DNA of 64,000 bases from Ramlibacter montanisoli (GTDB taxonomy: Bacteria; Pseudomonadota; Gammaproteobacteria; Burkholderiales; Burkholderiaceae_C): positions 3,534,001 to 3,598,000 of the forward strand of contig NZ_JABFCS010000001.1 of assembly GCF_013087525.1 (NCBI RefSeq), in the 5' to 3' direction. Every line of letters starts with the position of its first letter. Positions within the stretch are counted from its first letter, which is position 1. Below, in pieces: positions 1-64,000 of the stretch. The notes below the pieces were generated by a model that was not told the DNA's origin, made no database searches, and saw nothing but the letters and a program-made list of their open reading frames with translations. Position numbers and translations under genes: made by a program.

Positions 1-4
1 CCAT
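1..4 (-). other. rplK: start codon of the next gene, probably rplK
   Basis: Reading the minus strand past nusG, an ATG lies at positions 4-2, preceded by AAGGAAAT as a ribosome binding site. Only the start codon and one more base are in the window. In proteobacteria the gene after nusG is almost always rplK (ribosomal protein L11), so the name rests on synteny alone. Confidence 0.4.
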
Positions 5-116
5 GTCTAGATTTCCTTGCGGGTGATAGCGCCTTGGCCTTGCGGCCTCGGCTCCCCGGGGTTGACGACTCTCTGTCTTTCAATCCGCGCCGAGTCGGGA
101 GGCGCGAACCGCTCGC

Positions 117-722
117 TCAGGTCTTCTCGACCTGGCTGAATTCCAGTTCCACGGGCGTGGCGCGACCGAAGATCGTCACCGACACGCGGACCTTGCTCTT
201 CTCGTAGTTGACTTCCTCGACCGTGCCGTTGAAGTCCGTGAACGGGCCGTCCTTGACGCGCACGTACTCGCCCACCACGAATTCGACCTTGTGGCGGGGC
301 TTCTCGGTGCCCTCTTCCATCTGGCCCATGATCTTGGCGACTTCCTCGTCGGAAATCGGCGCGGGGCGGTTCTTGGCGCCGCCCACGAAACCCGTCACCT
401 TGTTGGTGTGCTTCACCAGGTGCCAGGACTCGTCGTTCATGACCATCTGCACCAGCACGTAGCCGGGGTAGAAGCGGCGCTCGGAAGTGCGCTTCTGGCC
501 GTTCTTGATCTCGACGACTTCCTCGGTGGGCACCAGGATCTCGCCGAACATGTTCTGCATGCCGGCGCGGTTGATGCGCTCGCGGATGTTGCGCTCCACC
601 GCCTTCTCCATGCCGGAGTAGGCGTGCACCACGTACCACTTCAGGTCGGGGTTGGCGGCCTTGGCGGCGACGCCGGGGATCTCCGGCTGGCCTTCTGCGG
701 CGGCGTTTTCGATCTCGCTCAT
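117..722 (-). CDS. nusG: transcription termination/antitermination factor NusG
   Basis: The 201-residue protein has the NusG plan: an N-terminal NGN domain starting at about residue 27 ([16 protein letters not shown]), containing the conserved [12 protein letters not shown] segment, and a C-terminal KOW domain at about 145-175 ([19 protein letters not shown]). NusG binds RNA polymerase and links it to Rho, NusE or the ribosome. The ATG at 722 overlaps the secE stop by one base (TAATG), so the two are translationally coupled. About 20 residues before the NGN domain are Ala/Glu/Pro-rich. The reading frame is open further upstream, but that region belongs to secE in another frame. Confidence 0.97.
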
Positions 723-1105
723 TACTTCTTCCACCCCAGGATCAGGTCGTAGAACACCCATTCCAGGGTCTTGTCGGTCAGCCACAGGAACAGCGCCATG
801 ATCACGACGAATCCGAACACGTAGAGCGTCATCTGGATGGCCTCGCGGCGGGCCGGCCAGACGACCTTCTTCACTTCCTTGACCGAGTCGCGGCCGAAGC
901 CGATGAATTCCTTGCCGGATTCCGAGGTCAGGAAGACGGCGACCGCGGCGACCAGGCCGACGATCAGGGCGGCCCACTGGACGATCTGCCCCTGCTTGCC
1001 CAGCAGGTAGAAGCCCGCCAGGGAGGCGATCACCAGCGCAATGGCTGCGCCCACCTTGGCCTTGTCGGCGCCGGTGGAGACGGTTTCAACTTGGGTCGTT
1101 GCCAT
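722..1105 (-). CDS. secE: preprotein translocase subunit SecE
   Basis: This 127-residue inner-membrane subunit of SecYEG has three hydrophobic segments at about residues 17-33, 41-60 and 95-115. Before the last segment is the conserved cytoplasmic amphipathic stretch [16 protein letters not shown], the hallmark of SecE. The ATG at 1105 was chosen over an in-frame upstream ATG because MATTQVETV begins the conserved part and AGGAAA stands just upstream. It lies between tRNA-Trp and nusG, the classical order. Confidence 0.96.
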
Positions 1106-1201
1106 TGTTCGGGGCGTTTCCTGCTTCAAGAATTCGTGTCCACTCAAGACACGGAAGCCCGTCACTCGGACGGGCTTGGGTTGACGGGGGCGCCACTCAG
1201 G

Positions 1202-1277
1202 TGGCAGGGGCAGTAGGAATCGAACCTACAACCTTCGGTTTTGGAGACCGACGCTCTGCCAATTGAGCTATACCCCT
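1202..1277 (-). tRNA. tRNA-Trp (anticodon CCA)
   Basis: A 76-nt cloverleaf on the minus strand starts AGGGGTA and ends TGCCCCTGCCA, with the CCA end encoded. The anticodon loop CTCCAAA reads CCA. The T arm contains GGTTCGATTCC. It lies between tuf and secE, as usual in betaproteobacteria. Confidence 0.97.
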
Positions 1278-1372
1278 CCGGCAAAACCTGTTCTGGGGAA
1301 CCCGGCATTATGGCCGAATTCGCCAAGTCCGTCGAGACCAGGGCTTTTCAGCCCCGGCCCCGAAGACCGAGG

Positions 1373-2563
<1,191 letters not shown>

Positions 2564-2604
2564 TTTTTCGACTCCGAAAAAGTAACGATCACTACCCAAA
2601 GATG

Positions 2605-2679
<75 letters not shown>

Positions 2680-2717
2680 GAATTTCTTGTCGCCTGCGTA
2701 CCGGTCGATGCGATTCG

Positions 2718-2791
2718 TGGAGCGGGAGACGGGAATCGAACCCGCGTCATTAGCTTGGAAGGCTAAGGTTCTACCATTGAACTACTCCCGC
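2718..2791 (-). tRNA. tRNA-Gly (anticodon TCC)
   Basis: A 74-nt cloverleaf has acceptor stem GCGGGAG/CTCCCGC, encoded TCCA end and loop CTTCCAA giving anticodon TCC. It stands between tRNA-Tyr and tRNA-Thr. Confidence 0.97.
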
Positions 2792-2895
2792 GTCGGGGTC
2801 ATCCAACGGCTGTTCACCGAATGACGCAGGCGCCCTGGGCTGCCACTAACTCATCAACTGACACATCGCCGAGCTTCCGAAAAACGATGGAAGCC

Positions 2896-2981
2896 TGGTG
2901 GAGGAGGTTGGATTCGAACCAACGTAGGCGTAAGCCAACAGATTTACAGTCTGCCCCCTTTAGCCACTCGGGCACCCCTCC
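2896..2981 (-). tRNA. tRNA-Tyr (anticodon GTA)
   Basis: This 86-nt class II tRNA has a long variable arm, acceptor stem GGAGGGG/CTCCTCC, ACCA end, and the loop in GCAGACTGTAAATCTG giving anticodon GTA. It is the first gene of the tRNA-tuf-secE-nusG run. Confidence 0.97.
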
Positions 2982-2996
2982 GGCGGGGAACCTCGG

Positions 2997-3002
2997 ACTA
3001 TA
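2997..3002 (-). promoter_or_regulatory. candidate -10 element for the tRNA-tuf operon
   Basis: On the minus strand TGCTATAGT forms an extended -10 (TG, one base, then TATAGT, 5 of 6 matches to consensus) about 15 bases before the tRNA-Tyr 5' end. I see no convincing -35 box 17 bases further up. Position and match are visible; promoter activity is inferred. Confidence 0.45.
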
Positions 3003-3149
3003 GCACGATCCGACAGCCGGACGGCCTCCCGGGCTACGCCCCCAGAGGGAAACCGCCGTCAGCGACGGTGCGATCGCGGGCCTGAGACAAGCCTGACGGC
3101 AGCACTCGGTTGTCGCACCCAGGCGCACGGATGTTGCTACCGTGGTCCC

Positions 3150-4280
3150 ATGCACATGGTGAACCTGGCCCTTCAGGGCGGTGGCTCGCACGGCGCTTTC
3201 ACCTGGGGCGTGCTCGACGCGCTCCTGGAGGACGGCCGTATCGGATTCGAGGGACTCAGCGGGACGAGCGCGGGCGCGGTGAACGCGGTCGCGCTGGCCA
3301 GCGGCTGGGCGCGGGCCAAGGCCGGCGGACGCGACCCGCGCGAGGGCGCCCGCGAGAAGCTCGCCGGGATCTGGCACCGCGTCGGCGCGCTGGGCAGCCT
3401 GGGAACGCTGCAGCAGCAGTTCACCCGGATGCTCTGGGGCGGCCTGCCGCCCGAGCTGTCGCCCGGCAACCTCATCGGCAACGCGTGGCGCGGCGTGCTG
3501 TCGCCCTACCAGATGAACCCGCTGGACATCAATCCGCTGCGCAAGATGCTCGAGGAGGAGATCGACTTCGAGGCGATGGCAGCCCTGCGCGAACTGAAGG
3601 TGTTCGTCTCCGCGACGCACGTGAACACCGGCAAGGCGGTCGTGTTCACCGGCCGCCAGCTCGACGCGCGGGCAGTGCTCGCCTCCGCCTGCCTGCCCAT
3701 GCTGTTCCAGGCTGTGGAGATCGACGGCGAGGCCTACTGGGACGGGGGCTACTCGGTCAACCCGGCGCTGTCACCGCTGATCAAGGAGTGCGCGACGGCC
3801 GACCTGATGCTGGTGCAGATCAACCCGCTGGCCCGCGCGGACACGCCTAAGACTTCCGCTGACATCGTCAACCGGGTCAACGAGCTCACTTTCAACGCCA
3901 GCCTGCTCACGCAGATGCGCGCGATCGATTTCGTCAACCGGCTCGTCGCCGACGGTGCGGTCTCGCATGCGCGCTGCAAGAGCGTGCGCGTGCACCGGGT
4001 GGAGGGCGGTCCGGCGCTGGACGCCTATCCCACCTCCAGCCGCACCTCGGCCGACGGCGCGATGATCAACCGGCTGTTCGAGACCGGGCGCGAGGCGGGC
4101 GCCGAATGGCTCGCACGGCACATCCAGGCGATCGGCCATCGCGCGACCGTCGACATCCGCCGCGACTATCTTGACGACACGCGCCTGGAACTGCCGCTTC
4201 CCTCGGAGCCGGCGCCGCGCTCGATCGCCCGCGGCTTCCGGCCCTGGCTGGCGCGCCTGCTGCGGCAGCGGCGCGTCTAG
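3150..4280 (+). CDS. patatin-like phospholipase family protein
   Basis: The 376-residue protein carries the patatin catalytic set: the oxyanion glycine loop QGGGSHG (9-15), nucleophile elbow GTSAG (38-42, Ser40), and the dyad aspartate in DGG near residue 198. Such proteins are Ser-Asp lipid acyl hydrolases. No signal peptide is evident, so it is probably cytoplasmic or membrane-associated. The start is ATG at 3150, with a second ATG two codons on (MVNLALQGGG) equally possible. Its TAG overlaps the stop codon of the converging ung gene. The substrate cannot be told from sequence. Confidence 0.85.
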   Translation: MHMVNLALQGGGSHGAFTWGVLDALLEDGRIGFEGLSGTSAGAVNAVALASGWARAKAGGRDPREGAREKLAGIWHRVGALGSLGTLQQQFTRMLWGGLPPELSPGNLIGNAWRGVLSPYQMNPLDINPLRKMLEEEIDFEAMAALRELKVFVSATHVNTGKAVVFTGRQLDARAVLASACLPMLFQAVEIDGEAYWDGGYSVNPALSPLIKECATADLMLVQINPLARADTPKTSADIVNRVNELTFNASLLTQMRAIDFVNRLVADGAVSHARCKSVRVHRVEGGPALDAYPTSSRTSADGAMINRLFETGREAGAEWLARHIQAIGHRATVDIRRDYLDDTRLELPLPSEPAPRSIARGFRPWLARLLRQRRV

Positions 4281-4971
4281 AAGACGCCCGGCACGCCGCG
4301 CTGGACCAGCCAGTCGCGCGCGCGCTGGAAATGCCCGCAGCCCAGGAAGGGCACCGGCGGCCGCCGCGCCGACAGCGGCGATGGATGGTTGGCTTGCAGG
4401 ATGAGGACCTCGCGTCCATGGCGGGCCGCGGTTGCCTCGATCAGCGGCGCCTTGGCCTGCGCGTGCGCGCCCCACAGGAAGTACACGCAGGGCGACGCCG
4501 TGGCGGCGACCAGCGCAACCAGCCGGTCGGTGAGCGCCTCCCAGCCTTTCTTCGCGTGGCTCGCAGGCTTGCCGTCTTCCACGGTCAGGCAGGTGTTGAG
4601 CAGCAGCACGCCGTGGCGCGCCCACTCCACCAGCGAGCCGCTCTGCGGGCTGCAGCCCATTTCCTTGAAGATGTTCTTCAGCGAGGGTGGGTGCTTCACG
4701 CCGTCGGCGACCGAGAAGGCCAGGCCTTCCGCCTGTCCCGGGCCGTGGTACGGATCCTGCCCGATCACCACCGCATGCACCGAGTGCAGGGGCGTGAGCT
4801 CAGGGCACGCAGCGGATGCGGCGGGTAGATCACCGCGCCGGCCGCGAGCCGCTCGCGCAGGAAGGCAGTGAGCCGCTCACCTTCGGCGCTGGCCAGGAAT
4901 TCCTCGACGGGGCCGCGCCAGCCGGGCGCCAGCGGCCAGCTTTGCGGCGCCCACTCCGCGAGCCGGTCCAC
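4277..4971 (-). CDS. ung: uracil-DNA glycosylase, frame broken near 4800
   Basis: UNG removes uracil from DNA. The N-terminal part (GTG at 4971) ends AVIYPPHPLRAL. The next frame then carries ELTPLHSVHAVVIGQDPYHGPG with the catalytic GQDPYHG motif and, near the C-terminus, the NHPSPLS histidine loop. The junction at about 4798-4803 reads gagctcaggg on the plus strand, and one extra C restores a continuous family-like protein of about 231 residues. The GTG follows the trpC stop by one base, so it reads as the last gene of the trp operon. A one-base sequencing loss is more likely than a real mutation. Confidence 0.9.
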
Positions 4972-4972
4972 G

Positions 4973-5764
4973 TCAGGTGCCGAACAGCTCGGCGAGCGCC
5001 GCGCCCGGATCGTCCGCGCGCATGAAGGCTTCGCCCACCAGGAAGGCGTGCACGCCGGCCGCGCGCATGCGCTGCACGTCCTCGCGCTTGAGGATCCCGG
5101 ACTCGGTGACCAGCAGGCGGTCGGGCGGCACGTCCTTCAGCATCCCCAGCGTCGTGTCCAGGCTCACCTCGAAGTTGCGCAGGTTGCGGTTGTTGATGCC
5201 CACCAGCTTCGTCTTGAGCTTCAGCGCGCGCTGCAATTCCGCGGCATCGTGCACCTCCACCAGGACCGCCATGTCCATGCTGCGCGCCAGGGCCTCGAGC
5301 TCGGCCATCTGCGCGTCCGCCAGGCAGGCGGCGATCAGCAGGATGCAGTCCGCGCCCATGGAACGCGCCTCGTACACCTGGTAGGGATCGACCATGAAGT
5401 CCTTGCGCAGCACCGGCAGGTCGCAGGAGGCCCGCGCCTGCTTCAGGTAGTCGGCGCTGCCCTGGAAGAACTGGCGGTCGGTCAGCACGGACAGGCACGC
5501 CGCGCCGTGTTCCGCGTAGCTTTGCGCGATGTCGGCCGGGATGAAGTCCGCCCGCAGCACGCCCTTGCTAGGGCTTGCCTTCTTCACTTCGGCGATCACC
5601 GCCGGCTGGCCCGCGGTGATCTTCGCGCGCAGCGCGCCTTCGAAGTCGCGCGTGAGCACGCGGCTGAAGGCGTCCTCGCGCACGGCGTCCAGCGATTTCT
5701 TCTTCTTGGCGGCCGCGATCTCCTCGTGCTTGACCGCGACGATCTTGTCCAGGATGTCCGACAT
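4973..5764 (-). CDS. trpC: indole-3-glycerol phosphate synthase
   Basis: TrpC converts carboxyphenylaminodeoxyribulose phosphate to indole-3-glycerol phosphate in tryptophan synthesis. The 263-residue TIM barrel is intact, with the signature [10 protein letters not shown] after strand 1, [22 protein letters not shown] and VTESGI. The ATG at 5764 ([12 protein letters not shown]) lies one base after the trpD stop. It is a monofunctional TrpC, not fused to TrpF. Confidence 0.97.
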
Positions 5765-5765
5765 C

Positions 5766-6793
5766 TCAGCCCGCCAGCGTCTTGGAGGCGACCACCAGCT
5801 GCTCCAGCTTCGCCTTGGCGGCCCCGCTTTCCAGTGCGCTACGCGCCTTGGCGATCCCTTCGCGGATGTCGGTCGCGACGTTCGCCGCATAGAGCGCGGC
5901 ACCGGCGTTCAGCACCACGATGTCGCGCGCGGCGCCGGCCTGGTTGTCCAGCACCTGGCGCATCAGCGCCAGCGACTCCTGCGGCGTCTCCACCTTGAAG
6001 GCGCGGTTGCTCGCCATCGGCAGCCCGAAGTCCTCGGGATGGATCTCGTACTCGCTGATCTCGCCGTTCTTCAGCTCACCCACCATCGTGGCGGCGCCCA
6101 GGCTCACTTCGTCCATGCCGTCGCGCCCGTACACCACCAGCGCGTGCTCGGCACCCAGCCGCTGCAGCGCCCGCACCTGGATGCCCACCAGGTCGGGGTG
6201 GAACACGCCCATCAGGATGTTGGGTGCGCTCGCGGGGTTGGTCAGCGGGCCGAGGATGTTGAAGATCGTGCGCACGCCCAGTTCCTTGCGCACCGGCGCC
6301 ACGTTCTTCATGGCCGGGTGGTGGTTGGGCGCGAACATGAAGCCGATGCCGGTCTGCTCGATGCAGCGCGCGATCGCCTCCGGCGACAGGTTGATGTTCA
6401 GCCCCATGGCTTCCAGCACGTCGGCGCTGCCGCTCTTGCTGGACACGCTGCGGCCGCCGTGCTTGCTCACCTTCGCGCCGGCCGCGGCCGCCACGAACAT
6501 CGAGCAGGTGGAGATGTTGAAGGTGTGCGAGCCGTCGCCGCCGGTGCCGACGATGTCGACCAGGTGCGTCTTGTCGGCGACGTGGACCTTGGTGGAGAAC
6601 TCGCGCATCACCTGCGCGGCTGCGGTGATCTCGCCGATGGTCTCCTTCTTCACCCGCAGCCCGGTGATCAGGGCGGCCGTCATCACGGGCGAGAGTTCGC
6701 CGCTCATGATCAGCCGCACGATCTTCAGCATCTCGTCGTGGAAGATCTCGCGGTGTTCGATCGTGCGCTGCAGCGCTTCCTGGGGGTGATCAT
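5766..6793 (-). CDS. trpD: anthranilate phosphoribosyltransferase, frame broken near 6784
   Basis: TrpD transfers phosphoribose from PRPP to anthranilate. Conserved motifs are [32 protein letters not shown] and NILGPLTNP. The first four codons (ATG at 6793, MITP) lie in another frame. Adding one base to the G5 run at 6782-6786 gives [20 protein letters not shown], the typical TrpD start, and a 342-residue protein. The gene follows the LysE-type exporter by 17 bases and abuts trpC. Confidence 0.93.
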
Positions 6794-6810
6794 GGGCGGC
6801 TCCTGGGTCT

Positions 6811-7492
6811 TTATCGGGAGGGATTGTCGGACAGGGCGAGCTTCAGCCCGAACGCGACGAACATCGCGCCGGCCACGCGGTCCAGCCAGTGCATGCCGCG
6901 CTGCACCGCGCCGTGGCGCGCCATCCAGGCGGCGGCGAGGGCCCATCCGGAATTGATGGCGATGCTGTTGACGTTGAAGAGCGTCCCCGAGCAGCACGAA
7001 GGCCAGCGCCTTGTGCTCCGTGTCGGGCGCGATGAACTGCGGCACGAAGGCGAGGAAGAAGATCGCGACCTTCGGGTTGAGGACGTTGGTGAGGAAGCCA
7101 CCGCGGAAGACCGCGAGGAGCGAGCGGTTCCCGTAGGCTGGCGGTGAACGCAGTGAACCCCAGCGCTGGGGTTCGGCTTCGCTCTCACCCCAGCCTACGG
7201 AAGGCACGCGCGCAAGCAGCAGGCGTACCCCGACGTACACCAGGTACGCCGCCCCGACCCACTTCAGCACCGTGAACGCCGTCGCCGACGCCGCCAGCAA
7301 GGCGCTGACCCCCACCGCGGCCGCAAACACGTGCACGAAGCACCCCGCAGTGATGCCCAGCCCCGCGACCACACCGGCGCGTGCTCCGGAACGCAAGGCA
7401 TTGCTCACGATGTACAGCACATCCGGCCCGGGCGTGAGATTCAGCAGCAGCCCGGCCGCGATGAACAGCACGAGGTTCTGCGCATCCGGCAT
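6811..7492 (-). CDS. LysE/RhtB-family amino acid exporter, frame broken near 6987
   Basis: A predicted inner-membrane exporter of about 226 residues with the family start [19 protein letters not shown] and conserved [21 protein letters not shown]. The frame changes at the C4 run at 6985-6988; on the far side it continues [20 protein letters not shown] to the stop at 6811. The cytoplasmic loop between the third helix and FRGGFL is lengthened by a palindromic repeat at 7131-7200 that is read through in-frame. It sits inside the trp operon between threonine aldolase and trpD, so an aromatic amino acid or threonine-related substrate is possible but unproven. Confidence 0.82.
7131..7200. repeat. 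palindromic repeat element, copy A (inside a coding sequence)
   Basis: This 70-bp imperfect palindrome runs from CCGTAGGCTGG to CCAGCCTACGG with centre CCCCAGCGCTGGGG. Related copies lie at 32247-32325 and 45799-45865. This copy lies in-frame within the LysE-family gene and is translated as part of a Gly/Ser/Arg-rich cytoplasmic loop. It may fold as a long RNA hairpin. Confidence 0.85.
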
Positions 7493-7499
7493 GGCGGCC

Positions 7500-8541
7500 T
7501 CAGGTGCGGAAGAAGGAACGGATGGCCGCGACGGCGCGATCCACGCCGGCCGCGTCTACGTCGAGGTGCGTCACGAAGCGCAGGCGGTACAGGCCGGTGG
7601 CCAGCACGCCCTGCTGCGCCAGGTGCTGCAGCAGCCCCGCCGAACGCTCTCGTGCGGGACCCACCAGTTCCACGAACAGGATGTTGGTGTGCGGCGGCTC
7701 CACCTGCAGTCCCTCGATGCCGGCCAGTCCTTCGGCGAGCCGGCGCGCCAGCGCATGATCCTGCGCCAGCCGCTCCACCTGGTGTTCGAGCGCGTATGTG
7801 GCCGCCGCGGCCAGCAGGCCGGACTGCCGCATCGCCCCGCCCGCCATCTTGCGGATGCGGCGCGCGCGGGCGATCAAGTCCCTGGAGCCGCACAGCGCGG
7901 AGCCGACCGGCGCCCCCAGCCCTTTGCTGAAGCACACCGACACGCTGTCGAACAGGCCGGCGATGCGCCGCGCCTCGCTGCGCGCGTCGCTGCCGTTGGC
8001 GGCCGCCTGCGCCACCGCGGCATTGAACAGGCGGGCGCCATCGAGGTGGGTCGCCAGGCACTTCGCTTTCGCCAGCGCGGTCGCCTGCTGCAGGTAGGCG
8101 AAGGGCAGCACCTTGCCGCCCAGCGTGTTCTCCAGCGCCAGCAGGCGCGAGCGCGCGAAATGCGGATCGTCCGGCTTGATGGCGGCCTCGATGTGCGCCA
8201 GCGCGAGGCTGCCGTCCGGCTGGTGGTCCAGCGGCTGCGGCTGCACGCTGCCGAACACCGCGGCACCGCCGCCCTCCCAGCGGTAGCAGTGCTGCATCTG
8301 GCCGACGATGTATTCGTCGCCGCGCTGGCAATGCGAGAGCACGCCGCACAGGTTGCTCTGCGTGCCGGTCGGAACGAACAGCGCCGCCTCGAACCCCAGC
8401 AGCGCGGCGATCTTCTCCTGCAGCGCATTGACGCTCGGATCGTCGCCGAACACGTCGTCGCCCAGCGGCGCTGCCGCCATGGCGGCGCATGCCGGCGGTG
8501 GGCTGGGTGACGGTATCGCTGCGCAGGTCGACGGGCTTCAC
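7500..8541 (-). CDS. ltaE: low-specificity L-threonine aldolase, frame broken near 8484
   Basis: A PLP enzyme cleaving threonine or allo-threonine to glycine and acetaldehyde. The start (GTG at 8541, [18 protein letters not shown]) is the family N-terminus; the rest lies in another frame from 8480 and begins [20 protein letters not shown]. The two join if two bases are restored in the ggcggcg stretch at 8481-8487. PLP-site segments are [13 protein letters not shown] and the lysine in [14 protein letters not shown]. The GTG overlaps the trpG stop by four bases. Its place in a trp operon is unusual. Confidence 0.9.
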
Positions 8542-9109
8542 GGCTTCTGCTCCAGGAAGTTCTTCAGCATCGCGTGTCCATGCTCGGTGAGGATGGACTC
8601 CGGGTGGAACTGCACGCCTTGCACCGGCAGGGTCTCGTGGCGCACGCCCATGATCTCGCCGTCGGGCGTCCAGGCCGTCACCTTCAGTTCCGGCGGGCAG
8701 CTCGCGCGTTCGATGGCCAGGGAGTGATAGCGGTTGACGGTGAAGTGCTCCGGCAGCCCCGCGAACACGCCCTCGCGGGTGGTGGTGATCTCGCTGGTCT
8801 TGCCGTGCATCAGCTGCTGGGCGCGCACGATCCGGCCGCCGAAGGCCGCGCCGATCGCCTGGTGCCCCAGGCACACGCCCAGGATCGGCAGCTTGCCGGC
8901 GAAATGGCGGATCGCCTCCACCGAGATGCCGGCTTCGGCTGGCGAGCACGGGCCGGGGAGATCACCAGCCGGTCGGGCTTCTTCGCTGCGATCTCCGCGA
9001 TGGTGATCTCGTCGTTGCGGTGCACCTCGACGGCGGCACCGAGCTCGCCGAAATACTGCACCAGGTTGAAGGTGAAGCTGTCGTAGTTGTCGACCATGAG
9101 GAGTTTCAT
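8538..9109 (-). CDS. trpG: anthranilate synthase component II (glutamine amidotransferase), frame broken near 8956
   Basis: TrpG supplies ammonia from glutamine to TrpE. It starts [20 protein letters not shown] at 9109 and carries the class I amidotransferase motifs [10 protein letters not shown] (nucleophile Cys) and VQFHPES (His/Glu). At 8955-8958 the G4 run needs one more base to give the family segment [15 protein letters not shown]; as given, the frame is lost there. The ATG overlaps the trpE stop (ATGA). It could also serve PabA, as many TrpG proteins do. Confidence 0.93.
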
Positions 9110-10624
9110 TCCAGGCCCTCCTCGACCACCTCGGATGCGCGCATCAGCGCGCGCGCCTTGGCTTCGGTTTCCTTCCATTCCAGCTCCGGCACCGAATCGG
9201 CGACCACGCCGGCGGCCGCCTGCACGTACAGCGTCTGGTCCTTGATGATGCCGGTGCGGATGGCGATGGCCACGTCCATGTCGCCTGCGTAACTGAGGTA
9301 GCCGCAGGCGCCGCCGTAGATGCCCCGCTTGTTCGGCTCCAGCTGGTCGATGAGTTCCATCGCGTGCACCTTGGGCGCGCCGGTCAGCGTGCCGGCCGGG
9401 AAGGTCGCCTTGAGCACGTCCATGTTGGTCATGCCTTCCTTGAGCAGGCCCTCGACGTTGCTCACGATGTGCATCACGTGGCTGTAGCGTTCCACCACGA
9501 AGGCCTCGGTCACCTTCACCGAACCGGTCTTCGCGATGCGGCCGATGTCGTTGCGCGCCAGGTCGATCAGCATCACGTGCTCAGCGCGCTCTTTGGCGTC
9601 GCCCAGCAGCTCCCGCTCCACCGCCTTGTCCACCTCCGGCGTCGCGCCGCGCGGCCGCGTCCCGGCCAGCGGGCGGATCGTGACCTTGTGGCCCTCCGGC
9701 GTCTGCTCGTGGCGCACCAGGATTTCCGGCGACGCGCCCACGACATGGAAGTCGCGCCCGTCGGCCGTGGCACCGGTGAAGTTGTAGAAATACATGTAGG
9801 GGCTGGGATTGAGCGAGCGCAGCGCGCGGTACAGCGACAGCGGCGACTCGGTATAGCGCTTCTTGATGCGCTGGCCCACCTGCACCTGCATGAAGTCGCC
9901 GGCCGCGATCAGCTCCTTGGCCCGCTCCACCGCCTTCAGGTAGTCCGCCTTGGCGAACTCGCGTTCCGCGGGGAAGGTCTCGGTCTGCCGCACCACCGGC
10001 GCGGTCACCGAGTACTTCAGCTGGTCCTTCAGTTCGCGCAGCCGGCGCTTGCCCGCGCCATAGGCCTCGGGCTTGCCCGGGTCGACATAGACGATGAGGT
10101 ACAGCTTGCCCGAGAGGTTGTCGATGACCGCCAGCTCCTCGCACTGCAGCAGCAGGATGTCGGGCGTGCCCAGGGTGTCCGGCGGGCAGGTCTTCTCCAG
10201 CTTCTTCTCGATGTAGCGCACCGTGTCGTAGCCGAAGTAGCCGGCCAGCCCGCCGCAAAAGCGCGGCAGCCCCGGGCGCAGCGCCACCTTGAAGCGCTTC
10301 TGGTAAGCCTCCACGAAGTCCAGCGGGTTGCCGGCGGCGGTCTCCACGACCTGGCCGTCGGTGACCACCTCGGTCTTCGCGTCGGCACCGAAGCCGCTGG
10401 CGCGCAACAGCGTGCGTGCAGGCAGGCCGATGAAGCTGTAGCGGCCGAAGCGCTCGCCGCCGACGACCGACTCCAGCAGGAATGAGCTTGCCGCCGCCCC
10501 TGGCGTGCGCCAGCTTCAGGTACAGGGAGAGCGGGGTTTCGAGGTCCGCGAACGCCTCGGCGATCAGCGGGATGCGGTTGTAGCCCTGCAAAGCAAGGCT
10601 CTTGAATTCCAGTTCGGTGATCAA
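9106..10624 (-). CDS. trpE: anthranilate synthase component I, frame broken near 10487
   Basis: TrpE makes anthranilate from chorismate. The large C-terminal part is whole, with [49 protein letters not shown] and [16 protein letters not shown]. The N-terminus ([20 protein letters not shown]) lies in another frame; the break at about 10484-10489 precedes [21 protein letters not shown] at 10624 is the likely start, because GGAGG stands seven bases before it and no ATG fits. A candidate leader peptide lies 98 bases upstream. Operon order is trpE-trpG-ltaE-exporter-trpD-trpC-ung. Confidence 0.94.
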
Positions 10625-10679
10625 GGGTGAGCCTCCACAAGCTCGGCGGCGATGGTCATGCCGCGGGAATCGGGACTGT

Positions 10680-10719
10680 GCCTCGGAACGAGGCGCGGGG
10701 GCACGGGAAGGCCCCGTGC
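10680..10719 (-). promoter_or_regulatory. two GC-rich hairpins between the candidate trp leader ORF and trpE
   Basis: Just after the leader-ORF stop, the minus strand carries GCACGGGGCCTTCCCGTGC (stem of seven pairs, 10719-10701), then GCCTCGTTCCGAGGC (stem of six, 10694-10680). They could take part in attenuation of trpE. Neither is followed by a U run, so a classical intrinsic terminator is not supported; a role in ribosome-coupled folding is only a proposal. Confidence 0.4.
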
Positions 10720-10721
10720 GG

Positions 10722-10805
10722 TCAGGAACGCACTTGGACAGGCTTGCGCCAGGGCCAGGCTCCCCGGTCGCTGCAACCTGTGATCATCGTGCGGTGGATG
10801 AACAT
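10722..10805 (-). CDS. candidate trp operon leader peptide (27 residues, two Trp codons)
   Basis: A short ORF starts ATG at 10805 ([15 protein letters not shown]) and contains Trp-Pro-Trp (codons at 10757-10755 and 10751-10749) before a TGA at 10722, 98 bases upstream of trpE. Two Trp codons in 27 is high for chance. A -10-like TACACT ends seven bases before the ATG and no Shine-Dalgarno is visible, so the transcript may be leaderless, as known for the trp leader of Sinorhizobium meliloti. The 10625-10958 stretch holds no other gene that I can see on this strand. Confidence 0.4.
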
Positions 10806-10811
10806 GGGGCC

Positions 10812-10844
10812 AGTGTAGCAAACGCATTTGGGCCGAGTCGTCAA
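10812..10844 (-). promoter_or_regulatory. candidate promoter of the trp operon
   Basis: On the minus strand TTGACG (10844-10839) matches five of six bases of a -35 box, and TGCTACACT gives an extended -10 with TACACT at 10817-10812. The 21-base spacer is longer than optimal, so the extended -10 may carry most of the strength. Confidence 0.35.
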
Positions 10845-10958
10845 CTTCAAAAAGTACCCCCGCCAGACGCACAAACGACAGCACGCAGGCCGCCGGGTCG
10901 CCCACAATCCGCGCCCTGGGAGAAAAAAGAACGACCGTTCCTTTTGAGGAGACAAGCT

Positions 10959-11543
10959 TTGCGAACCACCCTCCGCGCCGCCCTGCTGGCAGCCGCCTGC
11001 ATCCTGCCGCTGGCCAGCCCCGCCCAGACCACCGTGTCAGGCATCCGGTACGACGAGTCCGCCGTCCTGGCCGGCCAGAAGCTGCGCCTGAATGGCGCGG
11101 GCATCCGCTACAAGGGGCCTTTCAAGGTCTATGCCGCCGGCCTCTACTTGCCGAAAAAGGCCGGAACGCCCGAGGACGCGCTCGGCCTGCCGGGCGCCAA
11201 GCGCCTGACCGTCACCATGCTGCGCGAGATCGACGCCGGCGAGCTCGGCAAGCTGTTCGTGCGCGGCGTGGAGGACAACATGGACCGGGCGGCAATGTCC
11301 AAGCTGATCCCGGGCCTGATGCGCATGAGCCAGATCTTCACGGACCACAAGCGCCTGCAGGCCGGCGACGAATTCGCGTTGGACTGGATTCCCGGCACCG
11401 GCACCGTCGTTTCCGTGCGCGGCGTCCAGCAGGGCGAGCCCTTCAGGGAGCCCGAGTTCTTCAATGCGCTGATGCGCATCTGGCTGGGCCCGGTGCCGGC
11501 GGACTGGAAGCTGAAGGACAGCCTGCTGGGCCGGCAGGCCTGA
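10959..11543 (+). CDS. exported chalcone isomerase-like protein
   Basis: The 194-residue product begins with a signal peptide (RTTLRAALLAAACILPLASPAQ) and continues with the bacterial chalcone-isomerase-like fold pattern: GxxLxLNGAGIRYKGPFKVYAAGLYLP, then REIDAGELGKLFVRGVEDNM and a C-terminal FFNALMRIWLG. Bacterial members are usually periplasmic with no proven enzymatic role. A TTG at 10959 is the likely start, since GAGGAG lies seven bases upstream and the signal peptide begins exactly there. It converges on gph with a one-base gap. Confidence 0.78.
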   Translation: MRTTLRAALLAAACILPLASPAQTTVSGIRYDESAVLAGQKLRLNGAGIRYKGPFKVYAAGLYLPKKAGTPEDALGLPGAKRLTVTMLREIDAGELGKLFVRGVEDNMDRAAMSKLIPGLMRMSQIFTDHKRLQAGDEFALDWIPGTGTVVSVRGVQQGEPFREPEFFNALMRIWLGPVPADWKLKDSLLGRQA

Positions 11544-11544
11544 T

Positions 11545-12218
11545 TCAGGGGCGCAGCAGCGGGGGATCTCCGCCAGCGACTCGACATAAGCATCGGCCTG
11601 CACGGCGCGCACCGGCTCGCCGTGGTTGTAGCCGTAGGTGACCAGCACCACCGGGCAGCCGGCGGCGCGGGCCGCCGCTGCGTCGTTGCGCGAGTCGCCG
11701 ACCACCAGGGTGCGGGCGGGCGCGATGCCCAGCGCTTCGCAGGTCTTGCGCACGGGCAGCGGATCCGGCTTCTTGCGCTCGAAGGCGTCGCCGCCGAACA
11801 CCCGTTCGAAATCCTGCGCCAGCCCCTTGGCGGCCAGCAGCTCGCGGGCGAATTCGCCCGGCTTGTTGGTCAGGCAGGCCAGCCGCAGGCCGGCCCCGCG
11901 CAGGCCCGCCACGCCTTCCAGCACGCCGGGGTAGACGCGGGCCCAGCGGCCGTTGAGGCCGCGGTAGGCGTCCTGGTAACTGTCCCACGCCCGGGCATAG
12001 AGGTCAGGCGAGGCGCCGACGTGCGCCAGCGTGGCCTGGATGAGGTGCTCCGAACCCTTGCCGATGAAGCCCGCGACCACCGGCGTCTGCACGGAAGGCA
12101 GGCCGAGCGCGCGCAGCATCTGGTTCAGGGCCGCGCTGAAGTCCCCGAGGGTGTCGACCAGCGTGCCGTCCAGGTCGATGATGGCCGCGTGCAGCGGGCC
12201 GGGCAATGCGACAGGCAT
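11545..12218 (-). CDS. gph: phosphoglycolate phosphatase, frame broken near the 3' end
   Basis: A HAD hydrolase that dephosphorylates 2-phosphoglycolate. Motif I is IIDLDGTLVDTLGDF, motif II CLTNKPGEFAREL, and motif IV VVGDSRNDAAAARAAG. The frame is open past the expected end, but one extra base in the G5 run at 11561-11565 gives AEIPPLLRP and a TGA at 11545, a normal length of about 224 residues. The ATG at 12218 starts MPVALPGPLHAAIID. In many Burkholderiales gph is next to the trp genes; here one exported protein lies between. Confidence 0.9.
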
Positions 12219-12241
12219 GCGGCGAGCATACCGGCGCCGCC

Positions 12242-12272
12242 CAAAGAAAAGCCAGGGCAAGGGCCCTGGCTT
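12242..12272 (-). terminator. rho-independent terminator downstream of the 80-residue hypothetical gene
   Basis: On the minus strand AAGCCAGGG, loop CCCTTG, CCCTGGCTT forms a perfect nine-pair stem followed by TTCTTTGG. It lies 19 bases beyond the stop of the gene at 12291-12533 and before gph, separating the two units. Confidence 0.85.
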
Positions 12273-12290
12273 CGCGGGGTGACGGAAGCT

Positions 12291-12533
12291 TCAGCGGCTG
12301 CGGCGGCTGCTGCTGCCTTCGAAAGTGGCGCTGTCGCGGTCGGCCTGAACGCGCATCCAGTCGAACCGGGTGGTGCGGGTCGCACGCTCGGTGCTGCCGC
12401 GGGAGGCGGGTGCGGTCTGGATGGTGTCGCGAACGTAGCCGACGACTTCGCAATGGCGTTCCGGGTCTGCGGAAGTGAAGCTGCGCCCGGCACTCCACAC
12501 GGGTTGGCTGCTGCGCTGGTCGATCGATGCCAT
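12291..12533 (-). CDS. small hypothetical protein (80 residues)
   Basis: A short protein, MASIDQRSSQPVWSAGRSF..., rich in Ser, Arg and Thr, with one Cys and no membrane segment. Support for it being a gene is AGGAG six bases before the ATG at 12533 and a strong terminator just after the stop. I recognise no domain. Confidence 0.6.
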   Translation of the reverse strand: MASIDQRSSQPVWSAGRSFTSADPERHCEVVGYVRDTIQTAPASRGSTERATRTTRFDWMRVQADRDSATFEGSSSRRSR

Positions 12534-12677
12534 CGGAACTCCTGGGACGTGGAACAACAGGCCGGCGCACGCCAGCCACTCCCCGATTGAACGTGGCGGC
12601 GCCCCAGCCCGCAGTCGGCCGATCCGACATCGCCGCGTGGGGTTTGTCCTACACGCCAGCGGGCTGCCCGCCCGCGT

Positions 12678-14834
12678 TCAGGCGGGCACCTGCTCGACCA
12701 TGGCGCGCGCCCAATGCCTGTGCTTCGCGATGGCGGCGATGAAGTCCTGCGCCATCTGCAGGCGGGTGGTCGGCTCGTTGGTGCCGATCACCACGCCGGC
12801 CGGCACGGCCGCGTCCGGCTGGGCGATGCCGACCGAGCGCAGGATCTCCACCGACTCGCCGATGATGCACAGGGGCTTGCAGTGCTTGAAGGCCTCCAGC
12901 ACGAAGTGCACCGCGTCGCCGTTCTTCAGCAGCGCCTGCGCGGCCGCCGCGCCGCCGGGCACCAGCACGGCATCGAAGGTGACCGAGGGCATGTTCTGGA
13001 AGGTATGGTCCACCGGCACCTGCTGGCCCGACGAGGAGGTGACGAAGCCCAGGTGGCCGGCGACCACCTTGGTGATGGCGCCGGCGTCCAGCAATGCCTG
13101 CTGGATCACCTTGAAGGCGCCCAGCTCCACGCCGGCGCCCATCACGATCGCCACGCGGCGGGTCTGGATGGTGTTGCCGGTGGGCTCCATGCTGAGGGAC
13201 GGCGCCGATTCGATGCCCGGCTTGCCGCGCGGTTCGCGAAATCCCGCCTGGCCGGCCGCGGACTTCGCATCCGGCGGGCCGATGCCCAGCGGCTCGGCGA
13301 CCTTGCGCGCCAGCCTGGCATCGACATGCGCCAGGTTGTCGACCACGCGCTGCCGGATCGCCGGCGTCTCCACCCGCGACAGTTCGTACTGGAAGGCCGA
13401 GATGATGTGTTCCTTCTCGCAGGTGCTCTGGCTGTTCCAGAACAGCGTGGCCTGCGCGAAGTGGTCGTCGAAGCTGGTGCTGCGCCGGCGGATCTTGGGC
13501 GACTCCAGGTTTTCCTCGAAGGTCGAGAATCCCTGCTCGCCGCCGTCCACCCGGAATTCGGATCCGTTGGCCAGCGTGTTCGGCTCGTACGAGACGCGGC
13601 CCCGGGCGATGCCCGTGCGATGGCGGCCGTCACGCTGGAAGTTGTGCACCGGGCACACGCCGCGGTTGATCGGCAGCTCGTGGTGGTTCGGACCGCCCAG
13701 GCGTGCGAGCTGCGCATCGCTGTACGAGAACAACCGGCCCTGAAGCAGCGGGTCGTTGCTGAAGTCGATGCCCGGCACGATGTTGCCGGGGTGGAAGGCG
13801 ACCTGCTCGCACTCCGCGAAGTGGTTCTCCGGGTTGCGGTTCAGCACCAGCCGGCCGCAGGGCGTGATGGGCACCACTTCCTCGGGCAGCAGCTTGGTGG
13901 GATCCAGCAGGTCGAAGCCCAGTTTCTCGGCGCGCTCCTCGTCGAGGACCTGCAGGCCCAGCTCCCATTCCGGGAAGTCGCCACGCTCGATCGCCTCCCA
14001 CAGGTCACGGCGATGGAAGTCGGGGTCCTTGCCGGCGATCTTCTGCGCCTCGTCCCAGGCCAGCGCGTGCTTGCCCAGCTTGGGGCGCCAGTGGAACTTC
14101 ACGAAGTGCGACACGCCGCGGGCGTTCACCAGCCGGAAGGTGTGGACGCCGAAGCCCTCCATCATCCGGTAGCTGCGCGGCAGCGCGCGGTCCGACATCA
14201 GCCACATGAGCATGTGCGAGCTCTCGGGCATCAGCGACATGAAGTCCCAGAAGGTGTCGTGCGCGCTGGAGGCCTGCGGCATGCCGTGGTGCGGCTCGGG
14301 CTTCATCGCGTGCACCAGGTCCGGCAGCTTCATCGCGTCCTGCACGAAGAACACCGGCATGTTGCTGCCCACGAGGTCGTAGTTGCCTTCGCGCGTGTAG
14401 AACTTGACGGCGAAGCCGCGCACGTCGCGCACCGTGTCCGCCGAGCCCTGCGAGCCGATGAAGTTGGAAAAGCGCACGAACACCGGCGTGCGGCCGCCCA
14501 CTTCCTGCAGGAAGTCGGCCTTGGTGTACTCCACCAGCGGTCGCGTGAGTTCGAAGTAACCGTGGGCGGCGGCACCGCGCGCATAGACCACGCGTTCGGG
14601 AATGCGCTCGTGGTCGAAGTGGGTCAGCTTCTCGCGCAGCACGAAGTCCTGCAGCAGGCTCGGGCCGCGCAGGCCCGCCTTGAGCGAGTTGTGGTTGTCG
14701 GGCAGCACCACCCCCTGGTTGGTGGTGAGCAGGCTTTCAGGTCCCTGCGTGAAGGCTTCGAGCTGTTTCTGGCGGTTGGCGACCGGGTCGCCGGCTTTTG
14801 CTTTGCGTGAGCCCTCCGAGCGGGAAGAGGCCAT
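12678..14834 (-). CDS. katE: large-subunit catalase (KatE-type, with C-terminal flavodoxin-like domain)
   Basis: At 718 residues this is a clade 2 haem catalase disproportionating hydrogen peroxide. The distal histidine lies in VYARGAAAHGYFE, the distal Asn region in FSNFIGSQGSADTVRDVRGFAVKFYT, and the proximal haem Tyr in RLFSYSDAQLARLG. After the barrel, a DJ-1/GATase1-like domain covers roughly residues 560-718 (RRVAIVMGAGVELGAF, VLVPGGAAAAQALL). AGGAG precedes the ATG. The frame is intact over more than 2 kb. The neighbouring upstream mini-protein (14914-15036) may be cotranscribed. Confidence 0.96.
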   Translation of the reverse strand: MASSRSEGSRKAKAGDPVANRQKQLEAFTQGPESLLTTNQGVVLPDNHNSLKAGLRGPSLLQDFVLREKLTHFDHERIPERVVYARGAAAHGYFELTRPLVEYTKADFLQEVGGRTPVFVRFSNFIGSQGSADTVRDVRGFAVKFYTREGNYDLVGSNMPVFFVQDAMKLPDLVHAMKPEPHHGMPQASSAHDTFWDFMSLMPESSHMLMWLMSDRALPRSYRMMEGFGVHTFRLVNARGVSHFVKFHWRPKLGKHALAWDEAQKIAGKDPDFHRRDLWEAIERGDFPEWELGLQVLDEERAEKLGFDLLDPTKLLPEEVVPITPCGRLVLNRNPENHFAECEQVAFHPGNIVPGIDFSNDPLLQGRLFSYSDAQLARLGGPNHHELPINRGVCPVHNFQRDGRHRTGIARGRVSYEPNTLANGSEFRVDGGEQGFSTFEENLESPKIRRRSTSFDDHFAQATLFWNSQSTCEKEHIISAFQYELSRVETPAIRQRVVDNLAHVDARLARKVAEPLGIGPPDAKSAAGQAGFREPRGKPGIESAPSLSMEPTGNTIQTRRVAIVMGAGVELGAFKVIQQALLDAGAITKVVAGHLGFVTSSSGQQVPVDHTFQNMPSVTFDAVLVPGGAAAAQALLKNGDAVHFVLEAFKHCKPLCIIGESVEILRSVGIAQPDAAVPAGVVIGTNEPTTRLQMAQDFIAAIAKHRHWARAMVEQVPA

Positions 14835-14913
14835 CGATCACTCCTGTTTTCTTGTCAGCCGGTCGGGGAACGGGGAACCGGCGCCGGCGGCGCCATGGCT
14901 GTGCGGCAGGGGT

Positions 14914-15036
14914 TCAGCTCGGATCCAGGTCGAACACGGCCTCGAGGCCGCGCGCCAGGGCGCCCAGGGCGACGAGGCCCACGACGCCCGCGGCGATCAA
15001 CGTCAGCCAATCCGGAATCACAGGTGCGATCTCCAT
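14914..15036 (-). CDS. 40-residue single-pass membrane mini-protein upstream of katE
   Basis: The ATG at 15036, preceded by GGGAGA, opens a 40-codon frame: MEIAPVIPDWLTL, a hydrophobic stretch of about 18 residues (IAAGVVGLVALGALARGL), then the acidic tail EAVFDLDPS. It looks like a genuine small transmembrane protein and lies 79 bases upstream of katE on the same strand. No family is recognised; function unknown. Confidence 0.5.
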   Translation of the reverse strand: MEIAPVIPDWLTLIAAGVVGLVALGALARGLEAVFDLDPS

Positions 15037-15248
15037 CCACGTCTCCCTTGGCATTCTTTGCGGTTCCGCATTGGAGCAAGCCTCAGCCGCATGAACCGTA
15101 GCCCTTCAGCGGGCGCGTTTGTGGGGCGAAGCCGTCACCCCCGTAGGCGCTTTCCCACAGTGGCATGGGTATCCGGCTGGCTGGCGCGGCACCGTCCTAC
15201 TGTCGTGGCACAGGGTCCGGCGCACCATGGCTGCCTCAGGAGAACGCG

Positions 15249-15557
15249 ATGAGCAAACGCATGCAGGAAGAGCGGCACGACGAGGCGCCGCGGCCCTCGG
15301 AAGGCAACACCATCACCGCGCAGGGAGACAAGCAGTTGCCCAAGGCACGCACGCCCAACGAGCGCGACGAATCCGCCGACAGCCAGGCCGGCGCCAACCC
15401 GCAGGCGCGCCGCCTGGGCGAGATGGCGCACGACGACGTGATGGAAGGCCAGCAGGACACCAGCAAGGCGCAGGAGATGGACGCGACCTACCACCGCGTG
15501 CAGCAAGCCAGCGAGCCTGCCCCCGTCGAAAAGGCGAACAGCCGGCAGCGGCGCTAG
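15249..15557 (+). CDS. small hydrophilic hypothetical protein (102 residues)
   Basis: The product is charged and Gln/Ala/Glu-rich (MSKRMQEERHDEAPRPSEGN...), without Cys, signal peptide or membrane segment, and is probably intrinsically disordered. The ATG at 15249 has AGGAGA eight bases upstream. It is divergent from the katE unit, with 212 bases between, and converges on rpe. Its composition recalls small stress-related proteins, but I recognise no family. Confidence 0.65.
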   Translation: MSKRMQEERHDEAPRPSEGNTITAQGDKQLPKARTPNERDESADSQAGANPQARRLGEMAHDDVMEGQQDTSKAQEMDATYHRVQQASEPAPVEKANSRQRR

Positions 15558-15569
15558 CCGCGCGGGTTG

Positions 15570-16256
15570 CTAGCCGCGCAGCTGCGTGCGCATCGCGTCG
15601 ATGACGCCCCTGTAATCGGGCTTGCCGAAGATCGCGCTGCCGGCCACGAAGGTGTCGGCACCGGCGGCCGCGATGCGCGCGATGTTGTCCGTCTTCACTC
15701 CGCCGTCGACTTCCAGGCGGATGTCGCGGCCGCTCGCGTCGATGCGCTTGCGCGCGTGCTCGATCTTGCGCAGCGCCGAGTCGATGAAGCCCTGGCCGCC
15801 GAAGCCCGGATTCACGCTCATGACCAGCACCAGGTCGATGTCGTCGATCACCCAGTCCAGCACATCCAGCGGCGCCGCCGGATTGAAGGTCAGGCCCGCC
15901 TTGCAGCCCGCCGCCTTGATCGCCTGGACGCTGCGGTGCACGTGCGCCGACGCGTCGGGGTGGAAGCTGATGTAGTCGGCGCCGGCCTCGGCGAAGGCCT
16001 GGGCCAGCGCATCGACCGGCTGCACCATCAGGTGCACGTCGATCGGCACCGGCGTGCCGTCCGGCTTCTTCGCGTGCGGCTTCAGCGCCGAGCAGATCAT
16101 CGGGCCGAAGGTCAGGTTGGGCACGTAATGGTTGTCCATCACGTCGAAGTGGATCCAGTCGGCGCCGGCGGCGATGACGTTGCGGACCTCCTCGCCCAGG
16201 CGGGCGAAATCGGCGGACAGGATGGACGGGGCGATGCGGTAGGTGCGCGTGCTCAT
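15570..16256 (-). CDS. rpe: ribulose-phosphate 3-epimerase
   Basis: This 228-residue TIM barrel interconverts ribulose 5-phosphate and xylulose 5-phosphate in the pentose phosphate and Calvin pathways. Motifs are [45 protein letters not shown] and [10 protein letters not shown]. The ATG at 16256 ([13 protein letters not shown]) fits the family start. It is divergent from apaG, with 55 bases between the two start codons. Confidence 0.97.
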
Positions 16257-16311
16257 GGCGGGATTGTCGCAAACGCCCCGGCCGGGTCCTGCCGGGTTTA
16301 GCATTCGCCCC

Positions 16312-16686
16312 ATGCCCCGCTACGCCTTCGAGGTGCAAGTTCAGCCGCAATACCTGCCCGAGCATTCGACGCAGGGCCTCTGGAGCTTCGCCTACACCAT
16401 CACCATCCGCAACACCGGCGAGGTGCCGGCCCAGCTGATTTCCCGCCACTGGATCATCACCAACGAGCTTGGCGAGGTCGAGGAGGTCAAGGGCCTCGGG
16501 GTGGTCGGCCACCAGCCGCTGCTCAAGCCCGGCGAGTCCTTCGAATACACCAGCGGCTGCCGCCTGCGCACCGCCAGCGGGACCATGCAGGGGACCTACT
16601 TCTGCGTGGCGGAGGACGGAGAGCGCTTCGAGGTGGACATCCCCGCCTTCGCCCTGGACGACGGCACGCGCCGCGTGCTGCACTGA
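16312..16686 (+). CDS. apaG: ApaG (Co2+/Mg2+ efflux-associated) protein
   Basis: The 124-residue single-domain protein has the fibronectin-III-like ApaG pattern: [23 protein letters not shown], followed by [19 protein letters not shown] and [17 protein letters not shown]. The biochemical role of the family is unsettled. The ATG at 16312 starts at the conserved [10 protein letters not shown]. The next gene starts 18 bases downstream. Confidence 0.94.
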
Positions 16687-16704
16687 CGCCCCGGGAGTCC
16701 CGGC

Positions 16705-17959
16705 ATGGATGAAGTGATGGCGATCTGGGCCGAGTGGCTCAAGCCCTCGGCCGGCCTGCCCACGGTGCAGTGGTCGCTGCTGCTGGCGCTGGCCGCCGCG
16801 GCCGGCCACCTGCTGCAACGCTACAGCGGGCTGCCCAAGGTCGTGGGCTATTCCATCGTCGGCACGCTGGCCGGTCTCGCCGGCTTCTCCGGCGCGGCCT
16901 GGCCGCTGCAGGGCGTGGCACTGTTCCTGCTCGAACTGGGGGTCTCGGTGGTGCTGTTCGAATCGGGCGGGCGCATCGCGCTGCGCTGGTTCCGGCACAA
17001 CCCCATGGTGCTGCTGCAAAGCCTGGCGGAGTCGGTGCTGACGGCCGTCGCCGTCTACTACGTGCTGCGCTGGCTGGACGTGCGCGCCAACGTCGCGGAA
17101 GGTGTAGCCCTGATCGCGATGGCGGCCTCGCCCGCGGTGCTGAGCCGGGTCGTGATGGACACGCGCGCCGCCGGCCCGGTGACCGAGCGTGCGCTGGTGC
17201 TCTCCACGCTCAGCACCTTCTATGCACTGACGCTGGTGAGCGCACGCGCCGGCTCGCTGCACCGCGACGAGACCGCTCTGGTCGCCACGCTGTACCCGGT
17301 GGCCGTGGTACTGGGCGTGTCGGCCGTGGTCGGCGGCCTGCTGGCGCTGGCCCTGCGCTCGGCGCTGCGCTTCATGAGCCCGGCCAGCGAGAACACCTCG
17401 ATCCTGCTGATCACGCTGATCGCCGCCGGCACCGCCCTGGCGGCGCACTTCGGCGGCTCCGCGCCGTTGGCCGCGCGCTGGGCGGCCTGCTGCTGAAGCA
17501 GCTGCATCCGCGGCCCTGGGCCTGGACCCGGCAGCTGGGCACGGCCGCGTCGCTGCTGACCATGCTGATGTTCGTGCTGGTGTCGGTGGTGGCGTCCAAG
17601 GCGGACTGGAACCCGGGCGTGGTCGGCCTGGTCGCGGCCGTCGTGGTCACCCGCTCGCTGTGCAAGGTCGGCGGCGTGTCGCTGGCCAACTGGGGCAGCG
17701 GCACCAGCTGGCGGCAGGCGGTGTGGACCGGCTGCGCCATGTCGCCGATGTCCTCGATCGCGCTGCTGCTGGTCTCGCAGTTCGTCAGCTCCTCGCTCTC
17801 GCTGGGGTCGCGCATCGCCAGCATCGCGCTGCCGACCATCCTGATGATGGAGATCCTGGGCGCGATCATCGCCACCTTCGCGATCTACCGGGCCGGCGAG
17901 AGCCTGAAGCCCTGGGAGCCCAGGGCGACCACGCTGGCGCCGGGGAAGCGCGTGGATAG
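16705..17959 (+). CDS. CPA2-type cation:proton antiporter, frame broken near 17475
   Basis: A polytopic inner-membrane protein of about 418 residues, nearly all hydrophobic helices ([35 protein letters not shown]), with no TrkA-N nucleotide-binding domain. The frame changes in the CG run at 17471-17479 and then continues [12 protein letters not shown]...[31 protein letters not shown]. The natural end is probably the TAG at 17957-17959, reached if the G4 run at 17942-17945 is one base short. Ion specificity cannot be judged. The following ybdK-like gene starts almost at once. Confidence 0.75.
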
Positions 17960-19136
17960 GCTGGACTCCCCGCTGGCCCGCGCCCGCGATCGCGCGCGAG
18001 GAGCCGATCGCGCTGGAGGCCTTCCAGCGTTCCAGCGCGCTGTCGCTCGGGGTCGAACTGGAGCTGCAGCTGGTCAACACGCACGACTACGACCTGGCGC
18101 CCTACTCCGCCGAGATGCTGCGGCTGATGGAACGCATCCCGCTGCCCGGCTCGGTCGTGCCGGAGATGACCTCCAGCATGATCGAGATCTCCACCGGCGT
18201 CTGCCAGTCCAGCAACGACGTGCTGGGGCAGCTCACGCAGATCCGCGACGCCCTGGTGCGCTGCGCCGACAAGCTGAACATCGCCTGCGTCGGCGGCGGC
18301 ACGCACCCGTTCCAGCAGTGGCACGAGCAGCGCATCTACGACCGGCCGCGCTTTCGCCAGCTGTCCGAGCTGTACGGCTACCTGTCCAAGCAGTTCACGA
18401 TCTTCGGCCAGCACGTGCACGTGGGCTGCCCCGACGCGGACAGCGCCCTGCTGATGCTGCACCGCATGTCGCGCTACATCCCGCACTTCATCGCGCTGTC
18501 GGCCAGCTCGCCCTTCGTCCAGGGGCAGGACACGCAGTTCGATTCGGCGCGCCTGAATTCGGTGTTCGCCTTCCCCATGTCGGGCCGCGCGCCCTTCACG
18601 CTCAGCTGGGACGATTTCGGCAAGTTCTTCGCCAAGACCACGCGCACCGGCGTGATCAAGAGCATGAAGGACTTCTACTGGGACATCCGCCCCAAGCCGG
18701 AATACGGGACCATCGAGATCCGCGTGTTCGACACGCCGCTGACGGTCGAGCGGGCCGCCGCGCTGTCCGGCTTCGTCCAGGCGCTGGCCTCCTGGTTCCT
18801 CGAGGAGCAGCCCTTCATGCCGCAGGAGGACGACTACATGGTGTACACGTACAACCGCTTCCAGGCCTGCCGCTTCGGGCTGGAAGCCGTGTACGTGGAA
18901 CCGGAGACCGGCGACCACCTGCCGCTGCGCGAGCACATCCTGCGCACTATCGAGCGGATCGCACCGCACGCGCGCGCGCGCTCGGCGCCGCGGGCGCGGT
19001 GGACCGGCTGCGCGAGAGCGCGGCAGCCGGCAGCAACGACGCCCGCTGGCTGCGCGACACGCAGGCGCACGAGCGGCTGCTGGCCGAGATGGTGCGGCAG
19101 GCCGCCGAGCGATTCCGGGGCACCGCCGCGCGGTAA
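17952..19136 (+). CDS. ybdK: YbdK-type glutamate-cysteine ligase (carboxylate-amine ligase), frame broken at the start and near 18975
   Basis: Weak gamma-glutamylcysteine synthetase homologues of this family begin with [13 protein letters not shown] and contain [26 protein letters not shown] and [14 protein letters not shown], all seen here. The C-terminus after the GC run at 18968-18981 is in another frame ([24 protein letters not shown]) and reaches the stop at 19136. The start is unclear: GTG at 17952 is plausible but needs a small indel near 17990-18000. A separate canonical gshA lies at 50944-52236, so this is not the main glutathione enzyme. Confidence 0.8.
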
Positions 19137-19153
19137 TCGAATTGCCGGCCTGG

Positions 19154-20301
19154 TCAGGCGGCCAGCAGGTGCGCCCGCAGCCCGCGCCGGGGCGCCGGCT
19201 CGATGGCAGGACCCGGGCCGAGCCGCGCCCACATCTGCACCGTGTGCGACGGCCGCGGCGCCTGCAGCAGCGCGTGGATCTCCGCGTAGGGCCCGGCCTG
19301 CTCGGGATACTCCTGCAGCGCCTGCGACAAGGGATGCATCGACAGTCCGTGTGCCGTGGCGGCAAGCTGCGCCCGCACATAGGCGCGGCCGGCCTGCACC
19401 TGCATGCGGCGGCCATTGCCCGCGCTCACGAGCCAGAAGAACGCAGGCGTGGCGAGCAGCTTCGCATCGAAGTCCGTGATCTGCCGGCGCAGGACGCTGT
19501 CGTCCGGTCCCGGCGCCCGCGTGCGATCGAACAGGCCGATCGCGTCGACGGCGCGCAGCAGCGGCTGGTTGATCGAGATGCCGTCGCGATGCCGCGAGAT
19601 CTCGGCAGGGCCGATGCGCAGCCACCGGTAGGACTCCAGCAGCGTGCGCGGCGTCACCAGCTCGATGCGCCAGGCTGCGGAAGCGATGGCGCGATGCCGC
19701 GCCAGTTCTTCGGCGCCGCCACCGGTGAAGCCCGCACGCAGGCCTTCGCCCTGCGCCGCCGCCGCGATGGCCCGCAAGGCGCCGGCGGAGGGCTGTTGCA
19801 TGGCATAGGCCTCCCGGTTGGTGCGGCGGCGCTGGATCTGGGCGAACAGCGGGTCCCGCGCAGCGGCCGCGTCCGGATGCAGGCGAATGCGCGCGACGGG
19901 ACGTGCATCGGGCCGGTCCGGGCCGAATTCGCCCTCGGGAAACAGCGTGACCTCCGCGCGCTGCCCGCGCTCGCGCGCGCGATGTCCAGCAGCTCGAGGA
20001 AGGTGCCCTGGCTCATGAGGATCTGGCGCGAGCGGGGATCGGTCTCGGGCAGCAGCCGCTGCAGGTCGCAGAACAGCAGGATCTCGCCCGGCGTGCGCAG
20101 GTCCACCAGCCAGGACTGCAGGTTGTGCGAATGCGGTGCCAGCAACGCATACGACAGTACCCAGCGGCGCACGTCGGCGTCCCCGGCCGCGGGGCCGTTC
20201 CAGGCGGCCAGCGCGTCAGCGGGCAGCGCCGACGAACAGCCGGCGGTGGCGGCGAGCACCACGCCGCCACCGGCGATGCGAAGGAAGTTGCGTCGGTCCA
20301 T
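19154..20301 (-). CDS. Acg-family nitroreductase-like flavoprotein with Tat-type signal, frame broken near 19977
   Basis: The N-terminus [22 protein letters not shown] has a twin-arginine motif plus a lipobox-like Cys. It is followed by [16 protein letters not shown] and [18 protein letters not shown], typical of the Acg/nitroreductase-like group of FMN-binding proteins. The frame is lost in the CG dinucleotide run at 19972-19981. The C-terminal half reads from there through [20 protein letters not shown] to the stop at 19154. It is divergent from a LysR regulator, probably its own. The substrate is unknown. Confidence 0.75.
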
Positions 20302-20372
20302 GAAGGGCTCCCCGGAATGGAATGCCGCCATTGTGGAAAGCGCGTCCGCGTCCCACAATTGGATATCGACCC

Positions 20373-20383
20373 ATAGCAGCTAT
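20373..20383. promoter_or_regulatory. candidate operator in the Acg/LysR divergent region
   Basis: ATAGC-A-GCTAT is a perfect 11-base inverted repeat seven bases before the LysR start codon and 72 bases from the divergent flavoprotein start. LysR regulators commonly bind such sites in the shared intergenic region. The site is visible; the link is inference. Confidence 0.35.
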
Positions 20384-20389
20384 GCACGG

Positions 20390-21275
20390 ATGAATAGCGA
20401 ATTCGACTGGAACCTGGTGCGCAGCTTCCTCGCGGTGCTGGAGCATGGGAGCCTGCTGGGCGCCGCGCGCGCTGCGCGCCAGCCAGCCGACGACGCTGGG
20501 GCGCCATGTCGCGGAGCTGGAAGCGCAGTGGGGTGTGGTGCTGTTCGAGCGCACCGGCCGCGGCCTGCTGCCGACCGCGGCCGCGCAGCGGCTGGCCGAA
20601 GCGGCCCGCGCGATGGAAGGCGGCGCGGCGCAGCTCGCCCGCGCGCTCTCCGGCGCGGAAACGGAGGAGGCCGGAACGGTGCGCATCACCGCCAGCCAGC
20701 CGGTGGCCTGCATCCTGTTGCCACCCCTGCTGGCCCGCATGCGCCTCGCCCTGCCGCAGGTCCAGGTTGAACTGGTGTCCAGCAACGCGGTCAGCAACCT
20801 GCTGCGCCGGGAGGCGGACATTGCGCTGCGAATGGTGCAGCCGGAGCAGGCAAGCCTGGTTGCGCGGCGGATCGGCAAGATCACCCTGGGCGCCTATGCC
20901 CACCGCGACTACCTTGCGCGCCGCGGCGTTCCGAGGCGGATGGAGGACCTGCTGCAGCACGACGTGATCGCCGGCGACCGCGACGAGCAGGTGCTGCGCG
21001 CTTTCCAGGCCGTCCAGCCCGCGGCGACGCGCGAAGCCTTCGTGCTGCGCACGGACGACCTGGTGGCGCAGTGGCAGGCCGTGCGCGGCGGCCTTGGCAT
21101 CGGCTTCGTCGCCGACTACGCGGCACGAACCGACCCGCAGGTGGTGCCGGTGCTGCCCTCGCTGCGCATCCCGCCGATTCCCATGTGGCTGGCGGTGCAC
21201 CGCGAGATCCGCACCAGCCGGCGCATCCGGGCCGTGTACGATTTCCTGGTGCACGCACTTCCCGCGGCGCTCTGA
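20390..21275 (+). CDS. LysR-family transcriptional regulator, frame broken near 20468
   Basis: The N-terminal winged helix starts MNSEFDWNLVRSFLAVLEHGSLLGAA; after a break in the CG run at 20463-20472 it continues LRASQPTTLGRHVAELEAQWGVVLFERTGRG, the classic LysR helix-turn-helix. The remainder is the periplasmic-binding-like effector domain (VRITASQPVACILLPPLLARM...). Restoring two bases gives about 296 residues. It is divergent from the Acg-like flavoprotein, whose expression it probably controls. Confidence 0.86.
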
Positions 21276-21342
21276 TCCGGAGGGCGGGGAAGCCGCCGGG
21301 CGTTTCCGGGGCCACGGCGGGAGGGGTTAAGCTCGCGCCACC

Positions 21343-22309
21343 ATGGGCGAATTCGACCTGATCGCACGCTACTTCACCCGGCCCGCGCGGCGCAATCCGC
21401 TGGGCGTGGGGGACGACTGCGCGCTGCTGCGCCCGGTGCCCGGCATGCAGCTGGCGGTCTCCACCGACATGCTGGTCGAGGGGTCGCCACTTCCTGCCGA
21501 CGGTCGACCCGCGCGCCCTCGGGCACAAGGCGCTGGCGGTGAACCTGAGCGACCTGGCCGCCTGCGGCGCACAGCCCCTGGCCTTCACCCTCTCGCTGGC
21601 CCTGCCGCAGGTGGACGAAGCGTGGCTTGCCGGCTTCGCCGAGGGACTGTTCGCACTGGCGGACATGCACGACTGCGAGCTGGTCGGCGGCGATACCACG
21701 CGCGGTCCGCTCACCATCAACATCACGGTGTTCGGCGAAGTGCCGGCCGGACAGGCGCTGCTGCGCTCGGGCGCCCGGGCGCGCGACGACATCTGGGTGA
21801 GCGGCACGCTGGGCGATGCCCGGCTGGCGCTGGAAGCCTTCCGCGGCACCGTGTCGCTGCCGCAGCCGGTGTTCCAGGCCGCGCGCGAGCGCATGGACAG
21901 GCCGCAGCCGCGCGTGGCGCTGGGGCTGGCGCTGCGCGGGATCGCCAGTTCCGCCATCGACGTCAGCGACGGGCTGCTGGGCGACCTGTCGCATGTGCTG
22001 CGGCAATCGCGCGTGGGAGCCACCGTCGACCTCGCCTGCGCGCCGCGCCTGCTGGCGGCCGCCCGTGCCGGCTACCAGCAGGACGCCGCGCAGCTGGAGC
22101 AACTCGTGTTCGCCGGCGGCGACGATTACGAACTCGCGTTCACGGCCGCGCCTTCGCACGCGGCGGCCGTGGAAGCGGCGGCCGCCCAGGCGCAGGTCGC
22201 CGTCACGCGCATCGGCCGCATCGACGCCGAACCGGGCCTGCGCCTCCTCGACGCCGAGGGCCGCCCGGTCACCCGCCGCTTCGCCGGCTTCGACCATTTC
22301 GGCGCATGA
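21343..22309 (+). CDS. thiL: thiamine-monophosphate kinase, frame broken near 21483
   Basis: ThiL phosphorylates thiamine monophosphate to the diphosphate. It starts MGEFDLIARYFTRPARR with the PurM/ThiL motif GVGDDCALL. After the break at about 21479-21487 the frame gives RHFLPTVDPRALGHKALAVN, ELVGGDTTRG, AIDVSDGLLGDL and FAGGDDYELAF. A one-base gain or two-base loss explains the break. The TGA overlaps the ATG of the nuclease gene. thiL-pgpA-pncC is a common betaproteobacterial order, with a nuclease inserted here. Confidence 0.92.
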
Positions 22310-22782
22310 GGGCAGCGCTTCTCGTCCTCCTGCTGGCCCTCGCCCCCGCGCTGCATGCGGCCACCTTCCGGGCCACCGTCACGCACGTGACCGACGGCGA
22401 CAGCCTGTGGGTCAAGCCCGCGGGCAGCAGCGGCGCGATCGAGCTGCGCCTGCTCGACCTCGACGCGCCCGAGAGCTGCCAGTCCTATGGGCCGCAGGCG
22501 AAGACCGCCCTGCGCGCGCGGCTGCTGAACGAGAACGTGCGGGTGCGCACGCGCGGCGTGGACGACTACAACCGGCAGCTCGCGCGCGTGGAGCACCAGG
22601 GCAAGGACGTGGGCGCGTGGATGGTGAGCCAGGGCTACGCCTGGTCCATGACCTTCCACGGCAAGCGCGGCCCCTACGAGAAGCTGGAGGCGCAGGCGCG
22701 GCGCGAGCGCAAGGGCCTGTGGTCGCTGCCCGGCGCGCTGGAGCCGCGCAGCTTCCGCAAGCGTTTCGGCCGCTGCCAGTGA
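22306..22782 (+). CDS. secreted thermonuclease-family (SNase-like) protein
   Basis: The 158-residue protein has a signal peptide (MRAALLVLLLALAPALHA) and an OB-fold SNase domain with VTDGDSLWV, the catalytic-arginine strand ELRLLDLDAPE, and DDYNRQLARV. Such proteins cleave DNA or RNA in the periplasm or outside the cell. The ATG overlaps the thiL stop by four bases (ATGA), so it is coupled to thiL. Confidence 0.87.
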   Translation: MRAALLVLLLALAPALHAATFRATVTHVTDGDSLWVKPAGSSGAIELRLLDLDAPESCQSYGPQAKTALRARLLNENVRVRTRGVDDYNRQLARVEHQGKDVGAWMVSQGYAWSMTFHGKRGPYEKLEAQARRERKGLWSLPGALEPRSFRKRFGRCQ

Positions 22783-22802
22783 GGCGGCTAACATCCGGCC
22801 TC

Positions 22803-23339
22803 ATGACCGACGCCGCCCTCGCCAGCCCCGACGCGCTGCCGCCGCGCCGCCCGACCGTGGCCTTCATGCTCTCGCACCCGGCGCACATGCTGGCCCTGGG
22901 CTTCGGCTGCGGACTCGCGCCGCTGGCGCCCGGCACCTGGGCGACGCTGTGGGCCTGGCTGGTGTTCGCCCTGCTGCAGCAATGGCTGGCGCCGGAACAC
23001 CTGGGCCTGCTGATCGCCGTGTCGCTGCCCCTGGGATGGTGGGCCTGCACGGTCACCGCGCGCCACCTGCGCGTGATGGATCCCACCGCCATCGTCTGGG
23101 ACGAGATCGTGTGCTTCTGGCTGGTGCTGTGGCTGGTCACGCCGGCGGGCTGGGCCGGCCAGCTGGCCGCCTTCGTGCTGTTCCGCTTCTTCGATGCGGC
23201 CAAGCCGGGGCCGATCGGCTGGGCCGACCGGCAGTTCAAGGGCTACGGCTGGCGCGGCGGCTTCGGCATCCTGGCCGACGACCTGCTGGCTGCCTTCTGC
23301 ACGCTGCTGGTGATCGCGCTGTGGAGGACGCTGGCGTGA
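22803..23339 (+). CDS. pgpA: phosphatidylglycerophosphatase A
   Basis: PgpA removes phosphate from phosphatidylglycerophosphate in the inner membrane. The 178-residue protein has several membrane segments and the family motifs GLAPLAPGTWATL, WDEIVCFWLVLW and FRFFDAAKPGPIGWAD, with ILADDLLAA near the C-terminus. The ATG at 22803 is 20 bases after the nuclease stop. Its TGA overlaps the GTG of pncC. Confidence 0.95.
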   Translation: MTDAALASPDALPPRRPTVAFMLSHPAHMLALGFGCGLAPLAPGTWATLWAWLVFALLQQWLAPEHLGLLIAVSLPLGWWACTVTARHLRVMDPTAIVWDEIVCFWLVLWLVTPAGWAGQLAAFVLFRFFDAAKPGPIGWADRQFKGYGWRGGFGILADDLLAAFCTLLVIALWRTLA

Positions 23340-23812
23340 ACACGCGAGCGCTGTGCGAGCAGCTCGCGCAGGAGATGCAGGCACGCGGCTGGATGCTGGC
23401 GACGGCGGAAAGCTGCACCGGCGGCATGATCGCCGCCGCCTGCACGGACCTCAGCGGCTCCAGCAACTGGTTCGAGCGCGGCTTCGTCACTTATTCGAAC
23501 GAAGCCAAGACGGAGCTGCTCGGTGTCGACCCGGCACTGATCGCGCAGCAGGGGGCGGTGAGCGAAGTGGTGGTGCGGGCGATGGCCTTCGGAGCCGTGC
23601 GGCATTCGCGGGCGCAGGTGAGCGTCGCGGTCACGGGCGTCGCGGGGCCCACGGGCGGGTCGCCGCAGAAACCGGTGGGGACCGTGTGGTTCGGGTTCCA
23701 GGTGGATGGTCGGCTGACCAGCGAGACGCTGCGCTTCGACGGGGATCGCGCGGCGGTGCGCTCCGCCACCGTGGACCACGCGCTGCAGCGGCTGCTGCAG
23801 CTGCTGCCCTGA
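23336..23812 (+). CDS. pncC: nicotinamide-nucleotide amidohydrolase (CinA C-terminal domain type)
   Basis: The 158-residue protein is the CinA C-terminal domain alone. It carries TAESCTGGMIAAACTDLSGSS around the catalytic Ser and VAVTGVAGPTGGSPQKPVGTVWFGF. PncC deamidates NMN to nicotinic acid mononucleotide in NAD recycling. It starts with GTG at 23336, overlapping the pgpA stop. Confidence 0.93.
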   Translation: MNTRALCEQLAQEMQARGWMLATAESCTGGMIAAACTDLSGSSNWFERGFVTYSNEAKTELLGVDPALIAQQGAVSEVVVRAMAFGAVRHSRAQVSVAVTGVAGPTGGSPQKPVGTVWFGFQVDGRLTSETLRFDGDRAAVRSATVDHALQRLLQLLP

Positions 23813-23818
23813 ACGCGC

Positions 23819-24100
23819 CTATTCCTGGGGGACGATGCGCGCCACCGGCGGGCGGTGGTTCGCGCGCTTGCGGCGGTTGACCAGCCGCGGCAGCAGGAAG
23901 GTGCGGCGCAGGCTCTCGGTGGCCGAGGCGGCCGTCGATTTCATGTCGTGTCCGAGGCTCGCGAGTTCCTGGTCCAGCTCCTCGATGCGATCGCTCCACC
24001 GGCCCGTCTGCATCTGGTCCATCGCCAGCACCATGCGCAGCGCCAGCAGGTTGCGCACCAGGCGGGCATTGTGCTCTTCGGAGGTGGTTGGTTCGCTCAC
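23819..24100 (-). CDS. hypothetical protein (93 residues)
   Basis: A hydrophilic protein (MSEPTTSEEHNARLVRNLLALRMVLAMDQMQ...) with a helical, possibly coiled-coil middle and a basic C-terminal third (RLVNRRKRANHRPP). No Cys, no signal peptide. It converges on pncC, with six bases between the stops. No family recognised. Confidence 0.65.
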   Translation of the reverse strand: MSEPTTSEEHNARLVRNLLALRMVLAMDQMQTGRWSDRIEELDQELASLGHDMKSTAASATESLRRTFLLPRLVNRRKRANHRPPVARIVPQE

Positions 24101-24205
24101 GGTTGGTCCCTCTTCACGTGCCCACAGCTTCCCATGCAGGGCGCGGGCGGCGTGTCGGAACAGGACGTGAGCGGCATTGGCTTGCGACTACCCGGCGCGT
24201 AGGGC

Positions 24206-24415
24206 TCAGCCCCGGAGCGCGTCGGCGCGGCCGCTGCCACGGCAGTGGACGCAGGACAGATAGAGCAGGCCGGGCGCGGGCTCCAGCGCGGGCTCGTAGC
24301 GGTACCAGCCGCCGGAGCCTACGCATTCCTCGCACGCTTGCTGCGGTGCAGCAGGCATGGCAGCGGCGATACCGGCCGGGGCGTCGGGCAATTCGCGCAG
24401 GGTCGCTTCGGACAT
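24206..24415 (-). CDS. mini-protein with two CxxCxGxG motifs
   Basis: The 69-residue protein contains ACEECVGSGG and SCVHCRGSGR about 29 residues apart, the DnaJ-type zinc-binding repeat, with an N-terminal Ala/Pro-rich part. One pair of such repeats can bind one zinc. The start is ATG at 24415. It resembles small chaperone-like zinc proteins; no partner gene is adjacent. Confidence 0.65.
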   Translation of the reverse strand: MSEATLRELPDAPAGIAAAMPAAPQQACEECVGSGGWYRYEPALEPAPGLLYLSCVHCRGSGRADALRG

Positions 24416-24524
24416 GGGGGCCTTGAATGGATGAATCGGAATGCGCACACGGTACCGCGCGGGCGCGCGGACGGGGTCGGCCCCGGGGCGCGGCACGCGT
24501 AGGAAAGGGGCGCTAAACGAGGCT

Positions 24525-24932
24525 TTACGCGGCGAGGCAGCTGCTTGCGACCACCTGCAGCTGAGCAAGACGCTTGCGCATGCGCAGGACCTCGAAGTCC
24601 TTGCTCAACAGGGTGCAGCGGTGCGCCACGGCCAGGTCGATGAACTTCTGGTCGTCGGGGTCGCCGCAGGTGACGCCGGCCTTGCCCGGGACTTCGACCA
24701 GTCGCGTGTGGCGGTCGAAGTCCGCCAGCACCTGCTCCGCGCCGCCGCGGTGGTGCGCGACGCGCGGCGCCAGCTTGGGGTAATGCAGCACGCGTGCCAG
24801 TTCCTCGCGCATGGCGACGGTGGCCAGCCAGTGCAGCGAGCCCGCGGCCAGCCCGCTGGACACCGCCTGAACCTGCGGGTCGCCGAAGACCAGCAGGTCC
24901 AGCACGATGTTGGTGTCAAGAACCAGCTGCAT
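24525..24932 (-). CDS. PIN-domain protein (putative VapC-like ribonuclease)
   Basis: The 135-residue product begins MQLVLDTNIVLDLLVFGDP, with the first PIN aspartate, contains TVAMREELARVLHYPKL, and closes with GDPDDQKFIDLAVAH and LLSKDFEVLRMRKRL. These acidic residues form the PIN nuclease site. It belongs to the putative toxin-antitoxin PIN group, but no antitoxin gene is adjacent. Its start overlaps the 3' end of the methyltransferase gene by 17 bases, so it is probably translated from the same transcript. Confidence 0.8.
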   Translation of the reverse strand: MQLVLDTNIVLDLLVFGDPQVQAVSSGLAAGSLHWLATVAMREELARVLHYPKLAPRVAHHRGGAEQVLADFDRHTRLVEVPGKAGVTCGDPDDQKFIDLAVAHRCTLLSKDFEVLRMRKRLAQLQVVASSCLAA

Positions 24933-26133
24933 CGCGCCCGCGCGCGGAACCCGCGACCATGTCGAAGCGGAACAGCCGGCACTCGATCGGCCCGTTCCAC
25001 ATCGGGACGCGGCGCGATTCCTTCAGGCGCATGCGCCCCGGCAGCTTGGCATCGGGCGAGAGCACCCACGCGGTCCAGCCCGCGTAGTTGCGCTTCCAGT
25101 GCGAGGCCAGTTGCGCGAAGAAGTCGCCGGCCTGCTCCATCTGCGCCTGCTCGCGGCCGCCGCGGCCGGGACCGGCGATGCCGCCGGCCTCGATGCGCTC
25201 GCCGTAGGGCGGGTTCAGCAGCATGATGCCGGGTACGTCCGAGGGCGGCATGCGCTGCAGGGCATCGCCCCCGCGCAGCTGCACCACCTGGCCGACGCCC
25301 GCGCGTTCGGCATTGCGCTGGGCGAAATCGACCATGCGGAAGGCCACGTCGCTGCCGAACACCGGCACCGGCGAGGCGCGCCTGGCGGCCAGCGCCTGCG
25401 CCTTCAGGGCCTGCCAGTCCGCCGCCGCGTGCGGCTTGAGGCGCTCGAAGCCGAAGCGGCGCAGCAGGCCGGGGGCGATGTTGCAGGCCACCTGCGCGGC
25501 CTCGATCGCGATGGTGCCGCTGCCGCAGCAGGGGTCGTAGAGCGGCACGCTCGCGTCCCAGCCGCTGGCGGCGATCATGGCCGCGGCCAGCGTTTCCTTC
25601 AGCGGCGCCTCGCCCTTGTCCTCGCGCCAGCCGCGCTTGAACAGCGGCTCGCCGGAGGTGTCGATGTAGAGCGTGACCGTCTCCGCTGCGAGGTGCGCGA
25701 AGATCCGCGCCACCGGGTGCTGCGTGTCCACGTCGGGCCGCACGCCGGTGCGGTTGCGGAAGCGGTCCACCACCGCGTCCTTGATGCGCAGGGCCGCGAA
25801 GTTCAGGCTTTTCAGCGGGCTCTGGTGCGAGGTCAGCTCGATCTTGAAGCTGTCGCGCGTGCCGAACCACTCTTCCCACGGAACCGCGGAGGCGGCTTCG
25901 TAGACATCCTGTTCCGCGCGGTAGGGCTGGTGCGCGAGTTCGACCAGCACGCGCTGCGAAAGCCGGCTGTGCAGGTTGAGCTTCATCACCTCCGGCCAGG
26001 TCGCGACCAGCTGCACGCCGCCGCGCGCGGTACGCAGCTCACGCGCGCCCGCGCCGCAGATGCGGGCAAGCTCGTCGGCCAGGTAGGCCTCCACGCCACC
26101 GGCGCAGGGCAGGAACAGTCGCAGGTCTCTCAC
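24916..26133 (-). CDS. THUMP-domain class I SAM-dependent RNA methyltransferase (RlmL N-domain/YpsC type)
   Basis: The 405-residue protein starts with a ferredoxin-like/THUMP region (LPCAGGVEAYLADELARICGAG) and ends with a Rossmann methyltransferase holding DPCCGSGTIAIEAAQ and the catalytic LLNPPYGER motif, which point to N2-guanine methylation of RNA, probably 23S rRNA. The GTG at 26133 overlaps the rpoN stop by four bases (GTGA), so it depends on rpoN translation. The frame is intact. Confidence 0.88.
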   Translation of the reverse strand: MRDLRLFLPCAGGVEAYLADELARICGAGARELRTARGGVQLVATWPEVMKLNLHSRLSQRVLVELAHQPYRAEQDVYEAASAVPWEEWFGTRDSFKIELTSHQSPLKSLNFAALRIKDAVVDRFRNRTGVRPDVDTQHPVARIFAHLAAETVTLYIDTSGEPLFKRGWREDKGEAPLKETLAAAMIAASGWDASVPLYDPCCGSGTIAIEAAQVACNIAPGLLRRFGFERLKPHAAADWQALKAQALAARRASPVPVFGSDVAFRMVDFAQRNAERAGVGQVVQLRGGDALQRMPPSDVPGIMLLNPPYGERIEAGGIAGPGRGGREQAQMEQAGDFFAQLASHWKRNYAGWTAWVLSPDAKLPGRMRLKESRRVPMWNGPIECRLFRFDMVAGSARGRDAAGS

Positions 26134-27695
26134 AGTTCCTTCCGCAGGTTGGCCGGCGCGATCCGCAGCGCCTCGCGGTACTTCGCCACCGTGCGGCGGG
26201 CGCACTCGATGCCCTGTTCCTTCAGCATCTCGGAGATCTGGCTGTCCGACAGCGGCTTCTTGGCGTTCTCGGCGGCGACGAACTGCTTGATGAGGGCCCG
26301 CACCGCGGTGCTGGACGCATTGCCGCCGGTCTCGGTGCCGAGCGCGGAGCCGAAGAAGTATTTCAGCTCGAAGGTGCCAAAGGGCGTGGACATGTACTTG
26401 GCGGTGGTCACGCGGGAGATGGTGGACTCGTGCAGCCCGAGTTCGTCGGCGATCTCGCGCAGCACCAGCGGCCGCATGGCCAGCTCGCCGTGGATGAAGA
26501 AGTTGCGCTGCCGCTCCACGATGGCGGTGGACACGCGCAGGATGGTGTCGAAGCGCTGCTGGATGTTCTTGATGAACCAGCGCGCCTCCTGCAGGCGCTG
26601 CTGCAGCGCCTGGTGGCCCTCGCCGCGGTGCGCCTTGAGCGCGCCCGCGTACACGTCGTGCACGCGCAGGCGCGGCACCACGTCGGGATTGAGCTGCACG
26701 CGGAAGTTGGCGCGGGTGCCGCGGCCCACCTGGGTCACCAGCACGTCGGGCACGACGATGTTGCGCTCGACGTCGACGAAGCGGCGCCCCGGCTTGGGTT
26801 CCAGCCGCGTGATGACGCCGATGGCGGCCTTCACGTTGGCTTCGCTTTCGCCGGTCGCGTTGGCCAGCCGCTTCACGTCGCGCTTGGCCAGCAGGTCGAT
26901 CGGCTGGCGGCAGATCTTCAGCGCGGTGCCCACCGCCTCGTCGCCCGGGTCGTCTTCCAGCATCGGCTTGAGCTGCAGCGTGAGGCACTCCGCCAGGGTG
27001 CGCGCGCCAACGCCCGGCGGGTCCAGGCTTTGCAGCAGGCGCAGCGCCATGGTGAAGCGGTGCACCAGCTCCTCCTGCTGCTCCAGGTCCTCCGGCGCCA
27101 GCCCCTGCGCCATCTGCTCCGGGGATTCCTCCAGGTAGCCGTCGTCGTTGAGCGACTCGATCAGGTAGCGCAGCGCGACGCTGTCCTCCTCGGACAGCCG
27201 CAGCGCCAGCGCCTGCCGGTGCAGCCAGGACTGCAGCGATTCGCTGCCGCGCGCCAGCTCGGTGGCGTCCACCTCGTCATCGTCGTTGTTGTTGCGGCGG
27301 GCAGCGGGCGCATCGCCGCCCCATTCGCCATCGTCGGCCACGGTCTCGGTCGTCCCGTCGCCCTCCCAGCTGGGGCTTTCGTCGGCGCCGAACTCGCCCG
27401 GCTCCGCATCGGCGGCGGCGGACGACGGCGTCTCCGCAGGCGTGGCCGCCGGCGTCGACTCGAAACTGCCCTCGCCCTCGGGCTCGTCGGCCACGCGCGG
27501 CGCATCGCTGGTGGCGATGCCGAACTCGTCGCCCGCGTCCTCGCCCTGCACGTCGAGGAAGGGGTTGTCGTCCAGCATCTGCTGGATCTCCTGCCCGAGT
27601 TCGAGCGTCGACAGCTGCAGCAGCCGGATCGACTGCTGCAGTTGCGGCGTCAGCGCCAGGTGCTGGGAAACGCGAAGGGAAAGCCCCTGCTTCAT
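26130..27695 (-). CDS. rpoN: RNA polymerase sigma-54 factor
   Basis: The 521-residue protein has the glutamine-rich region I (LSLRVSQHLALTPQLQQSIR), the core-binding region with TLAECLTLQLKPML, the DNA-binding part (LGLHESTISRVTTAKYMSTP) and the C-terminal RpoN box ARRTVAKYRE. Region II, between residues about 50 and 160, is unusually long and acidic. It is cotranscribed with lptA-lptB upstream and a methyltransferase downstream. Unlike the common order rpoN-hpf-ptsN, the latter two lie at 63 kb in this window. Confidence 0.97.
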   Translation of the reverse strand: MKQGLSLRVSQHLALTPQLQQSIRLLQLSTLELGQEIQQMLDDNPFLDVQGEDAGDEFGIATSDAPRVADEPEGEGSFESTPAATPAETPSSAAADAEPGEFGADESPSWEGDGTTETVADDGEWGGDAPAARRNNNDDDEVDATELARGSESLQSWLHRQALALRLSEEDSVALRYLIESLNDDGYLEESPEQMAQGLAPEDLEQQEELVHRFTMALRLLQSLDPPGVGARTLAECLTLQLKPMLEDDPGDEAVGTALKICRQPIDLLAKRDVKRLANATGESEANVKAAIGVITRLEPKPGRRFVDVERNIVVPDVLVTQVGRGTRANFRVQLNPDVVPRLRVHDVYAGALKAHRGEGHQALQQRLQEARWFIKNIQQRFDTILRVSTAIVERQRNFFIHGELAMRPLVLREIADELGLHESTISRVTTAKYMSTPFGTFELKYFFGSALGTETGGNASSTAVRALIKQFVAAENAKKPLSDSQISEMLKEQGIECARRTVAKYREALRIAPANLRKEL

Positions 27696-27714
27696 GCTGC
27701 CGTGGGTCCCGCTC

Positions 27715-28499
27715 TCACATCCGGAAGTGCTCGCCGAGGTAGACCCGGCGGACGTCTGCGTTGTTGACGATCTCGGCCGGCGTGCCCTGTGCCAGCACGC
27801 TGCCCTCGCTGATGATGTACGCGTGGTCGCAGATGCCCAGCGTCTCGCGCACGTTGTGGTCGGTGATCAGCACGCCGATGCCGCGCGACTTCAGGAAGCT
27901 GATGATGCGCTGGATCTCGATCACCGCGATCGGGTCGATCCCCGCGAAGGGCTCGTCCAGCAGGATGAAGCGCGGCTGCGTGGCCAGCGCGCGCGCGATC
28001 TCCACGCGGCGCCGCTCGCCGCCGGAGAGGGCCGGCGCCGGCGAATCGCGCAGGTGTTCGACCCGCAGGTCCTGCAGCAGGCCGGTCAGGCGCTTCTCGA
28101 TCTCCTCGCGCGACAGCGACTTGCCGTCGGGGCTGCGCTGCAGCTCAGGACCGCGCGCACGTTGTCCTGCACGTTCAGCTTGCGGAAGATCGAGGCTTCC
28201 TGCGGCAGGTAGGACAGCCCCAGGCGCGAGCGGCGGTGGATCGGCATGTGCTCCACCGGCTTGCCGTCGATGGAGATCTCGCCGCCGTCGGCGCGCACCA
28301 GGCCCACGATCATGTAGAAGGACGTGGTCTTGCCGGCACCGTTGGGGCCGAGCAGTCCCACCACCTCGCCCTTGTCCACCGCCAGCGAGACGTCCTGCAC
28401 CACCGTGCGCCCGCCATAGGACTTGCGCAGGTGGCGCGCTTCCAGCCGGCTCGTCACCGCGACGGGTGCGGCGGCCTGCCCGGTCTCCACGTCACCCAT
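27715..28499 (-). CDS. lptB: LPS export ABC transporter ATP-binding protein, frame broken near 28146
   Basis: LptB energises extraction of LPS from the inner membrane. The N-terminal part has Walker [18 protein letters not shown]; the second frame holds the signature [15 protein letters not shown], Walker [14 protein letters not shown] and the H-loop TDHNVRETL. The break at 28143-28149 is repaired by one G ([13 protein letters not shown]). The ATG at 28499 overlaps the lptA stop. LptB is essential in most Gram-negatives, so a true null is unlikely. Confidence 0.95.
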
Positions 28500-29122
28500 C
28501 AACGGCTCTCCTGCCCGAGGGTGGGTGCCGCGCGCAGGCGCGCCGGCGGCGCCGAGGCGGCGCCGGCCGGGGCCGAGGCGCTGCTGCGCGGCGCCAGCGT
28601 GGCGCGCACGCGGCCACCGGGATTGGAGGGCGTCGCCGAGGCGGAGCCGCCGTCCACGGTGAACTGGTCGTTGGTGTTGTCGTAGGTGATGACGGCGCCG
28701 GTGGTCTCGTCGTTGATGACGGTGCCGCGCAGGCGCCGCATCTCGGCGCGGCCGATGAACTTCACGCGGTCGGCGCGGCCGTCGTACTCGATGGTCTCGG
28801 CCTCGCCCTCGATGAATTCGTCCACGCCGTCGCGCTTCTGGCGGAAGAAGGCCTGCTTGCCCGGTTCCGACGTGACCACGCCGAACTGGTAGCCCTCGGG
28901 GTCCTGCTTGACCGTCATGCGCGCGCCGCGGATCACGATGGAGCCCTTGGTCACGACCACCTTGCCCGTGAAGACGCTGGTCTGCTGCACGTCGTCATAG
29001 CGCAGGGTGTCCGCCTCGACGTTCATGGGCTTGGTGCGGTCCGCCTTTTCGGCGCCGGCCGGGGCGGCCGCCAGGACCAGGACGGCGAATGCGAGCGAGA
29101 GGGTGGCGGAGGTGATCTTCAT
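28499..29122 (-). CDS. lptA: LPS transport periplasmic protein LptA
   Basis: The 207-residue protein has a signal peptide (MKITSATLSLAFAVLVLAAAPAGA) and an OstA/LptA-N beta-jellyroll: PMNVEADTLRYDDVQQTSVFTGKVVVTKG followed by VIRGARMTVKQDPEG. The C-terminal tail is Ala/Pro/Ser-rich and longer than usual. LptA bridges the LPS path between membranes. No lptC precedes it here: upstream lies a terminator, then dsbA. Confidence 0.93.
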   Translation of the reverse strand: MKITSATLSLAFAVLVLAAAPAGAEKADRTKPMNVEADTLRYDDVQQTSVFTGKVVVTKGSIVIRGARMTVKQDPEGYQFGVVTSEPGKQAFFRQKRDGVDEFIEGEAETIEYDGRADRVKFIGRAEMRRLRGTVINDETTGAVITYDNTNDQFTVDGGSASATPSNPGGRVRATLAPRSSASAPAGAASAPPARLRAAPTLGQESR

Positions 29123-29162
29123 AAAGGCACGAATCTTGCTCGGATTGTAGCCACCAGGGACG

Positions 29163-29189
29163 AAAAAGCCCGCGGCAGGCGGGCTTTTT
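29163..29189. terminator. bidirectional rho-independent terminator
   Basis: AAAAAGCCCGC, loop GGCAG, GCGGGCTTTTT is a perfect 11-pair stem with an A run on one side and a T run on the other. It terminates dsbA (minus strand, ending at 29234) and lies 41 bases upstream of the lptA start, so lptA must have its own promoter in between. Confidence 0.93.
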
Positions 29190-29233
29190 CCGGGTAGGCC
29201 GCACGGAGAATGCGCGCGGCTTGACGAGGGTCG

Positions 29234-29884
29234 CTATTTCGCCCTGCGCACTTCGCCGACGAGGTAGTCGACGATCTGCAGGCAGCGGTCCATGGTGCCG
29301 GCCATGGTGGCGTCGGTGTAGTAGCGGCCGGCCACGCCCATGGCGGGCACGCCGTCCACCTGGTACATGTCCTGCAGCTGCGCCGCGCGACGGGCCTTGC
29401 CGGAGACGTCCGCCGAGTTGTAAAGCTCGGTGAAACGGGCGCGGTCCAGGCCGTTCTTTTCCACGAAGGCCAGGATGGACTCGGCCCGGTTGGTGGGCTG
29501 CTTGTGGACGTGGATCTCCTGGAAGACCTTGCTGTGCATCTCGTCGAGCTTGCCCATGGCTTCCAGCGTGTAGAACAGGCGCTGCTGCGGCACGAAGTCG
29601 TCGCGGAAGGCGACCGGCACGCGGCGGAAGGAAACGTCCGCGGGCACGTTGCGCAGCCACGCGTTGAGCTTGGGCTCGAAGGCGTTGCAGTGCGGGCAGC
29701 TGTACCAGAAGAATTCGACCACCTCGATCCGGCCCGGCGCGGCTTCCACCGCCGCCTTGCGATCGAGCTCGCGGAAGTCCTTGCCGTCCTGCGGCCGGCG
29801 CTGCGCCAACACCAGGCCCGGCACGCCCAGGCCAGCGGCGCCCAGCACGGTGCCCGCTGCGGCCGAAAACTCGCGTCGTTTCAT
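29234..29884 (-). CDS. dsbA: thiol:disulfide interchange protein (DsbA type)
   Basis: The 216-residue periplasmic oxidoreductase has the active site CPHC in EFFWYSCPHCNAFEP and the cis-Pro loop VDGVPAMGVAGRYY. The N-terminus MKRREFSAAAGTVLGAAGLGV carries RRE plus a hydrophobic stretch, compatible with Tat or Sec export. It follows the SPOR-domain gene by 12 bases, as often found in betaproteobacteria (argS-SPOR-dsbA). Confidence 0.93.
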   Translation of the reverse strand: MKRREFSAAAGTVLGAAGLGVPGLVLAQRRPQDGKDFRELDRKAAVEAAPGRIEVVEFFWYSCPHCNAFEPKLNAWLRNVPADVSFRRVPVAFRDDFVPQQRLFYTLEAMGKLDEMHSKVFQEIHVHKQPTNRAESILAFVEKNGLDRARFTELYNSADVSGKARRAAQLQDMYQVDGVPAMGVAGRYYTDATMAGTMDRCLQIVDYLVGEVRRAK

Positions 29885-29896
29885 TGCTTGCTTCTC

Positions 29897-30545
29897 CTAG
29901 CGCTGCACGCGCACCAGCGCGGTGTCGAAACCGCCGGCATCCAGCTTTTCCTTGTTGCGGTCGGCCTCGTCCTTGTTGGTGAAGGGGCCCACGCGGACCC
30001 GGTACACCTGGCGGCCGGCCTGTTCGCGTTCCGTCACCTTGGCCTCGATGCCCATGAGCGAGAGCTTGGCGCGCTGCGCCTCGGCGTCTTCCTGCGTGCG
30101 GAAGGCGCCGGCCTGCACGAAATAGAGGAAGGGGTCGCTGCCGCCGGGGCCGGTGCGGGCGGCGGCGAGGTCGCCCAGCGGATCGGCCGGCGCCGGGCGG
30201 CCCGCCACCGCGGGGGTGCGGGCGGCTTGTCCTTGTCCTTGGCGACTTCCTTTTCCTTGCCGGCGGCCGGCTCGGAGGCCTTCGCCGCGGGCGGCGTGGC
30301 GGTCACGCCGGGGGCGGGCGGCAAGGCCTTCGCCGGGTTCTTGCCGTACAGGGGCGCGTTGGGGTCCCAGTTCTGGTTCTTGCGCGACTCCGCGGCGTCC
30401 TGCTCCGCGGAACGGCTGGGGCCCTTGTTCAGGAAGGGGACCGGCACCTTGGTCACGTAGACCGCGACCGCCAGGGCGGCCCGAGCCCCAGCACGATGCC
30501 GATGATGACGCCGACGAGGGTGTTGCCGCTTTGCTTGTGTTTCAT
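29897..30545 (-). CDS. SPOR-domain (FtsN-like) cell envelope protein, two frame breaks
   Basis: It starts MKHKQSGNTLVGVIIGIVLGLG, an N-terminal membrane anchor, then a Lys/Pro/Ala-rich periplasmic linker and a C-terminal SPOR domain (FLYFVQAGAFRTQEDAEAQ...VYRVRVGPFTNKDEADRNK) that binds denuded glycan at the division septum. The frame breaks at the C run 30480-30482 (one base short) and the G5 run 30212-30216 (one short). Repaired length is about 216 residues. It lies between argS and dsbA. Confidence 0.85.
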
Positions 30546-30547
30546 GC

Positions 30548-32223
30548 TCACATCTTCTGCGGGGCACCGACGCCCAGCACAGCCAGTCCATTGTGCAATA
30601 CCTGCGCGACGGCGGCCACGAGCGCCAGCCGCGCCCCCTTCAGCTGCTCGTCGTCCACCAAGATCCGCTCGCTGTCGTAGTAGCTGTGATACGCCGCCGC
30701 CAGCTCGCGCAGGTAGAAGGTGACGTCGTGCGGCGCGAAATCCGTCGCCGCGGCCGCCAGCATCTCCGGGTAGCGCGCCAGCTGCAACATGAGGTTCAAC
30801 GCGGCCGGGTGCTCCAGCGACGACAGGTCGGCACCGGAAAGCGTCTTCACGTCGCCGCCCCAGGCCGCCAGCACCGAGCAGATGCGGGCATGGGCGTACT
30901 GCACGTAGTACACCGGGTTGTCGTTGTTCTGCGCCAGCGCCAGGTCCACGTCGAACACGTACTCGGTGTCGGGCTTGCGGGACAGCAGGAAGAAGCGCAC
31001 CGCGTCCTTGCTGGTCCACTCCACCAGGTCGCGCAGGGTCACGTAGCTGCCGGCGCGCTTGGAGATCTTCACTTCCTCGCCGCCGCGCATCACCCGCACC
31101 ATGGTGTGCAGCACGTAGTCCGGGTAGCCCTCGGGGATGCCGACGCCGGCGGCCTGCAGGCCGGCGCGCACCCGCGCGATGGTGCCGTGGTGGTCGGTGC
31201 CCTGGATGTTCACCACCTTGCCGAAGCCGCGCTCCCACTTGGTGATGTGGTACGCCACGTCGGGCACGAAGTAGGTGTAGCTGCCGTCGCCCTTGCGCAT
31301 GACGCGGTCCTTGTCGTCCCCGTAGTCGGTGGACTTGAGCCACAGCGCGCCGTCCTGCTCGTAGGTCTTGCCCGCGTCGCGCAGCCGCTGCACCACGGCG
31401 TCCACCTTGCCGCTGGTGTAGAGGCTGGACTCCAGGTAGTAGTTGTCGAAGCGCACGGCGAAGGACTGCAGGTCCAGGTCCTGCTCGTGGCGCAGGTAGG
31501 CCACGGCGAACAGGCGCATGCCGTCCAGGTCCTCGACGTCGCCGCTGGCGGTGAACTCGCGGTCGTCGGACTTCACGGACTTGCGCGCCATGAAGTCGTC
31601 GGCGATGTCCTGGATGTAGTCGCCGTTGTAGGCGGCTTCGGGCCATCCGGCATCGCCGGGCTTGAGGCCGCGCGCGCGCGCAGCTGCACGCTGGTGGCCA
31701 GGGTGCTGATCTGCACGCCGGCGTCGTTGTAATAGAACTCGCGCCAGACGTTCCAGCCCTGGGTGGCGAACAGGTTGCAGATCGCGTCGCCCAGCGCCGC
31801 CTGGCGGCCGTGGCCGACGTGCAGCGGGCCGGTGGGATTGGCGGACACGAATTCGACCAGGATGCGGCGGCCATGGGCCGGCTGGTGGCCGAAGGCAGCG
31901 CCGCTGGCCAGCACCTCGCGCACCACTTCCTGCTTGGCGGCGTGCTTCAGGCGGATGTTCAGGAAGCCCGGGCCGGCGATTTCGACCGCGTCGACCCACT
32001 GGCGGAACGCCGGCGAAGCCAGCAGGGCCTCGCGCAGCGCCTCGGCGACCTGCCGCGGGTTGCGCTTGAGCGGCTTGGCCAGCTGCATGGCGGCGGTGCA
32101 GGCCAGGTCGCCGTGCGCCGCGACCTTGGGCAGCTCGAACGCCGCCTTGTCGCCGGCACCCGGCGACAGCTGGTCCAGCCCGGCTGCGAGCGCAGCGAGC
32201 AAGTCTTGTTTTGCTTGGAGCAT
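30548..32223 (-). CDS. argS: arginyl-tRNA synthetase, frame broken near 31675
   Basis: The class I synthetase charges tRNA-Arg. The N-terminal add-on domain and HIGH-type motif ([18 protein letters not shown]) are in one frame; after the CG run at 31668-31681 the rest is in another, with [14 protein letters not shown] (KMSKS-like) and the DALR anticodon domain ending [13 protein letters not shown]. Repair adds or removes a few bases in that dinucleotide run ([12 protein letters not shown]). This gene is essential, so the break argues strongly for a sequence error. A palindromic repeat lies just upstream. Confidence 0.95.
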
Positions 32224-32246
32224 GGGGGATTTTAAGAGGTGGCCCT

Positions 32247-32325
32247 GCTGGGGTTCGCTTCGCTCACCGCCAGCCTACGATTACACCCGGTAGGCTGGTG
32301 GTGAGCCCCAGCGAACCCCAGCGCT
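32247..32325. repeat. palindromic repeat element, copy B (two half elements in reverse order)
   Basis: A right half GCTGGGGTTCGC...CCAGCCTACG (32247-32279) is followed, after about ten bases, by a left half GTAGGCTGG...CCCCAGCGCT (32290-32325), so the usual order of arms is swapped. It fills the gap between argS and the DUF2214 gene and ends at that gene's TGA. Confidence 0.75.
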
Positions 32326-32783
32326 CAACCCTTCCCGCCGAAGCCGCGCGCCAGGAACACCGCCGCCAGCGGAATGAAGGGAATGATGTGGGCCTGCAGC
32401 ATCACCAGCTTGCGCGCCTTGCGCACTTCCTCCGCCGCCGGCAGGCTGCCGTTGGCGCGCAGCGCCTTGCGCCAGCGCAGGAAGCGCAGCGTCGGCGCGA
32501 TCGAGATCAGAGCCACCACCACGAAGGCCGTGAGCTTCACGTGCAGCAGCCAGTTGCCCCAGTACCAGGCGGCGCCCTTGGTGCCGAAATAGATGCGGAC
32601 GAATCCGGTCACCAGCACCGTCATGGCCGCGATGCCGTAGATGCGGTCCAGCGTCACCAGCCGCTCGACGATCTCCGGCCGCATCCATTCGGGCCGGCAC
32701 AAGGCCGCCTCGCTGGTGATGAACACCACCAGCGCGAGGATCGCCGAGATGTGGAGGAACTGCAGGATCGCGTCCTGGGTCAT
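32325..32783 (-). CDS. DUF2214 family membrane protein
   Basis: The 152-residue protein has four hydrophobic segments (LQFLHISAILALVVFIT; YGIAAMTVLVTGFVRIYFG; WLLHVKLTAFVVVALIS; AHIIPFIPLAAVFLARG). The pattern, with an early His and Arg/Glu residues near the membrane borders, fits DUF2214. Function unknown. The stop codon touches repeat copy B. The ATG at 32783 overlaps the end of the LysR gene by four bases. Confidence 0.8.
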   Translation of the reverse strand: MTQDAILQFLHISAILALVVFITSEAALCRPEWMRPEIVERLVTLDRIYGIAAMTVLVTGFVRIYFGTKGAAWYWGNWLLHVKLTAFVVVALISIAPTLRFLRWRKALRANGSLPAAEEVRKARKLVMLQAHIIPFIPLAAVFLARGFGGKG

Positions 32784-33724
32784 GCGTGGGTCCTTGCCGG
32801 CGCCATCCAGAAGTGCGGCTGCGCGTAGTGGTGTTTCAGGAAGTCGATCCACAGGCGCACCCGCAGCGGCAGGTGCTTGCGCTGCGGGAACACGGCGTAG
32901 ATCCCGTTGGGCGGCGCGGCGAATTCCGCCAGCACCTCCACGAGGCGGCCGTCGGCGATCTCCTGCTCCACCTCCCAGGTGCTGCGCCAGGCGATGCCCC
33001 AGCCCTGCAGGCACCAGTCGTGCAGCACCTGGCCGTCGGAGCAGTCGAGCGGCCCGGCCGGCTTCAGGTGCGTGATCTCCGGCTCGGCCTTGCCGCTCTC
33101 GCGCGGCAGCAGGAAAGCCCAGCCGCGCGTCTGCGAGGCATCGCTGGAGAGCGTGAGGCAGGCGAACTTCATCAGGTCGTTCGGATGCTCCGGCGTGCCG
33201 TGGCGCTTGAGGTACTCCGGCGTCGCGACGCACAGGCGGCGGTTGTCCGCCAGCCGCACGCTGACCAGCGAGGAATCGGGGAAGTCGCCGACGCGCACGG
33301 CGCAGTCGAAGCCCTCGCCGGCCAGGTCCACCACCCGGTCGCTCAGGTTGAGCGAGATGGTCACGTCGGCGTGCAATTCGCGAAAGCGCGGCACCAGCGG
33401 CGCCACGTGGCGCCGGCCGAAGCCCGCCGGCGCGGTGATGCGCAGGTGGCCGCTGGCCTTGACGCCGCCGGCGCTGACGCTGGCTTCGGCATTGGCCAAG
33501 TCGGCCAGCAGGCGCTGGCAGTCCTCCAGGAAGGCGCTGCCTTCGTGCGTGAGCGAGATGCGCCGCGTGGTACGGACCAGCAGCTTCACGCCCAGCCGCT
33601 CTTCCAGCGCGTCCAGCCGCCGACCCATGATGGCCGGCGCCACGCCCCCCGCGCGCGCGGCGGCCGTGAGGCTTCCCTTGGTGGCGACCGAGACGAAGGA
33701 TTCCAGCTGCTTGAGCTTGTCCAT
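32780..33724 (-). CDS. LysR-family transcriptional regulator
   Basis: The 314-residue protein starts MDKLKQLESFVSVATKGSLTAAARAGG, an N-terminal winged helix with VAPAIMGRRLDALEERLGVKLLVRTTRR. The effector domain follows (GHLRITAPAGFGRRHVAPLVPRF...). It resembles the CrgA-type LysR group. The frame is intact. It sits downstream of a CoA transferase on the same strand, so either that gene or the overlapping DUF2214 gene may be its target. Confidence 0.93.
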   Translation of the reverse strand: MDKLKQLESFVSVATKGSLTAAARAGGVAPAIMGRRLDALEERLGVKLLVRTTRRISLTHEGSAFLEDCQRLLADLANAEASVSAGGVKASGHLRITAPAGFGRRHVAPLVPRFRELHADVTISLNLSDRVVDLAGEGFDCAVRVGDFPDSSLVSVRLADNRRLCVATPEYLKRHGTPEHPNDLMKFACLTLSSDASQTRGWAFLLPRESGKAEPEITHLKPAGPLDCSDGQVLHDWCLQGWGIAWRSTWEVEQEIADGRLVEVLAEFAAPPNGIYAVFPQRKHLPLRVRLWIDFLKHHYAQPHFWMAPARTHA

Positions 33725-33798
33725 GTGCGGCAGATTATGCGCGCGCAGGTCACCAATCCAAGCCTGTTCGACAAGGATTGCTGCGGCACCGCAGCAGG

Positions 33799-34971
33799 CT
33801 AAGGCGGCGTGAGGCGAGCGATCTCGGCGTCCGAGTAGCCCAGTTCGCGCAGCAGCGCCGGGCCGTGCTCGTTGAGCTTCGGAGGCTGCAGCCGCACGCC
33901 GGGGCGGTGCTCGTCCAGCATCAGCGGCAGCAGGGGCACGCGGGTGGCGCGGCCGTCCGGCAGGTCCAGCGGCGCCAGGCCGCCGGTCGCGTTCAGGTGC
34001 GGATCGTCGAACAGGTCCTGCGGCCGCGTGATGGGCGCGAAGGGCAGCCCCTCCCGCTCGAAGACCGCGCTCAGTTCCGCCGCGCCGTGCGGCGCCAGGC
34101 GTTCGCGCAGCAGCGGGATCAGCCATTCTCGCGCCCGGACGCGCTCGTTGTTGCTGGCCAGCCGCGGGTCGGCCAGCAGGTCCGCGTAGCCGAAGGCCTC
34201 GCAGAAAGTCTTCCATTGCGAGTCGCTCACCGCCGCCAGGAAGACCTGTTCGCCGTCCTTGACCGTGAACACGTCGTACACGGCCCAGGCGGAGATGCGT
34301 CCCGGCATCGGTGCCGCCGGCTGGCCGGTCACCGCAAACTGCATCATGTGCTGCGCGACCAGGAACACGTTGTTCTCGAACAGCGCGCTCTGCACTTCCT
34401 GGCCGCGGCCGGTCTGCTCGCGCTGCGCCAGGGCGGCCATGGCGCCGATGGCGCCGAACATGCCGCCCATGATGTCGTTGACGCTGCTGCCCGCGCGCAG
34501 CGGGTCGCCGGGACGCCCGGTCATGTAGGCCAGGCCGCCCATCATCTGCACCACCTCGTCGAGCGCGGTGCGGTGGTCGTAGGGGCCGGGCAGGAAGCCC
34601 TTGTGGCTCACGCAGATGATGCGCGGGTCCAGCTTCGAGAGCGTCGCGTAGTCCAGCCCCAGCTTCTTCATGGTGCCGGGGCGGAAGTTCTCGCTGACGA
34701 TGTCGGCGGTGGCGATCAGCTTCAGCGCGGCCTCGCGCCCCTCCGCCGTCTGCAGGTCCAGCGCGATGCTCTTCTTGTTGCGGTTGAACAGCGGGAAGAA
34801 GCCGGCGCCGGAGCCGAGCAGGCGGCGCGTGTTGTCGCCCTGCGGCGGCTCCACCTTGATCACCTCGGCGCCCAGGTCGGCCAGCACCATCCCGCAGGTG
34901 GGGCCCATCACCATGTGGGTGAATTCGACGACGCGGATGCCGGCGTAGGGAAGCGTTGCGGGTTCGGCCAT
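33799..34971 (-). CDS. CaiB/BaiF family CoA transferase
   Basis: Class III CoA transferases move CoA between carboxylic acids. The 390-residue protein shows VRVVEFTHMVMGPTCGMVLADLGAEVIKVEPP, FNRNKKSIALDLQ, SENFRPGTMKKLGLDY and VNDIMGGMFG, where Asp is the likely acyl-carrying residue. The start is ATG at 34971 (MAEPATLPYAG), with another ATG three codons upstream. It is divergent from a GST gene with 46 bases between. The CoA substrate cannot be inferred. Confidence 0.9.
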   Translation of the reverse strand: MAEPATLPYAGIRVVEFTHMVMGPTCGMVLADLGAEVIKVEPPQGDNTRRLLGSGAGFFPLFNRNKKSIALDLQTAEGREAALKLIATADIVSENFRPGTMKKLGLDYATLSKLDPRIICVSHKGFLPGPYDHRTALDEVVQMMGGLAYMTGRPGDPLRAGSSVNDIMGGMFGAIGAMAALAQREQTGRGQEVQSALFENNVFLVAQHMMQFAVTGQPAAPMPGRISAWAVYDVFTVKDGEQVFLAAVSDSQWKTFCEAFGYADLLADPRLASNNERVRAREWLIPLLRERLAPHGAAELSAVFEREGLPFAPITRPQDLFDDPHLNATGGLAPLDLPDGRATRVPLLPLMLDEHRPGVRLQPPKLNEHGPALLRELGYSDAEIARLTPP

Positions 34972-35017
34972 GTCCGGCATTCTGCAAGATCGATGCGGTC
35001 CTGCTATGTTGCGGCGG

Positions 35018-35689
35018 ATGCAGCGCTTCACCCTCTACTCCGGCCCCCTCAGCATGTTCGGCGCGAAGGCGCAGATCGCCGCCCTGGAAAAGGGACTGGA
35101 CTTCGAGCTGGTGATGGTGCCCTTCGACTTCGAGAAGCTGTACACGCCCAGGCATCCGGAGGTGCTGCGCGTGAACCCGAAGCGGCAGGTGCCCGTGCTG
35201 GTCGACGGCGACCTGGCGCTCTTCGACTCCACCCAGATCTTCGAATACCTGGAAGACCTGCGGCCGCAGCCGCCGCTCTGGCCGGCCGACGTGCGCGAGC
35301 GCGCCCGCGCCCGCCTGCTGGAGCACCAGTCCGACGAGGTGTACTTCCCGCACGTGGTCCGTCTCATGGGCCTGCAGTCGCAACTGGACGAGGCGCCGGC
35401 GCGCGCGGCCATCGAGGCGGCGCAGGCCTTCTGCCTGCAGGTGGAGCGGTTGCTCGCCGGCCGGGAGTGGCTGGCCGGCGGCTTCGGCTTCGCCGACATC
35501 GCCTTCTACATGGCGTCCCTGTTCGGCGAGCGGCTGGGCGCGCCTTTCACAGGCGACATGCCGCGGCTGCTGGCCTGGCGCGAGCGCATGACGCGGCGCC
35601 CGGCGGTGGCGCAGGTGGCCGGGGCCATGGCTCGCTACCTCGCCTCGGTCGGGCGGCCGGTGCCCGCCTTCCTGCGCGGCCTGCTGTGA
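35018..35689 (+). CDS. glutathione S-transferase family protein
   Basis: The 223-residue protein has an N-terminal thioredoxin-like domain (FTLYSGPLSMFGAKAQIAALEKGLDFE; NPKRQVPVLVDGDLALFDSTQIFEYLED, with cis-Pro and the Asp-Ser glutathione site) and an all-helical C-terminal domain (WLAGGFGFADIAFYM). ATG at 35018. It is divergent from the CoA transferase and converges on the Bug receptor gene. Confidence 0.9.
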   Translation: MQRFTLYSGPLSMFGAKAQIAALEKGLDFELVMVPFDFEKLYTPRHPEVLRVNPKRQVPVLVDGDLALFDSTQIFEYLEDLRPQPPLWPADVRERARARLLEHQSDEVYFPHVVRLMGLQSQLDEAPARAAIEAAQAFCLQVERLLAGREWLAGGFGFADIAFYMASLFGERLGAPFTGDMPRLLAWRERMTRRPAVAQVAGAMARYLASVGRPVPAFLRGLL

Positions 35690-35695
35690 GCCGGC

Positions 35696-36649
35696 CTATT
35701 CGGCCTTGAAGCCCGAAGCCTTGATCGGCGCTTCCCAGCGCTTCAGGTGGGCGGCCTGCGTGGCCGCGAGCGCAGCCCCGCTGGCATGCGAAGGCACCAG
35801 GCCGAAGCCCTGGATGCGCTCCTGCACGTCGGGCTGGCGCAGCGCATCGGCCACCGCGCGGTCCAGGCGCGCGACCACGTCGGCCGCCATGCCGGGCGGG
35901 CCGTACAGGCCGAAGAAGGCATCGGCCGCCATGTTGATGCCCTGCTCCTTGAGCGTGGGAACGTCCGGCAGCGCGCGCGAACGCTGCTCGCCGGTGACGG
36001 CGACGATGCGCACCTTGCCCGCCTTGTGGTGCTCGATGGTCTCGGAGGCCGTGTCCACCATCAGCGGAATCTGGCCGCCCACCAGGTCCTGCGCCGCCGG
36101 CGCGCCCCCGCGGTAGGCGACGTGCGTGAGCGGCACGCCCGCGGCCTGCGACAGCAGCAGGCCGGCGAAGTGCGGCACGGTGCCGGCACCGGAGGTCGCG
36201 TAGTTCGCCTTGCCCGGGTTGGCCTTCAGCCAGGCCAGCACGCTCTTCAGGTCGCCCTGCGGCGCGGCGGGACCGGCGGTGACGGCGAAGTCGAAGGTGA
36301 CGATGCGCGCCACCGGCGTGAAGTCCTTGATCGGGTCGTAGCCGATGTTGCTGTAGAGCCAGGGCGCGATCACCATCGCCCCGCTGGGCGACAGCACCAG
36401 CGTCTGGCCATCGGGCGCGGCGCGCTTGAGTTCGCCCAGCACCAGCCGGCCGGCGGCGCCCGGCTTGTTGTCGACGATGACGGTCTGGTTGAGCGACGCG
36501 GCCATCTTCTGCGCCAGCAGGCGCGCGATCACGTCGGCCGAGCCGCCGGGCGGGAAGCCCACGAGGATCCGGATCGTGCGGTCCTGCGCCAGTACGGCGG
36601 GCGCGGTGAGGGCGGCGCCGGCAAGGGCGGCGAAGTGGCGGCGTTTCAT
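35696..36649 (-). CDS. Bug-family tripartite tricarboxylate transporter substrate-binding protein
   Basis: The 317-residue protein starts MKRRHFAALAGAALTAPAVLAQ, a twin-arginine-like or Sec signal, then RTIRILVGFPPGGSADVIARLLAQKM and VDNKPGAAGRLVLGELKRAAPDG, hallmarks of Bug periplasmic receptors that bind carboxylates. No TctA/TctB membrane partners are nearby, which is normal for orphan Bug proteins. It is divergent from the amidohydrolase gene across a region with a 14-base palindrome, suggesting joint control. Confidence 0.93.
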   Translation of the reverse strand: MKRRHFAALAGAALTAPAVLAQDRTIRILVGFPPGGSADVIARLLAQKMAASLNQTVIVDNKPGAAGRLVLGELKRAAPDGQTLVLSPSGAMVIAPWLYSNIGYDPIKDFTPVARIVTFDFAVTAGPAAPQGDLKSVLAWLKANPGKANYATSGAGTVPHFAGLLLSQAAGVPLTHVAYRGGAPAAQDLVGGQIPLMVDTASETIEHHKAGKVRIVAVTGEQRSRALPDVPTLKEQGINMAADAFFGLYGPPGMAADVVARLDRAVADALRQPDVQERIQGFGLVPSHASGAALAATQAAHLKRWEAPIKASGFKAE

Positions 36650-36674
36650 GGGGAGTCTCCTGGGGTTCGAATCA

Positions 36675-36688
36675 TTTAACATGTTAAA
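36675..36688. promoter_or_regulatory. palindromic operator candidate between Bug receptor and amidohydrolase genes
   Basis: TTTAACATGTTAAA is a perfect 14-base palindrome, strikingly AT-rich in this GC-rich window, 25 bases from the Bug receptor start and 93 bases from the amidohydrolase start. This is the form expected for a dimeric MarR- or GntR-type repressor site. No regulator gene lies next to it. Confidence 0.5.
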
Positions 36689-36781
36689 GGTATCGCAGCG
36701 GCGCCGCGCCGCCCATCCGGTCGCACCCGGAGAAGCGATTCCCACCCCATCGAACGAGAAGAGACCAAAGGAGCAGTTCCC

Positions 36782-37761
36782 ATGACCGTCATCGACGTCC
36801 ACACCCACATGTTCACCACCAGGTGGCTGGAACTGCTGAAGGAAGAGGGCGGCATCTACAACATCCAGGTGCGTCCGGACGGGCAGCGCGAGATCTTCCG
36901 CGGCAACACGCCGGTGGTGCTGCCGCAGAAGGGCCACTTCGACTGGGAGCTGCGCATCCAGCACATGGACCAGGCCAGGTCGACCTCTCGGTGGTGTCGC
37001 TCACCTGCCCCAACGTGTACTGGGGCGGCGAAGAGGTCAGCGTGCAGGCGGCAAGGGAAGCCAACGACAACGTGGCCGACGCCCAGTCGCGCTACCCCGA
37101 CCGCATCCGCTGGTTCGCATCGCTGCCCTGGGAGTACCCGCAACGGGCCGTCGAGGAACTCGAGCGCAGCTGCGCCAAGGGCGCGGTCGGCGTGATGGTG
37201 CTGGCCAACGTGGCCGGCCGGAGCCTGACCGACCCGATGTTCGCGCCGATCTGGCAGGCGATCGACGACCGCAAGCTGCCGGTGCTGGTGCACCCGACCG
37301 ATCCGCCCGGGGTGGACCTCATGGACATGAGCAAGTTCGACCTGAGCTGGTCGGTGGGCTTCATGTTCGACACCACCCTGGCCATCACGCGGATGATCTT
37401 CGAGGGCTTCTTCGACCAGTACCCCCACCTGAAGGTGATCGCGTCGCACGGCGGCGGCACCCTGCCCTACCTGGTCGGCCGCTTCGAGAAGGGCGACGAG
37501 GTCGAGCTGGCCTCGCGCCGCCAGATGAAGCGCAAGCCCACCGACTACCTGCGCCATATCTATTACGACAGCATCACCTACGACCTGCGGCCGCTGAAGT
37601 ACCTGATCGAGGTGGTGGGCCACGAGCACGTCATGTTCGGCACCGACTGGCCGCACTGGGTGCACGACACCAAGGGCGCCTTCGCCAACACCGCCGCCCT
37701 GCCGGAAGCGCAGATGAACGCTATCAGATCTCGCAATGCGGAACGCGTTTTCGGGTTCTGA
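36782..37761 (+). CDS. amidohydrolase-family (ACMSD-like) metal-dependent decarboxylase/hydrolase, frame broken near 36976
   Basis: The protein starts MTVIDVHTHMFTTRWLELL with the HxH metal ligands. After a break at 36975-36978 (one base short; repaired AKVDLSVVSLTCPN) it continues with LVHPTDPP, VIASHGGGTLPYLVGRFE and FGTDWPHWV, which hold the other metal-binding residues. The group includes aminocarboxymuconate-semialdehyde decarboxylase and gamma-resorcylate decarboxylase. Repaired length about 326. With the adjacent Bug receptor and haloacid dehalogenase it may form a small catabolic set. Confidence 0.85.
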
Positions 37762-37802
37762 GCTGGATTACCGTACTTCCGATCACGGATCCTGACCTCC
37801 AG

Positions 37803-37818
37803 CCGGCATTAATGCCGG
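37803..37818. promoter_or_regulatory. perfect 16-base palindrome upstream of the haloacid dehalogenase gene
   Basis: CCGGCATTAATGCCGG stands 25 bases before the next ATG and 41 bases after the amidohydrolase stop. It lacks a T run, so an operator or an RNA hairpin near the ribosome binding site is more likely than a terminator. Confidence 0.4.
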
Positions 37819-37843
37819 GCAGCGTTCGTAATAGAGTACCGCC

Positions 37844-38524
37844 ATGGATCATCCCAAGGCGGTGCTGTTCGATGCCTATGGCACGCTGTTCGACGTGTAC
37901 AGCGTGGGCCTGCTCGCGGAACAGCTGTTCCCCGGGCAGGGCCAGGCGCTGTCCGTCCTCTGGCGCGACAAGCAGATCGAATACACCCGCCTGGTCACCA
38001 CCAGCAACGACGGCGCGCACTACCAGCCCTTCTGGGACCTGACCCGCGCCGGCCTGCGCTACGCCTGCAAGCGACTCGGCCTGGAGCTCACCGACGAGCG
38101 CGAGCTGCGGCTGATGAACCAGTACCGGCACCTGTCGGCCTTCCCGGAGAACCGCGAGGTGCTGCAGGTGCTGCGCACGCGCGGCATCACCACCGGCATC
38201 CTGAGCAACGGCGACCCGCAGATGCTGGGCATCGCGGTGCGCAGCGCGGAACTCGACGGCCTGCTCGATCACGTGATCAGCGTCGACAGCGTGCGCAAGT
38301 ACAAGACGCACCCCGATGCCTACCGCCTCGGCGTGCAGGCGGTGAAGAAGCCGGCCGCGCAGATCCTCTTCGTCAGCTGCAACGCCTGGGACGCGCTGGC
38401 CGCCACCTGGTTCGGCTACCGCACCCTCTGGGTCAACCGCTATGGCGTCCCCTTCGAGGAACTCGGCACGCAGCCCACCCGCATCGGCACCTCGCTCGAC
38501 GACGTGCTCGCCTTTTTCGATTAG
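37844..38524 (+). CDS. haloacid dehalogenase, type II (HAD superfamily)
   Basis: The 226-residue protein has the L-2-haloacid dehalogenase pattern: [17 protein letters not shown] with nucleophile Asp10, the conserved Arg in [22 protein letters not shown] (Ser), [14 protein letters not shown] (Lys, Tyr) and [16 protein letters not shown] (Ser/Asn/Asp). It would replace the halogen of 2-haloacids by hydroxyl, giving hydroxyacids such as glycolate. Malate synthase G, which uses glyoxylate, starts 19 bases downstream, consistent with a shared C2 pathway. Confidence 0.9.
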
Positions 38525-38543
38525 CAACTTCCGGAGAACCCCC

Positions 38544-40790
38544 ATGACCAGCCGAACCCAGATCCACGGACTTGCGGTGGACAGCGCGCTCAAGCGCTTC
38601 CTCGACGAACAGGTGCTGCCCACCGTCGGCGTCGACGGCGCGAAGTTCTGGCAGGGCTTCGACGCGATCGTGCGCGAGCTGTCGCCGAAGAACGCCTCGC
38701 TGCTGGCCGAGCGCGACCGCCTGCAGTTCGAACTCGATACCTGGCACCGCGGCCATCCCGGCCCGGTCCAGGACATGGCGGCCTACCGCGGCTTCCTGGA
38801 GAAGATCGGCTACCTGGTGCCGGTGCCGAAGGGCGCGAAGGCGACCACCGCCAACGTCGACGCCGAACTCGCAGTGCAGGCCGGCCCGCAGCTGGTGGTG
38901 CCGATCCTCAACGCACGCTACGCGCTCAACGCCGCCAATGCGCGCTGGGGCTCCCTGTACGACGCTTTCTACGGCACCGACGTGATCCCCGAGACCGGCG
39001 GCGCCGACAAGGGTCCCGGCTACAACGAAGTGCGCGGCGCCAAGGTGATCGCGCGCGGCCGCCAGGTGCTGGACCAGGCGGTGCCGCTGGCCGGCGGCTC
39101 GCATGCCGATGCCACGCTGTACAAGGTGGAAGGCGGCCAGCTGGTGGTGCAACTCAAGGGCGGCAAGTCCTCGGGCCTGAAGGACCCGGCGAAGTTCGCC
39201 GGCCACCAGGGCGACGCGGCATCGCCGTCTTCGATCCTGGTGAAGAACAACGGCCTGCACCTGGACATCGTGATCGACCGCAAGAGCGCGATCGGCGCCA
39301 CCGACGCGGCCGGCGTGAGCGACATCGTGGCCGAAGCGGCGCTGTCCACCATCCTCGACCTGGAAGACTCGATCGCGGCGGTCGATGCGCAGGACAAGCT
39401 GCTGGCCTACCGCAACTGGATGGGCATCCTGCAGGGCACGCTGACCGAGCAGGTGAGCAAGGGCGGCAAGTCCTTCACCCGCGGCCTCAACCCCGATCGC
39501 GTCTACACCGGCCCGGACGGCCGCGAAGTGCGCCTGCACGGCCGCTCGCTGCTGTTCCTGCGCAACGTCGGGCACCTCATGACGAATCCCGCGATCCTGT
39601 GGGACGGCGACAAGGAGATCTACGAAGGGATCATGGACGCGGTGATCACCACCGCGATCGCGATGATCGACCTCCAGAAGGGCAATGGCACGAAATCGGG
39701 AAGCGACGCAAGCGTCGCGGGCATCCGCAACTCGCGCACCGGCTCGGTCTACATCGTGAAGCCCAAGATGCACGGCCCGGCCGAAGTGGCCTTCGCCTCC
39801 GAGCTGTTCGGCCGCGTCGAACAGCTGCTCGGGCTGCCGGCCAACACGGTGAAGCTGGGCATCATGGACGAGGAGCGCCGCACCAGCGTGAACCTGCAGG
39901 CCTGCATCGAGGCCGCCGCGGCGCGCGTGGCCTTCATCAACACCGGCTTCCTCGATCGCACGGGCGACGAGATGCACACCGCCATGTACGCGGGCCCGAT
40001 GATCCGCAAGGGCGACATGAAGTCCAGCGCCTGGATCCAGTCCTACGAGAAGAACAACGTGCTGGTGGGCCTGAACTGCGGCCTGAGCGGCCGCGCGCAG
40101 ATCGGCAAGGGCATGTGGGCCATGCCGGACCTGATGGCCGCGATGCTGGAACAGAAGATCGTGCACCCCAAGGCCGGCGCCAACACCGCTTGGGTGCCCT
40201 CGCCCACCGCGGCGACGCTGCACGCGCTGCACTACCACATGGTGGACGTGTTCGACGTGCAGAAGTCGCTGCAGCAGGGCAACACGGAGGCCGAGCGCGA
40301 GAAGTTGCTGCAGGGCCTGCTGACCGTGCCGGTGGCCGCGCAGGCGAACTGGAGCGCCGAGGAGCGCCAGCAGGAACTCGATAACAACGCACAGGGCATC
40401 CTGGGCTACGTGGTGCGCTGGATCGACCAGGGCGTGGGCTGCTCCAAGGTGCCCGACATCCACAACGTGGGCCTGATGGAGGACCGCGCCACGCTGCGCA
40501 TCTCCAGCCAGCACATCTGCAACTGGCTGCTGCACGGCGTGGTGACGGAGCAGCAGGTGCGCGAGACCTTCCAGCGCATGGCCGCCGTGGTGGACAAGCA
40601 GAACGCCGGCGATCCGGCCTACCAGCCGATGGCGGGCAACTGGGAAAAATCCTTCGCCTACCGCGCGGCCCTGGACCTGGTGTTCAAGGGCAAGGAGCAG
40701 CCCAGTGGCTACACCGAGCCGCTGCTGCACGCCTGGCGCCTGAAGGTGAAGGAAGCGGCGCAGGCGCAGCCGCTCGCGCGCGCCGCCTGA
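38544..40790 (+). CDS. glcB: malate synthase G
   Basis: The 748-residue single-chain malate synthase condenses glyoxylate with acetyl-CoA. It has the G-isoform length and segments [57 protein letters not shown] and [14 protein letters not shown], with catalytic-site [23 protein letters not shown] precedes the ATG at 38544. The frame is intact over 2.2 kb. It closely follows the haloacid dehalogenase gene. Confidence 0.97.
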
Positions 40791-40916
40791 GGGCATCCGG
40801 TAACGCGCCGTAACGCACGGCCGACTGGCGTGCGGCGCGGTGCGACTGGCGGCACCGGCGCGCCGCGAGCGTGCGGGCTCTAATGGGCTCTCCACAAGGG
40901 AGCACCGGGTGCCTTC

Positions 40917-43301
40917 ATGTCCGAGGTGAGCCAGACCGTCGCACGCAGCATCGGCGAGGCCGCAGGCACGGCGGCGCGCCTCGTGGCGCAGGCCGTGGAC
41001 CATGCGGCCACGGAGCTGCAGTGCGCCGAGCCGCACACGCCCCCGAACAGCGCCAGTCCGTGGCCGACGCCTGGCACGAACTGCTGGCGCGCCGCAAGGA
41101 CTGGGTGGACCGCTTCCCGGCCCTGTTGCGCAGCGCATGTGAACAGGCGGCGCGCAACGATTCGCCTGCCGCCGCGGGCGGCGACGGCCCCGCCTCCGGT
41201 TTCCTGTCGCTCACGCTGGTGGATGACACCGAGATCGCGCGCAAGATCGAATCCTCGCGCCTGGCGCAGCAGCTCACCTCGATGCTGGAGCGCCCGCTCG
41301 CCGAGCTCGATGCCCTCATGAGCAGTGCCCTCGGCCTGTCCGTGATCCAGCCCGAACGCAATCCGCTGCGGCCCGCCGTGTATGCGCGCGCGCTGCGCGA
41401 GCTGATGGACGCGGGCCAGCCCGATCCCGCCTGGCCCGCGCTCTGGCTGCGCCACATGGTGCAGCCGCTGGCGCACGACCTGGAGCAGGTCTATCGCGAG
41501 CAGGCCAGGCTGCTGACCGATGCACAGGTGCATGCGGCGGACTATCGGCTGGTGACGGTGCCGTCCAAGGGGCCGGCGCAGAACGCACGCGAGCCTGCGC
41601 CCCGGCACGCCCCTGCGCGTGGACCTGCGCCTGCCGCCCCCGCACCGCGGATGGCCGCGGTGGCGCCAGCCGAGAAGCCGGCCTCCTCGCAGGCAACGCG
41701 CAACAGCGGCTTCATGGAACTGCCGCAGCTGCCGCCGCAGGCGGTGGACGGGCTGCGCCTGCGCCTGTTCCTGGCGCGCGACGACCCGCAGGCGCACCAG
41801 CCGGTCGCCGCCAGCTTCCGCGCGCAGGCGGAGGCGGAGCTGCGCGCGATCGAGGAGCGCATCGACACCCGCGTCTACGACGACCAGGCGGCGCGCGAGC
41901 ACATGCACCTGCCGGTGGTGGACCGGCCGGCGCGGCCGGTGGACACGGACACGCCGCTGCGCCAGTCCGTCTGGGGTGAGCTCGGTGCCGCGCGCGAACG
42001 CGCGCTGGTGCGCGGCCGCCTGAAGGCGCAGGCGAGCGAGCTCGGGCAGGTGTTCGGGCTGGAAGTCGTGCGGCGCCTGATCAACAAGGTCGCCGAGGAT
42101 CCCCGCCTGCTCACCCCGGTGCGCGAGGCGATCGTGGCGCTGGAGCCTTCGCTGTCGCGCCTGGCGATGGTGGCGCCGCGCTTCTTCAGCGACGAGGCGC
42201 ATCCCGGCCGGCTGCTGGTGGAACGCGTCGCGGACCGCAGCTTCAAGTACAACGACGAGTTCAGCGTCGAGTTCCAGGCTTTCCTGGTCCCCGTGGCGCA
42301 GACCTTCACGCGCCTGAACGGGATCGAGCGCTTCGACAACGCGATCCCCTTCCAGGCGGCGCTGGCCGCGCTGCAGGCCGGCTGGCGTGCGCAGGACGAT
42401 CTCGACGAGCAGGCGCAGCGCAAGGTGCTGGAGGCGGTGCAGTTCGCCGAGCGGCGGCAGCAGGAGGCACAGCGCATCGCTTCCGAACTGCGGCAGCGCG
42501 AGGACCTCGTGGCCACGCCTTCCGAAGTGCGGGACTTCCTGCTTTCGACCTGGGCGGTCGTGATCGCGCACGCCCGCCTCACCCAGCCCACGGGCGGCAT
42601 CGACCCCGGCGGCCACCTGGCACTGGTGACGGACCTGCTGTGGAGCGTCAACCGCGACCTCGCGCTGCACGACCCGGCGCGCGCCTTCGTGCTGCTCCCG
42701 CGCCTGCTGCTCAAGCTGCGCGAAGGACTGGCGGCACTCGGCCAGCAGCCGGCCGAGAGCGAGGCCTTCTTCCACCAGCTGGAGCAGTTGCACCGGCCGG
42801 TGCTGAAGCTGCGTGCGAAGCACCGCCACCGCGAACTCGCGCCGTCCGAGCCACCGCGCAGCGAGGCCGTCGCCCCGCCCGCGCGGCCCGAGGACCAGCC
42901 GTGGATGGCGCAGGAGCTGCTGCGTGCGGCCGGTTACGAGCAGGCGCCGCCCTCGGATTTCGGCGCGCTGCCGCCCGCCCGCCCAGCAGCCCACGCGCCG
43001 GCCCGAGGAGCCGCTGGACGATCACGCCATCGAGCGCCTGCTGGCGAGGCTGGCGCCCGGCTGCTGGGTCGACCTCTTTTCGCACCGGCAGTGGCGGCGC
43101 GCCAGGCTGGTGTGGGCGGCGGAACGGGGCACGCTCTTCATGTTCGTGGGCAACGGCGGCAAGGCGCACTCGATGTCGCGCCGCATCCTGCACCGGCTGG
43201 TGCGCGACCACCTGCTGCGCACCGTCGAGAGCGAAGGCGTGGTGCCGCGCGCGCTGGAGCGACTGGGCGAACCTTCGGCGCCGCTGCCACTGGCCGCCTG
43301 A
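40917..43301 (+). CDS. DUF1631 family protein, two frame breaks
   Basis: A large soluble protein of about 795 residues, mostly helical and rich in Ala, Arg and Leu, starting MSEVSQTVARSIGEAAGTAARL. Breaks lie at the C5 run 41040-41044 (one base short) and the C run at 42980-42982. A central Pro/Ala linker separates an N-terminal helical part from a C-terminal one ending with GCWVDLFSHRQWRRARLVWAAE, a PilZ-like segment. This fits DUF1631, a family of unknown function. GGGAGCACC lies 20 bases upstream of the ATG, so the start is not certain. Confidence 0.78.
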
Positions 43302-43349
43302 ATCCGCCGCGCAGCCCCCGGCGCGCAGCCGCCCGGGTACGATGGGCGC

Positions 43350-43565
43350 GTGACCCTTTCCGCCCCCGATGCCGTCCTCTGCCCGCTGTGCGGCCAGCCG
43401 AACCGCTGCGCCATGGAGCTCGAGCGGGAGACGGGCGTGGCCCTGGGCCCCTGCTGGTGCACGCGGGTGGAGTTCGACGCCGGCCTGCTCGCCCGCGTGC
43501 CGCAACCGGCGCAGCGCCTCGCCTGCATCTGCGCGGCCTGCGCGCGCGGAAACGCGCCGGCGTGA
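43350..43565 (+). CDS. cysteine-rich CWC family mini-protein
   Basis: The 71-residue protein has seven cysteines in CPLCGQPNRCAMELERETG, GPCWCTRVEF and LACICAACARG, the CWC pattern of small putative metal-binding proteins. It starts with GTG at 43350, and its TGA overlaps the GTG of the MFS gene, so the pair is translationally coupled. Role unknown. Confidence 0.8.
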   Translation: MTLSAPDAVLCPLCGQPNRCAMELERETGVALGPCWCTRVEFDAGLLARVPQPAQRLACICAACARGNAPA

Positions 43566-45031
43566 CGGATCCCGGCTCGGTCGCGGCGATGCGCGAGCGG
43601 CACGGGCCGCGCTACCGCTGGCTGCTGCTGATGTCGGTGATGGTGGGCACCATGGCCTCCATCATGTCGTCCACCGTGGTGAACGTGGCGATCCCCGAGA
43701 TGAGCCAGCACTTCACGCTCAGCCAGGAACGCGCGCAGTGGGTCAGCTCCGGTTTCATGGTGGCGATGACGGTGTCCATGCTGACCACGCCCTGGCTGCT
43801 GGCACGCTACGGCTACCGCCGCACCTACGTCGGCACCATGGTGCTGCTGCTCGCCGGCGGCGTGGCCGGGGGCCTGGCGGGGCAGTTCCCGCTGGTGCTG
43901 GCCGCGCGCGTGGCCGAGGGCCTGGCCGCGGGCGTGGTGCAGCCGATCCCCGCGATCATCATGCTGCGCGCCTTCGAGCCGCACGAGCAGGGCCGCGCCA
44001 GCGGCCTGTTCGGCATGGGCGTCGTGCTCGCGCCGGCGCTGGGCCCGAGCATCGGCGGCGTGCTGGTGGACTGGTTCGGCTGGCGTTCCATCTTCTTCAT
44101 GGTGGTGCCCTTCTGCCTGGTGTCGATCTGGCTCGCCTACCGCTTCGTGCCCACCAGCGCGCCGGGTGGCGCCGCCGCCTTCGGCCAGGGCCCGCGGCTG
44201 GACTGGCGCGGCCTGCTGCTGGGAAGCGTGGGCACGCTGTGCCTGCTCAATGGCCTGGTGGAAGTGCGCGGCGGCGATCCGCTGCTGGCCGGCGCATTGC
44301 TGGTCGCGGCCCTGCTGGCGCTGGGCGCGACCATCGCCTGGCTGCGCCACGCGCGCAGCACCGGGCGCGAGCCCCTGCTGAACCTGGACCTGTTCCGCTA
44401 CCGCACCTATGCCTTCGGCAGCCTGGTGGCCTTCATCTACGGCATCGCGCTGTTCGGCAGCACCTACCTGCTTCCCGTCTACATGCAGCTGGGGCTGCAG
44501 CTGCCGGCCTCGCACGTCGGCACCATCCTGCTGCCCTCGGGCATCGTGCTGGCCCTCACCATCGGCATCGCCGGGCGCCTGACCACGCGGCTGCCCACCT
44601 ACGTGATGGTGAGCGGCGGGCTGGTGCTGCTGGCGGCGTCCTTCGCACTGATGCCGACGATCGGCCTGCACAGCGGGCTGTGGCTGCTGGTGGCCTGGGC
44701 GATCCTCGGCCGCATCGGGCTGGGCTTCATCCTTCCTTCGCTCAACCTGGGCGCGATGCGGCCGCTGGACAAGGCCCTGATCCCGCAGGGCGCCAGCGCG
44801 ATCAACTTCCTGCGCATGCTCGGGGGCGCGACCGGCGTGAGCCTGTGCGCCATCGTGCTCGAATGGCGGCTGGCCGCGCACGGCGACGCGCTCACGCGGC
44901 CGGAGACCAGCCCGGCCCGGCTGGCGGCGTTCAACGAGTCCTTCCTGATGCTCGCCGCGGTCTGCGCCGTGGCCGTGGTCGCGGCCTGGCAGTTGCGCGA
45001 TGCCCCACAGGCCGCGCCCGCTGCCCAATAA
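43562..45031 (+). CDS. MFS multidrug efflux transporter, DHA2 (EmrB/QacA) type
   Basis: The 489-residue inner-membrane protein has about 13-14 hydrophobic helices and the DHA2 motifs: SSTVVNVAIPEMSQHF in helix 1, WVSSGFMVAMTVSMLTTPWLLARYGYRRTYV (motif A), and GLFGMGVVLAPALGPSIGGVLVDWFGWRSIFF (motif C). It probably exports hydrophobic compounds by proton antiport. No MFP partner is adjacent. Start GTG at 43562, with an ATG nine codons later as an alternative. Confidence 0.9.
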   Translation: MTDPGSVAAMRERHGPRYRWLLLMSVMVGTMASIMSSTVVNVAIPEMSQHFTLSQERAQWVSSGFMVAMTVSMLTTPWLLARYGYRRTYVGTMVLLLAGGVAGGLAGQFPLVLAARVAEGLAAGVVQPIPAIIMLRAFEPHEQGRASGLFGMGVVLAPALGPSIGGVLVDWFGWRSIFFMVVPFCLVSIWLAYRFVPTSAPGGAAAFGQGPRLDWRGLLLGSVGTLCLLNGLVEVRGGDPLLAGALLVAALLALGATIAWLRHARSTGREPLLNLDLFRYRTYAFGSLVAFIYGIALFGSTYLLPVYMQLGLQLPASHVGTILLPSGIVLALTIGIAGRLTTRLPTYVMVSGGLVLLAASFALMPTIGLHSGLWLLVAWAILGRIGLGFILPSLNLGAMRPLDKALIPQGASAINFLRMLGGATGVSLCAIVLEWRLAAHGDALTRPETSPARLAAFNESFLMLAAVCAVAVVAAWQLRDAPQAAPAAQ

Positions 45032-45038
45032 TCGAAGC

Positions 45039-45802
45039 ATGTGCCAGCTGCTCGGGATGAACTGCAACACGCCGACCGACGTGACGTTCAGCTTCGCCGG
45101 TTTCGCGCAGCGCGGCGGCCGCACCGACCACCACGCCGACGGCTGGGGCATCGCCTTCTTCGAGGGCAAGGGGCTGCGGCACTTCGTCGACCACCAGCCG
45201 GCCTGCGACTCGCCGGTGGCGGAGCTGATCCGGCGCTATCCCATCAAGAGCCGCCACGTGGTGGCCCACATCCGCAAGGCCACGCAGGGCGAGATCGCGC
45301 TGCAGAACTGCCATCCTTTCGTGCGCGAGCTGTGGGGCCGCTACTGGGTGTTCGCGCACAACGGCGACCTGCAGGACTTCTTCCCGCGCCTGCACGCGAA
45401 CTTCCGGCCGGTGGGCAATACCGACAGCGAACGCGCCTTCTGCTGGCTGATGCAGGAGATGTGGAAGTCGCACGCCGACGTGCCGACGGTGGAGGAACTG
45501 ACGCTGACGCTGCGCGAGCTGACGCCGCGCATCGCGAAACATGGCCGCTTCAACTTCCTGCTGTCCAACGGCGACGCGCTGTGGGCGCATTGCTCCACCA
45601 ACCTGTACTACGTGGAGCGCAAGCACCCCTTCGCGCACGCGCAGCTGGCCGATGAAGACCTGAGCGTCGACTTCGCGCAGCACACCTCGCCGGACGACCG
45701 GGTGGCGGTGGTGGTGACGGCGCCGCTGACGGTCAACGAGACCTGGACGCAGTTCCTGCCGGGGAGCTGAAGGTGTTCGTGGACGGGCAGGTGGTTTCGT
45801 AG
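45039..45802 (+). CDS. class II glutamine amidotransferase (YafJ-like), frame broken near its end
   Basis: The protein starts MCQLLGMNCNTPTDVTFSF, where Cys2 is the Ntn nucleophile, with RGGRTDHHADGWGIAFFEG, HIRKATQGEIALQNCHPF and VFAHNGDLQ typical of this family. As given it stops at 45768-45770. Adding one base to the G4 run at 45761-45764 gives LPGELKVFVDGQVVS and a TAG at 45800-45802, inside repeat copy C. It hydrolyses glutamine amide; the partner substrate is unknown. Confidence 0.87.
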
Positions 45803-45865
45803 GCTGGTGGTGAGCGAAGCGAAGCCCAGCGCTGGGGTGCCGCTGCGCTCACACCGCCAGCCTAC
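45799..45865. repeat. palindromic repeat element, copy C (between converging genes)
   Basis: A 67-bp palindrome starting GTAGGCTGG and ending CCAGCCTAC, centre CCCAGCGCTGGG. Its left GTAG provides the amidotransferase TAG after frame repair, and its right CTAC provides the gshB TAG on the other strand. It may form a hairpin in both transcripts and act as a shared 3' end. Confidence 0.85.
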
Positions 45866-46822
45866 AGGACCGTCCGATCGCGGTCGACGGCGTCCTCCAA
45901 GGCATCCAGGAACATCGCCGGCACGTCGAAGCCGGTCTGCTGCGTGATCTCCTGGAAGCAGGTCGGGCTGGTGACGTTGATCTCGGTGAGGCAGTCGCCG
46001 ATCACGTCCAGGCCGATCAGCAGCAGGCCGCGTTCGGACAGCAGCGGCCCGATCGTTTCCGCGATCTCGCGGTCGCGCTCGGAAATCGGCTGCGCCACGC
46101 CCTTGCCACCGGCGGCGAGGTTGCCGCGGATCTCGCTGCCCTGCGGGATGCGCGCCAGGCAGAAGGGCACCACGCGGCCGCCGATCACCAGCACGCGCTT
46201 GTCGCCCTGCGAGATCTCCGGCACGAAGCGCTGCACCATGATGGTGGTGGCGCCCTGCTGGTTCAGCGTCTCGACGATCGAGCCGAGGTTCATCCCGTCC
46301 GGCCCGACCCGGAAGATGCCCATGCCGCCCATGCCGTCCAGGGGCTTCAGGATGATGTCGCCGTGTTCCTCGTGGAAGCGGCGCACCTCGTCGCCCGAGC
46401 GCGTGACCAGCGTGGGGCTGACGAACTGCGGGAACTCCATGATCGCCAGCTTCTCCGGGTGGTCGCGCAGCGGCCGGCCGGTTGAACACCTTGGTGCCTT
46501 CGCGCTGCGCCTGCTCCAGCAGGTGCGTGGCATAGAAGTACTCGCTGTCGAAGGGCGGGTCCTTGCGCATCAGCACCGCGTCGAAGTCCTTGAGGGCCTT
46601 CACCTCGGTGCGGGTCACCTGGAACCACTCGTCCTCGGCGCCGGTCAGGCGGATCTCGCGCACTCCGGCATGCACCAGGTCGCCGGAGCGCCAGGTGAGG
46701 TGGCGCGGTTCGCAGGCGGCGATGCGATGGCCGCGGCGCTGGGCCTCGCGCATCATCGAGAAGGTCGTGTCCTTGTAGATCCGGAACACTTCCAGCGGAT
46801 CGGCAACGAAAAGGATGTTCAT
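45862..46822 (-). CDS. gshB: glutathione synthetase, frame broken near 46475
   Basis: GshB joins glycine to gamma-glutamylcysteine. The N-terminal domain starts MNILFVADPLEVFRIYKDTT. After the break in the CCGGCCGG stretch at 46469-46480 the ATP-grasp part follows: DHPEKLAIMEFPQFVSPTLVTRS, ILKPLDGMGGMGIFRV, GLDVIGDCLTEINVTSPTCFQEI. Two missing bases explain the break. The gene ends inside repeat copy C. gshA lies 5 kb away on the same strand. Confidence 0.93.
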
Positions 46823-46930
46823 TGCCCTGAACTGTTGCACAAAATTCCGGCGGTCGCGCGGGCGACCTCCCGCAGCCATGCCGCCATCGCGGCTGCCTGC
46901 GTGACCGGCCGCACGGGGCCGTGCATGGCT

Positions 46931-48394
<1,464 letters not shown>

Positions 48395-48529
48395 TGCCTC
48401 CCCCTCTTTCGTCCCGGATCGGCCCGGCCGTGAACAATGTGGCGGCGGTTGCCGCTCGCGCCCGCCGGACGGACAACACGACTGTAACGAAGTGTTCCAC
48501 CATGGTTACACCTTACGAGGAGGTGTCCC

Positions 48530-48922
48530 ATGGTCCCGCAAACGCCGAAGTTCCTGAAGTCGCTGGCCCGCGCCCTGCCGCTGGCCGCCTGCCTGCTGGC
48601 CGGTCCCGCGCTGGCAAGCGATCCCGCCTTCGACCGCGCCGTCGAGTCCTACCACGCCGGCCGCATGTCCGACGCCTACGGCCGGTTCATGGCGCTCGCC
48701 CAGGGCGGCGACCCCGATGCTGCCCGCATCGTCCTGTTCATGGGCCAGTACGCCACCATGCTGTTCCGCACCGAATGGGAACTGACCGACCAGGACAACC
48801 GGATGCTGCGCGAGACCGCCCAGCGCCGCTCCACCCGCACCTTCGTCCCGCTCGAAGCCTTCGGGCATGACTCCACCGGCCTGCGCCACGCGCGCGCCGT
48901 GCGCGAGTCGACGGGCCACTGA
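48530..48922 (+). CDS. small exported hypothetical protein
   Basis: The 130-residue protein has a clear signal peptide (LKSLARALPLAACLLAGPALA, cleavage after ALA) and a helical mature part resembling a Sel1/TPR-like unit (YHAGRMSDAYGRFMALAQGGDPDAARIVLFM). GAGGAGGTG stands just before the ATG at 48530. Upstream lies TGTAAC, 16 bases, GTTACA, an inverted repeat that could be an operator shared with the divergent monooxygenase. No function is assigned. Confidence 0.75.
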   Translation: MVPQTPKFLKSLARALPLAACLLAGPALASDPAFDRAVESYHAGRMSDAYGRFMALAQGGDPDAARIVLFMGQYATMLFRTEWELTDQDNRMLRETAQRRSTRTFVPLEAFGHDSTGLRHARAVRESTGH

Positions 48923-48935
48923 GTCCAGCCTCCCC

Positions 48936-48956
48936 GGAGCCTGCGCGGCAGGCTCC
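48936..48956. terminator. hairpin between converging genes
   Basis: GGAGCCTGC, loop GCG, GCAGGCTCC is a perfect nine-pair stem placed between the exported protein stop (48922) and the kup stop (48956-48958). It lacks a T run, so termination is likely but less certain. Confidence 0.5.
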
Positions 48957-50824
48957 TAGATCTCCACCTTGCTGCCCAGCTCCACCACGGAGTTGCTGGG
49001 CAGGTTGAGGAAGTCGGCGGCGGCACTGGCGTTGTGGTGCATCTGCGCGAACAGCTTTTCCCGCCAGCGCGCCATGCCATGCCCGATGGTGGGCACCACC
49101 ACGTCGCGCGACAGGAAATAGCTGGTGGTCATCGGTTCGAGGTCGCATCCATGTCCGCGCAGCTGCTCCAGCGCGCGCGGGATGTCGATGTCGTTCTTGA
49201 AGCCGTAGTGCAGGGTCACCTGCCAGCAGTCGTGGCCGAGCGACTCGATCTCGACCCGCCGGTCCAGCCCGATCCAGGGAACCTCGTGGTTGCGCAGCGT
49301 GACGAACAGGTTGTGTTCGTGCAGCACCTTGTTGTGCTTCAGGTTGTGCAGCATGGCATTGGGCACCGTGCCCGGCTCCGGCGTCAGGAACACCGCCGTC
49401 CCCAGCACCCGCGTCGGCGGGCTGACGAACACGGACTCCAGGAAGCTGCGCAGGTCGAAGGACTCGCTGCGCATCTTCTCGGTGAGGATGGTGCGGCCCT
49501 TCTTCCACGTCATCATCAGCGTGAAGATGCAGCCGCCGATCAGCAGCGGGAACCAGCCGCCCTGCACCAGCTTGAGCAGGTTGGAGCTGAAGAAGGCCAG
49601 GTCGATGACGAAGAAGACGCCGGTCGCGGTCGCGCACAGCCACAGCGGATACTTCCATCCGTAGCGCAGGACGAAGAAGGTGAGCGTCGTGGTGATCAGC
49701 ATGTCCAGCGTCACGGCGATGCCGTACGCAGCGGCCAGGTTGCTGGAGGACCGGAACATGACCACGGCGATCACGATGGCCACGAACAGGCCCCAGTTCA
49801 CGGCGGGCACGTAGATCTGGCCGGTGTCCTGCACGCTGGTGTGCTGCACGTTCAGCCGCGGCAGGTAGCCCAGCTGCACGACCTGCTTGGTCACGCTGAA
49901 GGCGCCCGTGATCAGCGCCTGCGATGCAATCACGGTCGCCATGGTTGCCAGCACGACCAGCGGCAGCAGCGCCCATTCCGGCGCCATCATGTAGAAGGGG
50001 TTCTTCACCGCTTCGGGCCGCGCCAGCAGCAGCGCGCCCTGGCCGAAGTAGTTGAGCGTCAGTGCCGGCATCACCACGGTGAACCAGGCCAGCCGGATCG
50101 GCTTCTTGCCGAAGTGCCCCAGGTCGGCATACAGCGCCTCGGCGCCGGTGACGCACAGCACGACCGCGCCCAGGATGATGAAGGACGTGCCCGGCTGCTG
50201 CCACATGAACTGCAGGGCGTAGTACGGGCTGATCGCCTTCAGGATTTCCGGGTGGTCGATGATCTGCGAGACGCCCAGCACCGAGATGGTGGCGAACCAG
50301 ACCAGCGTGATCGGCCCGAAGAACTTGCCGATGCCGCCCGTGCCGCGCTTCTGCACGGCGAACAGGCACAGCAGGACCACCAGCGTGAGCGGGATCACCC
50401 ACTCGGCAAAGCGGTGCGACACCACTTCCAGGCCCTCGACGGCCGACAGCACAGAGATCGCCGGCGTGATGACGCCGTCGCCATAGAACAGGGAAGTGCC
50501 GAAGATGCCGATGCCCAGCAGCACCTTGCGCAGCTGCGGCTTGTCCTTCACCGCCTGGGAGGCCAGCGCCAGCATGGCGATCAGCCCGCCCTCGCCGTTG
50601 TTGTCCGCGCGCAGCACCAGCACCACGTACTTCAGCGAGACGATCACCGTGAGCGTCCAGAAGAAGATGGACAGCACCCCGTAGACGTTCTGTGGGGTGA
50701 AGGGCACGTGCCCGCCGCCGAACACTTCCTTGACGGCGTACAGGACGCTGGTGCCGATGTCGCCATAGACGACACCGATGGCGCCGATGGTCAGCGCCGC
50801 AAGCTTTGATTTCGAGTTCTGCAC
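48956..50824 (-). CDS. kup: Kup-family potassium uptake transporter
   Basis: The 622-residue protein has about 12 hydrophobic helices and a soluble C-terminal domain. It starts [31 protein letters not shown], the Kup signature, with [46 protein letters not shown] next. Kup imports K+ with protons at the inner membrane. The frame is intact. It lies 120 bases downstream of gshA on the same strand. Confidence 0.97.
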
Positions 50825-50943
50825 GAAGGGCCCCGTCCCGGCACGCGCCGCCGGTTAGGGTCTTGGCCTAGGGACCGCTATTGTGCGCCGCGCCCGCCCC
50901 GGCACCAGGGATTGTTGCAGTGCAGCAACTCGACACCGCGCGA

Positions 50944-52236
50944 TTAGTCGTAGCTCTCGGCGTGCGGATCCGTCGCTTCCAGCTCGTAGCTGGCGGCAAG
51001 CATGGCCAGCCGGCCGATCACGCCGTACATGTAGAAGCGGTTGGGCGCGCTGGCGCCCGGCTTCTGTCCGGGCTGAGGTAAGCGCGTACTTTCGGCAAAA
51101 GCCAGTGGCACGAAGGTGGAGCCGGGCGCGTTCAGGTTCTCGTCGGAGCCGCGCTCGGCGTGCACGCGGTAGAAGCCGCCCACCACGTAGCGGTCCATCA
51201 GGTAGACCACGGGCTCGGCCACGGCGTCGTTGATCCGCTCGGCGGTGAGCACGCCCTCCTGGATGATCACGTCGGTGATGGCCTGGCCGGTCTTGCCCAC
51301 GGGCGGCTTGTTCTTGGGCCGCTGGCGGATCAGCTCGAGGTCCTTCACGTCGCGCACGGTCATGATGCCCATGCCGTGGGTGCCGTGGTCGTCCTTGACG
51401 ATCACGAAGGGCTTCTCGTTGATCCCGTATTCCTTGTACTTCTTGCGGATCTTCGTCAGCAGCGCATCGACGTTGGTGCGCAGGCAGTCCATGCCCTCTT
51501 CCTTGAAGAAGTCGAGTTCGCCGCAGCGGTTGAACATGGGGTTCACCAGCCAGCTGTCGATGCCCAGCATCTTGCCGAAGCGCTTGGCGACTTCCTCGTA
51601 GCTCTGGAAGTGCCGGCTCTTGCGCCGCACCGACCAGCCGGCATGCAGCGGCGGCAGCAGGTACTGCTCGTGCAGGTCTTCCAGGATGCCGGGCGGGCCG
51701 GCCGTGAGGTCGTTGTTCAGGAGGATGGTGCAGGGGTCGAAGTTCTTCAGCCCGAGCCGCCGCTTGCCGCGCACCACCGGCTCCAGCGTGATGGTCTCGC
51801 CGCCCGGCAGGTCCACCGCCGTCGCCTTCTTGATGTCCGGGTCGATCGAACCGACCCGCACGTTCAGGCCCGCCATGCGGAAGATCTTCTGCAGCTGCGC
51901 GATGTTGCTCAGGTAGAAGCTGTTCTTCGTGTTCTCCGGCACCACCAGCAGGTTCTTGGCTTCCGGGCAGATCTTCTCGATTGCCGCCATCGCCGCCTGC
52001 ACGGCGAGCGGCAGCATCTCCTGCGTGAGGTTGTTCCAGCCGCCGGGATAGAGGTTGGTGTCCACCGGCGCCAGCTTGAAGCCGGCGTTGCGGATGTCCA
52101 CCGAGCAGTAGAAGGGCGGGGTGTGCTCCATCCACTCCAGGCGGAACCAGCGCTCCACCGCCGGCATGGACTCCAGGATGCGCTGCTCGAGCTCGTTGAT
52201 CGGGCCGGTCAGGGCCGTGATGAGATGCGGAACCAT
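50944..52236 (-). CDS. gshA: glutamate-cysteine ligase (proteobacterial GshA, second family)
   Basis: The first enzyme of glutathione synthesis, 430 residues, of the type common in Burkholderiales and unlike E. coli GshA. Segments are [71 protein letters not shown] and [16 protein letters not shown]. The frame is intact. It follows proA by 34 bases and precedes kup. Confidence 0.95.
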
Positions 52237-52270
52237 CCGATCCTCTTGTTGTTGTCGTCGTCGCCGCGCT

Positions 52271-53555
52271 TCAGGTCCGCACTTCGCCGTTGCCCAGCAC
52301 GATCCATTTCAGCGAGGTCAGGCCCTCGAGGCCGACCGGCCCGCGCGCATGGAACTTGTCCGTGCTGATGCCGATCTCTGCGCCCAGGCCGTATTCGAAA
52401 CCGTCGGCGAAACGCGTGCTCGCGTTCACCATCACGCTGGCCGAGTCCACCTCGCGCAGGAAGCGCTGCGCATGCACGTGGTCGCGCGTGAGGATGGCGT
52501 CGGTGTGGTGCGAGGAGTAGCGGTTGATGTGGGCGATGGCCTCGTCGAGGCCTGCCACCACCTTCACGCTGATGACGGGCGCGAGGTATTCCTCGGACCA
52601 GTCCTGCTCGGTGGCGTCCTTGAGGTCGGCGCCCTGGATCGATTGCAGGATCGCCTTCGCCTCCGGGTCGCAGCGCATCTCCACGCCCTTGGCGGCGTAC
52701 ACCGCACCGATCTTGGGCAGGAAATCCTTCGCCACGCCGCGCGCGACCAGCAGGCCCTCGCTGGCGTTGCAGGGGCTGTACTTCTGGGTCTTGGCGTTGT
52801 CGGCGACCGTGACCGCCATGGCGAGATCGCAGGGATCGTCGACGTAGACATGGCAGTTGCCGTCCAGGTGCTTGATCACCGGCACCTTGGCCTCGCGCGA
52901 GATCCGCTCGATCAGGCCCTTGCCGCCGCGCGGGATGATCACGTCCACGTATTCGGGCATCGCGATCAGGTGGCCGACGGACGGCTTCGCGGTCGGTGGT
53001 CTGCACCAGCTGCACCGCCTCCGCCGGCAGCCCGGCCTGCACCAGCGCCTGCTGCACCAGCCGCGCCAGCGCCTTGTTGGATTCGATCGCCTCCGAGCCG
53101 CCGCGCAGGATGCAGGCGTTGCCGCTCTTGATGGACAGGCTGGCGGCCTCGATCGTCACGTTGGGCCGGCTCTCGAAGATCATGCCGAAGACGCCGAGCG
53201 GCACCCGCATCTGGCCCACGCGGATGCCGCTGGGCTGCTGCTTCATGCCGATCACCTCGCCGATGATGTCCGGCATGGTGGCCAGCTGCTCGCAGCCCAC
53301 CGCCAGCGTCTCGATGATCTTCGGCGTGAGCTTCAGGCGATCGACCATGGGCGCGGCCAGGCCGGCCGCCGTGGCGCGCTCGATGTCCTTGGCGTTGTCG
53401 GCCTGCAGGGACTTCACGCCGGCGCGCAGCAGCCCGGCCATCGCACGCAGGGCCTGGACCTTCTCGGCCGCGGACGCCGACGCCATGCGGGCGGAAGCCT
53501 CCCGGGCCTGCAGGCCCAGGGAGTGCATGGTTTCGGCGATGTTCACGGCGTTCAT
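52271..53555 (-). CDS. proA: gamma-glutamyl phosphate reductase, frame broken near 52980
   Basis: ProA makes glutamate semialdehyde in proline synthesis. The N-terminal half includes [25 protein letters not shown] and [14 protein letters not shown]. The catalytic Cys lies in the second frame in [18 protein letters not shown], with [24 protein letters not shown] at the end. The break at 52976-52985 is a tandem GACGGACGG. Removing one four-base unit gives [18 protein letters not shown], the normal sequence. The gene is followed by gshA and preceded by holA. Confidence 0.93.
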
Positions 53556-53562
53556 GCCGTGA

Positions 53563-54633
53563 TTATCCCCGGGCGGGCGCCGCCTTGCCGGAACACTCCA
53601 TGCACAGGCCCATGGCGAGCCTGTGCAGCGCCTGCCAGCCGTCGGTGGGCCAGCCGGGCGCCTTCAGCCCTTTCACGATCCCGTCCACCACGTGGGCGCC
53701 GTGCAGCAGGTTCTCCAGGGCGGTGGGGCTCAGGCGCGGCAGCACGCGCTCGAACAGCTTTTCCTTCAGGCCCCAGACCCGCTGTTCGCGCAGCGCCATC
53801 GGCAGCGGCCGGCCGGCCGCCATCGCGTCCTTCACCCGCTTGAGCGCGCGGATGTCCTCGGCCAGCGTGTAGTGCACCAGCACCTCCGCCTCGCCCTCGG
53901 CCTGCAGGCCGTCCAGCATGCGCTGCACCCGCGCCGCCTGGCCGGCCAGCACCGCTTCCGACAGCTTGAACACGTCGTAGCGCGCGACGTTCAGCACGGC
54001 GCTTTCCACCTGCTCGAAGCGCAGCTCGCCGGGCGGGTGCAGCAGCGCCAGCTTCTGAATCTCCTGGTGGGCGGCCAGCAGGTTGCCTTCCACCCGGTCG
54101 GCGAAGAACTGCAGCGTGCGCTGGCCCTCGTCGCCGGCCACGACGCGCTGGCCGTTGAGCGCGAGCCGCTGCGCGATCCACTGCGGCAGCGCGGCGCGCT
54201 CCACCGGCTGCACCTCGATGGCGACGCCGCCGCCTTCCAGCGCGGCGAACCAGGCGGATTTCTTCGTCTGGAAGTCCAGCCGGGGCAGCAGCACCAGCGT
54301 GAGCGTGCTGTCGTTGCCGGCCGCGCCTTCGGCCACCTGCTGCAGGGCGGTGCTGCCGTCCTTGCCCGGCTTGCCGGAGGGAATGCGGATCTCGACGATC
54401 TGCTTGTCGGCGAACAGGCTGAGGGACCCGCCCGCCGCCAGCACGGCACTCCAGTCGAAGTGCGCGCCGGCGACCGTGTGGACGCTGCGCTCGGTGTAGC
54501 CCTGGGTGCGCGCCACGGCGCGGATCGCGTCCGCCGCCTCCTGCACCAGCAGCGGCTCGTCGCCGTGCAGGGTGTAGAGCGGCCGCAGGCCGCGTTGCAG
54601 GTGCTGGGTCAGTTGGGCCGGCGCGAGCTGCAT
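53563..54633 (-). CDS. holA: DNA polymerase III subunit delta
   Basis: HolA is the clamp-loader subunit that opens the beta clamp. The 356-residue protein begins [38 protein letters not shown], with [22 protein letters not shown] in the middle and an alpha-helical C-terminal collar domain. The frame is intact. Normally holA directly follows lptE; here an aminotransferase gene lies between them. Confidence 0.94.
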
Positions 54634-54658
54634 CCCGGCAGTTTACCGGGCGGGGGTG

Positions 54659-55904
54659 CTAGAGGCCCAGCTCGCGATGCTTCTGCACGACGACCTGCCG
54701 GAATATCTCCACCGCCCGGTCCATCAGTTCATGGCTGATGGTCAGCGGCGGCGCGAAGCGGATCACGGTGTCGTGGGTTTCCTTGGACAGCACGCCGGCC
54801 AGCGCGAGCCGCTCCACCAGGTCGCGCGCCGTGGTGCACGAAGGCTCGATGTCGACGCCGATCCAGAGGCCGCGGCCGCGCACGTCGCGGATCAGCGGCT
54901 GCACCTCCGCCTGCACCTCGCGCAGGCGCTTGAACAGGTACTCGCCCTTCTCGGCGCAGTTGGCGACGAGCCCCTCTTCCTCCAGCACCTTCAGCCCTTC
55001 CAGCGCCACCGCGGCCGCCAGCGCGTTGCCGCCGAAGGTGGAGCCGTGGCTGTTGGGGACGAACACCGACATCACCTTGTCGTCGGCGCAGAAGGCGCTG
55101 ACCGGCAGCAGGCCGGCGCCCAGGGCCTTGCCCAGGATCAGCGCGTCGGGACGGATGCCCTCGTGCTGGAAGGCGAACCACTTGCCGGTGCGCCCCAGCC
55201 CCGCCTGCACCTCGTCGTCGATCAGCAGCATGTTGTTCTGCGTGCACCACTCGCGCAGCGCCTGGAAGAAGCCCGGCGGCGGCACCAGCACGCCGGCCTC
55301 GCCCTGGATCGGCTCGATCAGGACGGCGCAGCAGTTCGCCGTGGTCGCCGCCTTCACGCTCTCGATGTCGCCGTAGTCGAAGTGGATGAAGCCGCCGTCG
55401 AAGGGCCCGAAGCCGGTGCGGTAGCCCTCCTCGCTGGAGAAGCCGATGATGGTGCTGGTGCGGCCGTGGAAATTGCCGCGCCACCAGGATGCGCTGCTGG
55501 CCGTCGGGAATGCTCTTGACGCGGTGGCCCCAGCGGCGCGCGCACTTGATCGCGGTCTCCACCGCCTCGGCGCCGGTGTTCATGGGCAGCGCGCGCTCGA
55601 AGCCGGTGACCTGGCTCAGCTTTTCCAGCAGCGGGCCGAGCGTGGTGCTGTAGTAGGCGCGGGACATCACCGCCACCTTCTCCATCTGGCGCTGCGCTGC
55701 GGCGACGATGCGCGGGTGCAGGTGGCCGTGGCTGACCGAGGAGTACGCGCTCATCATGTCGATGTACTCCTTGCCCTCCACGTCCCAGACCAGGCAGTCC
55801 TTGGCGTGGTCCACCACCACCGGCACCGGCGCGTAGTTGCGTGCGCCGTAGCGGGCCTCCTTGGCGATCAGGGCCTGGGTGGCAGAGGTTCCGGTGGCAT
55901 CCAT
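54659..55904 (-). CDS. rocD: ornithine--oxo-acid aminotransferase, frame broken near 55478
   Basis: A class III PLP aminotransferase making glutamate semialdehyde from ornithine. The N-terminus is KEARYGARNYAPVPVVV with YIDMMSAYSSVSHGHLHPRIV and MNTGAEAVETAIKCARRWG. After the break at 55474-55481 (two bases short in a CG run) come VLIEPIQGEAGVLVPPPGF, LLIDDEVQAGLGRTGKWF and the PLP lysine in ALILGKALGAGLLPVSA. Start ATG at 55904. Acetylornithine aminotransferase is a less likely reading, given KEARYGARNYAP. Confidence 0.9.
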
Positions 55905-56070
55905 GCGACAGCTCCCGTACTTGTGCTCAAGATGGGGCCGCGACGGCGCGTGCGCAAGAGCTCCGCCGCGACAGCGGTACGGAAGGTTCTCATCGATGGA
56001 CCGGCGGAGCGTGTAGGACGCCCTTCTCCCGGCGTGCAGGCAACGCGACGGCGCCCCGCCGGGCCTTGTC

Positions 56071-56596
56071 TTACACCAGGCGCAGGGCAGCCAGCCGCCG
56101 CATGAGCTGCTGCACCAGGTCGGCCTGCATGTCACGGTAGAGCAGCGACTCCTCGGCCTCCTTGGCCAGCACCGCCGCTTCGTTGAAGCTGATGTCGCGC
56201 TGCTGCAGCAGTTCGGTCTCGGGAATCAGCTCCCGGCCCTGCGGCGTGCGCACGCGGAAGCGGATGCGCAGGCGCAGCTGGAACTCGCGCACCTGGCCGC
56301 TGGCGTTCAGGCCCACGACCACCTTCTCGCGCAGTTCCTGCGGCAGCTCGAACCACCACCTGCCCGCGCGCGGCCGCCGGCGCGGACGCGGCCACCGCCG
56401 GCAGCGGCATCGGCGACACGACCTCCACCTTGCCGTTGGCGGCGAGCGAGCGGCGCAGCTCGGCCGCCAGCGGCGAGCTGGCCGCGGCGTTGATCACGAT
56501 CGAGTCGAAGGCGAAGTCGGGCGCCTGCCGCAGCTGGAAGCCGCAGCCGGCGAGCACCGCCGCGCCGCCGGAGGCGAGCAGGTGGCGTCGCTTCAT
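56071..56596 (-). CDS. lptE: LPS-assembly lipoprotein LptE, frame broken near 56366
   Basis: LptE plugs the LptD outer-membrane barrel. The precursor starts [24 protein letters not shown] with a lipobox ending at Cys18, and [24 protein letters not shown]. The second frame, from the CG run at 56361-56372, gives [37 protein letters not shown] and the C-terminal helix. Its ATG overlaps the leuS stop. It is essential where studied, so the break is probably a sequence error. Confidence 0.92.
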
Positions 56597-59208
56597 AGGA
56601 CCAGGTTCACCAGGCGGCCGGGGACGATGATCACTTTCTTGGGCGACGCGCCGTCCGCGAACTTCTCGAAGGCTTCGCTGGCCAGCGCGATCTTCTCGAT
56701 CTCCGCCTTGTCCGCCTTCGCCGGCACCAGGATGGAGCCGCGCAGCTTGCCGTTGACCTGCAGCATGAGTTCGATCTCGTCCTGCCTGAGCGCGGACTCG
56801 TCGACCTGCGGCCAGGGTGCATCGAGCAGGTCACCCTGGGTGCCCGCGTAGCCCAGTTGCTGCCACAGCGCGTGCGCGACGTGCGGCGTCACCGGGTAGA
56901 GCACGCGCAGCAGGATGCCGAAGCCTTCGCGCAGCGCCGCGTCCGCGCCCGGTTCGCCGTTGCCCTTGAAGTCCTCCAGCGCATTGAGCATCTTCATCGC
57001 GCCCGAGACCACCGTGTTGTATTGCATGCGCTGGTAGTCGTAGTCGACCTGGCGCAGCACGTTGTGGATCTCGCGGCGCAGCGCCTGCGCTGCCTTGCCG
57101 TAGGTGCCTGCCGCGGCGGCGTTCGCCTGCGACAGCTTGTGCCCGAAGTTCCAGACGCGGCGCAGGAAGCGGTAGCTGCCTTCCAGCGCGGCGTCGTTCC
57201 ACTCCAGCGTCGCTTCCGGCGGCGCCGTGAACATGGTGTACAGGCGGGCGGTGTCGGCGCCGTACTTCTCGATCAGGTCCTGCGGGTCCACGCCGTTGTT
57301 CTTGGACTTGGACATGGTGGTCCAGCCCTCGTAGGTCACCGGCTGGCCGTCGGACTTGGCCGTGGCGGAGATCACCTTGGCGTGCTCGTCGCGCACGATG
57401 TCGAGTTCGTGCGCCCAGAAGTACTGCTTGCCGGTGGCGGTGCGCGAGAAGGCCTCGTTGAGCACCATGCCCTGCGTCAGCAGCTTGGTGAAGGGCTCGT
57501 CGATCTTCACCAGCCCGAGGTCGCGCATCACCTTGGTCCAGAAGCGCGCGTACAGCAGGTGCAGGATGGCGTGCTCGATGCCGCCGATGTACTGGTCCAT
57601 CGGCATCCAGTACTGCGTGCCCTCGCCCACCATCTGCTGGTCGTTGCGCGGGTCGCAGTAGCGCATGAAGTACCAGGACGAATCCACGAAGGTGTCCATG
57701 GTGTCGGTCTCGCGCCGGGCGGGCTTGCCGCACACCGGGCACTGGCAGGCCAGGAAGTCCTCGCGCTTGTTCAGCGGGTTGCCGCTGCCGTCCGGCACGC
57801 AGTCCTGCGGCAGCACCACCGGCAGGTCCTTCTCCGGCACCGGCACCGCGCCGTGGACGTCGCAGTGGATGATGGGGATCGGCGTGCCCCAGTAGCGCTG
57901 GCGGCTCACGCCCCAGTCGCGCAGGCGCCAGGTGGTCTTCTTCTCGCCCAGGCCGCGCTGCTGCAGGTGGTGCGCCACCGCGTTGACGGCGTCCCGGTAG
58001 TTGAAGCCGCTGAAGATGTCCGAATTGATGGTGACGCCGTTGTCCTTGTCGGCGTACCAGTCCTGCCAGCGCTTGTAGTCGTATTCCTCGCCGTCGACGT
58101 GCACGACCTGGATGATCGGCAGCCCGTACTTCAGGGCGAAGGTGAAGTCGCGCTCGTCGTGGCCCGGCACGCCCATCACGGCGCCGTCGCCGTAGCCCAT
58201 GAGCACGTAGTTGCCGACCCAGACGTCCACCGGCTCGTGGGTGAGCGGGTGCATCACCTTCAGGCCGGTGGGCATGCCTTCCTTTTCCCTGAGCGCCAGT
58301 TCGGCCTCGGTCGTGCCGCCCTTCTTGCACTCCTCGATGAAGGCCGCCAGCTTCGGGTTGTTCTTCGCCGCCTGCGTGGCCAGCGGATGTTCCGGCGCGA
58401 CCGCGCAGAAGGTCACGCCCATGACGGTGTCGGCGCGCGTGGTGAACACGTACATGCGGCCGTCGCCGATCAGCTGGCCGTCCTCACCCCGGATGTCGTG
58501 CGTGAAGGCGAAGCGCACGCCCTCGCTGCGGCCGATCCAGTTCTCCTGCATCAGCTTCACGCGCTCGGGCCAGCCGGGCAGCTTGTCCTGCACGTGTTCC
58601 AGCAGTTCCTGCGCGTAGTCCGTGATCTTCAGGTAGTAGCCGGGGATCTCGCGCTTCTCCACCACCGCGCCGGTGCGCCAGCCCTTGCCGTCGATCACCT
58701 GCTCGTTGGCCAGCACCGTCTGGTCCACCGGGTCCCAGTTGACGACCTGGGTCTTGCGGTAGGCGATGCCCTTTTCCAGCATCTTCAGGAACAGCCACTG
58801 GTTCCACTTGTAGTAGCTGGGGTCGCAGGTGGCGATCTCGCGCGACCAGTCGATCGCCAGGCCCATGGCCTGCATCTGGCCCTTCATGTACGCGATGTTC
58901 TCGTACGTCCACTTCGCGGGCGGCACGCCGTTCTTCAGCGCCGCGTTCTCCGCCGGCAGGCCGAACGCGTCCCAGCCCATGGGCATCAGGACGTTGTAGC
59001 CGTTCATGCGCAGGTAACGGGTCAACATGTCGTTGATCGTGTAGTTGCGCACGTGGCCCATGTGGAGCTTGCCCGAGGGGTAGGGCAGCATGGAGCACGC
59101 GTAGAACTTCTTCTTGCGCGCGTCCTCCGTCACGCGATAGGCATCGCGCGCGGTCCATTCGGCCTGGGCGGCCTTTTCAACCGCCAGGTGGTTGTACTTG
59201 TCTTCCAT
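56593..59208 (-). CDS. leuS: leucyl-tRNA synthetase
   Basis: The 871-residue class I synthetase is intact. The HIGH motif is in [22 protein letters not shown], the CP1 editing domain contains [20 protein letters not shown], and KMSKS is in [13 protein letters not shown]; the zinc-knuckle-like CQCPVCGKP is present. The C-terminal domain ends [18 protein letters not shown] at 59208. It heads the leuS-lptE pair and follows tolR. Confidence 0.98.
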
Positions 59209-59243
59209 GATGGGGAAATTGTAGGGGGATGCCTCCCCGGGCC

Positions 59244-59660
59244 TCACTTGGAGGGTTCGGCGACGAATCCGATGCGGGACAACCCCGCCTTGTGCGCCAC
59301 GCCCATGACCTCGATCACCCGGCCGTAGGGCACGGCGCGGTCGGCGCGCAGCTGGATTTCGGTCTCCGGGTTCTGCTTCGCGGTGGTGGCGAGCTGCTCG
59401 GCGAGCTGCGCGGGCGCGATCGGCTTGTCGTTCAGGAACAGCTGCCCCGCCTTGTCCAGGACCAGGGTCACGAAACGGGGCGCGTCGCCCGGCTGGGCGC
59501 CTTCGGCCTTGGGCAGGTCCAGGCGGATCGAGCTGGCCAGCAGGGGCGCGGTGATGATCAGGATCACGACCAGCACCAGCATCACGTCCACCAGCGGCGT
59601 GACGTTGATCTCGCTCATCGGCGCGTCGCCCTGCGTGCGCTCGAGGCGGCCGAAAGCCAT
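59244..59660 (-). CDS. tolR: biopolymer transport protein ExbD/TolR
   Basis: The 138-residue protein has one N-terminal membrane helix preceded by [23 protein letters not shown], including the conserved proton-conducting Asp, and a periplasmic domain. It starts at 59660, directly after the tolQ stop, so the two are coupled. ExbD and TolR cannot be told apart from sequence alone; no tolA, tolB, tonB or pal is nearby. Confidence 0.93.
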
Positions 59661-60317
59661 CTAGTGGACCTTCGGCGCAGTGCCGTGGGTCAGCAGTTCG
59701 CGCAGGTCGCGGGCGAAGCCTTCCAGGTCCGCCTCGATCCGGTGGATCAGGCGGCCGAAGATGTTGTAGCCCAGGACCGCGGGAATGGCGACCGCCAGCC
59801 CCGCCGCCGTCATGATCAGGGCCTCGCCGACCGGGCCGGACACCTTGTCGATGGTGATCTGGCCGGCGTTGGCGATGCCGGTGAGCGCGTGGTAGATGCC
59901 CCAGACGGTGCCCAGCAGGCCCACGAAGGGCGCGGTGGAGCCCACGGTGGCCAGCAGCACCTGGCCGAACTGCAGCTTGTCCAGCACCCGGTGCAGCGCA
60001 TCGCGCAGCACGCGCGTGAGCTGCTGCGACTTGTCCCCGGCCGCGGCCAGCGAGCCCGGCGCCTGCACCTCGGTGGCGGCGATCAGGGGCAGCACCAGGT
60101 CCTCGCGGTCGAAGGCGGCGACCTTCTGCCGCGCCTCGTCCACGGAGGGCGACTGCCAGAACGCCGCCGTGCTGCGCGCGACGTCGGAGCCGGCGCGCTG
60201 CAGCAGCCAGGCCTTCCACAGGATGACGACCCAGCTGGACACCGACATCGCCAGCAGCAGGATCGCCACCACCTGGGTGACGGCATCCCCCTGCCGGAAC
60301 AGGTCCATGAAACTCAT
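59661..60317 (-). CDS. tolQ: MotA/TolQ/ExbB proton channel family protein
   Basis: The 218-residue protein has three membrane helices: near residues 14-34 ([19 protein letters not shown]), then the pair with [28 protein letters not shown] and [22 protein letters not shown]. It forms the ion channel with the adjacent ExbD/TolR and powers TonB or TolA. Its ATG at 60317 overlaps the dapB stop by four bases. Confidence 0.93.
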
Positions 60318-61198
60318 GTGCGCAGGCCGAGCACGTCGAACATGTCGAACAGGCCCTTCTGCTGCTCCGCGAGGAAGCGCACGGCGCGCAGGCTGCCCTG
60401 GGCATACGTGGAGCGGCTGGCCGACTTGTGGGTGATCTCGATGCGCTCGCCGGTGCCGGCGAACAGCACCGTGTGGTCGCCGACGATGTCGCCGCCGCGG
60501 ATGGCGGAAAAGCCGATGGTGGACGGGTCGCGCTCGCCGGTCACGCCTTCGCGCGCGTACACCGCGCACTGCTTGAGGTCGCGCCCGAGCGCCTGCGCGA
60601 TCACCTCGCCCATCTTGAGCGCGGTGCCCGAAGGCGCGTCCACCTTGTGGCGGTGGTGCGCCTCGATGATCTCGATGTCGTAGCCGGTGGCCAGCGCCTT
60701 GGCGGCCATCTCCAGCAGCTTCATCGTCACGTTCACGCCCACGCTCATGTTGGGCGCCATGACGATGGCGATGTCGCGGCCGGCGTCGGCGATCTCCTGC
60801 TTCTGCGCGTCGCTGAAGCCGGTGGTGCCGATCACCATCTTCACGCCGCGCTCGCGACAGGCCTTCAGGTGGGCCAGCGTGCCTTCGGGCCGGGTGAAGT
60901 CGATCAGCACCTGCGCGTGTTCCAGGGCCGTGGCGAAGTCGGAGCTCACCGGCACGCCGCTCGCGTGGCCCAGGAAGGCCGCGGCGTCGTTGCCTATCGT
61001 GGGGCTGGAAGGAATGTCCAGCGCGCCGGCCAGGCGGCAGTCCTGCGCGTCGCGGATCGCCTCGATCAGCATGTGGCCCATGCGCCCGGACGCGCCCGCA
61101 ACCGCCACCTGGTGGTAGGACTGCGGATCCCCGCTGGGCGGCAGCTGCATCGCGCCCGCCACCGCCACCTTCTTGAGTGCCTGCGTGCCCTTGCTCAT
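60314..61198 (-). CDS. dapB: 4-hydroxy-tetrahydrodipicolinate reductase
   Basis: DapB reduces the precursor of tetrahydrodipicolinate in lysine and peptidoglycan synthesis. The NAD(P)-binding motif is [18 protein letters not shown], and [17 protein letters not shown] is the catalytic signature. The frame is intact, but the N-terminus is odd: KKVAVAGA precedes the real Rossmann motif by 20 residues, as an extra near-copy. The start may be ATG at 61198 or, more family-like, ATG at 61150. Confidence 0.94.
61091..61169. repeat. 19-base direct repeat at the 5' end of dapB
   Basis: CGCGCCCGCAACCGCCACC at 61091-61109 and CGCGCCCGCCACCGCCACC at 61151-61169 differ in one base and lie exactly 60 bases (20 codons) apart, encoding VAVAGA twice. 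This suggests an in-frame duplication at the gene start. Confidence 0.6.
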
Positions 61199-61203
61199 GG
61201 CGC

Positions 61204-61753
61204 TCAACGCGGGGCCGACTCGAGCGGCGGGTAGTTGGTGGACGTCGCGGGTGCCGGCGCCGGCTGCACCGCGGCCGCGGGCGACCGGGGAATTTCTGCA
61301 GTTCCGCCTCGGTCGCTTCCAGCCTCGGCACCCGGCCCAGCTTGCGCTTGTTGTCCAGCGTGGAGACGAATTCCGATTCGCTGGGCATGGTGTCGCCGGC
61401 CACGCGGTCCATCAGGTCGTTGTTGAAGAAGACCGTGAGGCTGCGCCGCTGCGGGTCGAGCCCCTGGCGCCTAAGCGTGAACACGTAGTCCCAGCGGTCG
61501 CCGTGGAACAGGCTGGTGACCAGCGGCGTGCCGAGGATCTGGCGCACCTGGTCGCGCGTCATCATGCCTTTTGCAGCGCCTCGACCTGTTCACGCGAAAT
61601 GAAGTTGCCCTGCACCACTTCGACGGTGTACGGCGTGAGGGCGGTGGCGACGCGCCGGCCGGCGCCATCCATCGAGCCGCAGCCCGCAAGGAGGATGACG
61701 GCCGCGGCGGCAGCCAGGACGTGGCGCGTCTGGCGCAGGGGCATGGCAGGCAT
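61204..61753 (-). CDS. bamE: outer membrane assembly factor BamE (SmpA/OmlA), two frame breaks
   Basis: A lipoprotein starting [27 protein letters not shown] (lipobox LAGC), then [22 protein letters not shown], and in the next frame [33 protein letters not shown], the BamE fold. Breaks lie at 61565-61568 (one G short) and in the G4 run 61287-61290 (one base short), after which the tail reads to TGA at 61204. An ATG at 61744 is an alternative start. It is divergent from fur and upstream of dapB, a very conserved betaproteobacterial arrangement. Confidence 0.92.
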
Positions 61754-61768
61754 GGGAGGGGCAGGCGA

Positions 61769-61774
61769 TATGAT
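61769..61774 (+). promoter_or_regulatory. candidate -10 box for fur
   Basis: TATGAT matches five of six bases of the -10 consensus, 25 bases before the fur ATG, in the 46-base region between the bamE and fur start codons. I see no clear -35 and no Fur box. Confidence 0.4.
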
Positions 61775-61799
61775 CGGGGGCATTGTAGCGGCAGCACCC

Positions 61800-62228
61800 A
61801 TGGCCAACATCGACGAACTCAAGAGCACGGGACTCAAGGCCACGCTGCCCCGCCTGAAGATCCTGGACGTCTTCCACAAGGGCAACCAGCGGCACATGAC
61901 CGCGGAAGACGTTTTCCGCGTCCTCCTCGAGGAACGCTCGGACATCGGCCTCGCCACCGTGTACCGCGTGCTCACGCAATTCGAGCAGGCCGGCATCCTG
62001 AGCCGCAGCCATTTCGAGAGCGGCAAGGCGGTCTACGAACTGAACGAGGGCCAGCACCACGACCACCTCGTGTGCCTGGACTGCGGGCGGGTCGAGGAGT
62101 TCTACGACGCGGAGATCGAGAAGCGGCAGAACGACGTGGCCAAGCTCAAGGGCTTCGAGATCGCCGACCACGCGCTGAGCCTGTACGCCCACTGCACCAA
62201 GCCGAACTGCCCCAACAAGGGCAAGTAG
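61800..62228 (+). CDS. fur: ferric uptake regulator Fur
   Basis: The 142-residue metal-dependent repressor has the winged helix ([38 protein letters not shown]) and the dimerisation/metal domain with [18 protein letters not shown] and [12 protein letters not shown]. The CxxC in CLDC and the terminal HC...NC can bind structural zinc. ATG at 61800. It is divergent from bamE. Confidence 0.97.
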
Positions 62229-62231
62229 GCG

Positions 62232-63185
62232 TCAGCCGCCCTTTTCCATGGCGCGGCGGTGCCGCTCCACGAACTCCTGGTAGGTGTCCACGCCCCTCAG
62301 CTGCAGGATGGTGTTGCGCACCGCGGCTTCCACCAGCACGGCCATGTTGCGGCCGGCCACGACCGGGATCACCGCCTTGCGCACCGGCACGCCCAGCACG
62401 TCCTGCGTGAGCGGCTCGTAGGGCAAACGTTCGTACTCGCGCTCCATGGTCTCGCGCCGCACCAGGTGCACGATCAGGCGCAGCAGCATCATCTTCCGGC
62501 GCACGGCCGTCTCGCCGAAGATCGCGCGGATGTCCAGCAGGCCGATGCCGCGCACTTCCAGCAGGTTCTGCAGCAGCTCGGGGCAGCGGCCCTCGATGGT
62601 GGTCTGGTTGACCCGGTACAGGTCCACCGCGTCGTCGGCCACCAGGCCGCTGCTGCGGGTGATCAGCTCCAGCCCCAGCTCGCTCTTGCCCAGTCCGGAC
62701 TCGCCCGTGATCAGCACGCCCAGGCCCAGGATGTCCATGAACACGCCGTGCATGGAGGTGCGCTCGGCGAAGTGCTTGGACAGGTAGGCCCGCAGCACGT
62801 CGATCACGAAGGCCGAGGGCTCGTGGGTGGCGAACATCGGGATCTGCGCGCGCTCGCACATGGACAGCAGGGCGTCGGGCGCCTGCTGGCCGTCGGTCAG
62901 CACCAGCACCGGCGGCTCCAGGGTCACGATGCGGGCGATGCGGCGGGCGCAGTCTTCCTGGGTCGCGTTGGTCAGGTAGGCGACTTCGCGCTCACCGAGG
63001 ATCTGCACCCGGTAGGGATGGATGTAGTTCAGGTAGCCGACGAGGTCGGCGCCGGAACGGGCAGCCCGCACCGCCACTTCGTCGAAGCGCCTTTCGGACG
63101 CACCCAGCCCGGCGACCCACTCCCACTTCAAGGTGGCACGGTGGTCTTCGAACAGGACGTCGGCGCTGACGACGGTCGGCTTCAA
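62232..63185 (-). CDS. hprK: HPr kinase/phosphorylase
   Basis: The 317-residue protein phosphorylates and dephosphorylates HPr at Ser46 in PTS control. Walker A is [15 protein letters not shown], and the HprK signature [23 protein letters not shown] follows; [11 protein letters not shown] holds the conserved Asp pair. It lies 16 bases downstream of ptsN on the same strand. The stop is three bases past the end of fur. Confidence 0.96.
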
Positions 63186-63201
63186 GCGCGGGGGTGTCCT
63201 T

Positions 63202-63672
63202 TCAGGCGGAAGGCTGGGCGGACTGCCAGTCGGCGATCAGCCGGTGCAGCTGGCCGGCGTCCGTGCTGGTCTTCATCTTCTCACGCAGCGGAGCGTCGCT
63301 CAGCAGCTCGGCGATCTCGGACAGGATTTCCAGGTGCTTCTGGGTGGCCGCCTCGGGCACCAGCAGGAAGATCAGGAGGTTGACCGCCTGCTCGTCGGGG
63401 GCGTCGAAGCCGATCGGGTGGGCCAGCTGGAACAGGGCGGCCATGGGCGCCTTCAAGCCCTTGATGCGCCCGTGCGGGATGGCCACGCCATGGCCCAGGC
63501 CGGTGGAACCCAGGCGCTCACGGGCGAACAGGCTGTCGGTGATCAGGGCGCGGGACAGGCCGTGCAGGTTCTCGAACAGCAGCCCGGCTTCCTCGAACGC
63601 CCGCTTCTTGCTCGTGGCGTCGACACCGACCAGGACCTGGGCGGGCGGCAGGATGGACGCAAGGCGGTTCAT
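63202..63672 (-). CDS. ptsN: nitrogen-PTS EIIA component PtsN
   Basis: The 156-residue IIA-Ntr domain begins [30 protein letters not shown] and carries the phosphorylated histidine in [14 protein letters not shown], followed by [26 protein letters not shown]. It regulates potassium, nitrogen and carbon functions. The order hpf-ptsN-hprK on the minus strand is conserved in betaproteobacteria; here rpoN is not next to it. Confidence 0.96.
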
Positions 63673-63750
63673 GGTGGCTGGGGCGGATTATGCACAGATG
63701 GCAGTGCACCGCACCAAAACGGCCGGGGAGCCCGCCCGGAAGACAGCCGG

Positions 63751-63780
63751 GAAAAAGAAAGGGCCCGACGGGGCCCCTTT
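63751..63780 (-). terminator. rho-independent terminator downstream of hpf
   Basis: On the minus strand AAAGGGGCCCCGTCGGGCCC, then TTTCTTTTTC, forms a GC-rich hairpin (GGGCCC stems around CGTC) with a U-rich tail. It lies 17 bases past the hpf stop and 79 bases before the ptsN start, so ptsN-hprK may have their own promoter or depend on read-through. Confidence 0.85.
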
Positions 63781-63796
63781 TTACCGCTGATTCACG

Positions 63797-64000
63797 TCAC
63801 ATCACGCGTTTCGGCGCTTCGTGATGGTGGTCCTGCATGCGCGTCTTGTGCTTGCCGACCTGGCGATCCAGCTTGTCGACCAGTTCGTCCAGCGCGGCAT
63901 ACAGGTCGTGATGGGCGCTTTCGGCGAACATGTCGCCGCCCTTCACGTGGATCTTGCATTCGGCGCGCTGCCTTCGTTCCTTCTCCTTCTGCTTTTCGAC
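63797..64000 (-). CDS. hpf: ribosome hibernation promoting factor (3' end only)
   Basis: The last 67 residues are in the window: KERRQRAECKIHVKGGDMFAES, then HHDLYAALDELVDKLDRQVGKHKTR and a short His-rich tail ending KRVM. This is the end of the HPF/YfiA fold, which binds the decoding site of idle ribosomes. The gene runs off the window edge; its place before ptsN supports the call. Confidence 0.9.
   Translation of the reverse strand, partial: VEKQKEKERRQRAECKIHVKGGDMFAESAHHDLYAALDELVDKLDRQVGKHKTRMQDHHHEAPKRVM

Follow-up and report, generated by a model that had tools for sequence, protein, structure and literature searches.

Organisation of the region upstream of trpE

The window analysed here is a 64,000-nucleotide stretch of Ramlibacter montanisoli DNA in which trpE is read from the minus strand (Table 1). 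An ORF of 27 codons with two Trp codons, which a first-pass annotation had described as a possible trp leader, is present upstream of it and is here termed trpL; its Trp codons are codon 17 (10757-10755) and codon 19 (10751-10749). The -10-like box that had been noticed close to the ATG was also found, since TACACT (10817-10812) forms part of the extended box TGCTACACT and six bases separate the box from the leader ATG, and no Shine-Dalgarno (SD) sequence precedes this ATG in the window, as had been claimed. The Trp codons lie within the stretch GACCGGGGAGCCTGGCCCTGGCG, referred to below as the core, in which a GGAG resembling an SD sequence stands 8 nt ahead of the second Trp codon. The two hairpins described between the leader stop codon and the TTG of trpE can both be recognised (hairpins A and B), and the SD sequence of trpE itself is GGAGG (10636-10632).

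Table 1. Features of the trpL-trpE region, in window coordinates.
Feature	Coordinates	Strand	Basis or remark
Leader ORF (trpL), 27 codons, probably leaderless	10722..10805	-	ORF reading and conservation in relatives
Trp-Pro-Trp codons TGG CCC TGG, codons 17-19 of the leader	10749..10757	-	
Extended -10 box TGCTACACT of the leader promoter	10812..10820	-	Exact 9-mer in 99/122 loci
Near-invariant core GACCGGGGAGCCTGGCCCTGGCG, candidate anti-SD segment	10747..10769	-	Codon choice and RNAalifold pairing
Hairpin A, GCACGGG/CCCGTGC, directly after the leader stop	10701..10719	-	
Hairpin B, GCCTCG/CGAGGC, no U run behind it	10680..10694	-	Two-sided changes in the 46-row alignment
Hairpin C, GCGGC/GCCGC	10646..10664	-	By eye from genus sequences, unscored
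Hairpin D (short), GAGC/GCTC, encloses the trpE SD; alternative partner of the core	10629..10644	-	By eye, unscored
trpE, TTG start at 10624	9106..10624	-	Reading frame broken near 10480 in the assembly

Several further points concern the locus. Between 10735 and 10701 (minus strand) the 5' arm GCAC of hairpin A could pair instead with a GTGC in the last part of trpL, an alternative that puts the leader stop codon in a loop and that can be seen by eye in many rows of the genus alignment. The break in the trpE frame leaves two ORFs (10624-9581 and 10407-9106, minus strand), unlike in relatives, where trpE is open, and the frame of trpG (9178-8538, minus strand) also appears broken by eye. Two adjacent breaks, together with a completeness of 90%, suggest that these are indels of the assembly. 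A small exported protein, which we take to be chalcone-isomerase-like, is encoded by a divergent gene (about 10960-11543, plus strand) that has its upstream region in common with trpE.

The leader is conserved before trpE

Poor conservation of the ORF and its Trp codons had been named beforehand as grounds for abandoning a leader; alignment of the trpE upstream regions of relatives gave the opposite picture. Of 150 genomes of the family, 144 gave a trpE match, and 100 of the 144 loci were fetched, 80 mainly by top trpE similarity and 20 among those with the lowest trpE scores. A leader with the motif GAWxWR, rarely EAWxWR, precedes trpE in 91 of the 100: in 78 of the first 80 (the exceptions are L037 and L051) and in 13 of the 20 low-end loci, one of which, L307, is cut by its contig end. 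Two of the seven low-end loci without a leader, L295 and L306, retain TTTGCTACACT before trpE. In these two and in L051 a CTACACT promoter-like box is kept before trpE where no Trp leader was recognised.

Within the genus, trpE was found in 59 of 60 genomes and 48 of the 59 matches were fetched, besides the own genome and G097, the latter being part of the family set. Every one of these 48 further loci has a leader with both Trp codons, starting with ATG in 45 and with GTG in three. In the latter (L092, L103 and L107) the GTG stands directly behind the box and would be an unusual start codon for leaderless initiation; L092 is excluded from the genus tables, which hold 47 loci. Since the family and genus alignment rows were chosen by their W.W motifs, the invariance of Trp and Ala and near-invariance of Gly in them reflect that choice, and since the loci are related, the counts are not independent.

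The DNA pattern CTACACT-N4..12-ATG-N24..54-GGNGCNTGGNNNTGGCG has at least 119 matches in public genomes. Among the matches listed, all 116 that can be checked precede trpE: a trpE start motif lies behind 111, five more are followed by the TrpE start GHNRIPL, and the remaining three of the 119 sit at locus ends. A stricter trpE start test is also passed by 102 of the 119 listed. The titles of 80 of them name mostly Comamonadaceae and relatives (Aquabacterium, Ideonella and Roseateles among them); others are metagenome-assembled genomes given as Proteobacteria, Gammaproteobacteria or Burkholderiales, and one is a Methylobacillus. In a 300-genome sample of the order, the strict leader pattern occurs in none of 291 genomes from 50 other families and in eight of the nine own-family genomes, the own genome included. 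We conclude from this conservation that the small ORF is real and not a chance reading frame.

The leader promoter predicts a leaderless transcript

The box ends 6-11 nt before the leader start codon in all 122 loci scored, at distances of 6 (40 loci), 7 (33), 8 (26), 9 (15), 10 (7) and 11 nt (1), so that 73 loci fall at 6-7 nt; these counts exclude L010 and L082, for which the script picked another ATG, and the GTG-starting L103 and L107. TGCTACACT is matched at eight or nine of its nine positions in 116 of the 122, whereas none of 1509 control stretches of 32 nt reaches eight, the maximum being 7/9. A conserved -35 element was sought upstream of the leader box in the 122 loci and none was found; the sole strongly conserved promoter-like box found is the one adjoining the leader start. 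A C directly precedes the leader ATG in 92 loci.

Given the observed spacing and the distance that usually separates a -10 box from the transcription start, the transcript probably starts at the leader ATG or a few bases before it. Because an SD-like 4-mer precedes the leader in just one of the 122 loci and the box stands so close to the start codon, the trpL-trpE mRNA is probably leaderless.

The Trp-codon core is constrained at the RNA level and is predicted to pair with the trpE Shine-Dalgarno region

Codon choice in the core departs strongly from that at trpE starts. GGA stands beside the Trp codons in 72 of 79 family rows, compared with 2% of 444 Gly codons at trpE starts; CGG is found in 75 of the 79 rows against 3% of Arg codons, and CCC in 69 against 20% of Pro codons. 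As the rare codons GGA and CGG prevail here, the Trp-codon stretch is, by this measure, constrained at the RNA level.

A candidate partner for the core was seen with RNAalifold in an alignment of 46 rows, comprising the window, 42 of the 47 genus rows, L005 (also of the genus) and L022 and L031 from other genera; the other five genus rows (L086, L108, L115, L122 and L124) were set aside by hand for odd length or ending. The 26 predicted pairs join core columns 5-16 to the trpE SD region and form a small leader hairpin and hairpins A and B. Two-sided changes over all pairs amount to 28 cells, compared with 9.6 in shuffles, 27 of them at four of the five pairs of hairpin B and one in hairpin A. 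Compensatory stem changes, which the first-pass annotation had suggested looking for, thus occur in B and, apart from the single cell, not in A, which shows little covariation because it is nearly invariant in the genus. The core:SD helices contain no two-sided changes in the 46 rows; they are 97-99% paired (helix 1, 97.3%) and hardly vary.

Pairing energies point in the same direction for the genus, where the duplex of core and trpE ribosome-binding site (RBS) has an energy of -24.0 kcal/mol, compared with -20.6 for shuffled RBSs and -19.7 for shuffled cores, and is lower than with the shuffled RBS in 45 of 47 loci; across the family this holds for 52 of 79. In 102 named loci the core pairs better with the trpE RBS than with 368 other gene starts (p = 2e-5; GC-adjusted excess -1.52 +/- 0.41), while decoy cores gave p values of 0.08, 0.98 and 0.23. 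The GC-adjusted excess in the family sample (66 distinct RBSs) is -1.22 +/- 0.50; with the GGAGGCTC lineages removed, the excess over other genes is insignificant after GC correction (-0.58 +/- 0.54). Against the whole leader-trpE interval the core pairs no better than shuffled.

We also calculated SD accessibility from the partition function with a ribosome footprint of 32 nt, and the opening of the trpE SD expected on stalling was not convincingly seen. Mean accessibility in the genus was 0.351 with the ribosome at the second Trp codon, higher than at the stop codon (0.316, p 0.013) but lower than with no ribosome (0.373). There was no gain in the family, with values of 0.375, 0.393 and 0.385, respectively, and the window itself gave 0.245, 0.144 and 0.354. 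On these models the core can pair with the trpE SD region, a pairing that is well supported in the genus and weakly across the family, the footprint calculation adding no support; the core could also be conserved for other reasons. A different pairing, between the first half of the leader and the trpE start through TGATCAC stretches, was dropped because self pairs were little better than swapped pairs in the family (-20.97 against -20.21) and worse in the genus (-17.97 against -18.41).

We tentatively favour an attenuator that responds to tryptophan, in which the leader peptide is made from a leaderless mRNA and the readout is pairing of the core with the trpE SD. We infer that transcription would begin at the leader ATG or within a few bases of it and that a ribosome would initiate on this 5' end without an SD. 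When charged tRNA-Trp is scarce, the ribosome would wait at the Trp-Pro-Trp codons and cover the core CGGGGAGCCTGGCCCTGG. When Trp is plentiful it would reach the leader stop codon and leave, and the freed core (GGGGAGCCU...) would pair with AGGCUC-ACCC at the SD and start of trpE, holding trpE translation low. The leader peptide very probably senses Trp; that the readout is SD sequestration is, on the modelled pairings, a plausible but decidedly less secure proposition.

Other readouts of the leader

The absence of a U run behind the hairpins had been noted as a weak point of an attenuation model. None is present in the window, and between the leader and trpE no terminator-like site was found in any of the 47 genus loci (shuffled mean 0.6). 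The same scanner found such sites in eight of 79 family loci (shuffled 3.6) and in 17 of 29 loci of a second family, f8 (shuffled 3.2); runs of five T occur in none of the 47 (0.3), 11 of the 79 (1.25) and 22 of the 29 (1.95). A previous scan, in which the hairpin window was shorter, scored 0/47 in the genus, 5/79 in the family and 12/102 in the named loci. On the counts of 8/79 and 5/79, some members of the family may have retained a terminator. The original description of the ORF as a Trp leader is therefore supported, and Trp sensing by the ribosome is the reading that fits best, but in one part the description is not borne out, since the hairpins fall short of a textbook terminator. With the U run missing from all 47 genus loci, transcription attenuation of the classical type is probably not how the leader is read out.

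The lack of an intrinsic terminator in the genus would suit a readout by Rho, which would terminate transcription in the C-rich, untranslated interval that separates the leader from trpE; the leader would be the same leaderless Trp sensor, and the hairpins and the ribosome position would decide whether Rho loads. The interval does contain more C than G (C-G +0.078 in the genus and +0.086 in the family, compared with -0.003 in control stretches that may be partly coding) and more YC steps (0.218 and 0.198, compared with 0.141). However, f8, with its U-run terminators, has a similar C excess (+0.068), so this signal does not discriminate, and under starvation a ribosome halted at the Trp codons would leave the RNA accessible to Rho, which means that the model requires an additional structure. 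We regard a Rho readout as a serious contender that is nonetheless rather unlikely.

Classical attenuation would require hairpin B or C to act as an intrinsic terminator without a recognisable U run. The two-sided changes in hairpin B, the terminator-like sites with a U run behind the similar leader of f8, and the family counts above the shuffled values are all in keeping with this, but the genus has neither a terminator-like site nor a T5 run in any of its 47 loci, and we consider it distinctly unlikely.

The core might instead serve as a pause element, its SD-like GGAG (GAGG in f8) aiding the stall at the second Trp codon, a reading compatible with SD sequestration, Rho and an intrinsic terminator alike. 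The fixed GGA fits it, as does the f8 leader, where GAG is used in 25 of 27 rows although it makes up 22% of Glu codons in f8 trpE, and where the spacing is by eye equal to that in the own family despite the differing codons. An SD-like tetramer cannot account for CGG and CCC being fixed too, nor for CGA in f8 (27/27, given without a background frequency), and the leaders of further families seem by eye to have no such tetramer. A pause element is improbable as the explanation of the core.

The ORF might instead be conserved mainly for a product acting in trans, a small RNA or peptide as with peTrpL/rnTrpL of Sinorhizobium (excerpts of PMC7298713), with trpE control secondary; in its favour, synonymous changes prevail over codons 2-6 of the 41 genus leaders in register (658 compared with 177 other single changes, pairwise counts). 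Outside codons 2-6 and the core these leaders show no synonymous excess (638 compared with 1140 over codons 7-13, 809 compared with 956 over codons 21-27), and every checkable pattern match among those listed lies before trpE, which makes this account very improbable. A chance ORF with chance hairpins, for which the shortness of the ORF alone speaks, is contradicted by the conservation of leader and box and by the position of the pattern matches before trpE, and can practically be dismissed.

Relation to known leaders and to other families of the order

In the E. coli trp leader, a short ORF with adjacent Trp codons lies ahead of trpE and is followed by hairpins. The locus described here has the same layout, but with Trp-Pro-Trp in place of Trp-Trp, with a probably leaderless mRNA, without an intrinsic terminator in the genus and without an Rfam match. 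A search with Rfam, including Trp_leader, over window positions 8000-16000 and six loci gave no match at the gathering score, although Atu_C7 matched L041 weakly (20.3 bits against a threshold of 45), and the peptides of three leaders had no match in Pfam or NCBIfam up to an E value of 1.

In Sinorhizobium meliloti, according to excerpts of PMC7298713, a Trp-codon leader peptide of 14 amino acids (trpL/rnTrpL/peTrpL) precedes trpE; the RNA starts with the ATG of this leader, and the leader RNA stops at a transcription terminator. Our locus shares the Trp-codon leader before trpE and, by prediction, the leaderless RNA; as far as these excerpts go, it differs in bacterial class, in the peptide, which is not alike, and in having no visible terminator in the genus. 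Pairing of regulatory codons with an SD has been proposed for the LEU element before leuA in Actinobacteria, as is predicted here; that element concerns leucine and another phylum, a pseudoknot has been proposed for it, and its authors leave the mechanism undecided (excerpts of PMC1262725). A 2013 survey (excerpt of PMC3766115) holds that the four Rfam amino-acid attenuator motifs may stem from gammaproteobacteria. The excerpts available of PMC7298713, PMC1262725, PMC3766115 and PMC2965389 name no betaproteobacterial trp leader, and a partial search of the literature (titles and abstract openings) gave no trp leader peptide for Comamonadaceae or other betaproteobacteria, though one may be in print. 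Leaderless trpL and Trp-codon leaders are already known kinds; Rfam, Pfam, NCBIfam and the literature searched yielded neither the leader described here nor its box or its lack of a terminator.

A further comparison is with f8 (L261, L262 and L309-L336; 30 of 39 loci fetched), whose closeness to the own family consists only in having the most similar trpE outside it. Most f8 loci have a leader ending EAWLWRRWQ.. at the same place before trpE, and as in the own family no SD lies upstream of it (29/29). Unlike the own family, f8 shows no TGCTACACT box by eye; unlike the genus, it has terminator-like sites with a U run, and its core pairs no better than decoy cores. It is conceivable, though on balance doubtful, that in the own family the Trp codons of a leaderless trp leader themselves constitute the trpE anti-SD, that a ribosome stalled on this blocking strand derepresses trpE without terminator or antiterminator, and that the arrangement would derive from a terminator-type attenuator like that of f8.

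The leaderless trp leader, if borne out, would give a large and well-sampled bacterial family a tryptophan switch and would mean that such leaders also exist outside the rhizobia. It would also provide a natural comparison of two readouts, with a terminator in one family and none in another, behind a similar leader peptide and, as the transcript appears to start with the ATG, a compact model for leaderless mRNA translation under amino-acid shortage.

A Trp-containing leader before trpE was also read in 18 of the 28 loci taken from other families of the order (two of them from f8), often ending WRWR, and some of these may be chance. On this count, Trp leaders ahead of trpE may date far back in the order, with differing readouts. 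In some of these loci the leader start is complementary to the sequence immediately upstream of trpE, over 27 bases in L279 (shuffled maximum 10), 11 in L267 and L270 (8 and 8) and 8 in L283 (7); for the majority of the 18 leaders the match is no longer than in their shuffles. Such complementarity is possibly a translational switch of another design.
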